A stretch of DNA of 64,000 nucleotides, from assembly GCF_018141545.1 (NCBI RefSeq), contig NZ_CP064356.1:2555001-2619000 (forward strand). Direction: 5' to 3'. This stretch comes from Miltoncostaea oceani. Its GTDB lineage: Bacteria; Actinomycetota; Thermoleophilia; Miltoncostaeales; Miltoncostaeaceae. Below are positions 1 through 64,000 of the stretch, piece after piece; position 1 is the stretch's first letter; the number at the start of each line of letters is the position of its first letter. The notes beneath the pieces were generated by a model. It ran no database searches. It was given only the letters and a program-made list of their open reading frames with translations, and was not told where the DNA came from. The translations under genes and the position numbers were made by a program.

Positions 1-77
1 AGCAGCACGACGCGGTGGACCTCGTGGGGCTGCGCGAGGTAACCCGCGACGGGCGGGGTGGGACGGTGCTCGGGCAC
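1..77 (-). CDS. Unknown protein, N-terminal fragment
   Basis: A minus-strand GTG at 77 opens a frame that stays open to the window edge, giving MPEHRPTPPVAGYLAQPHEV and a few more residues. A GGAGG ribosome binding site lies about 7-9 bases upstream (near 86-92) and a TAGACT-like -10 hexamer lies further upstream. That supports a real start, but 25 codons are too few to name a family. It would be transcribed divergently from the anti-sigma-type gene that follows. Confidence 0.45.
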   Translation of the reverse strand, partial: MPEHRPTPPVAGYLAQPHEVHRVVL

Positions 78-268
78 GGCGTGGCCTCCGGGTGGTGTGG
101 GCGGCGTGGAAGTCTAGAGCAGGCCGGGGCGGCGGCCCGCGCGGGCGCCCTCCCGTGACCGCCCGGGCCGGGCGCCCCGACGACCGTGGGGGTGCCGCCG
201 GCCGATGACGGGACCGACGGGGGTGCCCGGGGGGTCGAGTGCTGTCGTATACCGCCGATAAGGTTCCA

Positions 269-748
269 ATGAACGCCTCCTCACAGCAGGTGCTCCGTGA
301 CCCGATGACGCACGGCGTCCACTCCAGCCTCCGGGTGCCGGCCGACCTCACGGTCGTCGGCTTCGTCCGCTCCGCGTTCGCGTGCGTCCTCACGCGGGAG
401 GGGTGGCCCACCGAGGGCGCCGGCCGCGTGCTGCTCGCCTCCACGGAGGCCATGACCAACGCGATCGAGCACGGCTCGCCGCTCGGCGGCGCGATCGGGG
501 TCGAGATCTCCGTGACGCACGACGCGACGCGCATCGCCGTCTCCGACGAGGGTCGCCCCGGCGCGACCACGCCGCGGCTGCCCGCCTCCCCTCCCCCGCC
601 GACGAGCCCCCGCGGCCGCGGGCTGCTGATCATCAGCCGCCTGGCCGACGAGGTCGCCGTCACGGCCGAGGGCGACGGCACGTTGGTGACCGCGACGTTC
701 CTCCGGGAGCGCCGGTCCGCCACCCGCGCCACGCGCCGGGCCGCCTAG
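269..748 (+). CDS. Anti-sigma-type serine kinase/ATPase (HATPase_c_2, RsbW-like)
   Basis: Small cytosolic GHKL-fold ATPase of the RsbW/SpoIIAB type, which bind a sigma factor or phosphorylate an anti-anti-sigma partner. The N box EAMTNAIEHG, G1 box SDEGRPG and G2 box GRGLLIISRLADEV appear in order. The whole product is essentially this one domain, 159 residues. I chose ATG 269 because AAGG lies 5 bases upstream. A GTG at 239 would add ten residues (MLSYTADKVP) that do not belong to the fold. No sigma factor or anti-anti-sigma gene lies next to it, so the partner is unknown; the ECF-like gene near 35.3 kb is too distant to assign. Confidence 0.85.
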   Translation: MNASSQQVLRDPMTHGVHSSLRVPADLTVVGFVRSAFACVLTREGWPTEGAGRVLLASTEAMTNAIEHGSPLGGAIGVEISVTHDATRIAVSDEGRPGATTPRLPASPPPPTSPRGRGLLIISRLADEVAVTAEGDGTLVTATFLRERRSATRATRRAA

Positions 749-856
749 CCACCACCCCCCGGGGCCCCTCACAGGGTCCTCATCGACGGCTCCCCGCGGC
801 CTCCGATGCGGCGCCGCTTGCATCGGTGTCTCCGAACGTCGACCGAAGGGGACACC

Positions 857-1111
857 ATGGGGATCACGACCGGCAGGACCGTGACGGCGGCCATCGCCGC
901 GCTCGCGCTGGTGGCGGGTGGCGCCACCGCCGTGGCCGCCACGAACGACGGCGGCGGCACCGCCACGACCCCGGCGGCGGCGGCCGCGGCCGCCGAATCG
1001 GGCGCCGCGACCGCGGCCACGACCCCGACGACGCCGGACGCCCCCGCCACCCCGGGCGACGGCACCGGCACCGCACCCGCCCCCGGGGCCGGCCGGGGGG
1101 ACTGCCCGTAG
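857..1111 (+). CDS. Small secreted Ala/Thr/Pro-rich protein
   Basis: Predicted 84-residue protein. The first about 30 residues form a signal peptide (GRTVTAAIAALALVAGGATA then VAA), followed by a low-complexity tail of Ala, Thr, Gly and Pro ending in GRGDCP with one cysteine. ATG 857 is preceded by GAAGGGG at 845-851. An earlier in-frame ATG at 806 would put a charged stretch before the signal peptide, so I rejected it. Role unknown. It could be a spacer-like exported protein; composition alone makes the call modest. Confidence 0.55.
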   Translation: MGITTGRTVTAAIAALALVAGGATAVAATNDGGGTATTPAAAAAAAESGAATAATTPTTPDAPATPGDGTGTAPAPGAGRGDCP

Positions 1112-1228
1112 GACGGCCCGGGCGCGGCGGCGACCCCGCCGCGCCCCCCGTCCCCCCGACCACCCCGGGGTGCGCGAGCGCGCGGAGTGCGGTTATCCTG
1201 GCGCCCGCACACGATCGGGGAGGCGTCG

Positions 1229-1996
1229 ATGACAGAGGTGACCCCGCCGTCCGCGGACGGCGCCGGGCCGCGCGAGGGCCTCGCGGTCTCGGCGCGCGGC
1301 CTGACGAAGCGCTACGGCAGCGGGGACGCCGAGGTCCACGCCCTCCGCGGTGTCTCGGTCGACTTCCCGAAGGGCCAGTTCGCCGCGATCATGGGGCCAT
1401 CCGGCTCCGGCAAGTCGACGCTGATGAACATCCTCGCGGGGCTCGACACGCCCACCGAGGGCAGCGTGATGATCGACGGCACCGAGATCACGACCCTCAA
1501 GGACAAGCAGCTGACGCTGCTGCGCCGCGAGAAGGTCGGGTTCGTCTTCCAGTTCTTCAACCTGCTGCCGATGCTGACGGCCGAGGAGAACCTGGAGCTG
1601 CCGATGGCGATCGCGGGGCGCAAGATCGACCCGGCGTGGGAGAAGGAGCTGGTGAGCGCCGTCGGCCTGGACGACCGCCGGCGCCACCGCCCGTCGGAGC
1701 TGTCCGGCGGCCAGCAGCAGCGGGTCGCGCTGGCGCGTGGGCTCATCTCCCGCCCCGCGGTGCTGTTCGCCGACGAGCCCACCGGCAACCTCGACTCCTC
1801 GACGTCGGAGGAGATGCTGCGCCTGCTGCGGCGGTCCGTCGACGAGTTCGGCCAGACGATCGTGATGGTCACCCACGACGGCCGCGCCGCGACGTTCGCC
1901 GACCGCGTGCTGTTCCTGCGCGACGGCGAGATCGTCGAGGACCGCGGGCACCTCGAGGCCGACGCGGTGTACGACGTCGTGAAGTCGCTCGAGTAG
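1229..1996 (+). CDS. ABC transporter ATP-binding protein (MacB/LolD type)
   Basis: Nucleotide-binding subunit of an ABC exporter that works with the permease starting at 2006. Walker A is GPSGSGKS, the signature is LSGGQQQRVA, Walker B is AVLFADEP followed by TGNLDS, and the switch histidine is in MVTHDGR. The TGNLDS context is typical of LolD/MacB/FtsE ATPases. ATG 1229 has GGGGAGG about 6 bases upstream and a TATCCT -10 hexamer at 1194-1199. An in-frame start at 1187 would lie upstream of that promoter. 255 residues, normal length. The stop is only 9 bases from the permease start. Confidence 0.93.
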   Translation: MTEVTPPSADGAGPREGLAVSARGLTKRYGSGDAEVHALRGVSVDFPKGQFAAIMGPSGSGKSTLMNILAGLDTPTEGSVMIDGTEITTLKDKQLTLLRREKVGFVFQFFNLLPMLTAEENLELPMAIAGRKIDPAWEKELVSAVGLDDRRRHRPSELSGGQQQRVALARGLISRPAVLFADEPTGNLDSSTSEEMLRLLRRSVDEFGQTIVMVTHDGRAATFADRVLFLRDGEIVEDRGHLEADAVYDVVKSLE

Positions 1997-2005
1997 GGAC
2001 CGGCC

Positions 2006-4558
2006 GTGCTCCGCCTGATCGTCCGCGGGATCCTCGCCCGCAAGCTGCGCACCGCGCTGACCTCGGTGGCGATCGTCCTCGGCGTCGCGATGGTCGCGGG
2101 GACCTTCATCCTCACCGACCAGATCAACACCGCGTTCGACGACATCTTCGAGACCGGCAACTCGAAGATCGACGCGGTGGTGTCGCGGCAGACGGAGTTC
2201 GACTCGTTCGACGACCCGGCGCCGCCGATGCCGGAGTCGGTCGTCGACCGCGTCGCCGGGGTGGACGGCGTCGCCCTCGCCGAGGGCCAGGTGAGCGCCC
2301 AGGGCCAGCTCGTCGTGGACGGCGACGTCGTGTCGTCGCAGGGCGGGGCGCCGGCGATCGTCGTCTCGAACGTCTCCCCCGAGATCAACCCGAGCGTGGC
2401 GATCGAGGGCCGCCTCCCCGAGAACCCGGGGGAGGTCGCCGTCATCAAGGACGTGTTCGACCGCGAGGACCTGCAGGTCGGGCAGGCGGTCGGCCTCGCC
2501 ACGGCGGTCGGCACGCAACCGGTGACGCTCGTCGGCACGTTCCGGTACGGCGACGTGGAGTCGATCGGCGGCGCGACCGTCGTGCTGGTGACGCTGGGCG
2601 ACGCGCAACGGTGGTTCGACCGCGACGGCCAGGTCACGAACGTCTTCGCGACGGCGGACCCGGGCATCGGCGAGAACGACCTCGCGAACCGGATCCGGGC
2701 GGTCCTGCCGGCGGACCTGGAGGTCGAGACGGCCGCCGAGAACGCCCAGGCGCAGAGCGACGACATCTCCGGTGAGATCTCCGGCTTCCTGACGCCCGCC
2801 CTGCTGGCGTTCGCGGGCGTGGCGCTGTTCGTCGGCGCGTTCATCATCTTCAACACGTTCTCCATCACGGTCGCCCAGCGGGTGCGGGAGTTCGGGATGA
2901 TCCGGACGCTCGGCGCGAGCCGGGGCCAGGTGATGCGGAACGTGGTGGGCGAGGCGTTGCTGATCGGGATCGTGGCGTCGCTCGTCGGTCTCGCCGCGGG
3001 CGTCGGGATCGCGTGGGGCATCCTCGCGCTGTTCGACGCGATCGGCTTCGGGCTGCCGGCCGCGGGCATCGAGGTGGCGCCGCGGACGATCGTCGCCGCC
3101 CTGCTCGTCGGCGTGGTGGTGACGGTGGTCGCCGCGGTGGGTCCGGCGTTGCGCGCGACGCGGGTGCCGCCGATCGCGGCGGTGCAGGAGGGCGCCGGCC
3201 TGCCGCCGGGGCGCTTCTCGAAGTACACCCCGTACCTGGCGGGTGTGCTCCTCGCAGCGGGGATCGCGCTGTTCGTCTACGGCCTCGCCGGCGGGCTCGG
3301 TGCGACGGAGGCGCTGCAGGTGCTGGGGCTGGGCGCGGTGCTCGTGTTCCTCGGGGTCGGTGCGCTGGCGCGCTTCATCGTGCGGCCCCTCGCCCGGGCG
3401 ATCGGCGCCCCGATCGAGGCCCTCGCGGGCACCACGGGGCGGCTGGCGCGCGCGAACGCGACCCGCAACACGGCGCGGACGGCGGCGACGGCGGCGGCGT
3501 TGATGATCGGCGTCGGCCTGGTCGCGTTCGTCGCGATCTTCGCGGCGGGCCTGAAGGACTCGTTCACGGGGGCGATCGACCGCACCCTCCAGGGCGACCT
3601 GATCCTCCAGACCGACAACTTCACGGCGTTCCCGGCCGCGGCGGAGCAGGTGGTGGATTCGACGCCGGGGGTGCGGGCCTCCCAGTTCCTCCGGTTCCCC
3701 GAGATCCGGACGGACCCGGGTGGCAGCCAGTTCCTCAACACCATCGACCCGGCGACAGCGTCGGAGGTGTTCGACTTCGACTGGCGCGGCGACGCCTCGG
3801 ACGCGCTGTTCGCCCGCCTCGGGCGGGATGGCGCGCTGATCGAGACGAACCTCGCGGACTCGACGGGGTTGAACACGGGTGACCGGTTCACGGTGACGAC
3901 GAACCGCGGCGAGTCGGCGCAGTTCACGGTGCTCGGCGAGTACCGCGACCCGGTCCTGTTCACGGGCATCACGGTGTCGTCGGAGGCCGCGGACGCGCTC
4001 GACGTGCCCCCGGACCCGTCCGTCGGCGTGGTCCTCCTCGACGAGGGCGCGGACGTCGCCGCGATCCAGCGGCAGCTGACGGAGCGCATGGACGCCGACT
4101 TCCCCACCGTGAACGTGCAGTCGAACGCGGAGTTCAAGGAGGAGTTCGAGGGCCAGATCGACCAGCTCCTCGCCCTCCTCTACGCGCTCCTCGCGATCTC
4201 CCTGATCATCTCCCTGTTCGGCATCGTCAACGCCCTCGTCCTCAGCATCTACGAGCGGACCCGCGAGATCGGGATGCTCCGGGCGATCGGCACGACGCGG
4301 CGCCAGATGCGGGCGATGGTGCGGTACGAGAGCATCATCACCGCCGTCATCGGCGGCGTCCTCGGGATCCTCATCGGGATCCTGTTCGCGTGGGTCCTGA
4401 CGCAGGGCCTCGCCGACCAGGGGATCGAGTTCGCCCTCCCCGTCGGGACCCTGATCATCTTCCTCGTACTCGCGATCGTCGCCGGCGTCCTCGCCGCCGT
4501 CCTCCCCGCCCGCCGCGCCGCACGCCTCAAGCCCCTGGACGCCCTCCACTTCGAGTAG
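2006..4558 (+). CDS. ABC transporter permease, FtsX/MacB type with two repeats
   Basis: Large membrane subunit (850 residues) of the exporter with the preceding ATPase. TM1 spans about 17-36, followed by a MacB-PCD-like extracytoplasmic domain. The first FtsX core begins near 262 with FLTPALLAFAGVALFVGAF and REFGMIRTLGASRGQ. A middle membrane region (about 405-515), a second extracytoplasmic domain, and a second FtsX core (EIGMLRAIGTTRRQMRAM) near the C terminus follow. This duplicated layout is typical of actinobacterial transporters that export lipids, peptides or drugs. Substrate not inferable. GTG 2006 was chosen because it directly follows the ATPase and starts at the family N terminus. 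Confidence 0.93.
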   Translation: MLRLIVRGILARKLRTALTSVAIVLGVAMVAGTFILTDQINTAFDDIFETGNSKIDAVVSRQTEFDSFDDPAPPMPESVVDRVAGVDGVALAEGQVSAQGQLVVDGDVVSSQGGAPAIVVSNVSPEINPSVAIEGRLPENPGEVAVIKDVFDREDLQVGQAVGLATAVGTQPVTLVGTFRYGDVESIGGATVVLVTLGDAQRWFDRDGQVTNVFATADPGIGENDLANRIRAVLPADLEVETAAENAQAQSDDISGEISGFLTPALLAFAGVALFVGAFIIFNTFSITVAQRVREFGMIRTLGASRGQVMRNVVGEALLIGIVASLVGLAAGVGIAWGILALFDAIGFGLPAAGIEVAPRTIVAALLVGVVVTVVAAVGPALRATRVPPIAAVQEGAGLPPGRFSKYTPYLAGVLLAAGIALFVYGLAGGLGATEALQVLGLGAVLVFLGVGALARFIVRPLARAIGAPIEALAGTTGRLARANATRNTARTAATAAALMIGVGLVAFVAIFAAGLKDSFTGAIDRTLQGDLILQTDNFTAFPAAAEQVVDSTPGVRASQFLRFPEIRTDPGGSQFLNTIDPATASEVFDFDWRGDASDALFARLGRDGALIETNLADSTGLNTGDRFTVTTNRGESAQFTVLGEYRDPVLFTGITVSSEAADALDVPPDPSVGVVLLDEGADVAAIQRQLTERMDADFPTVNVQSNAEFKEEFEGQIDQLLALLYALLAISLIISLFGIVNALVLSIYERTREIGMLRAIGTTRRQMRAMVRYESIITAVIGGVLGILIGILFAWVLTQGLADQGIEFALPVGTLIIFLVLAIVAGVLAAVLPARRAARLKPLDALHFE

Positions 4559-4600
4559 TCCGGAGGGCCGGGGGGGACGGGCCTGACGGCGCGGGCGCGT

Positions 4601-5180
4601 CGAGGTCCAATTGGACCTCGGTGTCGCGGCCAAGTGGACCACGGGGGTCAGGTCCAAGTGGACCATGGGGTCGCGGCCAAATAGATCCCCGCGACGCACC
4701 AGGCCCGTCGACGCCTCTCCCGGCGTTCCCTGCAGCCCTTGACTCCACTCGGGGAGGCGCTGGCCGAGACGGTCACGGTCCAAGTGGACCACGAGGTCAG
4801 GTCCAAGTGGACCTCCGGGTCAGGTCCAAGTGGACCACGGGGTCGCGGCCAAATGGACCAGGGGTCGCGGCCAAGTGGACCCCCACGACACATCAAGCCC
4901 ATCTGACGCCTCCCCCGGCGTTCCCGGCAGCCCTTCACCCCACCTGTGGAGGAGCCGGCCCAGAAGGTCACGGCCGATTGGGCCTCGGGGTCGCGGCCAA
5001 GTGGACCACGGGGTCAGGTCCAAATGGACCTCGGGGTCACGGCCAAATGGACCACGGCCACACCCCAGGCCCTCGACACCGCCCCGCCGGCGTTCCCTGC
5101 AGCCCCTCACCCCACCCGTGGAGGCCCCCCCCCGGAACGGTCGCGGCCAAATGGACCTCGACGCATCGGCCAATCGACCG
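4601..5180. repeat. 23-bp dyad repeat array, four clusters with conserved linkers
   Basis: This 679-bp gap between two convergent genes (4559-5237) holds at least 15 copies of a dyad with core GGTCCA-NN-TGGACC; a common variant has GCGGCCA as the left arm. Taking the second N as the centre, copies lie at 4611, 4634, 4658, 4681; 4784, 4807, 4830, 4853, 4875; 4978, 5001, 5024, 5047; 5151, 5174. The step within a cluster is 22-24 bp, almost always 23. The gaps between clusters are 103, 103 and 104 bp. The linkers (4689-4776, 4882-4970, 5054-5143) resemble each other, sharing GGCGTTCCC then GCAGCCC. The first copy is a perfect 20-bp palindrome at 4601-4620. No gene was seen inside. Confidence 0.9.
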
Positions 5181-5237
5181 ACGACGGCGGCACGGTCTGG
5201 CCCGCTTTGATCGAATCCCGCCCGACACACCCCGGGG

Positions 5238-6416
5238 TCAGAGGGCGGTGAGGACCCTCCGGAGGGTGACGGTGAGGGCGTCGAGGTCGTCGCCGTCGAT
5301 GACGAGCGGGGGGAGCATCCGGATCGTCCGGGCCGACGTGTTGTTCACGAGGTAGCCCTCGGCGAGCATCGACTCCACCACCTCGGCGGCGCGGGGGAGG
5401 GGCAGGTCCACGGCCGTCATCAGGCCACGTCCCCGCGCCTCGGTCGCGAGGCCGTCCGTGACGAGCCCCTCGAGGTCGGCGAGGAGGGCGGCGCCCTTCA
5501 CCCGCACCGACTGCTGCAGGTCGGCGTCGGCGAGGACGGCGCACGAGGCGAGGGCCGCGGCGCACGCGAGGGGCCCCCCGGCGAAGGTGGAGCCGTGGTC
5601 CCCCGGCTGCAGGACCGCGTCGAACTCCGGGCGGGCGGTGACCGCCCCGATGGGGACGCCGCCCCCGAGGCTCTTCGCGAGGCACATCACGTCCGGGACG
5701 ATCCCGATGTCCTGGAACGCGAACAGCGGGCCCGTCCGCGACAGCCCCGTCTGGATCTCGTCGATGACGAGCAGGGCCCCGTGGCGGTCCGCCAGCTCCC
5801 GCGCCAGCCGGATCATCTCGAGGGGGACGGGGTGGACGCCGCACTCGCCCTGCACGATCTCCAGCACGATCGCGCACGTCCGGTCCCCCACCGCCGCCTC
5901 GAGCCCGGCGGGGTCGTCGCGGTCCACGTGCCGCACCCCCGGCACCAGCGGCGCGAACGGCTCCTGCTTCGACGGCTGCCCCGTCATCGACAGCGCCCCG
6001 TACGTCCGCCCGTGGAACCCGTCGACGAGCGCCACCACCTCCGTGCGCCCCGGGCCGCCGTGCTTGCGGGCGAGCTTCAACGCCGCCTCGCTCGCCTCCG
6101 CGCCGGAGTTGCAGAAGAACGACCGGCCGCCGAGGGCGTGGTCGCGGATCCACTCCGCCAACGCCACCATCGGCTCGGTGTAGTAGAGGTTCGAGACGTT
6201 GATGAGGCGCCCCGCCTGCTCCGCGATCGCCGACACCACCGCCGGGTGGCAGTGGCCGACGTTGTTCATCGAGATGCCGGCCATGCAGTCCACGTACCGG
6301 CGGCCGTCGGCGTCCCACAACGACGCGCCCTCGCCCCGCACGAACGCGACGTGTTGACGCCGGTACGTCGGCATCACCGCCGCCGCCTCGCGCTGGACCA
6401 GGGTCTCGTCGATCAC
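5238..6416 (-). CDS. argD: Acetylornithine aminotransferase
   Basis: PLP-dependent class III aminotransferase converting N-acetylglutamate semialdehyde to N-acetylornithine in arginine synthesis. Visible motifs are the cofactor-phosphate region NSGAEASEAALK, the Asp of VIDEIQTGLSRTG that contacts the PLP ring nitrogen, and the Schiff-base lysine in CLAKSLGGG. 392 residues, normal length. GTG 6416 overlaps the argB stop in a GTGA junction, so translation is probably coupled. Such enzymes can also act on succinyldiaminopimelate, but the partnership with argB supports the arginine role. Its 3' end faces the 23-bp repeat array. Confidence 0.95.
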   Translation of the reverse strand: MIDETLVQREAAAVMPTYRRQHVAFVRGEGASLWDADGRRYVDCMAGISMNNVGHCHPAVVSAIAEQAGRLINVSNLYYTEPMVALAEWIRDHALGGRSFFCNSGAEASEAALKLARKHGGPGRTEVVALVDGFHGRTYGALSMTGQPSKQEPFAPLVPGVRHVDRDDPAGLEAAVGDRTCAIVLEIVQGECGVHPVPLEMIRLARELADRHGALLVIDEIQTGLSRTGPLFAFQDIGIVPDVMCLAKSLGGGVPIGAVTARPEFDAVLQPGDHGSTFAGGPLACAAALASCAVLADADLQQSVRVKGAALLADLEGLVTDGLATEARGRGLMTAVDLPLPRAAEVVESMLAEGYLVNNTSARTIRMLPPLVIDGDDLDALTVTLRRVLTAL

Positions 6417-7303
6417 GCCGTCACCTTCGTCCCGATCCCCGTCTCCGTGAAGATCTCGACGAGCACCGAATGGGGCACGCGTCCGTCCACCACGTGGGCG
6501 GCGCCGACCCCCGACTCGAGGGCGTCGGACACCGCGGCGAGCTTCGGGATCATCCCCGCGCCGATCGACCCGGAGGCCATCAGGTCGCGGAGGTCGTCGA
6601 GGCGGCACTCGCTGATCAGGCTCGCCGGGTCGCGGACGTCCCGGAAGATGCCCTCCACGTCGGTGAGGAAGATCGCCTTCCGCGCGCCCAACGCCGCCGC
6701 CAGCCGCCCGGCGACCGTGTCCGCGTTGATGTTGTAGCTCTGGCCATCCTTGTCGACGCCGACCGACGCCACCACCGGCACGAAGTCGCGGAGCCGCTCC
6801 AGCACGTGGGGGTCGATCGCCGCGACCCGCCCCACGAACCCGAGGTCCGCGTCCGGGCTCGACGCCTTCTCCGCCAGGATGAGGCCGCCGTCGTCGCCCG
6901 CCAGGCCGACGGCCGGGGCGCCCGCGACGTGGAGCTGGGCGACGATCTCCTTGTTGATCTTGCCGACGAGGACCATCTTCACCAGCTCCATCGTCGGCGC
7001 GTCGGTGACCCGCAGCCCCTGGACGAACCGGACCTCCAGGCCGAGGCGGTCCGAGTAGCGCGAGATGTCGGGGCCGCCGCCGTGGACGATCACGGGGTTC
7101 ATGCCGACGAGCTTCAGCAGCGCCACGTCACGCGCGAACGACGCCTTCAGCTCCGGCGTCGTCATCGCGGCGCCGCCGTACTTGATCACGATCGTCGCGC
7201 CCGCGAACTCCCGGATGTACGGGAGCGCCTCGAGCAGCACCTCGACGCGCGGCTCGAGGTCGGCGCGCGAGCGGTCGGTGCTGGGGGGCGTGTTCTCGGC
7301 CAT
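6413..7303 (-). CDS. argB: Acetylglutamate kinase
   Basis: Amino-acid kinase phosphorylating N-acetylglutamate, the second step of the acetylated arginine route. KYGGAAM and the glycine-rich VHGGGPDIS form the ATP and substrate sites; the C-terminal half has the FLTDVEGI nucleotide-site motif. 296 residues. ATG 7303 lies only 9 bases from the ATG that opens the longest frame of the divergent cation exporter, so the promoter must lie within that neighbour's 5' region. Part of an argB-argD unit; argC and argJ lie about 5 kb away on the same strand. Confidence 0.95.
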   Translation of the reverse strand: MAENTPPSTDRSRADLEPRVEVLLEALPYIREFAGATIVIKYGGAAMTTPELKASFARDVALLKLVGMNPVIVHGGGPDISRYSDRLGLEVRFVQGLRVTDAPTMELVKMVLVGKINKEIVAQLHVAGAPAVGLAGDDGGLILAEKASSPDADLGFVGRVAAIDPHVLERLRDFVPVVASVGVDKDGQSYNINADTVAGRLAAALGARKAIFLTDVEGIFRDVRDPASLISECRLDDLRDLMASGSIGAGMIPKLAAVSDALESGVGAAHVVDGRVPHSVLVEIFTETGIGTKVTA

Positions 7304-7312
7304 CGGCGCGTG

Positions 7313-8329
7313 ATGCTGACACACCGGGCGGCCGTCGGGGGCGGCGGATTGGCGGGATCCGTCACGTGGAGGACGCCCGGCCCGCCGTCTGGCAGCGTTG
7401 GGCCCATCGGCCACCACCACGACCACCACGGGCACGACCACGGCCACGCCGACCGGTCGCGCGACGCGCGCGCCCTCGGGCTCGTCCTCGCGCTGACCGC
7501 CGGGTTCGCGGTGCTCGAGGTCGTCGGCGGCCTCATCTCCGGCAGCGTCGCCCTCATCGCCGACGCCGCGCACATGGCGTCCGACGCCGGGTCCCTCGCC
7601 CTCGCCCTCGGGGCCGTGTGGCTCGCGCGCCGGCCGCCGACGGCCCGCATGAGCTTCGGCTGGCGGCGCGCCGAGATCCTCGCCGCCCTCGCCAACGGCG
7701 TCGCCCTCGTCGCCGTCGGGTTCTGGGTCGTCGTCGAGTCCGCGAGCCGCCTCGGCGACCCGCCCGCCATCGACGCCGTCCCTACCCTCTGGATCGGCGC
7801 CGCCGGCCTCGTCGTCAACGTCGTCGGCGCGACCATCCTCTTCCGCTCCGGCGGCGGCAGCCTCAACGTGCGCGCCGCCCTGCTGCACGTCCTCGCCGAC
7901 CTCCTCGGCTCCGTCGGGGTCGTCGTCGCCGCCCTCCTCGTCCTGGGACCGGGGTGGGAGATCGCCGACCCCGTCGCCGGCCTCGTCATCGGTGCGCTCG
8001 TGCTGCTCGGGTCGTGGCGGGTGCTGCGGGAGTCGCTCGCCGTGCTGCTGGAGGCCGCGCCCGAGGGACTCGACGTCGACGAGATCGGCCGGGCGATGGC
8101 CGCCGCGCCGGGGGTGCGGGAGGTGCACGACCTCCACGTGTGGACGATCACCTCCGGCTTCCCCGCCCTCAGCGCCCACGTCCTCGTCGAGCACGCCGAG
8201 GACTGCCACGCCCGGCGGCGCGAGCTCGCGGCGATGCTGGAGGCCGACTTCCACATCCACCACACCACCCTCCAGGTGGAGCACAGCCACGACGAGGCCC
8301 GACTCCACGGGGTGCGCCGCACGACCTGA
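7313..8329 (+). CDS. Cation diffusion facilitator (Zn/Co exporter)
   Basis: Six-helix CDF antiporter expelling Zn2+ or a related divalent ion. The HHHDHHGHDHGHAD stretch near the N terminus is a metal-gathering loop. Transport-site HxxxD motifs appear in TM2 (HMASDAG) and TM5 (HVLADLL). The cytosolic C-terminal domain carries VREVHDLHVWTITSG and ends with HTTLQVEHSH. The start is unsure: ATG 7313 has no clear ribosome binding site, whereas TTG 7349 has GGGGGCGG before it; a true start just before the His-rich segment would fit CDF relatives. It heads the plus-strand metal island. Confidence 0.9.
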   Translation: MLTHRAAVGGGGLAGSVTWRTPGPPSGSVGPIGHHHDHHGHDHGHADRSRDARALGLVLALTAGFAVLEVVGGLISGSVALIADAAHMASDAGSLALALGAVWLARRPPTARMSFGWRRAEILAALANGVALVAVGFWVVVESASRLGDPPAIDAVPTLWIGAAGLVVNVVGATILFRSGGGSLNVRAALLHVLADLLGSVGVVVAALLVLGPGWEIADPVAGLVIGALVLLGSWRVLRESLAVLLEAAPEGLDVDEIGRAMAAAPGVREVHDLHVWTITSGFPALSAHVLVEHAEDCHARRRELAAMLEADFHIHHTTLQVEHSHDEARLHGVRRTT

Positions 8330-8364
8330 GCGCCGGAGACCCGCGTGATCCCGGTGATCCAGTC

Positions 8365-8412
8365 ACGACTGCTTTGCGTAGTTAGCCATGGCTAGCTACC
8401 TTCATCAGTCGT
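8365..8412 (+). promoter_or_regulatory. Metal-operon promoter with nested palindromic operator
   Basis: The palindrome TAGTTAGCCATGGCTAGCTA (8379-8398, one mismatched pair) sits between a TTGCGT -35 (8374-8379) and a TACCTT -10 (8397-8402) spaced by 17 bp. Outer arms ACGACTG (8365-8371) and CAGTCGT (8406-8412) form a second, nested inverted repeat. The inner palindrome fills the promoter spacer, as an operator would. Its TTAG/CTA half-sites loosely recall DtxR/IdeR-type boxes; that is inference. It lies just upstream of the ABC importer operon, which encodes a DtxR-like domain. Confidence 0.55.
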
Positions 8413-8434
8413 CGCTTGTCCACCTGGAGGCCGC

Positions 8435-9211
8435 ATGACACCCGCCCGGGACATCCCCGCGCTCGAGATCTCCCACCTGACCGTGTCCTACGGGGCGCGC
8501 CCGGTGTTGTGGGACGTCGACGCCGCGTTCCCGGCAGGCGCCATGTCAGCGATCGTCGGGCCGAACGGCTCCGGCAAGTCGACCCTCCTGCGGGCGGCGC
8601 TCGGGCTCGTCCCCGCCGACGCCGGACGGGCGACCATCCTCGGCCACCCGGCCCGCGAGGCGATGCGCCGCGTGGCGTACGTGCCACAGCGCGAGGCCGT
8701 GGACTGGGACTTCCCGATCACGGTCCGGGAGGTCGTCGAGATGGGCCGCTACCCCGCGGCGGGCTGGATCCGCCGCCTGCGCCGCGAGGACCGCGGCATC
8801 GTCGACGCGGCCCTGGAGCGGACGGGCATGACCGGGTTCGCGCGGCGTCAGATCGGCCAGCTCTCCGGCGGCCAGCGGCAGCGCGTCTTCGTGGCCCGGG
8901 CCCTCGCCCAGCAGGCCGAGCTGCTGGTGCTCGACGAGCCGTTCGCCGGCATCGACGCCCGCACCGAGGCCGCCCTCCTCGGCCTGCTCGCCGAGCTGCG
9001 CGACCGGGAGGGACGCTCGATCGTGATGGTCCACCACGACCTGCAGACCGTCCGCGACGTCGTCGACCACGTGCTGCTGCTCAACGTCCGGGCGATCGCG
9101 AGCGGCCCGACGGCCGAGATCATGACGCCCGAGAACCTGCGCCGCGCCTACGGCGGAGGCGACCCGTCGGAGGACGCGCGCGAGGCCGAGGGGGCGCCGT
9201 GGGCGCGGTGA
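8435..9211 (+). CDS. Zn/Mn ABC importer, ATP-binding protein
   Basis: ATPase of the cluster 9 metal importers (ZnuC/MntA/TroB type). Walker A is GPNGSGKST, the signature LSGGQRQRV, Walker B LLVLDEPF, and the switch histidine is in [20 protein letters not shown] matches the Q-loop region of manganese/zinc ATPases. 258 residues. ATG 8435 follows CTGGAGG. First gene of a four-gene operon with two permeases and a binding protein; its 3' end overlaps the next gene by 13 bases. Confidence 0.93.
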
Positions 9212-10443
9212 TCGACCTCATCCCCCTCCCCTACACCGACGCCGTCGTCGTGCTCGGCGCGATGGTGCTGGGGATCGCGGCGGGCGTGCTCGGCGCGTTC
9301 GCCGTGCTGCCCCAGCGGAGCCTCGTCGGCGACGCCCTCGCCCACTCCGCCCTGCCGGGCGTCGCCGTCGCGTTCCTCGTGACGGGCGCGAAGGACCCGG
9401 CGTCGCTGCTGGTCGGCGCCGCCATCGCCGGGATGATCGGGGCGTTGATGATGGTGGGCATCGAGCGCACCAGCCGCATCCGCCCGGACGCCGCGATCGG
9501 CGTGGTGCTGTCGAGCTTCTTCTCCCTCGGCGTGGTGCTCCTCACCTACATCAGCGGGACCGGCAACGCCCAGCAGGCCGGCCTCGAGACGTACCTGTTC
9601 GGCCAGGCCGCCGGCCTCCTCGAGCGCGACGTCGCCGTCATGGCGGGCCTCGCCGCGGCGGCGGTCGCCTGCGTCGCGATCGCGTTCCGCCCCCTCAAGG
9701 TGTCCGTCTTCGACCGCGACTTCGCGGCGTCGGTCGGGCTCCCCGTCCGGCTGCTGGAGCTGGGCACCACCGCCCTGCTCGTCGTCGCGATCGTCATCGG
9801 CCTGCGCGCCGTCGGCGCGATCCTGATGGTCGCGATGCTGATCGTCCCGACCGTCGCGGCCCGGCAGTTCACCCACCGCCTCGCGCTGCTGCTGCCCCTG
9901 GCCGGCGCCATCGGCGCCGGCGTCGGCATCACCGGCGCCCTGCTCTCCTCCCGGGCCGAGGTCCCGACCGGACCGGTGATCGTCCTGACGGGCACCGTCG
10001 TCGTGCTCGCCGCGGTGCTGCTGGCGCCGGGCCGGGGCGTGCTCTGGCAGGGGGCGCGGCGCCGTGGCGAGCGTCGCGCGGCCCGCAGCGCGGGCGTGCT
10101 CGTGGACCTGGAGACCGCCGTCCACGCGGGGGCGCCGCCCACCCTCGACGAGCTCGCGATGTCGGGCGCGCGACCGCGCCGCGAGGTGCGCCGCGGCGTG
10201 CGCGACCTCGACCGGGCGGGGCTGATCGAGCGTGACGGGGACCGCCTGCGCCTCAGCGAGGCCGGCGCCGCCGCCGCACACGCCGCGCTGGAGGGGCGCC
10301 GCCTGTGGTCGGCGTGGCTCGAGCACGGATGGCGCCTCGGGCTGCCGGACGCCCGCGAGCCCGACCCGCGCGACCTGCGCGGCTCCCTCGGCGACGAGAT
10401 GACCGACCGCCTGCTGACGTTGGCCGGGGAGGGCGCGCGATGA
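9199..10443 (+). CDS. Metal ABC permease fused to a DtxR-like winged-helix domain
   Basis: Residues about 10-280 form a TroC/ZnuB-type permease with eight or nine helices ([15 protein letters not shown], then [16 protein letters not shown]). After a basic linker, about 310-414 form a winged-helix plus dimerisation region ([29 protein letters not shown]..., [15 protein letters not shown]) resembling DtxR-family repressors. The same architecture is known in chlamydial YtgCR. The usual DtxR metal ligands look lost: the HRL-E-F and E-H positions read RRL-A and D-R. GTG 9199 overlaps the ATPase end and follows GAGGGGG; GTG 9208 is possible. The fused part could be a cleaved repressor, a dimerisation aid or a relic. 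Confidence 0.85.
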
Positions 10444-11360
10444 GCGACGCCATGGCGATCGTCCTGACGGCGGGCCTGACGGCCACCGCCTGCTGCCTGC
10501 TCGGGCCGTTCCTCGTGCTCCGGCGCGTCGCCCTGATGGGCGACGCCGTCAGCCACGCGGTGCTGCCCGGCATCGTCGCCGCCTTCCTGATCTTCCAGAC
10601 CCGGGCGCCGCTCGTGGTCGTCGTCGGCGCCGCGGTGTTCGCCATCGTGTGCGTCCTCGCGATCGAGGCCCTCCGCGGGACCGGCCTGGTCGCGAGCGAC
10701 GCCGCGATCGGCCTCGTCTTCCCGGCGCTGTTCGCCCTCGGGGTCCTCGGCATCCACCGCTACGCCGACGACATCCACCTCGACCTCGACTCCACGATCT
10801 ACGGGGAGATCGCGTTCACTCCGTTCCGGACCATGGAGATCGGCGGGGTGCCGTTCGTGCGCTCCGTCGTCGTGATGGGCGTCGTCGCGGCGGTCAACCT
10901 GCTCCTCGTCTCCGTGCTGTGGAAGGAGCTCAAGGTCACGAGCTTCGACCCCGAGTTCGCGCGCACCATCCGGGTGTCGCCGCGCCTGCTGTCGCGCCTG
11001 CTGCTGATCGCAGTGGCGATCACGGCGGTGACGGCCTTCGAGTCGGTCGGGGCGATCCTCGTCGTGACGCTCCTGATCGTGCCGGCGGCGGCCGCGTACC
11101 TGCTGACGGACCGGTTGGTGGCCATGGTCGCGATCAGCGTCGCGATCGGCTGGATCAGCGCCGTCGGCGGCTACGCCGGCGCGATCCGGATCGACGCGTC
11201 CATCGCCGGGGCGATGGGGCTGTGCGCCGCGGCCCTGTTCGCCGTCGCTTTGATCGGCTCGCCGCGGTACGGGCTCGTGGCCCGCGCCGTGCGCCGCTCG
11301 CGCCGGCGTCGCGCGATCGCCGCCGCCCTCGCGGCGGGTCCCGAGGGGTCGCCGGCGTGA
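10440..11360 (+). CDS. Zn/Mn ABC importer, second permease
   Basis: ABC-3 family inner-membrane subunit (TroD/ZnuB type), 306 residues, helices throughout. The motif LMGDAVSHAVLPGIVAAF near residue 35 and SVGAILVVTLLIVPAAAAYLLT in the C-terminal third match this family. ATG 10440 overlaps the preceding stop in an ATGA junction. A tail of about 20 Arg/Ala-rich residues is probably cytosolic. With the fused permease it would make a heterodimeric channel, as in TroCD and YtgCD systems. Confidence 0.92.
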   Translation: MSDAMAIVLTAGLTATACCLLGPFLVLRRVALMGDAVSHAVLPGIVAAFLIFQTRAPLVVVVGAAVFAIVCVLAIEALRGTGLVASDAAIGLVFPALFALGVLGIHRYADDIHLDLDSTIYGEIAFTPFRTMEIGGVPFVRSVVVMGVVAAVNLLLVSVLWKELKVTSFDPEFARTIRVSPRLLSRLLLIAVAITAVTAFESVGAILVVTLLIVPAAAAYLLTDRLVAMVAISVAIGWISAVGGYAGAIRIDASIAGAMGLCAAALFAVALIGSPRYGLVARAVRRSRRRRAIAAALAAGPEGSPA

Positions 11361-12304
11361 GCGCGGTCGCGCGCCGGGCCCTCGCGGTCGTCGTCCTCCT
11401 CGTCGCGCTCGCGGGCGTCGCCGCCGGGTGCGCAGCGGAGTCGGCGGAGCCGGACGACGTCACGGACCGCACCGTCCGGGTCACGACCACCACGAACTTC
11501 ATCACCGACCTCGCGCGCGAGATCGGCGGCGACCGGGTCGAGGTGACCGGCCTCATGGGGCCGGGCGTCGACCCCCACCTCTACAAGGCGAGCGCCGGAG
11601 ACGTCGCCTCGCTGCGGGAGGCCGACATCGTCTTCTACGGCGGCCTCGAGCTGGAGGGCCGCATGACGGACCTGCTCGACGAGCTCGGGGAGACCCGCCC
11701 GACGGTCGCGGTGACCCGCGCCATGCCCGAGTCGCAGCTGCGACGGCCGAGCGAGTTCGAGGGCAAGTACGACCCCCACGTCTGGTTCGACGTCCCGCTC
11801 TGGCAGACCGCCGTCGACGTCGTGGCGGAGGCGTACGCCGCACGCGACCCCGCCCACGCCGACGGCTACCGGGCCCGCGCGGCCGCCTACGCGAAGGAGC
11901 TGCGGGGACTCGACCGCCAGGTGCGGGAGCTCCTGTCCGTCGTCCCGGCGCGCTCCCGCGTGCTCATCACCTCGCACGACGCGTTCGGCTACTTCGGGGA
12001 GGCCTACGGGTTCGACGTGGTGGCGATCCAGGGGGTCTCCACCCAGACCGAGGCCACGACGGCCGACATCGAGCGCGTCGCGGGGATCATCGCGGAGCGG
12101 GGGGTGAAGGCGGTCTTCGTCGAGTCGGCGGTGTCGCGGCAGACGATCGACGCGGTGCTCGCCGCGGCCGAGCGCCGGGGCCAGGAGGCGCGCGTCGGGG
12201 GCGAGCTCTTCGCCGACGCCGCCGGCGACGAGGGGACCCCGGAGGGGACCTACGCCGGCATGGTGCGCCACAACGCGGAGCTCATCGCCGCCGGCCTGCG
12301 GTAG
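11357..12304 (+). CDS. Zn/Mn-binding lipoprotein of the ABC importer
   Basis: Cluster A-I solute-binding protein (ZnuA/TroA/MntC family), 315 residues. The signal peptide ends in the lipobox VAAGC, so it should be lipid-anchored. Likely metal ligands are His in GVDPHLY, His in DPHVWFD, His in TSHDAFGYF, and a C-terminal acidic residue in ELFADA. Three His plus one acidic residue fits zinc or TroA-type dual Zn/Mn binding better than the His-His-Glu-Asp of strict Mn proteins; metal choice remains inference. No His-rich loop. GTG 11357 overlaps the permease stop (GTGA). Last gene of the operon, followed by a hairpin. Confidence 0.93.
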   Translation: MSAVARRALAVVVLLVALAGVAAGCAAESAEPDDVTDRTVRVTTTTNFITDLAREIGGDRVEVTGLMGPGVDPHLYKASAGDVASLREADIVFYGGLELEGRMTDLLDELGETRPTVAVTRAMPESQLRRPSEFEGKYDPHVWFDVPLWQTAVDVVAEAYAARDPAHADGYRARAAAYAKELRGLDRQVRELLSVVPARSRVLITSHDAFGYFGEAYGFDVVAIQGVSTQTEATTADIERVAGIIAERGVKAVFVESAVSRQTIDAVLAAAERRGQEARVGGELFADAAGDEGTPEGTYAGMVRHNAELIAAGLR

Positions 12305-12314
12305 CAGCGCGGAA

Positions 12315-12345
12315 GGCCCCCGCCCTCTGCCCGAGCCCGGGGGCC
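12315..12345 (+). terminator. Terminator hairpin after metal importer operon
   Basis: GGCCCCCG (12315-12322) pairs with CGGGGGCC (12338-12345) across a 15-base loop, starting 10 bases after the binding-protein stop. No T-run follows, which is usual in GC-rich actinobacteria. It could also serve the small convergent gene that ends at 12359. Confidence 0.55.
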
Positions 12346-12358
12346 CCGCCGCACCTCG

Positions 12359-12523
12359 TCAGGCCGCGTCGGCCGGGGGCTCGTCCAGCTCCTCGCCGTC
12401 GCGGCGCATGCGCAGGGCCCCGGAGAGCACCAGCGCGAGCAGCGGCACGCCCGTGCCGGCGACGGGCGCCGGGGTGGTGCGTGTCGTGGACCGGTTCGTG
12501 TGGTGGGCCGTCTCGGGCGCCAT
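12359..12523 (-). CDS. Small protein with a sorting-signal-like tail
   Basis: A 54-residue open frame with GGGAGGG 7 bases before its ATG, which is a strong ribosome binding site. The first half is polar (His/Thr/Arg), followed by PAPVAGTGVPLLALVLSGAL, a hydrophobic stretch, and a basic then acidic C terminus (RMRRDGEELDEPP). AGTG-hydrophobic-basic recalls a sortase signal or a single membrane anchor, but no sortase is visible in the window. It lies 99 bases downstream of argJ on the same strand, behind a hairpin. No family recognised. Confidence 0.5.
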   Translation of the reverse strand: MAPETAHHTNRSTTRTTPAPVAGTGVPLLALVLSGALRMRRDGEELDEPPADAA

Positions 12524-12577
12524 GTGGATCCCTCCCGTGGTGGCGTCAGGACGGTTCCCATGGTGCCGCCCCCCACG

Positions 12578-12595
12578 GGGGCCGTGTACGGCCCC
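12578..12595 (-). terminator. Hairpin after argJ
   Basis: GGGGCCG (12578-12584), loop TGTA, CGGCCCC (12589-12595): a 7-bp GC stem with a tetraloop, 28 bases past the argJ stop. It lies between argJ and the small minus-strand gene, so it probably ends the long infC-argJ transcript at least in part. Confidence 0.5.
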
Positions 12596-12622
12596 ACGGC
12601 CAAGAAACGGCCGCGCCCAGGC

Positions 12623-13846
12623 CTACGTGTGGTACTCCGCGTTGATCGTGACGTAGGAGTGCCCGAGGTCGGAGACCCAGATCGCGGCGCCGGCGTCGCC
12701 GCGGCCGAGGGAGACCTCCAGGTCGTACTCCTCGCGGGCGATCACCTCCGTGGCCTCCTCGGAGGAGAACGGGACGCCGTCGACCGACACGACGGGTTCG
12801 TGGACCTCGCCGTCGGCGCCGGCGAGCGCCTGCCCGACGGCCTGGGAGATGCGTCCCCAGTTGGGGTCGCGGCCGTTGATCGCCGTCTTCACGAGGGCCG
12901 ACTCGCCCACCGCCCGGGCGACCGCCTCGGCCTCGGCGGCGTCGGCGGCCCCGCGGACCACCACGCGCACCGCGTGGTCGGAGCCCTCGCCGTCCTTGAC
13001 CATCTGGATCGCCAGCCATCGGCAGACCGCGGCGAGCCCCTCCGCGAACCGCGGCAGGTCGTCGCCCTCGAGGGGCGGCCCCTGCGCGGAGGCCATCACC
13101 AGGAGGGTGTCGGACGGGCTCATCTGGGCGTCGACGCTGATGCGGTTGAACGAGGACGCCGCGGCGTCGGCGACCATCGCCTGCAGCGGGCCCGCCGGGA
13201 CGTGGGCGTCGGTGGTGACGAAGGCCAGCATCGTCGCCATGTCCGGCCGGATCATCCCGGCGCCCTTCGCCGCGGCGCCGATCGTCACCTCGCCGCGCCC
13301 GAGGCGCAGGCGGAAGGCGCCGCCCTTCGGGGCGTTGTCGGTGGTGCAGATGGCCCGCCCGAAGCTCTCGCCGCCGAGGGGCGTGAGGCCCTCCGCGGCG
13401 GCGCCGATGCCGGCGCCGACGCGGGTCAGGTCGATGCGGTCGCCGATCGTGCCGGTGCTGCAGACCGCGACCTCCTCGGGCCGCAGACCGATGGCGGCGG
13501 CGGCGCGGGCGGCCATGGCGTGGGCGTCGTCGAGGCCGGGGGAGCCCGTGGCGGCGTTCGCCGTGCCGGCGTTGACGACGACCGCGCGCAGGCGCGCCGT
13601 GTCGAGGGAGCGGTTGCGCTGCACCGGGGCCGACGGCAGGGCGCTGGTCGTGTCGACGTACGCCGACGACACGGGGCCGAGCGCGTGCAGGAGGCCGAGG
13701 TCGAGGGCCCCCGAGGGCTTCAGGCCGCAGGCGACACCGGAGGCCATGAACCCCGCGGGGCTGGTGACCGTGCCGTCGGGGATCAGCGCGAGGCCGTCGG
13801 GCGCCGCGAGCCAGTCGTCGCGCAGGACCGGTGCGAACGCGCTCAT
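12623..13846 (-). CDS. argJ: Bifunctional ornithine acetyltransferase / N-acetylglutamate synthase
   Basis: Moves the acetyl group from N-acetylornithine to glutamate, recycling it at the first arginine step. The self-cleavage site between Ala and Thr lies in KGAGMIRPDMATMLAF; the Thr becomes the N-terminal nucleophile of the beta chain. Other conserved parts are GVACGLKPSG-LDLGLL near the start and NGRDPNWGRI near the C-terminal third. 407 residues, full length. ATG 13846 overlaps the argC stop (ATGA). Whether it also makes N-acetylglutamate from acetyl-CoA cannot be told from sequence. Confidence 0.96.
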   Translation of the reverse strand: MSAFAPVLRDDWLAAPDGLALIPDGTVTSPAGFMASGVACGLKPSGALDLGLLHALGPVSSAYVDTTSALPSAPVQRNRSLDTARLRAVVVNAGTANAATGSPGLDDAHAMAARAAAAIGLRPEEVAVCSTGTIGDRIDLTRVGAGIGAAAEGLTPLGGESFGRAICTTDNAPKGGAFRLRLGRGEVTIGAAAKGAGMIRPDMATMLAFVTTDAHVPAGPLQAMVADAAASSFNRISVDAQMSPSDTLLVMASAQGPPLEGDDLPRFAEGLAAVCRWLAIQMVKDGEGSDHAVRVVVRGAADAAEAEAVARAVGESALVKTAINGRDPNWGRISQAVGQALAGADGEVHEPVVSVDGVPFSSEEATEVIAREEYDLEVSLGRGDAGAAIWVSDLGHSYVTINAEYHT

Positions 13847-14829
13847 GTCAGTCCCTCGGTCTCGGGCCGTCCGGCCATCAGGTTGAGGTTCTGGACCGCC
13901 TGGCCCGCGGCGCCCTTGCCGATGTTGTCGATCACGCCGAAGGCGGTGACGCGCCCACCGCGCGGGTCGGCGACGACGTGGACCTGGGCGTAGTTCGTGT
14001 GCTGCACGGCGCGCATCCCGGGGGGCGCGTCGACGACCTCGACGAACGGGTGCCCGGCGTAGAAGTCGCGGTAGCGGTCGAGGAGGGCGCCGGTGTCGGC
14101 CGCGTCGTCGGTGAGGCGGGCGTAGCAGGTGGACAGCAGCCCCCGGTCGACCGGCACCAGGTGGGGCGTGAAGGTGACGGGGACGCCGAGCTCCTGCTCG
14201 ATCTCGGGCGTGTGGCGGTGCGCGTACACCTTGTACGGGGTCACGTTGTCCGCGGCGCGGCTGTAGTGGACGGTGTCCGTCGGCGTCCGGCCGGCGCCGC
14301 TGACGCCGCTCTTGGAGTCGATGACGACGTCGGCGATCGCGCCGCGCAGCGGCAGCAGCGCGAGCAGGCTGGCCTCGGGGAAGCAGCCGGGGTTGGCGAC
14401 GACGCGGGCGGTCGCGATGTCGTCGCGGTACCGCTCGGGGAGGCCGTACACGGCCTCGGCGAGGAGGTCCGGCCGCGGGTGGGCGAAGCCGTACACCTCG
14501 GGGTAGAGCGCGGCGTCGCGCAGCCGGTGGTCGGCGGACACGTCGAGCACCCGCGCACCCCGGTCGACCAGCTCCGCGACGAGGGCGGCGGCCTCGGCGT
14601 GCGGGTAGGCGACGGCCACCAGGTCGCCCGCCGCGACCGACGCGACGTCGGGGGTCCGGAGGACCTCGGTGACGCGGTACTCGGGCGCCACGTCGACCAG
14701 GCGCCGCCCGGCGTCACCGCGCGCGGTGATCACCCCGAGCGCGAAGGACGGGTGGCGGTCGATGAGCGCGGCGAGCTGCGCGCCGGCGAAGCCGGCGGCG
14801 CCGAACACGTGGACGGTCGCCACGGCCAT
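13843..14829 (-). CDS. argC: N-acetyl-gamma-glutamyl-phosphate reductase
   Basis: NADPH-dependent reductase making N-acetylglutamate semialdehyde. The N-terminal dinucleotide motif is VFGAAGFAGAQLA; the active-site cysteine is in VANPGCFPEA; DSKSGVSGAGR and the C-terminal NLNLMAGRPETEGL are family signatures. 328 residues. The ATG overlaps the last base of the pheT TGA (TGATG), tying arginine synthesis to the phenylalanyl-tRNA synthetase genes. Starting further upstream would run through pheT, so this start is firm. Confidence 0.96.
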   Translation of the reverse strand: MAVATVHVFGAAGFAGAQLAALIDRHPSFALGVITARGDAGRRLVDVAPEYRVTEVLRTPDVASVAAGDLVAVAYPHAEAAALVAELVDRGARVLDVSADHRLRDAALYPEVYGFAHPRPDLLAEAVYGLPERYRDDIATARVVANPGCFPEASLLALLPLRGAIADVVIDSKSGVSGAGRTPTDTVHYSRAADNVTPYKVYAHRHTPEIEQELGVPVTFTPHLVPVDRGLLSTCYARLTDDAADTGALLDRYRDFYAGHPFVEVVDAPPGMRAVQHTNYAQVHVVADPRGGRVTAFGVIDNIGKGAAGQAVQNLNLMAGRPETEGLT

Positions 14830-17249
14830 CAGGCGCGAAGGCGGGCGCCGCGCCCGTCGAGGGCGTCGCGCACCCGTGCGACGGCGGCCTCGATCTCCTC
14901 GTCGGTGAGCGTGCGGCCGGGGTCGGCGAGGTGGAGGCGCAGCGCGAGGCTGACGTGCCCCTCCCCCACCTGTTCGCCGGCGTACCGGTCGAAGACGGTC
15001 ACGTCGCGCACCAGCGGCGCGCCGGCGGCCCGCGCGGCGCCGACGAGGTCGGCGGACGGCACGTCCTCGGCGACCACGAGCGCGAGGTCCCGCGTGGAGA
15101 CGGGGACGGTCAGCAGGTCCTCGTACCGCGGCGTGCCCTCGCGGGCGTCGAGCAGCGCGGCGAGGTCGAGGACGACGGCGGCGACGGGGCCGGTGACGCC
15201 GAACTCCCGCAGGACGAGGGGGTGCACCTCGGCGGCCCAGCCGACCGGGCCGCCGCCCGCGACGAGGCGCGCCTGGCGGACGGGGTGGAAGTAGGGGGCG
15301 GAGTTCGGTGCGACCTCGGGCCGCACCCCGGCCGCGGCGGCGAGGGTCATCGCGAGGCCGGTCGCGGCGTGCACGTCGGCGGGGCGCGGCGTGTCGCGCC
15401 ATCCGGCGGGGCCGACGCGCCCGAACTGGACCGCGGCGAGCCAGGTGCGCTCGTCGGCGAGGCCGTCGGGCCGGGGCGCGTAGGTGCGTCCGATCTCGAA
15501 GAGGCCGCCGTCGGTGCGCTGGTGCGACTGGTTGCGGGCGACCGCCCGCAGCAGGCCGGGGAGCATCGACCGCCGCATCACGGCCATCTCGGCGCTCATG
15601 GGGTGGTCCATCCGGACGAGGTCGCGGCGGGGGTCGTCGGCCGCGAGGCGCAGGGCGTCGCCGTCCGACTCGGGCACCTGGCGGTAGGTGATCGCCTCCG
15701 ACAGCCCGAGGTCGGCCGCGAGGCGGGCGAGGCGACGCTGCAGCGCCTGGGCGGGCGTCAACCGGCCGCGACCGACGACGCGCGGCAGGGCGACGGGGAT
15801 GTCGTCGAGCCCGCGGATGCGCCCGACCTCCTCGATGAGGTCGATCTCGCGGGTGAGGTCGCTCGCCCGCTCGAAGGGGATCGTCGCGGTGAGGGCCTCC
15901 GCGCCGGGCTCCACCTCGATGCCGAGGCGCTCGAGGATCGCCTGCGACTCGGCGGGCGGCACCTCGACGCCGAGGATCGCGGGGACGCGGGCGTGGCGCA
16001 TCGTCACCGGCGGCGGCGGGTCCTCCGGCACGAGGGCGTCGAGCGTTCCCGGCACCATCCGCGCACCGCACAGCTCGACGAGCATGCGGCTCGCGATGGA
16101 CATCGCCCGCGGCGGGAGCGCCCGCGGCAGGCCCTTCTCGAACCGGCCGCTCGACTCGGTGCGCAGGCCGAGGGCGAGCGACGTGTCGAGGATCGTGGGG
16201 CCGTCGAACGACGCGGCCTCCAGCAGCACCCGGGTGGTGCCGTCGGACACCTCGGCGAACTCGGCGCCGAAGATCCCGGCGATCACGGCGGGCCGCTCGG
16301 CGTCGCAGATGGCGAGCATCGACGGGTCGAGCACCCGCTCCTGCCCGTCGAGGGTGGTGATGCGCTCACCCTCCCCCGCGCGGCGCACGACGATGGTGCC
16401 GCCGGCGACGTTGTCGAGGTCGAAGGCGTGGAGCGGCTGGCCGGTCAGCAGCATCACGTAGTTGGTCACGTCGACGACGTTCGAGATCGACCGCATGCCG
16501 GCCGCCTCGAGGCGCGCCCGCAGCCAGTCGGGGGACGGCCCGACGCGGGCTTCGGTGAAGACCCGCGCCATGTACCGCGGGCAGAGGTCCGGCGCCCGGA
16601 CGTCGAGGACGGCGTGGTCGGACACCTCGCCCGGCCCCTCCGCCGGCGGGTCCGACTCGTCGAGCGGGCCGAGCGGGGCGCCGGTCACGGCGTGGACCTC
16701 GCGGGCGACCCCGTAGACCGCGAGGCAGTCCGGGCGGTTCGAGGTGATCTCCAGCTCGAGGACCGTGTCGCCCAGGGGCAGCACGTCGGCGAGGGGGGTG
16801 CCCGGGGCGGGGCCGCCGGGCAGCTCCATGATCCCGGAGTGGTCGTCGCCGAGGCCGAGCTCGCGCGCGGAGAGGATCATGCCGCGGCTCTCGACGCCGC
16901 GCAGCTTCGCGACCCCGAGGGGCTTCTCGGCGCCCGGCAGCAGGGCGCCGGGCAGCGCGACCGCGACGTCCAGGCCGGCGGCGACGTTCGGCGCGCCGCA
17001 GACGATCCCGGCGGGCGTGTCGCCGCCGAGGTCGACGGAGCAGACGCGCAGGCGGTCGGCGTTCGGGTGCTGCTCGGCCGAGATGACGCGGCCGACGCGG
17101 AAGTTGTCGAGGTTGCCCCCGGCGGCGGGGACGCCCAGCACGTGGACGGCCTCGACGAGCGTGCCGCTGCCCGACAGCCGGCGGGCGAGGTCCTCCGGGG
17201 CCAGGCCGGGGTCGACGTGGTCCCTGAGCCAGCTCAGCGGGACCCTCAC
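14829..17249 (-). CDS. pheT: Phenylalanyl-tRNA synthetase beta chain
   Basis: Large subunit of the (alpha-beta)2 enzyme that charges tRNA-Phe. Order: a start region with VPLSWLRDHV, a tRNA-binding OB domain (RVGRVISAEQHPNADRLRVCSVD), B3/B4 editing domain, B5 (SEGRFEKG-like region reads SSGRFEKGLPRA), a catalytic-like core, and a C-terminal anticodon-binding FDX-ACB domain ending near VRDALDGRGARLRA. 806 residues, normal. GTG 17249 overlaps the pheS stop (GTGA). Confidence 0.96.
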   Translation of the reverse strand: MRVPLSWLRDHVDPGLAPEDLARRLSGSGTLVEAVHVLGVPAAGGNLDNFRVGRVISAEQHPNADRLRVCSVDLGGDTPAGIVCGAPNVAAGLDVAVALPGALLPGAEKPLGVAKLRGVESRGMILSARELGLGDDHSGIMELPGGPAPGTPLADVLPLGDTVLELEITSNRPDCLAVYGVAREVHAVTGAPLGPLDESDPPAEGPGEVSDHAVLDVRAPDLCPRYMARVFTEARVGPSPDWLRARLEAAGMRSISNVVDVTNYVMLLTGQPLHAFDLDNVAGGTIVVRRAGEGERITTLDGQERVLDPSMLAICDAERPAVIAGIFGAEFAEVSDGTTRVLLEAASFDGPTILDTSLALGLRTESSGRFEKGLPRALPPRAMSIASRMLVELCGARMVPGTLDALVPEDPPPPVTMRHARVPAILGVEVPPAESQAILERLGIEVEPGAEALTATIPFERASDLTREIDLIEEVGRIRGLDDIPVALPRVVGRGRLTPAQALQRRLARLAADLGLSEAITYRQVPESDGDALRLAADDPRRDLVRMDHPMSAEMAVMRRSMLPGLLRAVARNQSHQRTDGGLFEIGRTYAPRPDGLADERTWLAAVQFGRVGPAGWRDTPRPADVHAATGLAMTLAAAAGVRPEVAPNSAPYFHPVRQARLVAGGGPVGWAAEVHPLVLREFGVTGPVAAVVLDLAALLDAREGTPRYEDLLTVPVSTRDLALVVAEDVPSADLVGAARAAGAPLVRDVTVFDRYAGEQVGEGHVSLALRLHLADPGRTLTDEEIEAAVARVRDALDGRGARLRA

Positions 17250-18256
17250 GCGAACTGCTCCAGGAACCTCAGGTCGTTCTCGAAGAAGAGCCGCAGGTCG
17301 GGGACCCCGAACCGGATCATCGCGATGCGGTCCAGCCCGCAGCCGAACGCGAAGCCCGTGTAGCGCTCGGAGTCGATGCCGGCGTGGGCGAGGACGTTCG
17401 GGTCGACCATCCCGGCGCCCGCGAGCTCCAGCCACCCGGGGCGGCCGTTCTTGTCGGTGTACGACACCTGCACGTCGACGGACGGCTCGGTGAACGGGAA
17501 GAAGTGGGGCTGGAGGAGGATCTCCCGCTCGGAGCCGAGCAGCTCGCGGAAGAAGTGGAGCATCGTGCCCTTGAGGTGGGCCATGGTGAGGCCCTCGTCC
17601 ACGGCGAGCCCCTCCATCTGGTGGAACATCGGGCTGTGCGTCGCGTCGATGTCGTCGCGGCGGTACACGGCGCCGGGCGCGACGAGGTAGATCGGCGGCT
17701 CGGACGCCTGCATCTCCCGGACCTGCACCGGGGAGGTCTGGGTGCGCAGCAGGCGGTCGGGCCGCCCCCCGACGAAGAAGGTGTCGCTGGGGGAGCGCGA
17801 CGGGTGGCCGGCGGGCGTGTTGAGCGCCGTGAAGACGTGCCACTCGGTCTCGATCTCGGGGCCGTCGGCGATCCGATAGCCGAGGGCGAGGAGGATGTCC
17901 TCCATCTCCTGGCGGACCTGGGTGATCGGGTGGAGCGCGCCGAGGGGGTGCGGGTCGCCCGGCAGCGTGACGTCGGTGGTGTCGCGCTCGAGCGCCGCGC
18001 CGAGCTCCTCGGCCTCCAGCTCCGCGGTGCGCGCGGCGAGGGCCTCCTCGACGGCGCGGCGGGCGAGGTTCGCCGCCTTGCCGACCGTCCCGCGCTGCTC
18101 GGGCGGCAGCCCGCCGATGCCGGCGAGGACCGTCGCGAGGGGGCTCCGCCGGCCGGTGTGGGCGACCCGCACCGACTCGAGGTCGGCGAGCGAGCCCGCG
18201 GCCGCCACGTCGGCCAGGGCCCCGCTCTGGATCTGGTCGAGGTCGGGCGCGCTCAT
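17246..18256 (-). CDS. pheS: Phenylalanyl-tRNA synthetase alpha chain
   Basis: Catalytic subunit with the class II core. An N-terminal coiled coil (about 1-90) is followed by HPITQVRQEMEDILLALGY, motif 2 with the APGAVYRRDDIDATHSPMFHQMEG region, and motif 3 as FAFGCGLDRIAMIRFG. 336 residues. ATG 18256 overlaps the rRNA methyltransferase stop. There is no gap upstream for a T-box leader. Confidence 0.96.
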   Translation of the reverse strand: MSAPDLDQIQSGALADVAAAGSLADLESVRVAHTGRRSPLATVLAGIGGLPPEQRGTVGKAANLARRAVEEALAARTAELEAEELGAALERDTTDVTLPGDPHPLGALHPITQVRQEMEDILLALGYRIADGPEIETEWHVFTALNTPAGHPSRSPSDTFFVGGRPDRLLRTQTSPVQVREMQASEPPIYLVAPGAVYRRDDIDATHSPMFHQMEGLAVDEGLTMAHLKGTMLHFFRELLGSEREILLQPHFFPFTEPSVDVQVSYTDKNGRPGWLELAGAGMVDPNVLAHAGIDSERYTGFAFGCGLDRIAMIRFGVPDLRLFFENDLRFLEQFA

Positions 18257-19125
18257 CGGCCCGTGAGGCTACCCGACCCGCCCGCGCGCTGGCGCAGGAC
18301 CTCGGACAGCAGCGCGGCCCCGGCGGCCGACACGTTGAGGGACTCGGCGCCCTCGGCCTGGGGGATGGTCACGCGGACCACCTCGTGACCGGCGGAGAGC
18401 TCGTCGAGGGCCAGCCCGAGGCCGGAGCGCTCGGCGCCGAGGGCGAGGACCAGCGGCACGGTGAGGTCGGCGTCCCAGGGGGCGACGCCGCCGCGGGGCA
18501 CGGCCGCGAGGATCGCGAAGCCCTCGCGGGTGGCGAGGTCGGCGGCCGCGACGCCCTCGAGGACCGGCAGGGCGAAGGTCGAGCCCATGGCGGCGCGGAC
18601 GGCGCGGGGGTGGAAGGCGTCGGCCGACCCGGGACCGAGCGCGAGCCAGTCGGCGCCGAGGGCCGCGCTCGTCCGCAGCAGCGTGCCGACGTTGCCGGGG
18701 TCGGCGACACCCGCCAGGTAGACGCCGACCCGCGGGGGGAAGGCGACGTCGCGGAACGAGCGTGACGGGGGCTGGGGCAGCACGGCGATGACCCGCGGCG
18801 ACGCCGCGAGGCCGCTGGCGTGGGCCATGAGCTTCGGCGGCACGAGGTACCGCTCCGCCAGGCCCGCGGTGGCCCGCACCCGGGGGTCGTCGTCGTCGAG
18901 CCGGTCCGCGTCGAAGAGCATGGCGACGGGCCGGATGCCGCGCGCGAGCGCGGCATCGACCAGGTCCTCGCCCTCGGCGACGAGGAGCCGTCGCTCGCGC
19001 CGGACCTTCTTCGTCTGGAGCGCCCGCGCGAGCTGCAGCGCGGGGTTGCGCGGCGAGCTGGCGAGGCGGAGGTGCCGATCAGGCGTTGACCGGCACGCTC
19101 TCTCGTGCGGCACGGGCGCGGACAC
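18253..19125 (-). CDS. TrmH/SpoU-family RNA 2'-O-methyltransferase
   Basis: SAM-dependent methyltransferase that modifies a ribose in rRNA or tRNA. An N-terminal substrate-binding domain ([38 protein letters not shown]) precedes the knotted SPOUT core. Motif 1 is [21 protein letters not shown], motif 2 lies around [12 protein letters not shown], and motif 3 is [27 protein letters not shown]. The start is uncertain: GTG 19125 or GTG 19113, both overlapping rplT. The position between rplT and pheS is frequent in Gram-positive genomes. Target base not inferable. Confidence 0.9.
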
Positions 19126-19453
19126 AGAGGGCGGCGAAGGCCGCGGGCTCGTGCGTGGCGAGCTCGGCGAGGATCTTGCGGTCCAGCTCGACCTCGGCCA
19201 GCTTCAGGCCGTGGATGAACTGCCCGTAGGTGAGGCCGTTCTCGCGGGCCGCCGCGTTGATGCGGGCGATCCACAGGCGGCGGAAGTCGCGCTTGCGCAC
19301 CCGGCGGTCGCGGTACGCGTACCGGAGGGAGCGCTGCACCTGCTCCTTCGCACGCTTGTACGAGGAGTGCTTGGTGCCCCAGTAGCCACTGGCCTGGGCG
19401 AGGACCTTGCGGCGCTTCTTGCGTGCGCCGACCGAACGCTTCACTCGTGCCAT
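19079..19453 (-). CDS. rplT: Ribosomal protein L20
   Basis: Large-subunit assembly protein. [18 protein letters not shown] is the basic N-terminal tail that threads into 23S r[20 protein letters not shown] and the globular [22 protein letters not shown] region follow. 124 residues. ATG 19453 is 4 bases from the L35 stop. In other bacteria L20 represses its own operon by binding the leader; here the leader (20406-20526) has strong hairpins, but L20 binding is not shown. Confidence 0.97.
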
Positions 19454-19457
19454 CGGG

Positions 19458-19655
19458 CTACCTCTTCCCCAGCATGCGCTTGACCCCGCGGACCATCTCC
19501 GGCGCGAGCTCGGCCTCCTTCGACAGGTGGCGCTGCTCCTTGCCGGTCATCTTCTCCTGATTGTGCCGCATGCCCGCGCGCTGGAACTTCACCTTGCCCG
19601 TACCGGTCAGGCGGAAGCGCTTCTTCGCGGAGCTCTTGGACTTCATCTTGGGCAT
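19458..19655 (-). CDS. rpmI: Ribosomal protein L35
   Basis: 65-residue basic protein of the large subunit: [20 protein letters not shown] at the N terminus, then [20 protein letters not shown], and a C-terminal VKRMLGKR. Typical length and sequence. Sits between infC (78 bases upstream) and rplT (4 bases downstream), the standard order. Confidence 0.97.
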
Positions 19656-19733
19656 GCGGGGTTCCTCGGAAGGGCGGCGGGCCGGCCGACACGATAGACG
19701 ACTCGCACCCTCGGTGCGAGACGCCGGCGGCGG

Positions 19734-20405
19734 CTAGGAGGTCGCGGCCTCCGCCTCGGTGGGGACCGGGGCATCGGCCTCGGCGGGCGGGGCGGGCGGT
19801 GCGCCGGGCGCGGCCCGGGCCGACCCCGCGGCGGGGGCGGCGGGGGCCTCGTCCGGCAGCTTCTTCACCGGGCCGAGCATCATCACCATGTTGCGGCCGT
19901 CGAGGTTCGGACGGCTCTCGACGATCGCGATGTCCTTCAGCTCCTCGGCGAGCTTCAGCAGGATCGCCTCGCCGCGCTCCGGGTGCATGAGCTCGCGACC
20001 GCGGAACATGATCGTGATCTTGACCTTGTCCCGGTGCCGGAGGAACCGCTCGACGTGCCCCTTCTTGGTGGCGTAGTCGTGCGGGTCGATCTTCGGCCGG
20101 AACTTGATCTCCTTGATGGTGATCGTGCTCTGGTGCCGGCGCGCCATCTTCGCCTTCTGCTCCTGCTCGTACCGCCACTTGCCGTAATCCATGATCCGGC
20201 AGACGGGCGGACGCGCGTCGGCGGCGACCTCGACGAGGTCGAGGCCTGCGGCGTTGGCGATCTCCTGCGCCTGGGCGAGGGGCACGACCCCCCGGTTCTC
20301 CCCGTCACCGTCGATGAGCCGCACGGACTCGACGCGGATCGCCTCGTTGATCCGTGTCGTGGGCCCGGCGGGCGGACGGGTGTCTGGTCCGCGCCTAGGT
20401 GGCAA
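19734..20405 (-). CDS. infC: Translation initiation factor IF-3
   Basis: Binds the 30S subunit, discriminates start codons and keeps subunits apart. The N domain starts at TRINEAIRVESVRLID; MDYGKWRYEQEQK lies at the linker; the C domain follows from EIKFRPKIDPHDYATKKGHVE. A 45-residue Ala/Pro-rich tail is extra compared with E. coli IF-3. The only usable start codon before the conserved region is TTG at 20405, with AGGGTGA upstream. A rare start suits infC, since IF-3 can repress its own mRNA through a non-AUG codon. 223 residues. Confidence 0.93.
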   Translation of the reverse strand: MPPRRGPDTRPPAGPTTRINEAIRVESVRLIDGDGENRGVVPLAQAQEIANAAGLDLVEVAADARPPVCRIMDYGKWRYEQEQKAKMARRHQSTITIKEIKFRPKIDPHDYATKKGHVERFLRHRDKVKITIMFRGRELMHPERGEAILLKLAEELKDIAIVESRPNLDGRNMVMMLGPVKKLPDEAPAAPAAGSARAAPGAPPAPPAEADAPVPTEAEAATS

Positions 20406-20507
20406 ACGTCACCCTGACGGGACTCAGGCGGGACTCCCGACGTGCGAGAGCGCGCGCCGGTGGGCGCGGATCGGCTCGTGTGTGGGGAGGGAGGTGTCCA
20501 TGGTGTC

Positions 20508-20527
20508 GACTCGCCCCTGGGCGAGTC
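20508..20527 (-). other. Hairpin in the infC leader
   Basis: GACTCGCCC-CT-GGGCGAGTC is an almost loop-free inverted repeat, extended outward by TGTC (20504-20507) and GACA (20532-20535). It lies at the predicted 5' end of the infC mRNA, about 105 bases ahead of the TTG start. It could protect the 5' end, act in autoregulation by IF-3 or L20, or attenuate; the sequence does not decide. Confidence 0.5.
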
Positions 20528-20532
20528 GGGAG

Positions 20533-20561
20533 ACAATAGCAACTGGCCCGCCCCATGTCGG
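20533..20561 (-). promoter_or_regulatory. Promoter of the infC-argJ operon
   Basis: On the minus strand CCGACA (20556-20561) and TATTGT (20533-20538) are spaced by 17 bp, matching 4 of 6 positions each of the housekeeping -35 and -10. Transcription would start near 20526, giving a leader of about 120 bases. This is the only sizeable gap ahead of eight tightly packed genes. Confidence 0.5.
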
Positions 20562-20582
20562 GCGGATCGTGTCCGCGGGGCG

Positions 20583-21821
<1,239 letters not shown>

Positions 21822-21915
21822 GCGCCCTCCCCCTCCGGTCGTGCGGCATCACGACGCACGCGACCCGTCATGGTCCTGCCGACGGGCCGCGCGCCCCGGA
21901 GCCTGCGGATCGCGA

Positions 21916-22206
21916 CTACTTCTTCTTGGTCCCCGCGACCGCCTCCTTGAGGACCGCCCCCGGCGTGAAGCGGGGCACCGTGCGCGCCGGGATCTGGACC
22001 TTCTTGGACGGGTCCTGCGGGTTGACACCGGTCCGGGCGGCGCGCTCCGAGACGGAGAACTTGCCGAAGCCGGCGAACGCGACGTCCTCACCGGACTTCA
22101 GCGCGTCCTGGATCACGTCGAGGACCGCCTGGACCGCGCGGCCGGCCTCAGCACCACTCATGTCGCCCTTCTCGGCGACGCGGCCGACGAACTCGGTCTT
22201 GTTCAT
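21916..22206 (-). CDS. hup: HU-family nucleoid DNA-binding protein
   Basis: Dimeric DNA-bending protein: MNKTEFVGRVAEK, helix-rich dimer core, FAGFGKFSVSERAARTGVNP with the conserved GFG, then the arm IPARTVPRFTPGAVLKEAV. 96 residues, a normal length for HU; it lacks the long Lys/Ala tail of mycobacterial HupB, ending only in GTKKK. ATG 22206. The 235-bp gap upstream (22207-22441) should hold its promoter; I see no other gene there. Confidence 0.95.
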   Translation of the reverse strand: MNKTEFVGRVAEKGDMSGAEAGRAVQAVLDVIQDALKSGEDVAFAGFGKFSVSERAARTGVNPQDPSKKVQIPARTVPRFTPGAVLKEAVAGTKKK

Positions 22207-22441
22207 TGCAGACCCCCTGGCTCGTTGTGTGCGGGAGCAGGCTTGCCCGCGCGAGCAACCTACCAGCGCGGACGGACGAAATCGGCGTCCCCGTGGGGTT
22301 TTCACGCCGGGATCGCGTTCCCGCGCCCACGCTGACGTACCCGGGACGCCCCGCGCGAAACGCCCACTCCCTGCCACGGAGGGGCCGGAAAGGGCGCGGA
22401 TGCGGGAGAAAGTGGGGCCCTGCGGGCCTAGTGTGCGCGGC

Positions 22442-23032
22442 GTGACCCGCCGCCCCGTCCCGTCGATCACGACCATCCGCACATGGGGCAGCACCGCCGC
22501 GGAGCGGGCCGCGCGGTACCCCTGCGACGACCTCGTCGCGGGACCACGGATCCCGTTGTTCCGGGCGATCGACGTCGCCGCGCCCCCGGATCTGGCCTTC
22601 CGGTGGGTCGGTCAGCTGCGGCTCGCGCCCTCCAGCTTCGACGTCGTGGACAACCTGGGGCGCCGCAGCCCGCGCGAGCTCTCGGCCGACCTGGGGCCGC
22701 CCCGCGCCGGGGAGCGGGCGATGACGATCTTCCGGATCGCCGACGTGGTCCCGGGCCGCGAGCTGACCCTGCGGCTGATGGAGCCCTCGGGGCGGGCGGG
22801 GGTGCTGCTGCGGCCGCTGTGGACGCCGGCCGCCGTGACCTACCGGGTGGCGCCGGCGGCGGCGGGGAGCCGGATCGTCGTGAAGTACGTCACCGCGGAC
22901 CCGGGCGGCCCGCTCGGCCTGCTGCTGCGGACCCTGCTGCCGCCCGGCGACCTGGTGATGATGCGCCGCCAGCTGCGGACGCTGGCGGGACTCGCCGCGC
23001 GTGACGCGCGGCGCGGCGGCGCGTCGCCCTAG
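22442..23032 (+). CDS. Unknown protein, SRPBCC-like fold possible
   Basis: 196-residue cytosolic protein. The pattern [24 protein letters not shown], then [19 protein letters not shown], then a long C-terminal helix, suggests a START/SRPBCC ligand-binding fold, but I do not recognise a family. GTG 22442 lies 7 bases after TAGTGT (22429-22434), so the mRNA is probably leaderless. The stop shares the tetranucleotide CTAG (23029-23032) with the stop of the convergent protease gene. Confidence 0.6.
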
Positions 23033-24198
23033 CGGCGCGCGAGGCGCAGGGTGGCGCAGGAGGCGGCGGGGCCCTCGGCGCCGGCCACGACGCGCGTGCT
23101 GACGCAGAAGCGCAGGGAGCGCCCGGCGGCCAGGCGGCGCGGGACCCTCCAGGTGACGGTGTACTGCAGGTCGGCGCGCGCCGGGCCGGCGGCGGTGCGC
23201 AGCCGGGCGATGACGCGGCCGCCGGAGCGGATGACGATCTGCTCGCGGGTGGTCTCGCCGCGGCCGAGCAGGCGGTACCGCAGGCGGGCGACGGCGCCGG
23301 GGCGGGCGCGGCCGGCCAGGGCGCGGACGCGCGGGGCGGCGGCGACCGCGGCGGGGGCGGCGACCGGTGCGGCGGGGGCGGCCGTCGCGGCGTCGATCCA
23401 GTCGGCGACGGCGGCGACGCGGGTGTAGACGCCGGGCCGGCCGGCGCGGCCGCAGCCGACGCCCCAGCTCGTGACGCCGATGAGCAGGCCGGCGCCGTCG
23501 CGGAGCGGGCCGCCGCTGTCGCCGGAGCAGGTGTCCACGCCGCCCTCGGGGCGGCCGGCGCAGATCGCGAGGCGGGCGCTGTAGGCGCCGCCGAGGTACC
23601 GGGCGCAGCGGGAGGAGCCGAAGACCGTGACGGGCGCGGAGAGCAGGGAGGTGGAGCCGATGGTGTCGGTCTCGGAGCGGGCGCCCCAGCCGGCGATCTC
23701 CCCGGCGCGGTCCACGTCGGCGGCGTCCTGGCCGGCGCGGGCGAAGGCCGCGACCGGGGCGGTGCTCAGCCTGGCGAGGATCAGCACCGCGGCGTCGGCG
23801 CCGTCGCCGGGCGCCCGGTAGGTCGGGTGGACGCGGATCGCGGCGATCGCGATGCGCTCCCCGGCGCCGGCCAGGTCGGAGGTCCCGGCGATGACGTCGA
23901 TCTCGGCGGGCGCCAGCGGCAGCCCGTCCTGGACGACGCAGTGGGCGGCGGTGAGGACCGCGCCCGGGGCGATGAGGGTGCCGCCGCAGACGGCGCCGGC
24001 GGCCGACGGGGTGCCGGCCGGCACCAGCGCGACGATCGACGGCCAGCTCCCCGCGGGGGCGATCGTGCCCCCGACGATCATGGAGTCCACGCGATCCTCG
24101 CCGCCGGCCGGGGCGGCGACCGCGGTGCCCGCCAGGACCAGCGCGAGGCCGGCGGCGAGTGCGGAGGCGGCGGCGCGGAGGATGCGGTTCACGGCCAT
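23029..24198 (-). CDS. Secreted trypsin-like serine protease
   Basis: Signal peptide of about 30 residues ([24 protein letters not shown]). The mature chain begins near [19 protein letters not shown], as in chymotrypsin-fold enzymes after activation. The catalytic triad is visible: His in LTAAHCVV, Asp in [10 protein letters not shown], Ser in CSGDSGGPL. Paired cysteines support disulfides outside the cell. After residue about 280 an Ala-rich linker leads to a beta-rich domain of about 100 residues ([25 protein letters not shown]) of unknown role. 389 residues. Substrate unknown. Confidence 0.9.
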
Positions 24199-24352
24199 GC
24201 ATCAACGATCCGTCAGCGCGACCCCCGACACCAAGTCCGGTCGGGGGGACGGCGACCCCCCGTAGGTATGGGACCGGAGGACCGGCGGGCGGGGCGGGCC
24301 CGGGCGCCGGGGGCCTACCGTGTCCCCACATCCGCGGCGAGGGGGTCGTTCC

Positions 24353-25306
<954 letters not shown>

Positions 25307-25369
25307 GGACGGGCGCGTCCCCGCCCGGCCGGGCGAGGGTCGCGGGGGGCGGCGTCGAACCCATCCCCC

Positions 25370-26275
25370 GTGGACGATGCGGAGCACACGACCCCGGCCC
25401 GCGCGACGGTGCTCGGCACCGGGGCGATGGGTCCCGAGATCGCCGCGGCCCTCGCGGCCGCGGGGGTGGCGGTCACGCTCGCGGGACGCGACGCGGGGGC
25501 GGCGGCCCGCGCCGCGGGCCGTGCCCGCGAGATGGCCGGCGACGGCGCGCCGATCGCGGCGGCGGGCATCGACGCCGCCGCGTTCGCGGGCTCGGGGCTC
25601 GTGGTCGAGACGATCTCGGAGGACCTCGGCGCGAAGCGCGACCTGCTGGCGCGCGTCGCGCCGTGGGTGGAGCCGGGCGCGCGGGTCGTCACGAACACGT
25701 CGAGCCTGCGCATCGGCGACCTCGCCGGCGCGCTCCCCGACCCGGCCCGGTTCGCGGGCCTCCACTTCCTGAAGCCCGCGCACCTGACGGCCGTCGTCGA
25801 GGTCGTGCCGGGGCCGGACACGACGCCGGACACCACGGCGGCGCTGGTGGAGCTGGCGGGCCGCATGGGCAAGACGCCGCTCGTCGTGCGCGCCGACGTC
25901 CCGGGGTTCATCTGGAACCGCATCCAGTTCGCCGTGCTGCGGGAGTGCCTGCACATGCTGGAGGCGGGCGTGGCGGACGCGGCCGACATCGACGCCGCCG
26001 TCGCCGACGGCCTCGCCCCCCGGTGGATGGCCGCCGGCCCGCTCGCCACGGCCGACCTCGGCGGCCTGAGGACGTTCGCGCGGGTCTCGGAGCAGCTCTT
26101 CCCCGAGCTGTCCGCCGCCCGGGAGGTGCCGGACGCCCTGGCGCGCCCGGCGCGCGAGAGCGGCGCCCTCGCGCCGTGGACGGCGGGGGCGGGCGAGGCG
26201 CTGGCGGACCTGCGGGCGGACGCGTTGGCCGCGGGGCGCGGCATCACCGCCCGCCGGCGGGGGCTCGGGGCGTGA
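25370..26275 (+). CDS. 3-hydroxyacyl-CoA dehydrogenase-family protein
   Basis: NAD-dependent dehydrogenase, 301 residues. The Rossmann motif is VLGTGAMGPEIAAALAAAG; TNTSSLRIGDLA and FAGLHFLKPAHLTAVVEVVPG match the family, the His of LHFLKPAH probably being catalytic. FIWNRIQFAVLRECLHMLEAGVAD starts the C-terminal helical dimer domain. It could act on a 3-hydroxy acid rather than a CoA ester, as with L-gulonate-type relatives. GTG 25370; overlaps the next gene by 4 bases (GTGA). Confidence 0.85.
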   Translation: MDDAEHTTPARATVLGTGAMGPEIAAALAAAGVAVTLAGRDAGAAARAAGRAREMAGDGAPIAAAGIDAAAFAGSGLVVETISEDLGAKRDLLARVAPWVEPGARVVTNTSSLRIGDLAGALPDPARFAGLHFLKPAHLTAVVEVVPGPDTTPDTTAALVELAGRMGKTPLVVRADVPGFIWNRIQFAVLRECLHMLEAGVADAADIDAAVADGLAPRWMAAGPLATADLGGLRTFARVSEQLFPELSAAREVPDALARPARESGALAPWTAGAGEALADLRADALAAGRGITARRRGLGA

Positions 26276-27048
26276 TCGCCCTCTCCGCCCACCTGGGGAC
26301 GCTCTTCGGGGAGCTCCCGCCGCTGGAGCGGCCCGCGGCCGCCGCGGCGTGCGGGTTCGACGCGGTGGAGGCGTGGTGGCCGCCCGCGCCCGACCCCGGC
26401 GAGTGGATCGCCGCGGTCCGCGGGGCGGGGGTGCGGGCGGTGCTGGTCAACGCCGACGGCGGCGACCTGGCGGCGGGGGAGCGCGGCTACTGCAACGTGC
26501 GGGGGCGTGGGGACGACGCCGTGCGCGCGGCGGTCGCCGCCGCCCGCGTCGTGCGTGCCTGCGGCGGTGAGGTCGTGAACCTGCTGGTCGGCCGCGACAC
26601 CGGGGGGCGTCCGCTCCGGGAGCAGCTCGACCTGGCACGCGGCGTCGTGCGCGAGGCTGCCGACGAGGTCGGGCGCCTCGGCGCGCGCATCGTGGTGGAG
26701 CACCTGAACGACCGCGACGTGGACCGCCCCCTGATCGCGACCCCCGGTGCGGCCGCCGCCTTCGTCCGCGACGTCCGGCACGACGGCGTGGGGGTCCTCC
26801 TCGACGCCTACCACGCGGCCCGCGCCGGGCTCGATCCGCTCGCGGAGGTGCAGGCCGTCGGCGACCTGATCGGCCACGCCCAGTTCGCGGACCACCCCGG
26901 CCGTGGCGCGCCCGGGACGGGCGACCTCGACGTCGACGCGTTCGTCGCCGGGCTCGACGCGGTGGGCTACGCGGGCCACGTGGGGCTCGAGTTCGTCCCC
27001 GACGGTCCCACGGCGGCGGTCCTCACCCCCCTGGCGTCCCGGACCTGA
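26272..27048 (+). CDS. Xylose-isomerase-like TIM-barrel protein (hydroxypyruvate isomerase-like)
   Basis: 258-residue member of the AP endonuclease 2/sugar isomerase superfamily. Metal-site acids appear in IVVEHLNDRD (Glu), VLLDAYHAARAG (Asp, His), IGHAQFADHPGRGAPGTGDLD (His, Asp) and HVGLEFVPDG (Glu), in the order of hydroxypyruvate isomerase and related epimerases. GTG 26272 overlaps the dehydrogenase stop. With the two preceding genes it looks like a small carbon-oxidation operon; exact reaction unknown. Confidence 0.85.
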   Translation: MIALSAHLGTLFGELPPLERPAAAAACGFDAVEAWWPPAPDPGEWIAAVRGAGVRAVLVNADGGDLAAGERGYCNVRGRGDDAVRAAVAAARVVRACGGEVVNLLVGRDTGGRPLREQLDLARGVVREAADEVGRLGARIVVEHLNDRDVDRPLIATPGAAAAFVRDVRHDGVGVLLDAYHAARAGLDPLAEVQAVGDLIGHAQFADHPGRGAPGTGDLDVDAFVAGLDAVGYAGHVGLEFVPDGPTAAVLTPLASRT

Positions 27049-27063
27049 CCCGTCCGGGGGCGC

Positions 27064-27852
27064 TCAGCCGGGCGCCCGTGTGAAGACGATCCGCGCGGGG
27101 CGCCCGCGGCCGGAAGACCTCAGGCTCGCGTCGAGGGTGAGACCCTCGACGTCCAGCCGGGCGATCGACGCGGGGTCGCGTGCCCCCGCCTCGAGGATCG
27201 CCCGCGCGAGCCTCCCCTTCACCGCCTTGCCGTCGTGGCCGGCGGCGCGGCGGCCGTCGGGGCCCCCGTCGACGATCTCGACGCGGAGGAGGCGGGCCGG
27301 GGCCAGGAGGTCCGGGTCGATCGCCGCGGCGTGCTCCCCCGGGAGCAGGTCGATCACCCACCCGGCGCCGGCGCGTGCGGCGATCACCGGCGTGATCCGG
27401 GGGCGCCAGAACGCGGCCAGGCCGCCGAGGGGCGGCACCCGCGCGGCCATCTTGAGGCGGTAGGCGGGGAGCGGGTCGGTCGCCGCGCTGACCCCCCAGA
27501 GCCCCGACGGCACGAGCACCCAGGCGCGGAGGCGGCGCCGGGCGGCCGGGGTGAGGGTCGCGGGGTCGAGGGCGCCCCACACCACCCCGGCGTAGCGGGA
27601 GGCCGCCGCCATCGTGGGGGCGTCGTCGAGCTCGTCCCACTCCGCGAAGGCGCGCGCGAGGTGCGGGCCGCGGACCCCGAGCAGGCGGCCCGCCGCCGCC
27701 TCCCCCTCCGCCAGCGCGACGCGGACGGCGTCACGCACCCGGGCCCGGTCGGCGGCGAGGGCGGGGAACGCCGTCGCGGCGGACGGCCAGGCGGGGCCAC
27801 GTCCCCCGGGGGCCTTGCCCTCGGAGGGGGGCAGGAGGAGGACGGTCGCCAC
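27064..27852 (-). CDS. yaaA: YaaA-family (DUF328) peroxide-stress protein
   Basis: YaaA limits Fenton damage in E. coli by lowering free iron; a DNA-binding activity is also reported for the family. Family marks: N-terminal LLLPPSEGKAPGG, mid-chain YAGVVWGALDP, PSGLWGVSAATDPLPAYRLKM, and IDLLPGEHAAA. 262 residues. Single gene with its 3' end facing the isomerase; ATG 27852 follows the short gap to the next minus-strand gene. Confidence 0.9.
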   Translation of the reverse strand: MATVLLLPPSEGKAPGGRGPAWPSAATAFPALAADRARVRDAVRVALAEGEAAAGRLLGVRGPHLARAFAEWDELDDAPTMAAASRYAGVVWGALDPATLTPAARRRLRAWVLVPSGLWGVSAATDPLPAYRLKMAARVPPLGGLAAFWRPRITPVIAARAGAGWVIDLLPGEHAAAIDPDLLAPARLLRVEIVDGGPDGRRAAGHDGKAVKGRLARAILEAGARDPASIARLDVEGLTLDASLRSSGRGRPARIVFTRAPG

Positions 27853-27899
27853 GGCGCGCGATCATGCCCGCGCGCCCCGGCGTGGTCAATCCGGTCGGC

Positions 27900-28166
27900 T
27901 CACCCCGCCGGCAGGTCGGGGTCGGCGGGGTGGTCGGCGTCCACCGCCGGGTCGGCGTGGGCGAACCCCTCCCCCTCCGGGACCACGGGGGTCGCGCACC
28001 GCCGGCAGGTGAGGGCGCCGTGGGCCGCCCAGTCGACGACGACGCGGTGGTCGGAGTCGAGGTCGCAGGCGGCCACGAGCCGCGCACGGTGCCCGTAGGC
28101 GCCGGTCCGCCCCCGCCGCACCGCCTCACCGCAGATGGCGCACCGCAACGGCCCCGTCGTCCCCAT
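27900..28166 (-). CDS. Small zinc-ribbon protein
   Basis: 88 residues with two CxxC pairs, CAICGE near the N terminus and CRRC in the middle, spaced like a four-Cys zinc ribbon. VVVDWAAHGALTCRRC lies between, and an acidic Asp/Pro tail (ADPAVDADHPADPD) ends the protein. A longer start at 28193 (MGGERGTGG) is possible. No function recognised. It starts back to back with the plus-strand nuclease-like gene at 28213. Confidence 0.65.
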   Translation of the reverse strand: MGTTGPLRCAICGEAVRRGRTGAYGHRARLVAACDLDSDHRVVVDWAAHGALTCRRCATPVVPEGEGFAHADPAVDADHPADPDLPAG

Positions 28167-28212
28167 CCCCCCCGTCCCCCGCTCGCCGCCCATCCGCCCC
28201 GCAGCCGTCATT

Positions 28213-28887
28213 ATGCCGTCCGTGCGCATCGGGACCTGGAACCTCGCGGGACGCTGGTCCGAGGCGCATCGGCGCCTCATCGAGGACGCCGCCTGCGACG
28301 TCTGGCTGCTCACCGAGGTCGGCGCGAGGACCGACCTGACGTCGGGGCACCTGGTCCGGTCGGCCGCGATGCCCGGGACGGGTGGTCGCTCCTGGGCCGC
28401 CCTCTGGAGCCGGGAGCCGCTCCATGCGGTCCCGTCCGTCCACGAGGCGGCGGCCGTGGCGCACTGGCGGGACCTCCTCCTCTGCAGCTGCGTCCTCCCC
28501 TGGCGGAGCGCACGCGCGACCTGGCCGGACACCGCGGCGAACGTGGCGGGGATGACGCGTGCGGCGCTCGGGCGGTTGCGGCCCGCGCTGACCGGCTCCT
28601 CCGTCCCCGTCGTCTGGGGCGGCGACTGGAACCACGCCATGGACGGCACGGAGTACGCGGGTACGAAGGCCGGGCGCGTCGCCATCGCCGAGCTGGTCGC
28701 CGAGGTCGGCCTGACGATCACGACGAGGGACGCGCCCCACAGGATCGAGGGTCTCCTGAGCATCGATCACATCGCCGTCCCGGCGGGCTGGCGCGTCGTG
28801 TCGTGCCACCGGATCCCGGCGATCGACGAGAGCCGCTGTCTCAGCGACCACGACGCCTACGCGACCGAGGTCGGGCCGGGGGCCTGA
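28213..28887 (+). CDS. Endonuclease/exonuclease/phosphatase-fold protein
   Basis: 224-residue DNase I-like fold. RIGTWNLAGR at the N terminus gives the metal-binding Asn, CDVWLLTEVG the Glu, WGGDWNHAMDG the Asp-x-Asn pair, IDHIAVP and CLSDHDAYATEV the final Asp-His. All the usual catalytic residues are therefore present. Substrate (DNA, phosphoester or lipid) unknown. ATG 28213 was chosen because the upstream in-frame residues are low complexity. Confidence 0.85.
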   Translation: MPSVRIGTWNLAGRWSEAHRRLIEDAACDVWLLTEVGARTDLTSGHLVRSAAMPGTGGRSWAALWSREPLHAVPSVHEAAAVAHWRDLLLCSCVLPWRSARATWPDTAANVAGMTRAALGRLRPALTGSSVPVVWGGDWNHAMDGTEYAGTKAGRVAIAELVAEVGLTITTRDAPHRIEGLLSIDHIAVPAGWRVVSCHRIPAIDESRCLSDHDAYATEVGPGA

Positions 28888-28897
28888 CCGCGCCGGC

Positions 28898-29599
28898 TCA
28901 GACCCAGCGGGGCGGACCCTCACCGGGCGCGGCCGCGCCCGCGCCCTGGTCGCGGCGGGGCAGCTCCAGGACGTGGGGCAGGAGGTCGGTGAGCGTGACG
29001 GCGTACAGGTCCCGGAGTGCGGCGACCGGGTCGTCGGCCCGGTCGATGCGGAGGTCCCACAACGGGTACGCCTCGGAGTCGACGACGACGAGGGCCGCGG
29101 AGAGGGCGCCCTCGCGGTCGGCCCCCGCGGCCTCCGCCGCCTCGAGGGCGCCGAGGAGGCGGGCGGCGAGGGCGACGTCCGGGCCGGAGGCCTCGTAGGC
29201 CGCCAGCATCACGTGGAGCACCTCCGGGCCGACGAGCCGGTTGCCCTGCACCGACACCCCCGGGCGGCTCGTGTGCCCCGACCAGGGCAGGGTGCCCGAA
29301 CCGGTCCACGCCGCCGACCCGCCGCGCGCGTCGACCATCGCCGTCTGGCGGCGCTCCCGGTCGGGATCCACCGCGATCACCCGGTCGAGCGCCTCCCGCG
29401 CGGACAGGCCCTCCCCCATGAGCCGCAGGCCGTCGACGCCGTGGTACGGGTTCACGAGCGCCTGCGTCGCGACGGCGCCGGCGCCCGCCTCGGCGCGGGG
29501 GACGAGCTTGCCGACCCCGAGGCCGGCCGTCACCGCGGCGACGCCGAGCTGCGCGGTGCGCGGGCACCGCGCGACGATCGAGACGGTGGTGGCGATCAC
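28898..29599 (-). CDS. DUF1028-family protein (Ntn-hydrolase-like)
   Basis: 233 residues. The N-terminal TVSIVARCPRTAQLGVAAVTAGLGVGKLVPRAEAGAGAVATQALVNPYHG and later SVQGNRLVGPEVLHVM are the typical DUF1028 blocks. The family is thought to have an Ntn-hydrolase fold, but its reaction is unknown. GTG 29599. It belongs to a minus-strand run with the M48-like membrane protein. Confidence 0.88.
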   Translation of the reverse strand: MIATTVSIVARCPRTAQLGVAAVTAGLGVGKLVPRAEAGAGAVATQALVNPYHGVDGLRLMGEGLSAREALDRVIAVDPDRERRQTAMVDARGGSAAWTGSGTLPWSGHTSRPGVSVQGNRLVGPEVLHVMLAAYEASGPDVALAARLLGALEAAEAAGADREGALSAALVVVDSEAYPLWDLRIDRADDPVAALRDLYAVTLTDLLPHVLELPRRDQGAGAAAPGEGPPRWV

Positions 29600-29676
29600 C
29601 GGCGCCCCCCTCCCTGTCACCCTGCGGCCGTCGCGGGGCCGCTCCGCGGGCGGGAGGATAGGCCCTTCCACCCGGG

Positions 29677-30807
29677 TCAGTCCCCGGGAAGGAACACCCA
29701 CAGCGCCGGCCGGCCGCTGTTGCAGTGCACCGCGCGCGACACCAGGCCGAGACCCGCCCACGAGAGGTAGAGGGTCGTGCGCGCCGCGTTCCATGCCTGC
29801 GGCAGCCCGGGACCGTCCGGCGCGTCGAGCGCGGCGAGGCGCCGCTCGAGCGACGGGACCGGGTGGAAGACCGTCTCCACGAGCCGGCCGCGGCGGGGCT
29901 CGTCGTCGCCGACGGCGTCGAGGGCCCGCAGCACCCCCGCGAGCTCGACCGGGTCGACCCCGCCGGCGACGGCGGCACGGTCGGCGGCGAGGACGGCCCG
30001 CCGCGACGGCGTCGGCAGCACCAGCAACCCGAGGAACGACCACAGGGTCATCCCGAGCGACAACGTCGCGACCCCCGCCACCGACGTCACCTCGGCGCCG
30101 AGCCCCATCACGAGCGCCATCCCGGCGAGCGTCCCGGCGACCGCGACCCCCACCCCGAGCGCCCGCGAGCCGCTGCGGCGGACGGCCTCCCGGCGCGCCC
30201 GCTGCACCCGGGCGACGGGCCCGTCCCACGCGGCGGACAGCAGGGTCCGGTCGCGTCCGGGAAGGCCGGCGATGCCGCCCGCGAACGCGGGGTTGTCGGC
30301 GCGCAGCCGGTCCCCCTCGCGGCGGACCCCGCCGACGAGGCGGGCGACCGGGACCTGGGCGGCGAGCATCACGACCATCACCGCGGCGGCCGCGGCGAGC
30401 ACCACGGGCGCGCCGCCGGCGCGCCCCGCGGCGAGCAGCACGAGCGCGACCACGGCGAGGATCCCGGCGTGGGCGGCGACACCCCGCAGCCAGGTGCGCG
30501 CGAACCCCGCGCCGCCGCCGGCGGGCGCGCGCCCGTGGCGCACGGGAAGCACCCTCCCCCCGAGCACGTCGAACGGCGCGGAGACGGCCGCGTGCAGCCC
30601 GACCAGCAGGAGGATCCACGCCGGGTCGCTCCACGCCCACGTCGTCGCGTCGGGCAGCAGCGCCGACGACGCCCCCGTCGCGAGCAGCACGGCGGCGAGG
30701 GCCGTGAACGTCCCGACACCCGCGATGCCGAGGCGGAGGCGGGCGCGCGCGTACGTCGTCGCCGGCGGGGCGCCGGTCGTGGGGGTTCCCGCGAGCACCT
30801 CGGTCAT
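29677..30807 (-). CDS. Membrane protein resembling M48 peptidases but lacking HExxH
   Basis: 376 residues. Several membrane helices: about 25-45, 60-80, 105-125, 128-148, 220-245 and 250-270. After the last helix VLAADRAAVAGGVDPVELAGVLRALDA closely follows the M48 pattern E-x-x-A-D-R-x-A...DP-x-A-L-A-x-A-L, and FHPVPSLERRLAAL matches the M48 C-terminal HPP-x-x-x-R-I block. No HExxH occurs anywhere, and the Glu that should be the third zinc ligand is Val. I infer a catalytically dead relative, perhaps a scaffold. ATG 30807. Confidence 0.65.
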   Translation of the reverse strand: MTEVLAGTPTTGAPPATTYARARLRLGIAGVGTFTALAAVLLATGASSALLPDATTWAWSDPAWILLLVGLHAAVSAPFDVLGGRVLPVRHGRAPAGGGAGFARTWLRGVAAHAGILAVVALVLLAAGRAGGAPVVLAAAAAVMVVMLAAQVPVARLVGGVRREGDRLRADNPAFAGGIAGLPGRDRTLLSAAWDGPVARVQRARREAVRRSGSRALGVGVAVAGTLAGMALVMGLGAEVTSVAGVATLSLGMTLWSFLGLLVLPTPSRRAVLAADRAAVAGGVDPVELAGVLRALDAVGDDEPRRGRLVETVFHPVPSLERRLAALDAPDGPGLPQAWNAARTTLYLSWAGLGLVSRAVHCNSGRPALWVFLPGD

Positions 30808-30941
30808 GCCAGGGCCTCCGTCGTGTCGTACCGGAGGTACGCGCGGGACGGCCCGCTCGGTTGCGCGACCGGACCGCGGCTCCCGCCGCCGCCGCGATCG
30901 GCGCGCCGGAGCTGGGCCCCGCCACCCGCCGACCCGGGGGT

Positions 30942-31529
30942 TCACGGCCCCGCCGCCTCCCGCGCCACGGCGACGCCCGCCCCCCACCCGGGCGCGCGGC
31001 CGCCGTCCGGGGGGTGGACCGCGTCGATGTCGAGGCCGGCGCGCGTGATCAGCCACGCGGTCAGGGAGTTCGAGTTCCACATCTCGCCCGTCCGCAGCTC
31101 GTCGCGTCCCCACACCGGCGTCGGCACGGACGGGGCGAGGTCGAGGACGCGCCGGGCGACGCCGGCGTCCCGCGTGAGCGTCCGCGGGCTGTCCACCGCC
31201 TCCCCCGCGTCGGGGATCACGCCGTCGCGCCAGCACCGGACCTCGTACCGGAAGATCCTGAGGCGGCCCGCGGCGCGCACGCCGACCGGTCCCCCCGCCA
31301 CGACCCCGCGCGCCGCGCCGTCCCCGTCCACGACGGGGGTCATCTCGATCACGTGGCCCGCGCCGCCGGACCGCACCACGAGGGCCGAGTGGTAGAGGTC
31401 GCACGCCGGCCGTCGCGCCACCCGGGAGGCGACCGCCTCGAACACCCTCCCGTTCAGCCGGACGCTGTGACCGCCGGCGCCGAGGGGCAGCCACCACAGG
31501 TCCACCGCGTCCGTCGGCCCCGTCTCCAT
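30942..31529 (-). CDS. Unknown protein, possibly permuted papain-like
   Basis: 195 residues, no signal peptide. CDLYHSALVVRSGGAGHVIEM looks like the His strand of NlpC/P60-LRAT proteins, and GEMWNSNSLTAWLITRAGLD resembles the helix that usually begins with the catalytic Cys in permuted members, but here Asn/Ser take that place. So either the enzyme is dead or uses Ser; fold assignment is inference. ATG 31529; it begins about 100 bases downstream of the tmRNA terminator on the same strand. Confidence 0.55.
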   Translation of the reverse strand: METGPTDAVDLWWLPLGAGGHSVRLNGRVFEAVASRVARRPACDLYHSALVVRSGGAGHVIEMTPVVDGDGAARGVVAGGPVGVRAAGRLRIFRYEVRCWRDGVIPDAGEAVDSPRTLTRDAGVARRVLDLAPSVPTPVWGRDELRTGEMWNSNSLTAWLITRAGLDIDAVHPPDGGRAPGWGAGVAVAREAAGP

Positions 31530-31629
31530 GGCGGCACGTTCGCCGCAGCCGCCGGGCGCCGCATCCGGGGATCCCCGGGGGACGTCATCGCGCCCCTCGA
31601 CTCGCTCGGCGCCGTCGGGACGTGGAACG

Positions 31630-31675
31630 ACTCAGGGGGAGGCTCCCACACCTTCGTGGGAACCTCCCCCTGAGT
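31630..31675 (-). terminator. tmRNA terminator, 20-bp stem
   Basis: Two 20-base arms (31630-31649 and 31656-31675) with a 6-base loop. Only one position fails Watson-Crick pairing. In minus-strand RNA that position is a U-G wobble, whereas in plus-strand RNA it would be a C-A clash, so the hairpin suits the tmRNA direction. It begins 8 bases after the mature 3' end. No U-run follows. Confidence 0.8.
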
Positions 31676-31682
31676 GAAACAG

Positions 31683-32049
31683 TGGACCCGGCCGGCACTG
31701 CCCCGGCGTCCGAAAGCGTTTCCCCAACGGCTTCTCCGAGCGCAGTCGCTGATGAGTTTCTCACGAGGGGCGTCATCACCGACGAACCGCTCCCCCGCCA
31801 GGTTCTCCTGTGATCTCACCCGACGACCGAGGACCTCTGTCGCCGAGCCAGGGTCGCTAGCTGACACCGGTGATCTCCCTCACGACCCGAAGGGAGGCCG
31901 ATGGCTCTCATTTACTGCTGTTTAGGCAGCGAGAGCGAGCTTGGGAGAGTTCTCCGCAGCTCCGTTGTTTCCCGGTTGTTGACGCGGTCCACCGGGTCCG
32001 CGGCTCGCTGACCGTTGCGGTTCCGCTCCGTCGAAACTGGATCGGGCCC
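31683..32049 (-). ncRNA. ssrA: Transfer-messenger RNA (tmRNA)
   Basis: 367-nt RNA that rescues stalled ribosomes with SmpB. The 5' end GGGCCCGATCCAGTTTCGACGG matches the tmRNA start in order; its first 7 bases pair with CGGGTCC at the 3' end, followed by discriminator A at 31683. CCA is not encoded (genome reads CTG). The tag reading frame ends at TAA 31922-31924 and encodes AENSPKLALAA, with resume codon GCG (31955-31957) or GCT just before. The 3' part TTTCGGACG-CCGG aligns base for base with E. coli, but the T-loop is GGCAGTG instead of a UUCRANY-type loop. A TACCCT -10 at 32063-32068 implies a short 5' leader removed by RNase P. Confidence 0.93.
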
Positions 32050-32081
32050 GTGTTCACCATCGAGGGTAGCACCACGGGGGG

Positions 32082-32104
32082 CCGGTTCCCACGTCGGGAA
32101 CCGG
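32082..32104. other. Inverted repeat upstream of ssrA
   Basis: CCGGTTCCC (32082-32090), ACGTC, GGGAACCGG (32096-32104): 9-bp perfect arms in the 120-bp gap between ssrA and lutA. It lies about 33-55 bases upstream of the tmRNA 5' end and 66-88 bases ahead of lutA. It could be an operator for either gene. Confidence 0.45.
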
Positions 32105-32169
32105 ACGGAAGGGACCCGGCGCGGGCCGGGTGCGGCCTGCCCCCCCGGAGGGTGCTCTAGGATCACTCG

Positions 32170-32877
32170 ATGCGCGTGATGCTCATGCGGACCTGCCTGT
32201 CCGACATCGTCGCCCCGTCCGTCGCCGCGGCGACGGTCACGGTGCTGCGGCGCGCCGGTGTCGAGGTGACGATCCCCCGCCGCCAGACCTGCTGCGGCCA
32301 GCCCGGCTGGAGCTCCGGCCACCCCGAGCAGGCGCGCCCCGTCGCGCGCCAGGCGCTCCGGGCCTTCCGCGGCGACGACCCGATCGTCGTCCCCTCCGGC
32401 TCGTGCGCGGCGATGGTCACCCACGGCTACGCGGAGCTGTTCGCGGGACAGCCGGAGGAGGCCGAGGCCCGCGAGATGGCGGACCGCACGCTGGAGCTCA
32501 CCCAGTTCCTCTCCCGCAACGGCCTTCGCCCGAAGCCGACGGGGTCGGGGTCGGTGACCCACCACGACTCGTGCCACATGCTCCGCCTGCTCGGCGAGCG
32601 CGAGAGCTCCCGCGCCGTCATCGCCGGCGTCGACGGGCTCGAGCTGAAGGAGATGGAGCAGACCGACGTCTGCTGCGGCTTCGGCGGCACCTTCAGCATG
32701 AACTTCCCCGAGGTCTCCGGGAAGCTCGGCGAGGAGAAGGCCCGCAACGCCGCCGCCGCGGGGGCGGACGAGCTCGTCGCCTGCGACCTCTCCTGCCTGC
32801 TGCACATCGCCGGCCGGGCGCGCCGCTGCGGGATCGACCTCAAGGTGCGCCACCTGGCGGAGGTGCTCGCCGAGTGA
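32170..32877 (+). CDS. lutA: L-lactate utilisation protein LutA (Fe-S, CCG domain)
   Basis: Subunit of the LutABC complex that oxidises L-lactate to pyruvate. Two CCG-type cysteine motifs are visible: QTCCGQPGW near residue 40 and TDVCCGFGG near 180, with further Cys in GSCAAM, HDSCHM and CDLSC, for iron-sulfur binding. 235 residues. ATG 32170 lies 6 bases after a TAGGAT -10 (32158-32163), so the operon mRNA is likely leaderless. Overlaps lutB by 4 bases. Confidence 0.93.
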   Translation: MRVMLMRTCLSDIVAPSVAAATVTVLRRAGVEVTIPRRQTCCGQPGWSSGHPEQARPVARQALRAFRGDDPIVVPSGSCAAMVTHGYAELFAGQPEEAEAREMADRTLELTQFLSRNGLRPKPTGSGSVTHHDSCHMLRLLGERESSRAVIAGVDGLELKEMEQTDVCCGFGGTFSMNFPEVSGKLGEEKARNAAAAGADELVACDLSCLLHIAGRARRCGIDLKVRHLAEVLAE

Positions 32878-34274
32878 GCACCGAGGCGAAGCGCCCCGTC
32901 GTCTACCCCGACGCGACCACCACCCTGCGCGAGCGGACCACCGAGGCCCTGCTCGACACCGAGCTCGGCGGCAACCTCCGCACCGCGGCGGCGTCGTGGG
33001 CGGCGGGACGCGCGAAGGTCGGCACCGAGCAGCCGTTCGCCGAGATGCGCCTCCGCACCCGCGAGATCCGCCGCGGCAACATCGCGAACCTCCCGCGCCT
33101 GCTCGACACCCTCCAGGCGCGCGTCACGGAGGCCGGCGGCCACGTGGCGCGGGTCTCCGACTCGGAGGCCGCCTGCCGCTACATCACCGACCTCGCGGCG
33201 GCGCGGGGCGCGACCCTGCTCGCCAAGTCGAAGTCGATGGCCTCCGAGGAGATCAAGCTGAACGAGGCCCTCGAGGACGCCGAGCTGCGCGTCGTCGAGA
33301 CGGACCTCGGCGAGTGGATCCTCCAGCTCGCCGGCCAGCACCCGAGCCACATCATCGCCCCCGCCGTGCACCTCAACCGGGGACAGGTCCGGGAGCTCTT
33401 CGAGAAGGAGAGCGGGACGGAGCTGCCGCACGACCGCGAGGCCCTCGTCGCGCACGCCCGCAAGCGGCTGCGGGAGGTGTTCGCGAGCGCCGACATCGGG
33501 GTCTCCGGCGTGAACCTCGCGATCGCGGAGACCGGCACGATCTGCGTCGTCGAGAACGAGGGCAACGGCCGGCTCGTCACCGCCCTCCCCCGCATCCACG
33601 TCGCGGTGATGGGCATGGAGCGGATCGTCGAGAACTGGGAGGAGGGCTCCCACATCCTCCAGATCCTCCCGATGGCGGCGATCGGCGACGACGCCGCGAC
33701 GTACGTCAACCTCATCACCGGACCCCGGCGCGAGGACGAGGCCGACGGGCCCGAGGAGTTCCACCTCGTGATCCTCGACGGCGGCCGTTCGGCGCTCCGC
33801 GGCACCGAGTTCGAGGAGGCGCTCGACTGCATCCGCTGCGGCGCCTGCCTCTACTCGTGCCCCATGTGGCGCAGCGTCGGCGGGCAGGCCTACGGGTCCC
33901 CGTACTCGGGGCCGATCGGCGCGGTGCTCACCCCCCTGCTGGAGGGCATCAAGGGCGAGCGGTCCAGCGAGATGCCGTTCCTGTCGTCGCTGTGCGGCTC
34001 CTGCCACGAGGCGTGCCCCGCGGGGATCCCCCTGCACGACCTGCTGGTGAAGGTGCGCGCCCGCGTCACCACCCCCGCCCACCGCGCCGACCGCCGGCGC
34101 TTCCGCGCCTGGAGCGCCGCGTGGCGCCACCCCCTGCTCTACGGGGCGTCGCGGCGGATGGCCCGCATCGGGCTGCGGGTGATCGGGCGCCGCGGCTGGG
34201 TGACGAAGCTGCCGGGACCGGGGTCGCCGTGGACGGACCAGCGCGACCTGCCGACGCGGTGGCCGCCCCGCTGA
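32874..34274 (+). CDS. lutB: L-lactate utilisation protein LutB (2x 4Fe-4S)
   Basis: Large subunit, 466 residues. The LUD domain (about 60-290) includes SKSMASEEIKLNEALE, HPSHIIAPAVHLNRGQ and IAETGTICVVENEGNGR. Then two ferredoxin-like clusters: CIRCGACLYSCPMW and CGSCHEACPAGIPLHDLL. The C-terminal basic region follows. GTG 32874 overlaps the lutA stop (GTGA). Confidence 0.94.
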   Translation: MSTEAKRPVVYPDATTTLRERTTEALLDTELGGNLRTAAASWAAGRAKVGTEQPFAEMRLRTREIRRGNIANLPRLLDTLQARVTEAGGHVARVSDSEAACRYITDLAAARGATLLAKSKSMASEEIKLNEALEDAELRVVETDLGEWILQLAGQHPSHIIAPAVHLNRGQVRELFEKESGTELPHDREALVAHARKRLREVFASADIGVSGVNLAIAETGTICVVENEGNGRLVTALPRIHVAVMGMERIVENWEEGSHILQILPMAAIGDDAATYVNLITGPRREDEADGPEEFHLVILDGGRSALRGTEFEEALDCIRCGACLYSCPMWRSVGGQAYGSPYSGPIGAVLTPLLEGIKGERSSEMPFLSSLCGSCHEACPAGIPLHDLLVKVRARVTTPAHRADRRRFRAWSAAWRHPLLYGASRRMARIGLRVIGRRGWVTKLPGPGSPWTDQRDLPTRWPPR

Positions 34275-34843
34275 CCGAGCTCATCGACGGGGTGATCGCC
34301 GGGATCACGAAGCGCCGCGGCAGCGGCTCCGCGCACCCCGGGGACGAGATCGCCGCTGCCGCCGTCGCGCAGGCCGAGACCTGGGGCGTGACGCGGGCCC
34401 TCGTGGCGGGCGACCCGCTGCTCGCCGAGCTGGGCGTGACCGACGCGCTGGCGTCGGCCGGGGTCGAGATCCTCGGCTGGCCGGAGGGCCGCGGCCACGG
34501 CTGGCGGGAGCTGCTCGGCCTCGAGGGCCCCGACCGCACGATGGGCATCACCATCCCGACGCTCGGCGTCGCCCAGCGGGGGACCCTCGTCATCGAGACG
34601 AGCCCCTCCCACGGCCGCTCCATCGACGCCGTCAGCATGTTCCACCTGCCGGTGCTGCTCGCCTCGCGGATCCGCTGGAGCCTCGGCGAGGCGCTCGCCG
34701 AGACGTACGCCCCCGGTCGCCGGCGCCCCGCCGCGGTGTCGCTCGTCTCCGGTCCGAGCCGCACCTCGGACATCGAGAAGATCTCCACCCTCGGGGCGCA
34801 CGGCGCCGTCGGCATCCACCTCCTGGTGGCCGAGGACCTCTAG
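34259..34843 (+). CDS. lutC: L-lactate utilisation protein LutC (LUD domain)
   Basis: Third LutABC subunit, single LUD domain: GITIPTLGVAQRGTLVIETSPSHGRSIDAVSMFHLPVLLA, and SGPSRTSDIEKISTLGAHGAVGIHLLV at the end are family blocks. 194 residues from GTG 34259, which overlaps lutB by 16 bases; GTG 34229 is a second choice. No dedicated regulator (LutR/LldR) is seen nearby. Confidence 0.92.
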   Translation: MAAPLTELIDGVIAGITKRRGSGSAHPGDEIAAAAVAQAETWGVTRALVAGDPLLAELGVTDALASAGVEILGWPEGRGHGWRELLGLEGPDRTMGITIPTLGVAQRGTLVIETSPSHGRSIDAVSMFHLPVLLASRIRWSLGEALAETYAPGRRRPAAVSLVSGPSRTSDIEKISTLGAHGAVGIHLLVAEDL

Positions 34844-34850
34844 CCCGCGG

Positions 34851-35096
34851 TCACGCCGCCGGGGCCATCCGGGGGGCATCGCCGAGCAACGGGATCCGGG
34901 CGCCCCGGCTGCGGACCTCGACGACGGGCCCCTCCGGCCCCACCGCCACCACGTGCACGCGGTCGCCGCAGGCGAGCGGCCCGCCGCGCAGGGCCGTCAC
35001 GACCGTCGTCCGTCCGTCGATGAGCGCCGCCGCGCGCTCGCCGTCCACGATCCTGGTGACCCGCCCCTGCCGGCCTCGTCTGGTGTCCGGGGACAT
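34851..35096 (-). CDS. Small OB-fold-like protein
   Basis: 81 residues with a strong GAGGAGGTG ribosome binding site before ATG 35096. RVTRIVDGERAAALIDGRTTVVTALRGGPLACGDRVHVVAVGPEGPVVEVR has the alternating strands and Gly-Asp turn of a small beta-barrel, as in NfeD C-terminal or HypC-like domains, but no family is certain. Convergent with lutC, 7 bases apart. Confidence 0.6.
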   Translation of the reverse strand: MSPDTRRGRQGRVTRIVDGERAAALIDGRTTVVTALRGGPLACGDRVHVVAVGPEGPVVEVRSRGARIPLLGDAPRMAPAA

Positions 35097-35343
35097 GCCG
35101 CACCTCCTCGTCGCGGGGATGGCACCCCCTCCTTCGCTCCCCGGGCCCGCGGCGTCACACCCGTCCCGCGACCGGCGGCCGAAGCCGCGGATCGACCGTG
35201 AAGGCGATGGCGCCCGTCCCCCGGAGGGGTGATCTTCGGACGCATCGCCCACGGGGGCGTGACACGGGACGGCCGGCGGGCGAATCATCCCCGCAGCCCC
35301 TGCGATGCCCAGACGACACCTACGGGGCGAGAAGGATGGGCCG

Positions 35344-35859
35344 ATGGGACCACCGACGAGGGTTTCACTGGTCGACGTCCTCCGCGAGGAGGACATCCAC
35401 ATGATCCACCGCGCGATGGTGCGGCGGCTCGGCGACCGCGAGCTGGCGGCCGACGCGACGATGGACCTGTTCGTGCGCGTGACGGCGCGGTTCCACCGCT
35501 ACGACCCGGAGCGCTGCCCCTTCGCGGGCTGGATCTGGGGCTTCGTGGAGACGGTCGCGGCGGACACGCGGCGGCGGGAGGCCCGGCGGCTCCGCGACCA
35601 GGCGCGCGCGCAGGCCGCCGCCGACGCGGAGCGGCACACCGACGAGGAGGAGGCGACGATGCACCTGCCGCAGGAGTGGAGGGACGCGTTCGCGCGGCTC
35701 GACCCGCGCGACCGGACGTTGATCGTGCTCCGGGCGATCGGCGGCTGGTCGGCGGCCGACGTGGCGGCGCGCCTCGGGATGACGGTCACCGGGGTCAACA
35801 CCGCGTACCACCGCGCGTGCGGCCGGCTCGCGACGAGCCTCCGGCTCGGGACGGCGTGA
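35344..35859 (+). CDS. Sigma-70 family (ECF-like) RNA polymerase sigma factor
   Basis: 171 residues: region 2 with ELAADATMDLFVRVTARFHRYDPERCPFAGWIWGF, and region 4 with LDPRDRTLIVLRAIGGWSAADVAARLGMTVTGVNTAYHRACGRL as the helix-turn-helix. The middle region is short, as in ECF sigmas. ATG 35344 follows GAGAAGGAT. A small protein follows 4 bases later and could be its regulator by position, but shows no anti-sigma signature. Confidence 0.85.
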   Translation: MGPPTRVSLVDVLREEDIHMIHRAMVRRLGDRELAADATMDLFVRVTARFHRYDPERCPFAGWIWGFVETVAADTRRREARRLRDQARAQAAADAERHTDEEEATMHLPQEWRDAFARLDPRDRTLIVLRAIGGWSAADVAARLGMTVTGVNTAYHRACGRLATSLRLGTA

Positions 35860-35863
35860 GCCG

Positions 35864-36136
35864 ATGAGGGACCACCGGACCCCACGCCCCGCCACGCGCG
35901 ATCGCGTCCCCGCCGCCGGCCCGGCCCCGGCGGCGGGCGACGACGACGACTTCATCCCCTACGGCGGCCCCTGCGCGCTGCCGCCGGAGGTCGAGGCCGA
36001 CATGCGCGACCGCCGCCGCGGCGCCGGCGGCGACGACGCGCCCCCCGACCTCGTCGCCGCCGTCATGGCGTTGGCGGGTCGCGCCACCACCACTCCTCGA
36101 ACGCCGCGCAGCGGCCGTCCGGGGCGAAGCGCATGA
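35864..36136 (+). CDS. Unknown small protein after the sigma factor
   Basis: 90 residues, Pro/Ala/Asp-rich, with DDDDFIPYGGPCALPPEVEADMRDRRRG in the middle and a basic tail. Starts 4 bases after the sigma stop, so coupled translation is likely. Its last 74 bases overlap the 3' end of the minus-strand NTF2-like gene. The acidic mid-part and position would suit a sigma regulator, but that is inference. Could also end earlier through mis-calling. Confidence 0.45.
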   Translation: MRDHRTPRPATRDRVPAAGPAPAAGDDDDFIPYGGPCALPPEVEADMRDRRRGAGGDDAPPDLVAAVMALAGRATTTPRTPRSGRPGRSA

Positions 36137-36431
36137 CCCAGAGGTCGAGGTAGCGGACCACCTCGGGCGCCGTGTACCGCACGTCGATGCGGGCCACCGC
36201 GCGGTCGCCGTCGACGGCGAGCACCTCCCACGACATCACCCACCGCTCCGTCGCGTCCGTGGCGGACGCCCACCACGACGTGATCGCGGCGCGGCCCGAG
36301 ATGGTGTCCCCGAGGGGCGACGGCCGGTAGGTGGCGTCCTCGGTGAAGAGCGCGACCGCCGCCGCGGCGTCGCGCGACGCCCACGCCCGCCGGTACCCCT
36401 CGATCCAGACCTCGACGCGGGCGCGGTCCAC
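36063..36431 (-). CDS. NTF2/SnoaL-like protein
   Basis: 122 residues. EVWIEGYRRAWASRDAAAAVALFTEDATYRPSPLGDTISGRAAITSWW and VRYLDLWVMRFAPDGRCAAFEEWWW are typical of the cone-shaped NTF2 fold that hosts enzymes or ligand-binding proteins. Substrate unknown. GTG 36431 lies 24 bases downstream of the smpB stop, so it likely shares that transcript. Confidence 0.8.
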   Translation of the reverse strand: MDRARVEVWIEGYRRAWASRDAAAAVALFTEDATYRPSPLGDTISGRAAITSWWASATDATERWVMSWEVLAVDGDRAVARIDVRYTAPEVVRYLDLWVMRFAPDGRCAAFEEWWWRDPPTP

Positions 36432-36454
36432 GGCGGGGTCGCGTCCCCGGGCGC

Positions 36455-36940
36455 TCAGCGGCGGCGGACGGCCTTCACGGCACGGTCCGCGTCGCGGCGC
36501 GCGTCGCGCTCGGCGATCGAGCGGCGCTTGTCGTAGAGGGTCTTGCCGCGGCCGAGGCCGAGCTCGAGCTTCGCGCGGCCCTCCTTGAAGTAGAGGCGCA
36601 GCGGGACGACCGACAGGCCCTTCTCCGCGAGCGCCTGGGCGATCCGCTCGATCTCCTTGCGGTGCAGCAGCAGCTTGCGGGTGCGGCGGGGGTCGTGCCC
36701 CGCGTACCCGGCGTTCTCGTAGTCGGAGAAGTGGGCGCCGACGAGCCACGCCTCCCCGTTGCGGATCTGGACGTAGGCGTCCGAGATCGTCGCACCGCTC
36801 TCGCGGATGCCCTTCACCTCGCTGCCCTGCAGCACGATGCCGGCCTCGAAGCGGTCGGTGATCGCGTACTCGTGCAGCGCGCGGCGGTTCTGCGCGACGT
36901 CCCGGAACCGGGCGTCGTTCTTGGAGTTCTTGGAGGCCAT
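36455..36940 (-). CDS. smpB: SsrA-binding protein SmpB
   Basis: Partner of tmRNA in ribosome rescue. OB-fold core: NRRALHEYAITDRFEAGIVLQGSEVKGIRESGATISDAYVQIRNGEAWLVGAHF; then YENAGYAGHDPRRTRKLLLHRKEI and the C-terminal tail KGRAKLELGLGRGK-like reading GRAKLELGLGRGKTLYDKRRSIAERDARRDADRAVK, which enters the mRNA channel. 161 residues. The tmRNA gene lies 4.4 kb downstream on the same strand. Confidence 0.96.
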   Translation of the reverse strand: MASKNSKNDARFRDVAQNRRALHEYAITDRFEAGIVLQGSEVKGIRESGATISDAYVQIRNGEAWLVGAHFSDYENAGYAGHDPRRTRKLLLHRKEIERIAQALAEKGLSVVPLRLYFKEGRAKLELGLGRGKTLYDKRRSIAERDARRDADRAVKAVRRR

Positions 36941-36953
36941 GGGGCCGGACAGG

Positions 36954-38756
36954 TTAGCGCGGTCGCGCGCCCGCCCGTGTGCGGCGGGCGCGCGACGCGC
37001 CGGGGCGGGGGACGCCGTGGCGCGGCGCCGCGTCGACCGGCTCCAGCTCGATGCGGCCGCGGAGCGGCTCGATCCGCACGACCCGGGCGCTGACGGGGTC
37101 GCCGACGCGGATCCTCCGCCCGCTCACGCGGCCGATCAGCTGCACGCCGAGCGGGTCGGCGCGGTAGTGGTCGTCCTCGATCCGCCGGGTCGGCAGGAAC
37201 CCCGTGTAGACATCGTCGAACGTCACGAAGATCCCGGCGTCGATGAGGCCGTTGACGTGCCCCTCCACGACGGTGTCCCACCCCTCGGCGGTCAGGCGGT
37301 CCTGCAGCAGGAACGCCGCGCAGAGGTCATCGGCCCGGCGCTCCGTCGCGGACGCGTCGCGCTCGGTGCGCGAGCAGTGGTCGGCGGCCTGGGCGAGCTC
37401 GACCGCCTCCGGCCCGGGGTCGCCGATCCCGAGCGCGTCGAGCAGGCCGCGGTGCACCAGCAGGTCGGGGTACCGGCGGATCGGGGACGTGAAGTGCAGG
37501 TACGCGGCGCTCGCGAGGCCCGAGTGGCCCACCTCGCCCGGCGAGTAGTGCGCCTGGCGGAGGGACCGCAGCACCAGCGACCACAGCGCCGGGCCGCCGG
37601 TGCCGCCGCTCTGCAGGTGGACGGCGACGGCGTGGGCGGCGGCCGTCGCGGCGGCGCGGCGCTCCGTCGCCCCCATCGGGCCGTCGGGGAGGGGCGGCGT
37701 CGCGACGCCGAGCTCGTCGAGCTGGGCGTAGAGCAGCTCGATCCGGCTCTGGGAGGGGTCCTCATGGTGGCGGAAGACCGTCGGCCGCCCACGGGCGATC
37801 AGGAACCGCGCGACCGCCTCGTTCGCCGCGATCATGCACTCCTCCACCAGCGAGTGCGCCGGCGTCTGCCCCTCGAGGTGCACGGACGCGACGCGGTCGC
37901 CGTCGAACGTGACGACGGGTTCCCCCGTCGAGGCCTCGAGCGCGCCCCGGGCCATGCGCCGGTCACGCAGCAGCGCGGCGACCTCCGCCGCGAGGAGCAC
38001 CCCCTCCTCGAGGCCGGGGTCGCCGAGGGACCCGCCGCCGAGCACCCGGTCGGCGTCGGCGTAGGTGAGGCGCCGCTGGGAGCGGATCATCGACCGCGAG
38101 AACCGCGTCTCCCCCACCTCCCCGCGGGCGTCGACCACCATCTCCGCGGTGACCGCCGCCCGGTCGACGCCGGGACGCAGGCTGCAGAGGTCCGACGACA
38201 GCCGCGGGGGGAGCATCGGGACGACGGTCCCCGGGACGTACACGGAGTTGCCGCGGCGGGCGGCCTCCCGGTCGAGCGGGCCCCCCGCCGCGACGAAGCG
38301 GGCGACGTCGGCGATGTGGACCCACAGGCGCACGCCCCCGCCGGGCTCCCGGGCGACGGCGATGGCGTCGTCGTGGTCCTTCGCGCCCTCCGGGTCGATG
38401 GTGATGACGCGCTGGTCGCGCAGGTCGCGGCGGCCGCGGTCGGCGAGGACGTCGCCGTCGTCGAGCTCCTCCGCCTCCTCGAGGGCGGCCCGCGGGAACG
38501 GGCGGCCGAGCCCCTCGGCGACGAGCAACGCCCGGAGCGCCGCCCGCGGGGAGCGCTCGGAGCCGTGGACCTCGGTGACGCGTCCCGCGCGTCCCCGCAT
38601 CGAGACGGTGACGAGGTCGCCGATGTCGGCGCCGCCGCGGGCGCCCTTGCCGAGCGGGATCCGCGGGCCGGACTCGAACGCCGGCTCGGCGGCGGCGCCC
38701 CTCCCCGCGGAGACCATGCGGGCGACCAGCACCGCGTCGGGTCCTCCCCGGCTCAC
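36954..38756 (-). CDS. rnr: RNase R/RNase II-family 3'-5' exoribonuclease
   Basis: Processive exonuclease with an RNB core: ITIDPEGAKDHDDAIAV holds the metal-binding Asp residues, YVPGTVVPMLPPRLSSDLCSL and FTSPIRRYPDLLVHR follow, and an S1-type C-terminal domain (VEGHVNGLIDAGIFVTFDDVYTGFLPTRRIEDDHY) ends near 570. At 600 residues it is shorter than E. coli RNase R (over 800), lacking the N-terminal winged helix and lysine-rich tail, but has a basic tail (RASRARRTRAGARPR). GTG 38756 overlaps ctpA (GTGA). RNase R is known to degrade tmRNA-released messages. Confidence 0.93.
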   Translation of the reverse strand: MSRGGPDAVLVARMVSAGRGAAAEPAFESGPRIPLGKGARGGADIGDLVTVSMRGRAGRVTEVHGSERSPRAALRALLVAEGLGRPFPRAALEEAEELDDGDVLADRGRRDLRDQRVITIDPEGAKDHDDAIAVAREPGGGVRLWVHIADVARFVAAGGPLDREAARRGNSVYVPGTVVPMLPPRLSSDLCSLRPGVDRAAVTAEMVVDARGEVGETRFSRSMIRSQRRLTYADADRVLGGGSLGDPGLEEGVLLAAEVAALLRDRRMARGALEASTGEPVVTFDGDRVASVHLEGQTPAHSLVEECMIAANEAVARFLIARGRPTVFRHHEDPSQSRIELLYAQLDELGVATPPLPDGPMGATERRAAATAAAHAVAVHLQSGGTGGPALWSLVLRSLRQAHYSPGEVGHSGLASAAYLHFTSPIRRYPDLLVHRGLLDALGIGDPGPEAVELAQAADHCSRTERDASATERRADDLCAAFLLQDRLTAEGWDTVVEGHVNGLIDAGIFVTFDDVYTGFLPTRRIEDDHYRADPLGVQLIGRVSGRRIRVGDPVSARVVRIEPLRGRIELEPVDAAPRHGVPRPGASRARRTRAGARPR

Positions 38757-39949
38757 CCCGCCGCCGCCGCCAGCGCGAGCCCGCGCCGGAGGGCCTCGTC
38801 GCGCGGCGTCGCCGGGTCGTCCACGACCCTCACGTCGGGGGGCAGGCCCCGCTCCGCGAGGTCGAAGCCGCTCGGGGTGAGGTAGCGGGCGGTCGTCAGC
38901 TTGAGGGCGCCGCCGTCGCGCAGGGGGATCGTGCTCTGCACGAGCGCCTTCCCGAAGGTGCGCTCCCCCACCAGCGTCGCGCGGTCCGCGTCGCGGAGGG
39001 CCCCCGCGACGATCTCGCTCGCGCTGGCACTCCCGCGGTTGACGAGCACGACGAGCGGCAGGTCGCCGGTGGCGGGGTCGCCGTCGGTGCGCAGCTCCTG
39101 GCGCGGTGAGTGGAGGCCCTCCGTCACGACGACCTCGGTGTCGTCCGGCAGGAACACGCCGGACACGCCGACGGCCTCGGTGACGAGGCCGCCCGGGTCG
39201 CCGCGCAGATCGAGCACCAGCGCCGTGACACCCGTGCCCCGGAGGTCCTCGACGGCCTCGCGGAGCGCGTCGGAGGCGCCCCGCGTGAACTGGGCGAGGG
39301 CGACGTAGCCGACCTTCTCGCCGTCCACCGTCTCGACGCGCGAGGTGACGGCGGACACGCGGATGCGGGCGCGCTCCAGGTCGAGGATCCGCTCCGGCGC
39401 GTCCCCGGTGACGACCCCGACGCGCACCGGTGTCCCCTCGGGTCCGCGGATCGTGCCGACGACCTCCTCGAGGGTCTTCCCGGCCGCACTCTTCCCGTCG
39501 ATGGAGCTGATCCGGTCGCCGACCCGCACGTCGGTGCGCGACGCGGGGCTGTCGGGGAAGACCTTCGTGACGACGACGGCCGCCCCGCGCTGGGCGACCT
39601 GCAGGCCGACGCCGAAGTACGCCCCGTCGTTGCGGGCGCGGAGGGCCTCGAGCTCGTCGGGGTCGAGGTAGTCGGTGTAGGGGTCGCCGAGCGCCTCCAC
39701 CACGGCGTCCGCGGAGGCCCGCTGGAGCTTCTCGACGTCGACCGGCTCGTAGTAGTCGCGGCGGAGCGCGTCGAGCACCTGGGACGGGAGGTCCTCGCCG
39801 CTGTCGCCGAGGACGACGCTCCGGAGGGGGTCGTCGAGCCGGGTGAGGCCCGTGTCCTCCGGGTGGCCGCCGACGATGACGCCGGCGACGAACACGGCGA
39901 GGACGGCGACGACGGCGCCCACCACGACCAGGACCCGGCGGATGCTCAT
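38753..39949 (-). CDS. ctpA: C-terminal processing protease (S41, CtpA)
   Basis: Exported serine protease: an N-terminal membrane helix (VLVVVGAVVAVLAVFVAGVIVGG), a PDZ domain (FGVGLQVAQRGAAVVVTKVFPDSPASRTDVRVGDRISSIDGKSAAGKTLEEVV), and the S41 core with nucleophile Ser in NRGSASASEIVAGAL and general-base Lys in TFGKALVQ. 398 residues. Located after ftsEX, as in other Gram-positive genomes. Such enzymes trim exported proteins and can degrade tagged peptides; target unknown. Confidence 0.94.
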   Translation of the reverse strand: MSIRRVLVVVGAVVAVLAVFVAGVIVGGHPEDTGLTRLDDPLRSVVLGDSGEDLPSQVLDALRRDYYEPVDVEKLQRASADAVVEALGDPYTDYLDPDELEALRARNDGAYFGVGLQVAQRGAAVVVTKVFPDSPASRTDVRVGDRISSIDGKSAAGKTLEEVVGTIRGPEGTPVRVGVVTGDAPERILDLERARIRVSAVTSRVETVDGEKVGYVALAQFTRGASDALREAVEDLRGTGVTALVLDLRGDPGGLVTEAVGVSGVFLPDDTEVVVTEGLHSPRQELRTDGDPATGDLPLVVLVNRGSASASEIVAGALRDADRATLVGERTFGKALVQSTIPLRDGGALKLTTARYLTPSGFDLAERGLPPDVRVVDDPATPRDEALRRGLALAAAAG

Positions 39950-40042
39950 GGGCGGGGGCGGGCTCGCACGGGCGTCATCCGATGATAGCCACGCGTGGCG
40001 CCGATCCGGCCCGGGCGGGTCGGACCGGCGCGCGGCGCCGCG

Positions 40043-40939
40043 CTAGACCTTGAGGAAGCGGCGGAGCGTGATGCCGCTGCCGAGGGCCCCGACGATCGCG
40101 CCGGACGCGATCAGCAGGAGGCCGAGCAGCGGGAAGCTGATCGTCGTCGCCGAGTCGCGCGTGAGGGCGCTGTCGGCGTCGCGGATCCAGGTGTCGACCA
40201 CCCCGACCTTCACGGCGAACAGCAGCCCCACGGAGAGGGCGGCGCCGATGAGGCCGCAGATGACGCCCTCGATCACGAACGGCCAGCGGATGAACCAGTT
40301 CGTCGCGCCGACGAGCTTCATCACCTCGACCTCACGGCGGCGGGCGAAGATCGACAGGCGGATGGTGTTGCCGATCAGGAGGATCGACGCGACGAGGAGG
40401 ATGGAGATGAGGCCGAGGCCGGCCCACTGGATGAAGCGGGCGACCGAGAGCAACCGGTCGGCCGTCTCCTTCCCGTACGAGATGCCGAGCTCCGGGTCGA
40501 TCGCCGGGCTGTCCTGAAGCTGGGCGATGATCTCGTCGGACCGCTCCGGGTCGGTCGGCTTGACCTCGAAACTCGCGGGCAGCGGGTTGCCCGGCAGCTC
40601 CTCGAGGATCGACGGGTCGTTCAGCCGGTCGCGGAGCTTGACCAGCGCCTCGTCCTTCGAGATGTACGTGAACGACTCGATCGGACCCTGCTCCTGCAGC
40701 GCGGTGAGCTGGCTGCGGAGCCCCTCGACCTGCGGCACCGTGGCGGCGTCCGAGATGAACACGTTGATGTCGACGCGCTCCTTCTGGGAGTCCACGGTCG
40801 ACTGCACGTACAGGAAGGACGGGATGAACGCGCCGAGGATGAATACGGCGATCAGCACGGTGACGGTGGCGGCGATCGAGACAGCGGCGTTCGCGCGGAT
40901 CGAGCGCAGGGCCTCGGCGAGGAAGAATCGGGGGCTCAC
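40043..40939 (-). CDS. ftsX: Cell division protein FtsX
   Basis: Permease-like subunit that with FtsE switches on peptidoglycan hydrolases during division. 298 residues: TM1 about 22-45 (AAVSIAATVTVLIAVFILGAFI), an extracytoplasmic domain to about 170, then three C-terminal helices with REVEVMKLVGATNWFIRWPFVIEG between. The order ftsE-ftsX with a 9-base gap is standard. Confidence 0.95.
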   Translation of the reverse strand: MSPRFFLAEALRSIRANAAVSIAATVTVLIAVFILGAFIPSFLYVQSTVDSQKERVDINVFISDAATVPQVEGLRSQLTALQEQGPIESFTYISKDEALVKLRDRLNDPSILEELPGNPLPASFEVKPTDPERSDEIIAQLQDSPAIDPELGISYGKETADRLLSVARFIQWAGLGLISILLVASILLIGNTIRLSIFARRREVEVMKLVGATNWFIRWPFVIEGVICGLIGAALSVGLLFAVKVGVVDTWIRDADSALTRDSATTISFPLLGLLLIASGAIVGALGSGITLRRFLKV

Positions 40940-40948
40940 GCGGTCGTC

Positions 40949-41770
40949 CTAGGAGTCGGCGCGGGCGTAGGAGGCCTGGCGCTGGTCGCGGACGACCTTG
41001 CCGTTCTCCAGCGCGATCACCCGCATCTGCATCTTGTCGACCATCTCGCGGTCGTGGGTCGCCATGATCACGGTCGTGCCGGTGCGGTTGATGCGGTAGA
41101 GCAGCTGCATGATCCCGATCGAGGTCTCGGGATCCAGGTTGCCGGTCGGCTCGTCCGCGATCAGCAGCCGCGGGTGGTTGACGAACGCGCGGGCGATCGA
41201 CACGCGCTGCTGCTCGCCGCCGGAGAGCTCGTGGGCGAAGCGCTCGGCCTTCTCGGACAGGCCGACGAGGGCGAGGATCTCCGGGACCTTGCGCTTGATG
41301 TTGCGGGGGTTGTCCCCGATGACCTGCAGCGCGTACGCGACGTTCTCGTAGACGGTGCGGCCGGCCAGGAGCTTGAAGTCCTGGAAGACGCAGCCGATGG
41401 AGCGCCGCAGGTACGGCACCTTGGAGCGCCGGAGCTGCTGAAGGTTGCGGCCGCCGACGGTGATGGTGCCCGCCGTGGGCTCGAACTCCTTGATCAGCAG
41501 CCGGATGAACGTGGACTTGCCGGAGCCGGACGGCCCCACCAGGAACACGAACTCGCCGCTCTCGATGGACAGCGAGACGTCGTCGAGGCCGTGCACCTTG
41601 TCGGTGTAGGCCTTCGTGACGCCGTCGAGGATGACCATCGGGCCGTCGCCCGGCCGCAGCATGGTGCGGCGGTCGGACTTGCCGGTCGACTCGCGGCGCC
41701 GCGCACGGGCACGTGCGCGGTCGGCAGCCGAATCGGCGGGGGGAGGTGTGGGGGGGGCGTCGGTGCTCAT
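40949..41770 (-). CDS. ftsE: Cell division ATP-binding protein FtsE
   Basis: ATPase of FtsEX: Walker [11 protein letters not shown], signature [12 protein letters not shown], Walker [14 protein letters not shown], switch MATHDREM. The conserved FtsE start ([11 protein letters not shown]) is preceded by about 44 residues of Pro/Ala/Arg-rich sequence reading in frame from ATG 41770; the shorter start at about 41638 would give a normal 229-residue FtsE. A 188-bp gap upstream (41771-41958) should hold the promoter; I see no other gene there. Confidence 0.94.
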
Positions 41771-41958
41771 GGTGAAGACCAGCGCGTCACTTTCGGAGGG
41801 CTGCGGATGGAACGTGCGCCGTCAGGAATACCTTCGGCGATGTGGGGCCCCCCGTGAGGCCCGGGGAGGGTACCCCGTGCTCCGCGGTGGGTCAATTCGG
41901 GGAAGTCGCCGGAAAACAGGGCCATCTCCGGCGCCGGGGCTTTCGACGGGGACGGTGC

Positions 41959-43140
41959 TCATTCCTCCCCGCCCACGTCGTCCACCGGCGCGCCGGACCC
42001 GGATCCCCCACGGGCACGGCGCTCCAGCTCGGCGCGCACGAAGCCGTCGAGGTCGCCGTCGAGGACGCCCTGGGCGTTGCCGGTCTCGTGCCCGGTACGA
42101 AGGTCCTTGACCATCGTGTAGGGGTGGACGACGTAGGAGCGGATCTGGCTGCCGAAGCCGATGCTCTGGCTCTCGCCGCGGCTCTTCGCCGCCTCCGCCT
42201 CGCGGCGCTCCAGCTCGGTCTGGACCATCTTGGCCCGCAGCATCGCCATCGCCGTCGCGCGGTTCTGGGTCTGGGAGCGCTCGTTCTGGCACTGCACGAC
42301 GATCTTCGTCGGCAGGTGGGTGATCCGCACCGCCGAGTCGGTCTTGTTGACGTGCTGGCCGCCGGCGCCGCTCGCACGGTACGTGTCGATCTTGAGGTCC
42401 TTGTCGAGGATCTCGATCTCGACGGCGTCGCTGACGAGGGGGGCGACGTCGACGGCGGCGAACGAGGTCTGGCGGCGGTTCGCCGAGTCGAACGGCGAGA
42501 GGCGCACGAGGCGGTGCACGCCGCGCTCCGCGGACATCAACCCGTAGGCGTTCGTGCCGTGGACGGTGAACGTGACGGACTTGATGCCGGCCTCGGTCCC
42601 GGCCTGGACCTCCTTGAGGTCGGCCTTCAGGCCCCGCTGCTCGATCCAGCGCAGGTACATGCGCAGGAGCATCTCGGTCCAGTCCTGGGCGTCGGTGCCC
42701 CCCTCCCCCGAGTTGATCGTGACGACGGCGTCGCCGGCGTCGTGCTCACCGGAGAAGAGGCGCGCCTCCTCGAGGCCCGCCATCGTGCGGTCGGCGCGGG
42801 CGAGGCCCTCGGACAGCTCGGTGAGCATGTCGGGGTCGAGGTCGCCGGCCCGCTCCTCCTCGCGCAGGAGGTCGGCCATCTCGGCGAGCGAGCCGATCTC
42901 CTCGTCGAGCTCCCGGTACTGGGCGACGCGGGTGCTCGCCGACGCGTGGGCGGCCGAGATCGACGCGGCGCTGGCCTGGTCGTCCCAGAAGCCGGGGGCG
43001 CCTATCAGCTCCTCCAGCTCCGCCATGCGGCGCTCGAGGGCGGGCGGGTCGATGAACTCGCCCAGGGCCGCGGCCCGCTCCCGGAGGCGGGCGGCGCGCT
43101 GGACGAGGTCCTCGAGGGAGAACGTGGAGTCGGTGCTCAT
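41959..43140 (-). CDS. prfB: Peptide chain release factor 2
   Basis: Recognises UGA and UAA. N-terminal helical domain, then INSGEGGTDAQDWTEMLLRMYLRW, the SPF stop-reading motif in VRLSPFDSANRRQTSF, and the GGQ catalytic loop in RASGAGGQHVNKTDSAVRI. 393 residues in one open frame; the programmed +1 frameshift with internal UGA known from E. coli prfB is absent. ATG 43140 follows the secA stop by 12 bases. Confidence 0.96.
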   Translation of the reverse strand: MSTDSTFSLEDLVQRAARLRERAAALGEFIDPPALERRMAELEELIGAPGFWDDQASAASISAAHASASTRVAQYRELDEEIGSLAEMADLLREEERAGDLDPDMLTELSEGLARADRTMAGLEEARLFSGEHDAGDAVVTINSGEGGTDAQDWTEMLLRMYLRWIEQRGLKADLKEVQAGTEAGIKSVTFTVHGTNAYGLMSAERGVHRLVRLSPFDSANRRQTSFAAVDVAPLVSDAVEIEILDKDLKIDTYRASGAGGQHVNKTDSAVRITHLPTKIVVQCQNERSQTQNRATAMAMLRAKMVQTELERREAEAAKSRGESQSIGFGSQIRSYVVHPYTMVKDLRTGHETGNAQGVLDGDLDGFVRAELERRARGGSGSGAPVDDVGGEE

Positions 43141-43152
43141 GCGGCGGCGCGG

Positions 43153-45768
<2,616 letters not shown>

Positions 45769-45811
45769 ACAGCGGCTCGCTCCATCGTGGGCACGGCTCG
45801 GTCATGGTAGC

Positions 45812-45836
45812 GCAGGGGTCATCGGCGACCCCCTGC
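45812..45836 (-). terminator. Hairpin between hpf and secA
   Basis: GCAGGGGTC (45812-45820), ATCGGC loop, GACCCCCTGC (45827-45836) with one bulged C. Sits in the 87-bp gap between hpf and secA; likely a terminator or attenuator that gives hpf its own mRNA level. Confidence 0.5.
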
Positions 45837-45855
45837 ACGGGCCTGAGCGGCCGGG

Positions 45856-46452
45856 CTACCCCTCCGGCGCGATGAGGCCGTAGTCGCCGTCGCGGCGCCG
45901 GTAGACGACGTTGACCTGCCCGTCGTCCGAGTTCCGGAACACGTAGAAGTCGTGGTGCAGCATGTCCATCTGCAGCGCGGCGTCCTCCTGCGTCATGGCG
46001 AGCATCACGAAGCTCTTGCTCTTGACGAGGCGCGGCGTGGGCTCGACCGGTTCCTCGACGGCGTCGGGGCCCGTGGCCTCGGCGCGGAGGCCGTCGAGCT
46101 GGGCCCCCAGGATCTCGGGGACCTCGTCCATCGGGGGGCCGTGGTGGTCCTTGCGGCGGTCGCGGTAGCGGCGCGCCTGGCGCTCCAGCTTGCGGGCGGC
46201 CTGGTCGATCGCCGCGTACATGTCCTCGGCGCTCTCGCGGACCCGCAGCACCGGCCCCTTGGTGCGGACGGTGACCTCCGCGATCTGCGCCTGCGCGATC
46301 TTGGGGTTCCGCTCGACCGAGAGCTCGAGCTCCACCTCCGTCGCGTCGTCCCAGGGCGGGAGGATGCGCGCCAACCTCTCCAACTTCGCCTCGGCGTGAT
46401 CGAAGAGAGCGTCGGTGACCGACAGTCCCTTGCCCTTGACCTGGAGCTGCAT
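45856..46452 (-). CDS. hpf: Ribosome hibernation promoting factor, long form
   Basis: Two domains: the N-terminal S30AE/YfiA fold (MQLQVKGKGLSVTDALFDHAEAKLERL..., YAAIDQAARKLERQARRYRDRRKDHHG) that sits in the tRNA sites, a linker, and the C-terminal dimer domain (RLVKSKSFVMLAMTQEDAALQMDMLHHDFYVFRNSDDGQVNVVYRRRDGDYGLI) that joins 70S ribosomes into 100S dimers. 198 residues from ATG 46452, which has GGAGGAGG before it; ATG 46467 is upstream of that site. Order comF-hpf-secA-prfB matches Firmicutes. Confidence 0.95.
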   Translation of the reverse strand: MQLQVKGKGLSVTDALFDHAEAKLERLARILPPWDDATEVELELSVERNPKIAQAQIAEVTVRTKGPVLRVRESAEDMYAAIDQAARKLERQARRYRDRRKDHHGPPMDEVPEILGAQLDGLRAEATGPDAVEEPVEPTPRLVKSKSFVMLAMTQEDAALQMDMLHHDFYVFRNSDDGQVNVVYRRRDGDYGLIAPEG

Positions 46453-46490
46453 CGCGGCCTCCTCCATCGCCGTCGCCGGGTCCCACGATG

Positions 46491-47204
46491 CTAGCGCCGC
46501 ACGGGGGCGGCCGCGTCAGTGGTTCCCCGCGCCCGCTCCGCGCGGGAGACGCAGACCGCCCCCACGTCGCGGGTTCCGCCGGCCCGCAGGGCGCGTGCGC
46601 AGTCGGCGAGGGTCGCCCCCGTCGTGCGGACGTCGTCGACGAGCCAGGCCCGCTCCGGCACGGCATCCCGCCCGCCGGCCGCGAAGGCACCCGAGGCCTG
46701 GCGCGACCGCTCCCGCAGGGGGGCGCCGCGTTGCGACGGGCCCTCCCGGACACGCCGTAGCGGCTGGGCGACCGCGAGGCCCCATCGGTCGGCGAGCGAC
46801 CGGGCGATCAGGAGGCTCTGGTTGAACCCACGCTCGCGGGCGCGGCGTGCCCCGAGGGGCACCGGCACCAGGACCGTGCCGGGGGGCGGCGGGTCCACCG
46901 TCGCGGCGACGAGGTCGGCGAGCACCGGGGCGAGGCCGCGGCGGCGGCCGTCCTTCAGCGCCGTCACGAGCGCCGGGACCGGGCCCGCGTAGGCGAGCGC
47001 CTGGCGGGCGCCGGCGATGACGCGGCCACGGCACTCCCCGCAGCGCTCCACCGCGATGGGCACGGGCGCCCCGCACCCCCCGCACCACGGCGGCGGGAGG
47101 GGGACCACCGCGTCGAGGCATGACGCGCAGACCGCGGCCCCGGGCAGGCCGCACGCCGCGCAGGCGGGAGGGAGGAGCACGTCCAGGAGGGAGGCGATCG
47201 GCAC
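46491..47204 (-). CDS. comF: ComF-family amidophosphoribosyltransferase-like protein
   Basis: Two zinc-type Cys pairs at the N terminus (CAACGLPGAAVCASCLD, then CGGCGAP and CGEC), then a PRTase-like domain with VPVPLGARRARERGFNQSLLIARSLA and the PRPP motif AWLVDDVRTTGATL. 237 residues. In other bacteria ComF/ComFC acts at the cytosolic side of DNA uptake for transformation; the rest of a competence machine is not in the window. GTG 47204 follows GGTGGAG. The second dyad array lies directly upstream. Confidence 0.9.
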   Translation of the reverse strand: MPIASLLDVLLPPACAACGLPGAAVCASCLDAVVPLPPPWCGGCGAPVPIAVERCGECRGRVIAGARQALAYAGPVPALVTALKDGRRRGLAPVLADLVAATVDPPPPGTVLVPVPLGARRARERGFNQSLLIARSLADRWGLAVAQPLRRVREGPSQRGAPLRERSRQASGAFAAGGRDAVPERAWLVDDVRTTGATLADCARALRAGGTRDVGAVCVSRAERARGTTDAAAPVRR

Positions 47205-47320
47205 GTCTCCACCCTGGCCCCCTCCCCCGTCACGGCGCGACGCCCATGCGTGCCGGGGGTGTGCGGAGGGTGTGCCGCCGGGGGTGCGTGGTCCCCGTCC
47301 CGCTCCGGGGCGTCGCGGTG

Positions 47321-47610
47321 GTCCATTCGGACCTCGCCGCGAGGTCCAAATGGACCTGACGCGAGCATCGGCCCTCCCGATCGCGCCGGCGGGCGCCCGA
47401 CGGTCATTCGGCCGACGCCGCGAGGTCCATTTGGACTTACAACGGCCGGCAGGGTGACGATCTCCCGTCCAGTGGTCCGATCCGCTGGTGGTCCGAATGG
47501 ACCTTGCACCCGGGTCCAATTGGACCATCGGAGCGGGCCGGCGAGCCCGGCCGGGATCCCCCGAAGTCGTCTCGCCCAAGTGGACCTCGCCGCGAGGTCC
47601 AATTGGACCA
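47321..47610. repeat. Second 23-bp dyad repeat array, four pairs
   Basis: The 445-bp gap 47205-47649 contains eight copies of the same dyad (GGTCCA-NN-TGGACC) grouped as four pairs, each pair exactly 23 bp apart: centres 47327/47350, 47408/47431, 47497/47520, 47580/47603. Pairs recur every 81, 89 and 83 bp. The pair at 47408 is the most degenerate. GCCGCGAGGTCC links members of three pairs. No gene was seen; unlike the first array, the linkers are not obviously alike. It separates mtnA (3' side) from the comF start. Confidence 0.88.
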
Positions 47611-47649
47611 TCAGGGAACCGGGGGGAGGCGCAGCCCACCCGGGAGGAG

Positions 47650-48720
47650 TCAGGCGGGGGCACCCTCGGGGCGGGGGAGCGACCGTTCGTAGGGGGGCCG
47701 GTGGACGCCGTGCTCCGTGACGATCGCCGCGACGAGGCGGGCGGGGGTCACGTCGAAGGCGGGGTTGGCGGCCATCGTCCCCGGGTCGGCGGCGGGGCGG
47801 CCGTCGAGGGTGAGGCCGCGGACCTCGTCGCCGGAGCGCTCCTCGATGGGGATCCCGGCCCCCGTCGGCGTCGCCGGGTCCACGGTCGTGCTGGGGGCCG
47901 CGACGATCATCGGGATGCCGTGCTCCCGGGCGAGGACGGCGAGGCCGTACGTGCCGATCTTGTTCGCCACGTCCCCGTTCGCGGCGATGCGGTCCGCCCC
48001 CACGACGACGTGGGAGACGGCGCCGCCCGCCATCATCGCCGCCGCCATCGAATCGGTGATGAGGGTATGGGCGATCCCCTCCCGCCCCAGCTCCCACGCC
48101 GTCAGCCGGGAGCCCTGCAGCAGCGGCCGCGTCTCCGGCACCACCACCCGCACCGTCGGGTCCGCGGCGTGGGCGGCGCGCACCACGCCGAGGGCCGTCC
48201 CGTACCCCCCCGTCGCGAGGGCGCCGGCGTTGCAGTGGGTCATGATCCGCGCGCCCCGGCCGAGGAGGGCGAGGGCGTGGGCGCCGATCGCCCGGCACCG
48301 CGCCACCTCGTCGTCGTGGATCCGCCGCGCCGCGTCGGCGAGGGCGGCGGCGGTGGCCTCCGGGCGACCGGGGTGGGCCGCCACCAGGGCCGACTGGGCG
48401 TCGACCGCCCACATCAGGTTCACCGCCGTCGGCCGCGCCGCGCGCAGCGCCGCGGCGGCACGCGCCACCTCTGCGGCGAACGCGTCGCCGTCGTCGTGGG
48501 GGGCGTGGGCGGCGGCGAGGGCGACGCCCATCGCCCCCGCGACCCCGATCGCGGGAGCGCCGCGGATCGCGAGGCGGCGGATCGCGTCGACGACCTCCGG
48601 CCACGCCGTGCAGCGCAGCACCACCTCCTCCGAAGGGAGGCGCGTCTGGTCGAGCATCTCGACGGCGTCGCCGGTGAGGCGGATGACGTCGTGCGGCGCG
48701 ACCCCCGCCGGGGCGGTCAC
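47650..48720 (-). CDS. mtnA: Methylthioribose-1-phosphate isomerase
   Basis: Methionine-salvage enzyme converting methylthioribose-1-phosphate to the ribulose form. eIF2B-like fold: RGAPAIGVAGAMGVALA, catalytic Cys in IMTHCNAGALATGGYGTALG, and catalytic Asp in VVGADRIAANGDVANKIGTY. 356 residues. GTG 48720 overlaps the ahcY stop. A closely related family acts on 5-deoxyribose-1-phosphate or on ribose-1,5-bisphosphate, but the pairing with ahcY favours salvage. Confidence 0.92.
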   Translation of the reverse strand: MTAPAGVAPHDVIRLTGDAVEMLDQTRLPSEEVVLRCTAWPEVVDAIRRLAIRGAPAIGVAGAMGVALAAAHAPHDDGDAFAAEVARAAAALRAARPTAVNLMWAVDAQSALVAAHPGRPEATAAALADAARRIHDDEVARCRAIGAHALALLGRGARIMTHCNAGALATGGYGTALGVVRAAHAADPTVRVVVPETRPLLQGSRLTAWELGREGIAHTLITDSMAAAMMAGGAVSHVVVGADRIAANGDVANKIGTYGLAVLAREHGIPMIVAAPSTTVDPATPTGAGIPIEERSGDEVRGLTLDGRPAADPGTMAANPAFDVTPARLVAAIVTEHGVHRPPYERSLPRPEGAPA

Positions 48721-49982
48721 GTGCCCTGCTCCCACGACGCCAGGTACCGCGCCTGGTCGTCGGTGAGGACGTCGATCCGCACGCCGAGGGCGGCGAGCTT
48801 CAGCTTCGCGATCTCCTCGTCGATCCGCGGCGGCACCGGGTACACCCGCGCCTCCAGGTCCGCGCCCTCCCGCGCCAGGAACTCCGCGCAGAGGGCCTGG
48901 TTCGCGAAGCTCATGTCCATCACCGACGCCGGGTGCCCCTCCGCGCACGCGAGGTTCACGAGGCGCCCCTCCGCCAGCAGGTTCAGCCTCCGTCCGTCGG
49001 GCAGCAGGAACTCCCGGACCCCGGGGCGCACCTCCCGCTCGGCGCGGGCCATCGCCGCGAGCCCGGCGACGTCGATCTCCACGTTGAAGTGGCCCGTGTT
49101 CGCGAGGATCGCCCCGTCCTTCATCTCCCGCATGTGCTCCGGCCGCAGCACGTCCACGTCGCCGGTGGCGGTGATGAACACGTCCGCGAGGCGGGCGGCC
49201 TCCGCGACCGTCATCACGGGGAACCCGTCGAGCACCGCCTCCAGCGCCCGCCGCGGGTCGACCTCCAGCACGATCACGTGGGCGCCCATGCCGCGCAGGC
49301 GCCCCGCGACGCCGCGGCCGAAGGGGCCGAAACCCGCGACCACCGCCTGGCGTCCCGCGACGAGGAGGTTCGTCGCCCGCAGCAGCCCGTCGATCGTCGA
49401 CTGGCCGGTGTTGTCGAACATGTGCGACGTGTCGGCGTCGTTCACCGAGATCACGGGGAACGCCAGCCCGCCCTCGCGCTCCAGCGCCCGGAGGCGGATC
49501 ACGCCGGTGGTCGTGTCCTCCGTGCCGCCGATGACCCCGTCGAGCATCTCGCGCCGCTCACCGTGCAGCACGCCGATGACGTCGGCGCCGTCGTCCATCG
49601 TGATCCGCGGCGCGTGGTCGATCGCGGCGGTGACGTGGCGGTAGTACGTCGCCTCGTCCTCCCCCCGCCGCGCGTACGTCGCGACGCCGAAGTCGGCGAC
49701 GAGGGCGGCGGCGACGTCGTCCTGGGTGGACAGCGGGTTCGACGCGACGAGGACGAGGTCGGCGCCCCCGGCGCGCAACGTCCGTGCCAGCGCCGCCGTC
49801 TCCGTCGTCACGTGCAGGCACGCCGAGATCCGGAGCCCCGCGAGGGGGGTCTCCCGGGCGAACCGCTCCCGGATGCTCCGCAGGACCGGCATGTCCCGGT
49901 CGGCCCACTCGATCCTCTGGCGGCCGAGGGGGGCGAGCCCCAGGTCGGCGACGTCGTGCGGGGGCGGGGACGCCGCCGTCAC
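48717..49982 (-). CDS. ahcY: Adenosylhomocysteinase, short thermophile/archaeal type
   Basis: Breaks S-adenosylhomocysteine into adenosine and homocysteine. NAD site VVAGFGPFGRGVAGRLRGMGAHVIVLEVDP; substrate regions ACLHVTTETAALARTL and STQDDVAAAL; ending YPVPPRIDEEIAKLKLAALGVRIDVLT. 421 residues, without the mid-insert and without the C-terminal Lys/Tyr tail of the eukaryotic type, as in archaea and Thermotoga. Odd: residues 181-195 read NDADTSHMFDNTGQS, with Ser at 186 where a catalytic Lys is expected and the RYG after FDN missing. ATG overlap with the isomerase gene upstream. Confidence 0.9.
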   Translation of the reverse strand: MTAASPPPHDVADLGLAPLGRQRIEWADRDMPVLRSIRERFARETPLAGLRISACLHVTTETAALARTLRAGGADLVLVASNPLSTQDDVAAALVADFGVATYARRGEDEATYYRHVTAAIDHAPRITMDDGADVIGVLHGERREMLDGVIGGTEDTTTGVIRLRALEREGGLAFPVISVNDADTSHMFDNTGQSTIDGLLRATNLLVAGRQAVVAGFGPFGRGVAGRLRGMGAHVIVLEVDPRRALEAVLDGFPVMTVAEAARLADVFITATGDVDVLRPEHMREMKDGAILANTGHFNVEIDVAGLAAMARAEREVRPGVREFLLPDGRRLNLLAEGRLVNLACAEGHPASVMDMSFANQALCAEFLAREGADLEARVYPVPPRIDEEIAKLKLAALGVRIDVLTDDQARYLASWEQGT

Positions 49983-51070
49983 GCCTGCGGGTCCGCGGAC
50001 CTCCCGTACCCGGTCTGCGCGAGCCGCTCCTTGAGGCGCTCGATCATCTCGACGGGCCCCGGGTCGACCGCGCGCAGCAACGCGAGGTAGAGGGATGCGT
50101 AGTCACCGAGGAGGACGAGGTCGAGCATCCGCGCCAGGCCGCCCTGCCCCTCCGCCTCGATCGACAGCGTGTGCGCGACGTGCGGCTCCACGAGCTCGCG
50201 GGTGAGGTCGAAGCGGCGCTGCACCTGCCGGTGGTGGCGGGGGTCGCGCAGCATGATCAGGTGCGCGAGCTGGCTGAGCGGCGCCGGCATGCCCGCGAAC
50301 CCGACGATCTCGTTGTGGTCGAGCTCGGGGATCGACGACGCGAACGCCGGGATCTTGGCGTTCTCGTTGAACTGGCCCTTCCAGCGCACCGCGATCGGGG
50401 CGGTCGCCTCCGCGCCCCAGATCAGCGGGACGGCGTTCTGCAGCGACCGCGCGAGCTGCTTCGCCGGGTTGCCGGTCTCGGGGACGTCGGGGCCGTACGC
50501 CGCGATGGCGCCGGAGATCGTGGCGCGCGCCTCCTCGAGGTCCGACGTCAGGGACGGGACCAGCTCGAGCCGGTGCAGCAGCACCACCAGGGGGACCATC
50601 ATCCGCAGCAGCGCCGCGCGGGGCTGGAGCCCCGGCACGACGGGCACGACGGGGACGCCCTCCGCCGCGTAGAACGACCCGAGCTTGCCGCCGCTCGTCA
50701 CCGCGACGCACAGGCTGTTGCGCTCGAGGGCCTGGGAGGCCGCCGTCAGCGTCTCCTCGGTGCCGCCCGAGTACGACGACAGCACCACGAGGGTGCCCTC
50801 GCCGATCCAGCCCGGCAGGTAGTAGTCGCGCACCACCGTCACGGGCACCCGCAGGCGCTCGCGGTACGCGCCGGTGACCAGGTCGGCCGCGATGGCGGAG
50901 CCGCCCATGCCGCAGATCGCGACGTCGGTGATCGCGTCCGCCGGCCACGGGATCTCCACGGCCTCGGCGGAGGCGCGGGCCTCGTCGAAGGCGGCCAGCG
51001 AGTCGCCGATCCCGCGGATCAGTCCGAGGGAGTCGGCCTCCAGGGCCTCGGGTCCGTCCAGTCCGAACAT
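49979..51070 (-). CDS. Bifunctional phosphoglucose/phosphomannose isomerase
   Basis: SIS-fold isomerase interconverting glucose-6-P or mannose-6-P with fructose-6-P. AICGMGGSAIAADLVTG and VLSSYSGGTEETLTA are the sugar-phosphate loops; the C-terminal AVRWKGQFNENAKIPAFASSIPELDHNEIVGF holds the catalytic Glu and His of this archaeal/actinobacterial family. 363 residues. It feeds fructose-6-P into mannose-6-P for the nucleotidyltransferase encoded just upstream. Confidence 0.92.
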   Translation of the reverse strand: MFGLDGPEALEADSLGLIRGIGDSLAAFDEARASAEAVEIPWPADAITDVAICGMGGSAIAADLVTGAYRERLRVPVTVVRDYYLPGWIGEGTLVVLSSYSGGTEETLTAASQALERNSLCVAVTSGGKLGSFYAAEGVPVVPVVPGLQPRAALLRMMVPLVVLLHRLELVPSLTSDLEEARATISGAIAAYGPDVPETGNPAKQLARSLQNAVPLIWGAEATAPIAVRWKGQFNENAKIPAFASSIPELDHNEIVGFAGMPAPLSQLAHLIMLRDPRHHRQVQRRFDLTRELVEPHVAHTLSIEAEGQGGLARMLDLVLLGDYASLYLALLRAVDPGPVEMIERLKERLAQTGYGRSADPQA

Positions 51071-51100
51071 GCCGCGGAGGCTACCGGAGTGGGGCGGCGG

Positions 51101-52138
51101 TCACGCCCCCGCGCCGGTCGGCACCGGTGTGGAGGGGTCCACCACCGTGCCGGGGGCGATGCGGGCGTCGTCCCCGACGATCACGCCGGGACCGAGTCGC
51201 GCCCCTCGGCCGACGGTCGCGCCGGCGCCGACGATCGCGCCGTCGAGCGTCACGTCGACCCCGATCCGCGCGCCCGCCCCGACGACGCTGCCGCGCACCG
51301 ACGCCCCCGCCGCGAGCACGGCCCCGTCGCCCAGGCACGACCGGTCGTCGACCGTCGCGGACGGGTCGACGTGGGCGCCGGCGCCGAGGTACGCCCCGCC
51401 CGTCGGGGACTCGGTGCGCAGGGCCCCCGCCAGGACGTCGTGGTTCGCGGCGAGGTACGACGCGGGGGTGCCGATGTCGCGCCAGTAGGCGTCGCTCGGG
51501 TGGCCGTGCAGGGTCCCCCGCTCCGCGAGCACCGGGAACACCTCGCGCTCGATCGAGCACGACACGCCACGCGGGATCAGGTCCAGCACGGCGGGGTCGA
51601 GCAGGTAGGTGCCGGCGTTGATGCGGTACGGCTCCCCGGGCCGCAGGTCGGCGGGGGTGGGCTTCTCCACGAACGCCTCGACGGTCCCGTCGTCGTGGAG
51701 GCGCACCAGGCCGAAGGCGCTCGGGTCGTCCACCGGCGTCAGGGCGATCGTGCCCTGCGCCCCCGTCGCCCGGTGCTCCGCGGCGAACGCCGTCAGGTCG
51801 AGGTCGGTGAGGATGTCGCCGTTCAGCACCAGGAACGGGGCGTCGTCGAGGAGGTCCTCGGCGTTGCGGACCGCGCCGGCCGTGCCGAGGGGCTCCGGGT
51901 CGACGACGTACCGCAGCCGCACCCCGGCGGCGGCGCCGTCGCCGAAGTGGTCGCGCAGCGCGTCGGGCCGGTACCCGCACGAGAAGATGACGTCGTCGAC
52001 GCCGTGGCGGCGCAGCAGGTCGATCTGGTGGGCGACGAACGGCCGGTCCACCAGCTGCATCATCGGCTTCGGGCGGGTGTCGGTCAGGGGTCGCAGACGG
52101 CGCCCCTGACCACCCACGAGCACGACGGCCTGCGTCAG
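51101..52138 (-). CDS. Sugar-1-phosphate nucleotidyltransferase (mannose-1-P guanylyltransferase-like)
   Basis: Makes an NDP-sugar for polysaccharide synthesis. N-terminal VVLVGGQGRRLRPLT with RPKPMMQL, LVLNGDILTDLDL with the metal Asp, VEAFVEKP, YRINAGTYLLDP; then from about residue 250 a left-handed beta helix of hexapeptide repeats (GAHVDPSATV, GARIGVDV...). 345 residues. No ATG or GTG precedes the conserved start; CTG 52138 overlaps the ugd stop as CTGA and would give MTQAVVLVGG. Sugar and nucleotide not certain. Confidence 0.88.
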   Translation of the reverse strand: MTQAVVLVGGQGRRLRPLTDTRPKPMMQLVDRPFVAHQIDLLRRHGVDDVIFSCGYRPDALRDHFGDGAAAGVRLRYVVDPEPLGTAGAVRNAEDLLDDAPFLVLNGDILTDLDLTAFAAEHRATGAQGTIALTPVDDPSAFGLVRLHDDGTVEAFVEKPTPADLRPGEPYRINAGTYLLDPAVLDLIPRGVSCSIEREVFPVLAERGTLHGHPSDAYWRDIGTPASYLAANHDVLAGALRTESPTGGAYLGAGAHVDPSATVDDRSCLGDGAVLAAGASVRGSVVGAGARIGVDVTLDGAIVGAGATVGRGARLGPGVIVGDDARIAPGTVVDPSTPVPTGAGA

Positions 52139-53511
52139 AGCGGCGCGCCCACGTGCGCGGGGATCCGGCCGATGCCCTCGAACGCGTAGCCGAGGCGGGT
52201 CATCTCCCGCGGGTCGAGGGCGTTGCGGCCGTCGATGACGATGGCGGAGCGCATCGTGCCCTGGGCGGCGGCCCAGTCGAGGCCGACGATCGCGGCCCAC
52301 TCCGTCACCAGCACGGCGGCGTCGGCGCCGGCCATCGCCTCCTCGGCGGTGGCGGTCATCGACACGCCGTGCAGCCGGTCGTAGACCTCGACGACGGGGT
52401 CGTAGGCCACGACCTCGGCGCCCTCGGCGAGCAGCCGGGCGGCGAGCACCAGGCTCGACGCCTCGCGCATGTCGTCCGTCTCGGGCTTGAACGCCAGGCC
52501 GAGCAGCGCGACCCGCTTGCCCTCGAGCGTGCCGAGGTGCTTCTTGAGCTTCCCGATCACGCGGCGCTTCTGGAGCTCGTTCACCTCGATGACGGAGGTG
52601 AGCAGCTGGAAGTGGTACCCCGAGTTGCCGGCGAGCTGCTTCAGCGCCGACACGTCCTTCGGGAAGCAGCTCCCGCCGAAGCCGATGCCGGCCCGCAGGA
52701 ACGACGACCCGATCCGCGAGTCGAGGCCCATGCCGTGCGCGACCACCTCGACGTCGGCGCCGACCTCCTCGCAGACGTTCGCGATCTCGTTGATGAAGCT
52801 GATCTTCGTGGCGAGGAACGCGTTCGACGCGTACTTCACCATCTCCGCCGAGGGGACGGAGGTGCGGATGATCGGCGCGCCGAGGGGCGCGTAGAGCGCC
52901 GCGACGCGGTCGCCCTGCGCGTCGTCGAAGGACCCGATCACGACGCGGTCGGGGCGCAGGAAGTCGGCGATCGCCGCGCCCTCCTTCAGGAACTCCGGGT
53001 TCGAGCAGTAGCCGACCTGCTCCAGGCCGCGCGCGTCGAGCTCGGCGCGCACCCGCTCGCCGGTCCCGACCGGGACGGTGCTCTTCATGACAAGCACGTG
53101 GCGGGCGTCGGCGCCGACCTTCTCCAGCTCCTCCACCACGCTCATGACGCGCGACAGGTCGGCGTCGCCCGAGTACGTCGGCGGGGTGTCGACCGCGATG
53201 AACACGACCTCCGACCGCTCCAGCATCCGCTCCAGCGACAGCGTGTACGTCAGCCGGTCGCGGTGCTCGGACATCATCTCGACGAGGCCGGGCTCGTAGA
53301 TCGGCACCTGGCCGTCGTTGAGCGCCGCCACCTTGTTGGCGTCGATGTCGCGGAGCGTCACCTCGTAGCCCATGGAGGCCAGGCACACGCCGGTCACCAG
53401 GCCGACGTAGCCGGCGCCGATCACGCCGACGCGCTCCCGGGGGGCCGGGCCGCCGCCGTTGACGGCATCCGCGCCGGGTTCGGGCGCTGCGCTGCTCGCG
53501 TTGTCGGTCAT
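52135..53511 (-). CDS. ugd: UDP-glucose 6-dehydrogenase
   Basis: Oxidises UDP-glucose to UDP-glucuronate. NAD motif VGVIGAGYVGLVTGVCLASMGY, FIAVDTPP, central dimer domain, and the catalytic Cys in GIGFGGSCFPKDVSALKQLA; NPEFLKEG and GLAFKPETDDMREASSL are family blocks. 458 residues including an unusual 25-residue N-terminal extension (TDNASSAAPEPGADAVNGG). ATG 53511 overlaps the LCP stop (ATGA). Confidence 0.93.
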   Translation of the reverse strand: MTDNASSAAPEPGADAVNGGGPAPRERVGVIGAGYVGLVTGVCLASMGYEVTLRDIDANKVAALNDGQVPIYEPGLVEMMSEHRDRLTYTLSLERMLERSEVVFIAVDTPPTYSGDADLSRVMSVVEELEKVGADARHVLVMKSTVPVGTGERVRAELDARGLEQVGYCSNPEFLKEGAAIADFLRPDRVVIGSFDDAQGDRVAALYAPLGAPIIRTSVPSAEMVKYASNAFLATKISFINEIANVCEEVGADVEVVAHGMGLDSRIGSSFLRAGIGFGGSCFPKDVSALKQLAGNSGYHFQLLTSVIEVNELQKRRVIGKLKKHLGTLEGKRVALLGLAFKPETDDMREASSLVLAARLLAEGAEVVAYDPVVEVYDRLHGVSMTATAEEAMAGADAAVLVTEWAAIVGLDWAAAQGTMRSAIVIDGRNALDPREMTRLGYAFEGIGRIPAHVGAPL

Positions 53512-55358
53512 GGGGTGCTGGCCTCCGTCGAGACGGTGATCGGGGTGTCGGTCCTGTCGGCAGGCAGCGTGGCGCGGTTGAGTGGCCGCATCGACTTGGC
53601 GATCTCCTCGATCGTCTTGGCGCTGAGCTCGTTCATCAGGGTGTTGGACACCCAGTACCACGTGTTGCCCGTGCGGAACGCCAGGCGCTGCAGGTTGCGC
53701 CCGTCGTAGAACGTAAGGTACTCACGCCCGCCGCTGGTGTACCTCCCCGTCGGACCGTCGACGATCGGGGGGTTCTTCATCGACGTCATCATGATGCTCC
53801 AGTACTTCGGGGCCCCCCCGACGTACACCTGGAACACCACCTTGACCGCCGGCGGGCCGTTGTCGCCGCCCCCCGTCGAGATGCGGTAGGCGCGCACGAT
53901 GCGGGCCTCCGACCCCGTCGCCACCTTGAGCGGGGCCATGATCCGCATGCCGGGGACCTCCGACCGGAGGCCGCGCAGCGTCTCGACCATGCCGGTCGTG
54001 TCGACCGTCGAGGCCGCGGGCCGCGCCTCGGCCTTCGGCGGCGTCGCGAGCTCGCCGGTGAAGTCGGCGCCGGCGACGACGACGACCTCGTTGCCGCTGC
54101 CGCCGCCGTTCTCCAGGGCCCCGATCGTGGCGCCCGGGCCCATCAGCGCCGCGATCTTGCGCGCCGGGTCGCGGAAGCCGTCGGCGTAGTAGACGGCGCT
54201 GTTGGCGAAGTCGAACGAGTCGGCGTTGCCGCCGACGCGGGCCATGTACCTCTTCTCCGCGAGGGCCTGCGCCACGTCCTCGGCGGCGAGCAGCTCACCG
54301 GACCCGTTCAGCACGGTCACGTCCACCGTGCGCGGGTCGATCGGCTTGGCCGCCGACGTGTCCTGCTCGAACTCCGGCTCCTTCCAGAGCGCGACCTTCG
54401 CGGCGATCTCGGACGGGTCGGCCAGCTCGACCGACGCCCCGTTGATCATCCCGCTCGCCCCCTCGATCGAGACGCGGGCGATGCGGTCCTTCGGCGCCTC
54501 CAGCGCGAGCGTCAGCAGCGAGATGAACCGCGGCACGTTGTCGATGCTCGTCTCGATGTTGTCGCCGAAGATCTTGCGGAAGCTCGTGACGTTGGTGAGG
54601 TTGCCGAGCTGCTTCGTCTGGCGCTTCAGCTCCGACAGGAACTGCTGCTGGCGGGCGATGCGCGAGTAGTCGGAGTCGGTGTGGCGGTACCGCACGTACG
54701 AGAGGGCGCGGGTGCCGTCGAGCTTCTGGTAGCCGGCCTGCAGGTCGATGTCGGCGTAGTTCGTCGCCGCGGTGCCGATGTTCTTGTTGTAGTAGCGCCG
54801 GTCGATGTCGAGGTAGACGCCGCCCACCTCGTCCACGAGGCGCGCGAAGCCGGTGAAGTCGACGATCACGTACTCGTTGATCGGCTCCCCCGTCAGCTCC
54901 TCGACGGTCTTGATCGTCGTCGCCGGCCCCTGCGAGTAGGCGGCGTTGATCTTGTCCTGCCCGTAGCCCGGGATCTGGACGTAGAGGTCGCGGGGGAAGG
55001 ACAGCATCGAGATCAGGTCGCGCTGGGGGTCCATCCGGACGAGGATCAGCGAGTCGCTGCGCCCCGGGTCGCCCTCCGACGGCCGTGTGTCCGACCCGAT
55101 CAGGAGCACGTTGACGGGCTTGCCCGGCAGCACCGGCTTGGTGGCGGCGCGGGCGGCCTTCGCCTCGGCGGTGTTCGGCGCGGCGGCCTCGAGGGTGTCG
55201 TCGAGGTAGATGTAGGCGCCGCCGCCGGCCGCGACGACGAGCGCGACGATCGCCCACAGCGACCACCCGACGACCGCGACCCACACGCGGCGGCGGCGCG
55301 GGACGCGCCAGTAGCGGGCGCCGCGGTGCGGCGGCTCCTCGCGGCCGGGGGGCGTCAC
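53508..55358 (-). CDS. LytR-CpsA-Psr (LCP) family protein
   Basis: Membrane-anchored phosphotransferase that attaches glycopolymers to peptidoglycan. Short cytosolic basic tail, one TM (VWVAVVGWSLWAIVALVVAAGGG), LCP domain with LLIGSDTRP, SDSLILVRMDP, SMLSFPRDLYVQIPGYGQDKINAAYS, and RTRALSYVR-like LDGTRALSYVRYRHTDSDYSRIARQQQFL. Then a LytR_C domain (DVTVLNGSGELLAAEDVAQALAEKRY) and a further C-terminal domain of about 130 residues (VFQVYVGGAPKYWSIMMTSM...) of unknown role. 616 residues. GTG 55358 overlaps the M20 peptidase stop. Confidence 0.92.
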   Translation of the reverse strand: MTPPGREEPPHRGARYWRVPRRRRVWVAVVGWSLWAIVALVVAAGGGAYIYLDDTLEAAAPNTAEAKAARAATKPVLPGKPVNVLLIGSDTRPSEGDPGRSDSLILVRMDPQRDLISMLSFPRDLYVQIPGYGQDKINAAYSQGPATTIKTVEELTGEPINEYVIVDFTGFARLVDEVGGVYLDIDRRYYNKNIGTAATNYADIDLQAGYQKLDGTRALSYVRYRHTDSDYSRIARQQQFLSELKRQTKQLGNLTNVTSFRKIFGDNIETSIDNVPRFISLLTLALEAPKDRIARVSIEGASGMINGASVELADPSEIAAKVALWKEPEFEQDTSAAKPIDPRTVDVTVLNGSGELLAAEDVAQALAEKRYMARVGGNADSFDFANSAVYYADGFRDPARKIAALMGPGATIGALENGGGSGNEVVVVAGADFTGELATPPKAEARPAASTVDTTGMVETLRGLRSEVPGMRIMAPLKVATGSEARIVRAYRISTGGGDNGPPAVKVVFQVYVGGAPKYWSIMMTSMKNPPIVDGPTGRYTSGGREYLTFYDGRNLQRLAFRTGNTWYWVSNTLMNELSAKTIEEIAKSMRPLNRATLPADRTDTPITVSTEASTP

Positions 55359-56473
55359 GGTGCGGGCACCCCGGTCCCCGTGCCGGCCGCCGTCGCCGGC
55401 AGCTCGGCCACCATCCGCGCGAACTCGGTCAGGGCCCGGCGGTACCGCGGCAGGCTGTCGATCTCGACGTACTCCTCGGGTCCGTGGTGGCCGGCGCCGC
55501 GCGGGCCGAACTCGACGGCGGGGACGCCCACCTCGATGAACGCGACCGCGTCGGAGGCGCCGTCGCGGCCGACGGACGTCGCGGACGGCTCGTGGCGCCC
55601 GGCGGCGTCGAGCAGCGTCTGCACGTAGACGTGGTCGGGCGAGACGTCGGCGGGCGGGCGCTCCAGCAGCACCTCGATGCGGGCGCGCGGCTCGAGCGAG
55701 AGGATCTGGGCGAGCACCTCGTCGGGCGACTGGCCCGGCAGGTACCGCACGTCCACGTCCATGCGGCAGTGGTCGGGGACCTTGTTGACCGCGTCGCCGC
55801 CCTGGATGCGGCCGAGGTTGATGGAGGGGTGCTCGAACAGCGGTGCGGACTCCGTGGCGAAGGGGAGCGTCGCGATGCGCCGGTACATGTCGATTCCGCG
55901 CAGGACGGCATTGTCCCCCAACCAGGGCGTCGCCCCGTGGGCGGCGGTCCCGGCGACGTCGACCCGCAGCATCAGGACGCCCTTCGCCTGCACCCCGACG
56001 CGCATGTCGGTGGGCTCGCCGCAGACGACGAAGTCGGCCCGCAGTCCGTCGTGCACCATCATCTGGGTGCAGTTCTCGCCCGGCTCCGACCGCTCCTCGT
56101 CGGGCACCACGATCAGATCGACGACCGCGCCGCGCAGGCCGCTCTGCGCGAGGTCGGCGACGGCGAGCATCATCGCGCCGAGCGCCGCCTTCATGTCGTA
56201 CGCGCCGCGGCCCACCAGCCGGCCGCCGTCGATGCGGGGCGTGAACTGCTCGGGGTACCCCGGGACGACGTCGATGTGCCCGTGGTAGACCAACCGGGTG
56301 GGGCCGTCGCCGACACGGGCCACCAGGCTGCGACGACCCCCCGTTTCGACGTGGGAGACGGTCGCGCCGCGGGCCTCGAGCCACCCGGCCACGAAGTCGG
56401 TGGCCTGCCCGATCCCGGAGCGGCGGGACGTGTCGTAGGCGATCAGCCGCTCGGCGAGCAGGACCTCGTCCAC
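55355..56473 (-). CDS. M20-family metallopeptidase (DapE/ArgE-like)
   Basis: Two-metal amidohydrolase, 372 residues: metal His in VYHGHIDVVPG, Asp in GAYDMKAALGAM, catalytic Glu in VPDEERSEPGENC, metal His in GAGHHGPEEYVEI; the lid domain lies around AKGVLMLRVDVAGTAAHGATP. Likely removes an acyl or aminoacyl group, as DapE does from succinyl-diaminopimelate; the true substrate is unsettled. GTG 56473 lies 7 bases after TATCCT (56481-56486), so the seven-gene operon mRNA is likely leaderless here. Confidence 0.88.
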   Translation of the reverse strand: MDEVLLAERLIAYDTSRRSGIGQATDFVAGWLEARGATVSHVETGGRRSLVARVGDGPTRLVYHGHIDVVPGYPEQFTPRIDGGRLVGRGAYDMKAALGAMMLAVADLAQSGLRGAVVDLIVVPDEERSEPGENCTQMMVHDGLRADFVVCGEPTDMRVGVQAKGVLMLRVDVAGTAAHGATPWLGDNAVLRGIDMYRRIATLPFATESAPLFEHPSINLGRIQGGDAVNKVPDHCRMDVDVRYLPGQSPDEVLAQILSLEPRARIEVLLERPPADVSPDHVYVQTLLDAAGRHEPSATSVGRDGASDAVAFIEVGVPAVEFGPRGAGHHGPEEYVEIDSLPRYRRALTEFARMVAELPATAAGTGTGVPAP

Positions 56474-56603
56474 GCGGAGGAGGATAGCCGAGCCCCGGCC
56501 CGGAGTGCTCCACGGCCGGGCTCCGCCCCGCGGATCCCGGTCCTGACCGGCCCTTAACCGTCGGCGGGGGCCGCCGCCGCGGGGCCGATCTACCCTCGGT
56601 GGA

Positions 56604-57410
56604 GTGCTCGCCGCCCTCCTCAGCGCCCTCCTGCTCGCGACGCCGCAGGCGACGCCCGTGGAGCGTCCCGTCGCGATCCCGGCGTCCGGCGGCGTGACGC
56701 TCGCCGCCACCCTCAGCGTCCCCGCGGGACCCGGCCCGCACCCCGCCGCCGTGCTCGTGGGGGGCTTCGGCCCGGCGGCGCGCGACGGCTCGTTCGGGCG
56801 GCGCGGCGGCCCCTACGCCGACCTCGCGCGGCGCCTCACCCGCGAGGGGGTGGCGGTGCTGCGGTACGACAAGCGCGGCCTCGGCGACTCGGGGGGTCCC
56901 GCGCTCAGCTGGCTCGACGCCCGCCCCCTGCAGCGCGACGCGGGGGCGGCGGTCCGCCTGCTGGCGGCGCTGCCCGGCATCGACCCGGCGCGGGTCGCCC
57001 TCGTCGGCCACAGCCAGGGCGGCGACCTGGCGCTCGCGGCCGCGACGGGATCCCCCGCCACCCGGGTGGTCGCGCTGTCGGCGCCGGGCCGCCCGCTCGG
57101 GCTGCTGCCGCGGGTCTCGGGGGGCGCGCGGCGTCTGCTCGACCGCCTCGCCGGACCCGGCGTGGCCGCGGCGACCCTCTCCGCCGACCCCCGCCGGGCG
57201 GCCGCCGGCGCCCGTCAGCCCGTGCTGCTGGTGCACGGCACCCGCGACGGCACCGTCCCCGTCGCCGACATGGCGACGCTGGCCGCGGCCCGCCGCGCCG
57301 CCGGTCTCCCCGTGCGCACCATCCGGGTGCGGGGCGCGAACCACTTCCTACAGGTCGAGGGCCGCGTCCCCGCCGCGACGGTCCGGCAGATCGCGGCCTT
57401 CGTCTCCTGA
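56604..57410 (+). CDS. Secreted alpha/beta hydrolase
   Basis: 268 residues. A short signal-like start (LAALLSALLLATPQATP) is followed by an S33-type fold: YDKRGLGDSGG, nucleophile elbow VGHSQGGDLAL, acid in HGTRDGTVPV, His in GANHFLQVEG. GTG 56604 lies 7 bases after TACCCT (56591-56596), suggesting a leaderless message divergent from the M20 gene. Its last 63 bases overlap the convergent MFS gene. Substrate (acyl ester or peptide) unknown. Confidence 0.85.
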   Translation: MLAALLSALLLATPQATPVERPVAIPASGGVTLAATLSVPAGPGPHPAAVLVGGFGPAARDGSFGRRGGPYADLARRLTREGVAVLRYDKRGLGDSGGPALSWLDARPLQRDAGAAVRLLAALPGIDPARVALVGHSQGGDLALAAATGSPATRVVALSAPGRPLGLLPRVSGGARRLLDRLAGPGVAAATLSADPRRAAAGARQPVLLVHGTRDGTVPVADMATLAAARRAAGLPVRTIRVRGANHFLQVEGRVPAATVRQIAAFVS

Positions 57411-58628
57411 GCGCGTCGCGGCCTCGTCGCGGGGGGCGTCGATCTCGCGGACCGGGTTGCGCAGGCTCCACAGCCCCCAGGCGCCGAGCAGCACGGCGCA
57501 CCCCGCGAGCGTCGCGGAGATCCCCGCCTGCTCGGCGACGAGGCCCGCGACGGTCGAGCCGAGGGCGATCGGGCCGATGACCGACAGCTGGTAGAGGCCG
57601 AGCATGCGCCCCAGCAGGCGCGGCGGGGCGCGCAGCTGCGTGGCGGTGTTGGTGGCGGCGAACATCCAGATCCAGAACGCCCCGGCGAACGCCATGCCGG
57701 CGAGTCCCACCAGGAACCACGGCGTCAGTGCGACGACCAGCATCCCCACCGAGAAGAGGGTCGTGGCGGTCGGCAGCGCCAGGTGGCGCGGGTAGTCGCG
57801 GGCGTGGAGGCGCTCCAGCAGCCACGCACCGACGAGCGCCCCGCCGCCCATCGCCCCGAGCAGCAGGCCGAGGCCGGTGGCGCCCGCGTCGAGGCGGTCG
57901 GCGACGACGGGGGCGAGCTCCTGGATGGGTGACGCGAGGGTCGTGAAGATCGCCATCCCGACGAGGAGGCGGCGGATCGCGCGGTCGTGGACGGCGTGGC
58001 GGAGGGCGTCGCTCATGCGGACGGGGGCGCCGGCGTGGACGACCGCCGGACGCGGGTGGAGGCGCAGGAGGACCCAGACGAGCGCGAGGAACGAGACGGC
58101 GTTCAGCGCGAAGCAGGCGGTGGCGCCGAACACCGCCAGCACCCCGCCACCGATCGCGGGCCCCGCGAGACGGGCGACGTTGATGCCGGCGGCGTTGAGG
58201 CTGACGGCCTGGGAGAGCTTCGGCGGCGGGACGAGGGCGGGGATCAGGGCGAGCATCGCGGGGAGGCCGAGCGCGAAGCCGAGGCCGACGACGAAGGTGA
58301 GGACGTAGATCGCGGCGACGTGGGTGCCGTCGGTGAGCGTGATCACGGCGAGCACCCCCGCCGCGACGGCCTGCATCCCGAACGTCCAGGCGCCGACGAT
58401 GCGGCGGTCGAAGCGGTCGGCGAGGCCTCCGGCGTAGGCGGAGAAGGCGATGGCGGGGGCGCGGGTGACGAGGGCCAGCGCGCCGACGGCGGCGGGGCTG
58501 TCGGTGGCCTGCAGGATGAGCCAGCCGCTCGCGACGATCTGGAGCCACGACCCCGCGTTGGAGGCGAGGCTGGCGAGCCACACGGCCCGGAAGTCGCGGA
58601 TGCGGAGGATCTCCGGGACGGCGCTCAT
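57348..58628 (-). CDS. MFS transporter (MFS_3/EntS-like)
   Basis: 426 residues, about 12 helices. FRAVWLASLASNAGSWLQIVASGWLILQATDSPAAVGALALVTRAP and AGGLADRFDRRIVG (the loop 2-3 motif) are typical of this exporter family. LAGPAIGGG and LGRMLGLYQLSVIGPIALGS follow. Possible siderophore or drug efflux; substrate unknown. ATG 58628. The acidic/basic C-terminal tail overlaps the 3' end of the hydrolase gene on the other strand. Confidence 0.88.
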   Translation of the reverse strand: MSAVPEILRIRDFRAVWLASLASNAGSWLQIVASGWLILQATDSPAAVGALALVTRAPAIAFSAYAGGLADRFDRRIVGAWTFGMQAVAAGVLAVITLTDGTHVAAIYVLTFVVGLGFALGLPAMLALIPALVPPPKLSQAVSLNAAGINVARLAGPAIGGGVLAVFGATACFALNAVSFLALVWVLLRLHPRPAVVHAGAPVRMSDALRHAVHDRAIRRLLVGMAIFTTLASPIQELAPVVADRLDAGATGLGLLLGAMGGGALVGAWLLERLHARDYPRHLALPTATTLFSVGMLVVALTPWFLVGLAGMAFAGAFWIWMFAATNTATQLRAPPRLLGRMLGLYQLSVIGPIALGSTVAGLVAEQAGISATLAGCAVLLGAWGLWSLRNPVREIDAPRDEAATRSGDEGRDLPDRRGGDAALDL

Positions 58629-58690
58629 CGGCTCCAGTATCACCGCGCCGGGGGCGACCGGCCCGGGCGCCGTGGGAGGATGCGCTCGCC

Positions 58691-59287
58691 GTGCGCGCCC
58701 CGATCCCGACGAGCGTCCCGACCCCCGAGGTGCGGCCCGCGGAGCCGGGGGACGCCGCCGCGATCGCCGCGGTGCACCTGGCGGCGTGGCGGGCGGCGTA
58801 CGGCCACGTCTTCCCCGGCGACGCCCTGCGGGACGTGTCCGCCGCCGAGCGCGAGGGCGCGTGGCGGCGCACCATCGGGGGCGCGGCGCCCCGGCGGCGG
58901 GTGCTGGTCGCGGGCCCGCCCGGCGGTGCCCCCCGTGGGTTCGCGGTGTGGGGTCCGACGCGCGACGCCGACGGCGACCCCGCGACGACGGCGGAGCTGT
59001 ACTCCCTCTACGTGCACCCCGGCGCGTGGGGTTCCGGCCTCGGGCGGGTGCTGCTCGCCCGCGGGACGGCCCTCGCACGCGCCGACGGGTTCACACGCGC
59101 GACGCTGTGGGTCGTCGCCGACAACGCCCGCGCACGGCGGGTGTACGCCGCGGCCGGCTGGACGGCGGACGGGGCGGGGCGCTCGGAGGAGGTCCTCGGC
59201 GCCCGGGTCCCGGAGGTCCGCTACGCCCGCCCCCTCGACGGCGGGGGGCGGGACGCGACGGAGGAGGACGGGGCCGCGGCCGGTTAG
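58691..59287 (+). CDS. GNAT-family N-acetyltransferase
   Basis: 198 residues. EVRPAEPGDAAAIAAVHLAAWRAAYGHVFPGDAL at the N terminus, acetyl-CoA strand and pyrophosphate loop in AELYSLYVHPGAWGSGLGRVLLARG, and LWVVADNARARRVYAAAGWTADG in the C-terminal part are the standard motif order. Acceptor unknown. GTG 58691. Its stop shares TTAG (59284-59287) with the convergent cupin stop. Confidence 0.88.
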   Translation: MRAPIPTSVPTPEVRPAEPGDAAAIAAVHLAAWRAAYGHVFPGDALRDVSAAEREGAWRRTIGGAAPRRRVLVAGPPGGAPRGFAVWGPTRDADGDPATTAELYSLYVHPGAWGSGLGRVLLARGTALARADGFTRATLWVVADNARARRVYAAAGWTADGAGRSEEVLGARVPEVRYARPLDGGGRDATEEDGAAAG

Positions 59288-59694
59288 GCGGGGGCGGGCG
59301 CCTCGGCGTACTCGGCGTCGGTGACGTGGGCGCCCCACGTGACGTGCGACCCGCCGGCGTCGGCCTCGTGCACGGCGAGGTGGGTCATGAACGACGACGG
59401 ACCCGCGCCGTGCCAGTGGTCCTCACCCGGCGCGAACTCGACGGTGTCGCCGGCGCGGACGACCTCCGGCGGGGCGCCGCGTCGCTGCACGAGGCCCTGC
59501 CCCTCCGTGACGTGGAGGACCTGGCCGAGGGGGTGGGTGTGCCACGCCGTCCGGGCGCCCGGCGCGAAGTGGACGCTGACGACCCGCACCGCCGCCGGAG
59601 GGGGCGGGGTCGCGATGTCGTCGACCCAGACGTCGCCGGTGAACCAGTCGGCGGACGGGGTCTTCGTGTCGGGGCGGACGCGGGTGATCCTCAT
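59284..59694 (-). CDS. Cupin-domain protein
   Basis: 136-residue single cupin barrel: motif 1 PGARTAWHTHPLGQVLHVTEGQG supplies His-x-His and a downstream Glu, motif 2 is PGEDHWHGAGPSSFMTHLAV. This form resembles the quercetinase/YhhW-like or carboxymuconolactone-associated cupins. Metal likely, reaction unknown. Starts 7 bases from the FKBP stop, so the two genes are probably co-transcribed. Confidence 0.88.
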   Translation of the reverse strand: MRITRVRPDTKTPSADWFTGDVWVDDIATPPPPAAVRVVSVHFAPGARTAWHTHPLGQVLHVTEGQGLVQRRGAPPEVVRAGDTVEFAPGEDHWHGAGPSSFMTHLAVHEADAGGSHVTWGAHVTDAEYAEAPAPA

Positions 59695-59701
59695 CGCCGG
59701 G

Positions 59702-60076
59702 TCAGCTCACGGCGAGGAGGTCGACGACGAAGATCAGGGTCTCGCCGGGGGCGATGACGCCACCCGCCCCGCGGTCGCCGTAGGCGAGGTGCGGCGGGAT
59801 GACCAGCCGGCGGCGGCCGCCGACCCTCATCCCGGTGACGCCCTGGTCCCAGCCGGAGATCACCTGGCCCTGACCGAGGCCGAACCGGAACTCCTGGCTG
59901 CGGTTCCACGAGGCGTCGAACTCCTCGCCGGTGGAGAACGCGACGCCGGCGTAGTGCACCGAGACGTTGCGTCCCGGCGTCGCCTCGTCCCCCTCGCCGA
60001 CGACGAGGTCGGTGACCTCGAGCTCGGCGGGCGGGTCCCCCTCGGGGGGGTCGATCTCGGGTCGTTCGAGGGCCAT
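59702..60076 (-). CDS. FKBP-type peptidyl-prolyl isomerase
   Basis: 124 residues, one FKBP domain and no signal peptide: VSVHYAGVAFSTGEEFDASWNRSQEFRFGLGQGQVISGWDQGVTGMRVGGRRRLVIPPHLAYGDRGAG, then GETLIFVVDLLAV. The Tyr, Asp, Phe, Trp and Tyr of the rapamycin/proline pocket are present. Helps folding in the cytosol. Confidence 0.92.
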   Translation of the reverse strand: MALERPEIDPPEGDPPAELEVTDLVVGEGDEATPGRNVSVHYAGVAFSTGEEFDASWNRSQEFRFGLGQGQVISGWDQGVTGMRVGGRRRLVIPPHLAYGDRGAGGVIAPGETLIFVVDLLAVS

Positions 60077-60121
60077 GGGACGCTCCGTCGGTCGGGAGGG
60101 GGACCCGCCCAGCCTAGCCCG

Positions 60122-60418
60122 TCACCCGAGGGCGTCGGCGATCATCCACACCACGGGGATGAGGACGGCGCAGGCGCCGAGCGCGACGCCGGCGGTGGCG
60201 ATCGCGCGCTCGCGCCCCGACGTCCGGGCGCGGGCGTGCAGGCCCACGGCGATCGCGGCGATCGCGAGCGGCAGGCCGATGACGAAGCCGCCCCCCGCGA
60301 ACCAGTCCCAGGTGAACCAGCTCCCGGGGAGGGACAGGATGCCGAGCAGCAGGGCGACGAGCGGTGCGCCGACGCGGGCGCGGGGGGCGACGTCGATGTG
60401 GGACGGGCGGGTGGACAC
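60122..60418 (-). CDS. Small membrane protein, DUF4190-like
   Basis: 98 residues with two or three helices: APLVALLLGILSLPGSWFTWDWFAGGGFVIGLPLAIAAIAVGLHAR, then IATAGVALGACAVLIPVVWMIADAL. The GxxxGIxxL...PLxIxAIxxG pattern resembles DUF4190. GTG 60418 has GGAGGAG before it. Role unknown. Confidence 0.75.
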   Translation of the reverse strand: MSTRPSHIDVAPRARVGAPLVALLLGILSLPGSWFTWDWFAGGGFVIGLPLAIAAIAVGLHARARTSGRERAIATAGVALGACAVLIPVVWMIADALG

Positions 60419-60522
60419 GGGGGACTCCTCCGGTGCGTGGTCTGGGACGCCCCGATCCTCCGTCCGGCCGGCCCGGCGGACATCCCGGCCCGCACCGGGC
60501 AGGCCCTCCGTGCCAGCACCGG

Positions 60523-61170
60523 TCAGGGCCCCGCGTGGACGCGCAGGTACGCGAGCACCGCCAGCACCCGGCGGTGGTCCTCGTCCGAGGCCGGCAGGCC
60601 GAGCTTGCCGAGGATGCTCCGCACGTGGGTCTCGACCGTCCGGTCCGTCAGCCACAACCGCCGGGCGATCGCGGCGTTCGTCCGGCCCTCCGCCATCAGG
60701 CCGAGCACCTCGCGCTCCCGGGCGGTCAGACCGCCGAGCGGGTCGGCGCGCCGCCCCGCCACGAGGGCGGCGACCACCTCGGGGTCGAGCGCCGACCCGC
60801 CCGCCGTCACGCGGCGGAGCGAGTCCAGGAAGTCGTCGACGTCGAGCACCCGGTCCTTGAGCAGGTAGCCGAAGCCGCCGGCCGCGACGAGGTCCAGGGT
60901 GTGCCGGGTCTCGACGTGCTGGGAGAGCAGCATGATCGCGACGCCGGGGTGCTCGCGCCGGATCCGGGCGGCCGCGAGTGCGCCGTCGTCGTCGCCTCCC
61001 GGCGGCATCCGGATGTCGACGACGGCGATGTCGGGGGTCTCGCGGGCGACGGCCTCGACCAGGGCGGGCGCGTCGGCGACCGCGGCGACCACGTCGTGGC
61101 CCGCGTCGCGGAGCAGCAGCTCCAGCCCGTGCCGGAAGAGGGCCGAGTCCTCGCCGATCACGACACGCAC
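60523..61170 (-). CDS. NarL/FixJ-type response regulator
   Basis: 215 residues. Receiver: GEDSALFRHGLELLL with the acidic pocket, phospho-acceptor Asp in IAVVDIRMPPG, Thr/Ser switch near LLSQHVE, Lys in YLLKDRV. Output: LuxR-type helix-turn-helix, LTAREREVLGLMAEGRTNAAIARRLWLTDRTVETHVRSILGKLGL. GTG 61170 overlaps the histidine-kinase 3' end by 13 bases, so the two form one unit. Signal and targets unknown. Confidence 0.92.
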   Translation of the reverse strand: MRVVIGEDSALFRHGLELLLRDAGHDVVAAVADAPALVEAVARETPDIAVVDIRMPPGGDDDGALAAARIRREHPGVAIMLLSQHVETRHTLDLVAAGGFGYLLKDRVLDVDDFLDSLRRVTAGGSALDPEVVAALVAGRRADPLGGLTAREREVLGLMAEGRTNAAIARRLWLTDRTVETHVRSILGKLGLPASDEDHRRVLAVLAYLRVHAGP

Positions 61171-63206
61171 GGCAACGTCACCTCCAGACGGGTCCCGTGC
61201 CCGGGCCGGCTGTCGAGCACGAGCGCGCCCCCGTGCGCCGCGACGCGGTCGGCGACCCCGGCGAGCCCACCGCCCGCGGAGGGCTCCGCCCCACCGCGTC
61301 CGTCGTCGCTGACGCTGAGGCGCAGGCCCCCGTCGTCGCGGAGGGCGCGGACCACCACACGGGAGGCCCCGGCGTGCTTGACGGCGTTCGCGATCGCCTC
61401 GCACGCGACGTAGTACGCCGCGGCCTCCACCTCGCCGCTGACCCGCTCGCGCGGCCCCTCGACGTCGACCGGCAGCGGCGTGCGGCGGGCGAGGTCCGCG
61501 AGCGCCGGCGCGAGGCCCCCGTCGAGCGCGCCGGGCCGGAGGCCCCGTGCCATCTCGCGGAGGTCGCGGACCGCCGCCGAGATCTCGTCCACCGCATGGT
61601 CGAGGCCGGCGTCGATCTCCGGCCGGCCGGCCGTGCCGCGCTGCAGGCGACGGAGTCCCATGCCGACCGCCACGAGGCGCTGCTGCACGCCGTCGTGCAG
61701 GTCGCGCGTGAGGCGGCGACGCTCCTCGTAGCCGGCGCGGACGAGCCGGATGCGACTCTCCTCGACCTCGTCCAGCCGGTGCCGCAGCTCGCCCCGCAGG
61801 CGGGCCATCTCCACGGGGAGCGCCGCCGCGCGCGCGATGTCCACGAGGAGCCCGGCTCGTCGCCGGAGACGCGCGTCGTGCACGAGGAGGCCGAGGGGCG
61901 CCTCCCCGCGGCCCAGCACCGTCACGACCTGACCGGGGGCCGGGGCGGGAGAGGTCACGGGGGCGCCGGCGAGGTCGCGGTGCTCGCCGGCGTCCGGGGC
62001 CCAGACGAGGACGCGCAGACCCGGATCGGCGAGCGCGACGCGCAGCACCCCCTCGACGTCCTCCGGCTCGGCCCGGCCCTCACGGAGGCGCGCCGCGAAC
62101 GCCTCGACCCGGGCGACGGCGGCGGCGCGGTCACGATCGAAGCGGCGGTCGACGAGGGACTGGAGGCGACGGCGCGACGGCTCGGCGACCGCGGCCGCGG
62201 TGAGCGCCGCGACCGCGGTGGCGACCGCCGACCCACCGCCGAGCGGGACCGCGACGAGAAGGGCCACGCCCGCGAAGACCACCACGAGCAGCAGCGTGAG
62301 CGTCGCCCACGCGAGCGTGCGGCTGATGGCGCGGTCGACGTCGAACAGGCCGTGCCGCAGCATCGCGACCGCGACCGCCGTCACGAGCGCGACGTACATG
62401 ACGACGAACGGGATGGGCGCCACGTCCTCCACGTCGCCTCCGAGGAGGACGCCGGTCAGGCAGATCGCGAACGCCGCCGGGATCAACCCCGCGGCGACGG
62501 CGAGCCACTTGAGCTGGACGCGCGGGACCCCCTCGGCGCGTCGGAACCGCACCACCATCGCGGCCGCGGCGAGGACGAGCGCCGCCCCCGTCACCGGCAA
62601 CCCCACGACGGCGAGGACCGTCGCCGGGCCGTCCAGACCCGCCGGACCCGGTCGTGGCAGGTCGGCGTACGGCCCCTCGAGCGGGTCCTCGCGCAGGACG
62701 CCCGAGACGGCGACGGCGACCGGCCCGGCGACCGCGAGGACCGCGACCGGGCGCCACCGCGGCGACGGGGGCCGCCCGTCGGGGAAGAGGAGCAGCAGGA
62801 GGGCGGCGAGGGAGAAGACGGGCAGCCAGTCGAGGCTGAACGCGAGGGCGGCCACCGGGGCGCCCGGCAGGTCTCCGGCGGCGTCCGCCCAGGAGGCGAA
62901 CGCCGCGTCCGCGGCCCCGGTCAGTCCCAGCAGGGCGACGAGGGGACCGATCGCACCGGAGCCCGGTGTGCGTGCGATCGCGACACCGGCCCCGACCGCA
63001 GGCAGCGCCACCAGGAGCGTCGTCGCCGGGCCCCACGCGCTCGCCGGGTCCGCGTCGGCGGCGCGCGCGACGAGCACGACCGCGACGGCTGCCACCGCGA
63101 GGACCGCTGACGACCATGCCACGACGAGGGGCGCGCGCACGCGGCGATCATCCCACCACCGCGCCCCGACGCCATCCGTGCCACCACGCAGGCCCGGGGC
63201 GGTCAC
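61158..63206 (-). CDS. Membrane histidine kinase (HisKA_3 type)
   Basis: 682 residues. N-terminal half has about eight or nine membrane helices (28-330) with no recognisable sensor, then a GAF-like stretch, a coiled coil, the dimer/phospho-acceptor helix RRLTRDLHDGVQQRLVAVG (His is the phosphorylation site), and a HATPase_c domain with N box CEAIANAVKHAG, SVSDDGRGG and the G2-like GGGLAGVADRVAAHGG. Pairs with the response regulator just downstream. Confidence 0.92.
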   Translation of the reverse strand: MTAPGLRGGTDGVGARWWDDRRVRAPLVVAWSSAVLAVAAVAVVLVARAADADPASAWGPATTLLVALPAVGAGVAIARTPGSGAIGPLVALLGLTGAADAAFASWADAAGDLPGAPVAALAFSLDWLPVFSLAALLLLLFPDGRPPSPRWRPVAVLAVAGPVAVAVSGVLREDPLEGPYADLPRPGPAGLDGPATVLAVVGLPVTGAALVLAAAAMVVRFRRAEGVPRVQLKWLAVAAGLIPAAFAICLTGVLLGGDVEDVAPIPFVVMYVALVTAVAVAMLRHGLFDVDRAISRTLAWATLTLLLVVVFAGVALLVAVPLGGGSAVATAVAALTAAAVAEPSRRRLQSLVDRRFDRDRAAAVARVEAFAARLREGRAEPEDVEGVLRVALADPGLRVLVWAPDAGEHRDLAGAPVTSPAPAPGQVVTVLGRGEAPLGLLVHDARLRRRAGLLVDIARAAALPVEMARLRGELRHRLDEVEESRIRLVRAGYEERRRLTRDLHDGVQQRLVAVGMGLRRLQRGTAGRPEIDAGLDHAVDEISAAVRDLREMARGLRPGALDGGLAPALADLARRTPLPVDVEGPRERVSGEVEAAAYYVACEAIANAVKHAGASRVVVRALRDDGGLRLSVSDDGRGGAEPSAGGGLAGVADRVAAHGGALVLDSRPGHGTRLEVTLPCVS

Positions 63207-63227
63207 CCCCGCGCCACGCGCCGGGGG

Positions 63228-63551
63228 TCAGGCCTCGCGGAGGACGGCGTCGAGGAGGCCAGGGAAGCGGGCGTCGAGCTCCTCGCGGCGGAGCCACGTG
63301 TTGCGGCGGGTGCCCTCGTCCTGCTGGGCGATGACGCCGGCGAGGCGGAGGGTCTTGAAGTGGTGGCTCGCCGTCGACTTCGTCACCTCGAGGACGACGT
63401 GGCCGCACGGGACGGGCCCGGAGCACGAGAGCTGACGCACGATCTCGAGGCGCACCGGGTCCGAGAGCGCCTGGAGCACGGACACCATGTCCACGCCCGC
63501 CAGGTCGACCTGGTCGATCTCCTGCACGCCCTCCATCGCCACGTCCCCCAC
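63228..63551 (-). CDS. ArsR-family transcriptional repressor
   Basis: 107 residues: VLQALSDPVRLEIVRQLSCSGPVPCGHV, then the winged helix-turn-helix VTKSTASHHFKTLRLAGVIAQQDEGTRRNTWLRREEL. Two Cys in LSCSGPVPCG lie near helix 3, where other ArsR proteins bind metal, but the ELCVC-type motif is absent. GTG 63551 or ATG 63536. Divergent from a DHA2-type exporter gene across a shared control region; likely represses it. Confidence 0.9.
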   Translation of the reverse strand: MGDVAMEGVQEIDQVDLAGVDMVSVLQALSDPVRLEIVRQLSCSGPVPCGHVVLEVTKSTASHHFKTLRLAGVIAQQDEGTRRNTWLRREELDARFPGLLDAVLREA

Positions 63552-63558
63552 GTGTTGT

Positions 63559-63588
63559 TTGACCGTTATCGAAATAAGAGGTACGGTC
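63559..63588 (+). promoter_or_regulatory. Exporter promoter with ArsR-type inverted repeat
   Basis: TTGACC (63559-63564) and TACGGT (63582-63587) spaced by exactly 17 bp form a strong promoter toward the exporter. Half-sites GACCGT (63561-63566) and ACGGTC (63583-63588), 16 bp apart, overlap both hexamers, so a bound repressor would block RNA polymerase. The AT-rich spacer is unusual for this genome. Confidence 0.6.
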
Positions 63589-63666
63589 CCGGTCGAACTT
63601 TACGGGGTCGCCGTGCCGCGCGCCAGCGGGGCGGCCCCCTCCCCGGTCCCCGTCGGAGGACGCATC

Positions 63667-64000
63667 GTGTCATCGACCACCCCGGCCACACCCGCGGCCA
63701 CCCCCTCCAGCCCACCGCCGACCGCGGCGGCACGCGGCCCGGTCCGCCTCGACCGTCGCGCCTGGGCCGCCCTCCTCACGCTCTGCGGCGCCCTCTTCCT
63801 CGACGCCCTCGACGTCTCCATGGTGGGCGTCGCCCTCCCGTCGATCCGCAGCGACCTGGGGATGTCGACCAGCTCGCTCCAGTGGGTCGTCAGCGCCTAC
63901 GTCCTCGGCTACGGCGGCTTCCTGCTGCTCGGCGGCCGCGCCGCCGACCTCCTCGGCCGGCGACGCATGTTCCTCATCTCGCTCGGCGTCTTCGTCGTCG
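63667..64000 (+). CDS. MFS drug exporter, DHA2 (EmrB/QacA) family, partial
   Basis: First 111 residues of a gene cut by the window edge. A Thr/Pro-rich N-terminal tail of about 35 residues, then TM1 ending DALDVSMVGVALPSIRSDLG (the DHA2 motif with Asp in TM1), TM2 starting LQWVVSAYVLGYGGFLLLGGRAADLLGRRRMF (motif A), and part of TM3. GTG 63667 follows GGAGG. Expected full length about 450-500 residues. Probably an ArsR-regulated drug or metal-compound exporter. Confidence 0.85.
   Translation, partial: MSSTTPATPAATPSSPPPTAAARGPVRLDRRAWAALLTLCGALFLDALDVSMVGVALPSIRSDLGMSTSSLQWVVSAYVLGYGGFLLLGGRAADLLGRRRMFLISLGVFVV

Follow-up and report, generated by a model that had tools for sequence, protein, structure and literature searches.

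Paired dyads between mtnA and comF

The window analysed here (the whole stretch of 64,000 nucleotides, G000:C1:2555001-2619000) contains a 14-bp dyad in four pairs within positions 47320-47609, located downstream of the stop of mtnA (IF-2B family; 47650..48720, minus strand) and upstream of the start of a comF-like gene with a double zinc ribbon (46491..47204, minus strand). An earlier note on this DNA had described eight copies in four pairs, each 23 bp apart and recurring every 81-89 bp, that separate mtnA from comF, and the coordinates confirm this arrangement between the 3' end of the one gene and the 5' end of the other; the note's dyad of 23 bp, however, is a dyad of 14 bp, with 23 bp being the step. 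The 14-mers that begin the pairs start at 47320, 47401, 47490 and 47573 (pair-to-pair distances of 81, 89 and 83 bp), and the step is 23 bp in every pair. Pair 1 comprises dyads 1a (GGTCCATTCGGACC, 47320..47333) and 1b (GGTCCAAATGGACC, 47343..47356) across the linker TCGCCGCGA, pair 2 the degenerate dyad 2a (CGGTCATTCGGCCG, 47401..47414) and 2b (GGTCCATTTGGACT, 47424..47437) across ACGCCGCGA, pair 3 dyads 3a (GGTCCGAATGGACC, 47490..47503) and 3b (GGTCCAATTGGACC, 47513..47526) across TTGCACCCG, and pair 4 dyads 4a (CGCCCAAGTGGACC, 47573..47586) and 4b (GGTCCAATTGGACC, 47596..47609) across TCGCCGCGA again, with no strand assigned to any dyad. Three of these four 9-bp linkers (TCGCCGCGA, ACGCCGCGA, TCGCCGCGA) are near-copies, and the inter-pair spacers are unrelated save for one couple (z 3.4).

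Searching the window for the 12-bp core with at most two mismatches, we found 21 matches versus 2.3 expected (none of 100 shuffles had as many), and all except two of these fall inside its two arrays. The other array (4604..5180, no strand assigned) lies between convergent genes and consists of about 15 dyads, with super-repeats of 172-194 bp. The earlier note had this array, 42 kb away, sharing both motif and step; the 23-bp steps are indeed there, in runs of dyads that are not strictly paired. We also checked whether both arrays could be recent copies of one element, and neither is a recent copy of the other. The window further holds a tmRNA gene (Rfam RF00023) at 31680-32049 on the minus strand.

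Beyond the window, identical 23-mers occur within arrays at 1.628 and 2.770 Mb, and array units are homogenised in G003, another of the four genomes of the genus. Together with the repeated linkers between mtnA and comF, these observations indicate that arrays enlarge by local duplication. Copying of the same exact 23-bp unit between loci was also considered, and was dropped because linkers differ from locus to locus.

Conservation of dyads and step across loci and species

In each of the four genus members, no other spacing comes close to 23 bp in frequency, and the same peak is seen in loci fetched by one dyad with no spacing condition (in G001 and G002, the step of 23 occurred ten times under this fetch versus at most three times for any other step). 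Over 66 loci from four species, dyads hold 1.1-2.3 bits of information per core position, linkers 0.04-0.54 and flanks at most 0.31; these pairs were chosen by their 23-bp step, such that the step itself is circular there and the linker result is not. The consensus over these loci has a symmetric arm of 5 bp around a 4-base centre. Six orthologous pairs of the sister species G001 and G002, at each of which at least one dyad was ascertained through its match, keep 145 of 168 dyad bases (86%) and 29 of 54 linker bases (54%; p=2e-6), with no indel in any linker.

At the mtnA-comF locus, the sister species G003 has an orthologous array whose pairs again keep a 22-23 bp step with other linkers (TCGACGCCG, not TCGCCGCGA). 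In G001, mtnA and comF are nearly adjacent and the array is absent, an arrangement shared by several outgroups, and gene positions indicate no array there in G002 either. The lineage of G000 (the genome of the window) and G003 probably acquired the array and kept it afterwards, and the array's absence from two genus members makes the site dispensable. A second place common to G000 and G003 is the fliK region.

Conserved dyads and step amid near-random linkers and flanks, both between loci and between species, support selection on site geometry. The earlier note had argued for such selection rather than simple duplication, citing linkers that differ: the linkers do differ between arrays and between species, though copied linkers are frequent inside an array (three of four between mtnA and comF), and the geometry is kept well beyond that array, but "rather than" was too strong, as local duplication has also acted. 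From the sequences compared here, we read local duplication as producing the copies, with conservation of dyads and step coming after.

Two related patterns were seen alongside these sites. In G001 and G002, the CTP synthase operon is preceded, at about 110 bp, by a GCGCCAATTGGCGC pair with a 23-bp step (L077:9004-9040; L090:4637 on) that shares the CCAATTGG core and differs in its outer bases. In a genome of another genus (G010), intergenic (A)TTGGCCACTTGGCCG dyads occur at 8-bp or irregular steps (L162:5617-5920; L153-L159), including in the mtnA-comF gap, with a similar half-site and another geometry; because of those steps, and because the orphan gene family X described below was not found in the fetched G010 stretches, we kept this repeat apart from the genus set.

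Duplex DNA or RNA hairpin

Evaluated as RNA, pair 1 folds strongly on either strand (z -5.7 and -6.4), as it would if the pairs were bidirectional terminators or RNA 3'-end hairpins in which the two dyads form the arms of one hairpin. The position of sites downstream of genes would agree with this, as would a perfect inverted pair in G003 (L102:14371-14407) that takes up the 39 bp separating two convergent stop codons except for about 2 bp on each side, and a small excess of arm complementarity at single-pair loci (11.71 vs 11.22 shuffled, p=0.014). Multi-pair loci, in contrast, fall below their shuffled partners (10.14 vs 10.61), direct tandem arrays being poor at forming such pairing; no U-tract is evident, pairs also lie upstream of X, and loci share both the primary sequence and the exact step, a conservation that terminator function would not require. 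We therefore regard terminators or 3'-end hairpins as unlikely.

Arm-to-arm pairing across all loci showed no excess (10.71 vs 10.81 shuffled), and since pairing does not rise above shuffled partners overall, recognition of half-sites in duplex DNA is favoured. Base-pair covariation within dyads was likewise lacking (5.27 vs 5.33 shuffled), as would be expected of independent protein half-sites. An Rfam search at gathering score, over the window and five array loci, returned the tmRNA only. Protein binding is the most likely function of the dyads.

Distribution over the chromosome and among genomes

The assembly of G000 has contigs of 3.68 Mb (C1, with dnaA at base 390), 816 kb and 47 kb. The exact 13-mer pattern matched C1 71 times, counting both strands, and no other contig, and its reversed control did not match at all; pair searches raised the count to about 30 loci, all on this main chromosome, and the lack of loci on the two other contigs has P about 0.002 if loci are uniform. 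The 816-kb contig (C2), which may be a second chromosome-like replicon, holds the sole dif-like XerCD pattern match in G000 as well as a DnaA-domain match (G000:C2:441034, C2:788558). Exact 23-step pairs were present in all four genus genomes (96 in G000, 17 in G003, 13 in G001, 10 in G002), and 38 other genomes of the family yielded one altogether, with the reversed-pattern control at about zero. A stricter pair pattern, scanned over 84,980 species genomes (a set that excludes the genome of the window and those very near it), matched two genus members and one Streptomyces, the latter probably by chance.

Within chromosomes, 2 of 30 loci lie in the origin-proximal 38% of G000 and 0 of 21 in the origin-proximal 32% of G003, cuts that were picked after the data were seen; cut-free KS tests gave p 0.003 and 0.012, respectively. 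With the terminus taken as the antipode of dnaA, since GC skew is too weak to locate it, folded origin distances run from 0.06 to 0.98 in G000 and from 0.32 to 0.66 in G003. A regular 40-kb spacing seemed true for the first loci of the 2.52-2.83 Mb region and was broken by loci at 2770 and 2802 kb, and replichore-polar orientation of the units was rejected by inspection, orientation being mixed on both arms.

Genomic surroundings were assessed on gene calls from a simple GC3-based script, and 14 of the 26 G000 loci without X lie in convergent gaps versus 17 of 197 other gaps. A transcription regulator acting at each array on the genes adjoining it would suit sites that are palindromic and paired, and some arrays do lie upstream of genes (comF, two MarR genes, X genes). 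Most, however, lie at 3' ends or between convergent genes, the neighbours have no shared function (fifty flanking proteins of G000 loci revealed no common pathway), and the mtnA-comF array is missing in two genus members, such that ordinary operators seem to us very improbable. The two array-adjacent MarR genes were also considered as the common regulator and rejected, as they are not paralogous.

An orphan gene family adjoining the arrays

Unannotated gaps adjoining several arrays encode a hitherto undescribed orphan multi-copy family, here called X, that the GC3-based caller had overlooked. Copies were located in G000 (L035:4361; L047:4275; L049:3786, minus strand; L104:4688; L107:7243, minus strand; L204:17361, minus strand), G003 (L063, L098, L102) and G001 (L073, L075). 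The family has about 155 conserved residues with an invariant CxxC...CxxH, helices and PPSVRTMRRWFREGRWL near its end, and it is coding because third codon positions vary most (differences of 0.24/0.24/0.45 by codon position). All copies continue into a Pro/Gly-rich frame with no early stop past the conserved domain; among the G003 copies, near-identity stops sharply after RWL.

Upstream of X, the dyads lie about 115 and 92 bp before the start codon: in 8 diverged copies the pair begins 114-120 bp before it with a step of 22-23 bp, and one copy (L047) has its pair farther off, at -154. Mean pairwise identity in these upstream regions is 0.71 and 0.61 for the dyads, 0.35 for the linker and 0.33-0.37 for the flanks, whose best 14-bp window reaches 0.42. 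The upstream pair is also present in L107 and L204, which were recovered independently of their own dyads; L204 came from a blind sample of 22% of C1, which held two X copies, and no X copy turned up in a blind sample covering half of C2. The pair may be inherited among homologous copies, though its surroundings have decayed to chance level. From this position upstream of nearly every examined copy, we take X as the leading candidate for a protein binding the dyad pairs. The window itself has no X copy, such that X would act on the window arrays in trans.

Searches of X against Pfam, NCBIfam, PHROGs, PDB, phages, plasmids and IMG/VR gave nothing significant, including no ParB-type match in Pfam and no known transposase domain. 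Its C-terminal motif resembles the excisionase profile PF07825 (Exc) at E 0.008-0.08 and 13-17 bits, under the cut-off of 23, and the lambda Xis chain 2og0 scored E=1. The AlphaFold2 model has a mean pLDDT of 70, falling to about 45-61 near the C-terminal motif, and no Foldseek match among PDB and viral folds. A helix-turn-helix in this motif is possible on this weak likeness. Unlike Xis winged-helix proteins, X has an N-terminal Cys/His part, and no integrase or att site was seen with it.

Comparison with known dispersed sites

The closest likeness is to REP/BIME/REPIN elements, which are also short palindromes scattered between genes, commonly as doublets or tandem arrays, with a 3'-end bias and an associated gene family. 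The dyads could accordingly be a selfish repeat, spread by an enzyme (perhaps X in place of RAYT), grown by tandem duplication and without a host role. Bias to 3' ends and convergent gaps is typical of REPs (PMC3733652), ordered tandem REP arrays lie on opposite chromosome arms in P. fluorescens (PMC3116915), and X beside the repeats recalls RAYT beside REPs. Three X copies in G003, at three places, are 94-97% identical with their upstream dyads included, which points to gene and site having been copied or converted together within the genome.

Against this, RAYT (Y1, PF01797) is absent from all four genus genomes and present in 5 control genomes, on which we rejected a RAYT/REPIN identity, and X is without a known transposase domain. 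Using the REP tag and stem-loop definitions of PMC3733652, we found no GTAG tag in the consensus over 66 loci (CGTC occurs solely as the inner half-site of some G001 and G002 pairs) and symmetric arms of 5 bp, not 8-9. Different loci do not carry copied linkers or flanks, the 23-bp step is constant, orthologous loci keep their dyads while linkers decay, and the dyads occur at tens, not hundreds, of places, some of them conserved between species. Weighing both sides, we consider a REP-like selfish repeat a minority possibility, less probable than protein-bound sites.

The matS sites bound by MatP in the E. coli terminus domain are likewise palindromes of 13-14 bp, distributed unevenly over some 20-30 places on the chromosome, tens of kb apart. 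The dyads differ in sequence, in their fixed-step pairs and arrays, and in lying outside the terminus as well (they are mid-arm in G003 and depleted near the origin in G000), and X is not recognisably MatP. Noc sites and parS of the ParB family, 14-16 bp palindromes that are dispersed or clustered on the chromosome, also differ in sequence, and no exact parS was found in the fetched loci. The known REP/RAYT, matS/MatP and ParB/Noc systems each depart from these sites either in a defining feature that was tested or in sequence.

Interpretation

To summarize their biology, we give about even weight to a reading in which the pairs are duplex-DNA binding sites, likeliest for X, with autoregulation and dispersed chromosomal sites; binding, dimer stoichiometry, the identity of the protein and its chromosomal role are all what we infer from the patterns above. 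A sequence-specific protein would recognise the half-sites GGNCCAA / TTGGNCC in double-stranded DNA, with two dimers per pair and their centres 23 bp apart. The X product would bind the pair upstream of its own start codons, thereby regulating itself, and would also occupy the gene-free pairs and arrays scattered elsewhere, most of them at 3' ends and between convergent genes. Its target there would be the chromosome and not adjacent promoters, with DNA being clustered or anchored, for instance. The array between mtnA and comF, like others, would arise by local duplication of a pair, with binding then holding the geometry.

Taken further, X and some 30 dispersed sites, paired or arrayed, of fixed 23-bp geometry may form a genus-specific chromosome-marking system, organising the chromosome or copying itself and unrelated to MatP, ParB/Noc or RAYT, a proposal we hold tentatively and slightly below an even chance. 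In such a system, the sites would be kept off the secondary replicons and be thin near the origin. The dispersed sites may be either means of chromosome organisation or REP-like by-products of a self-copying gene. Systems of dispersed sites and a protein that shape bacterial chromosomes are known in few lineages, and our literature search found none for Thermoleophilia, nor the motif string itself. With a defined geometry and a named candidate gene, the question is directly testable, and if X spreads its own gene, it would represent a REP/RAYT-like partnership made from an unrelated protein.
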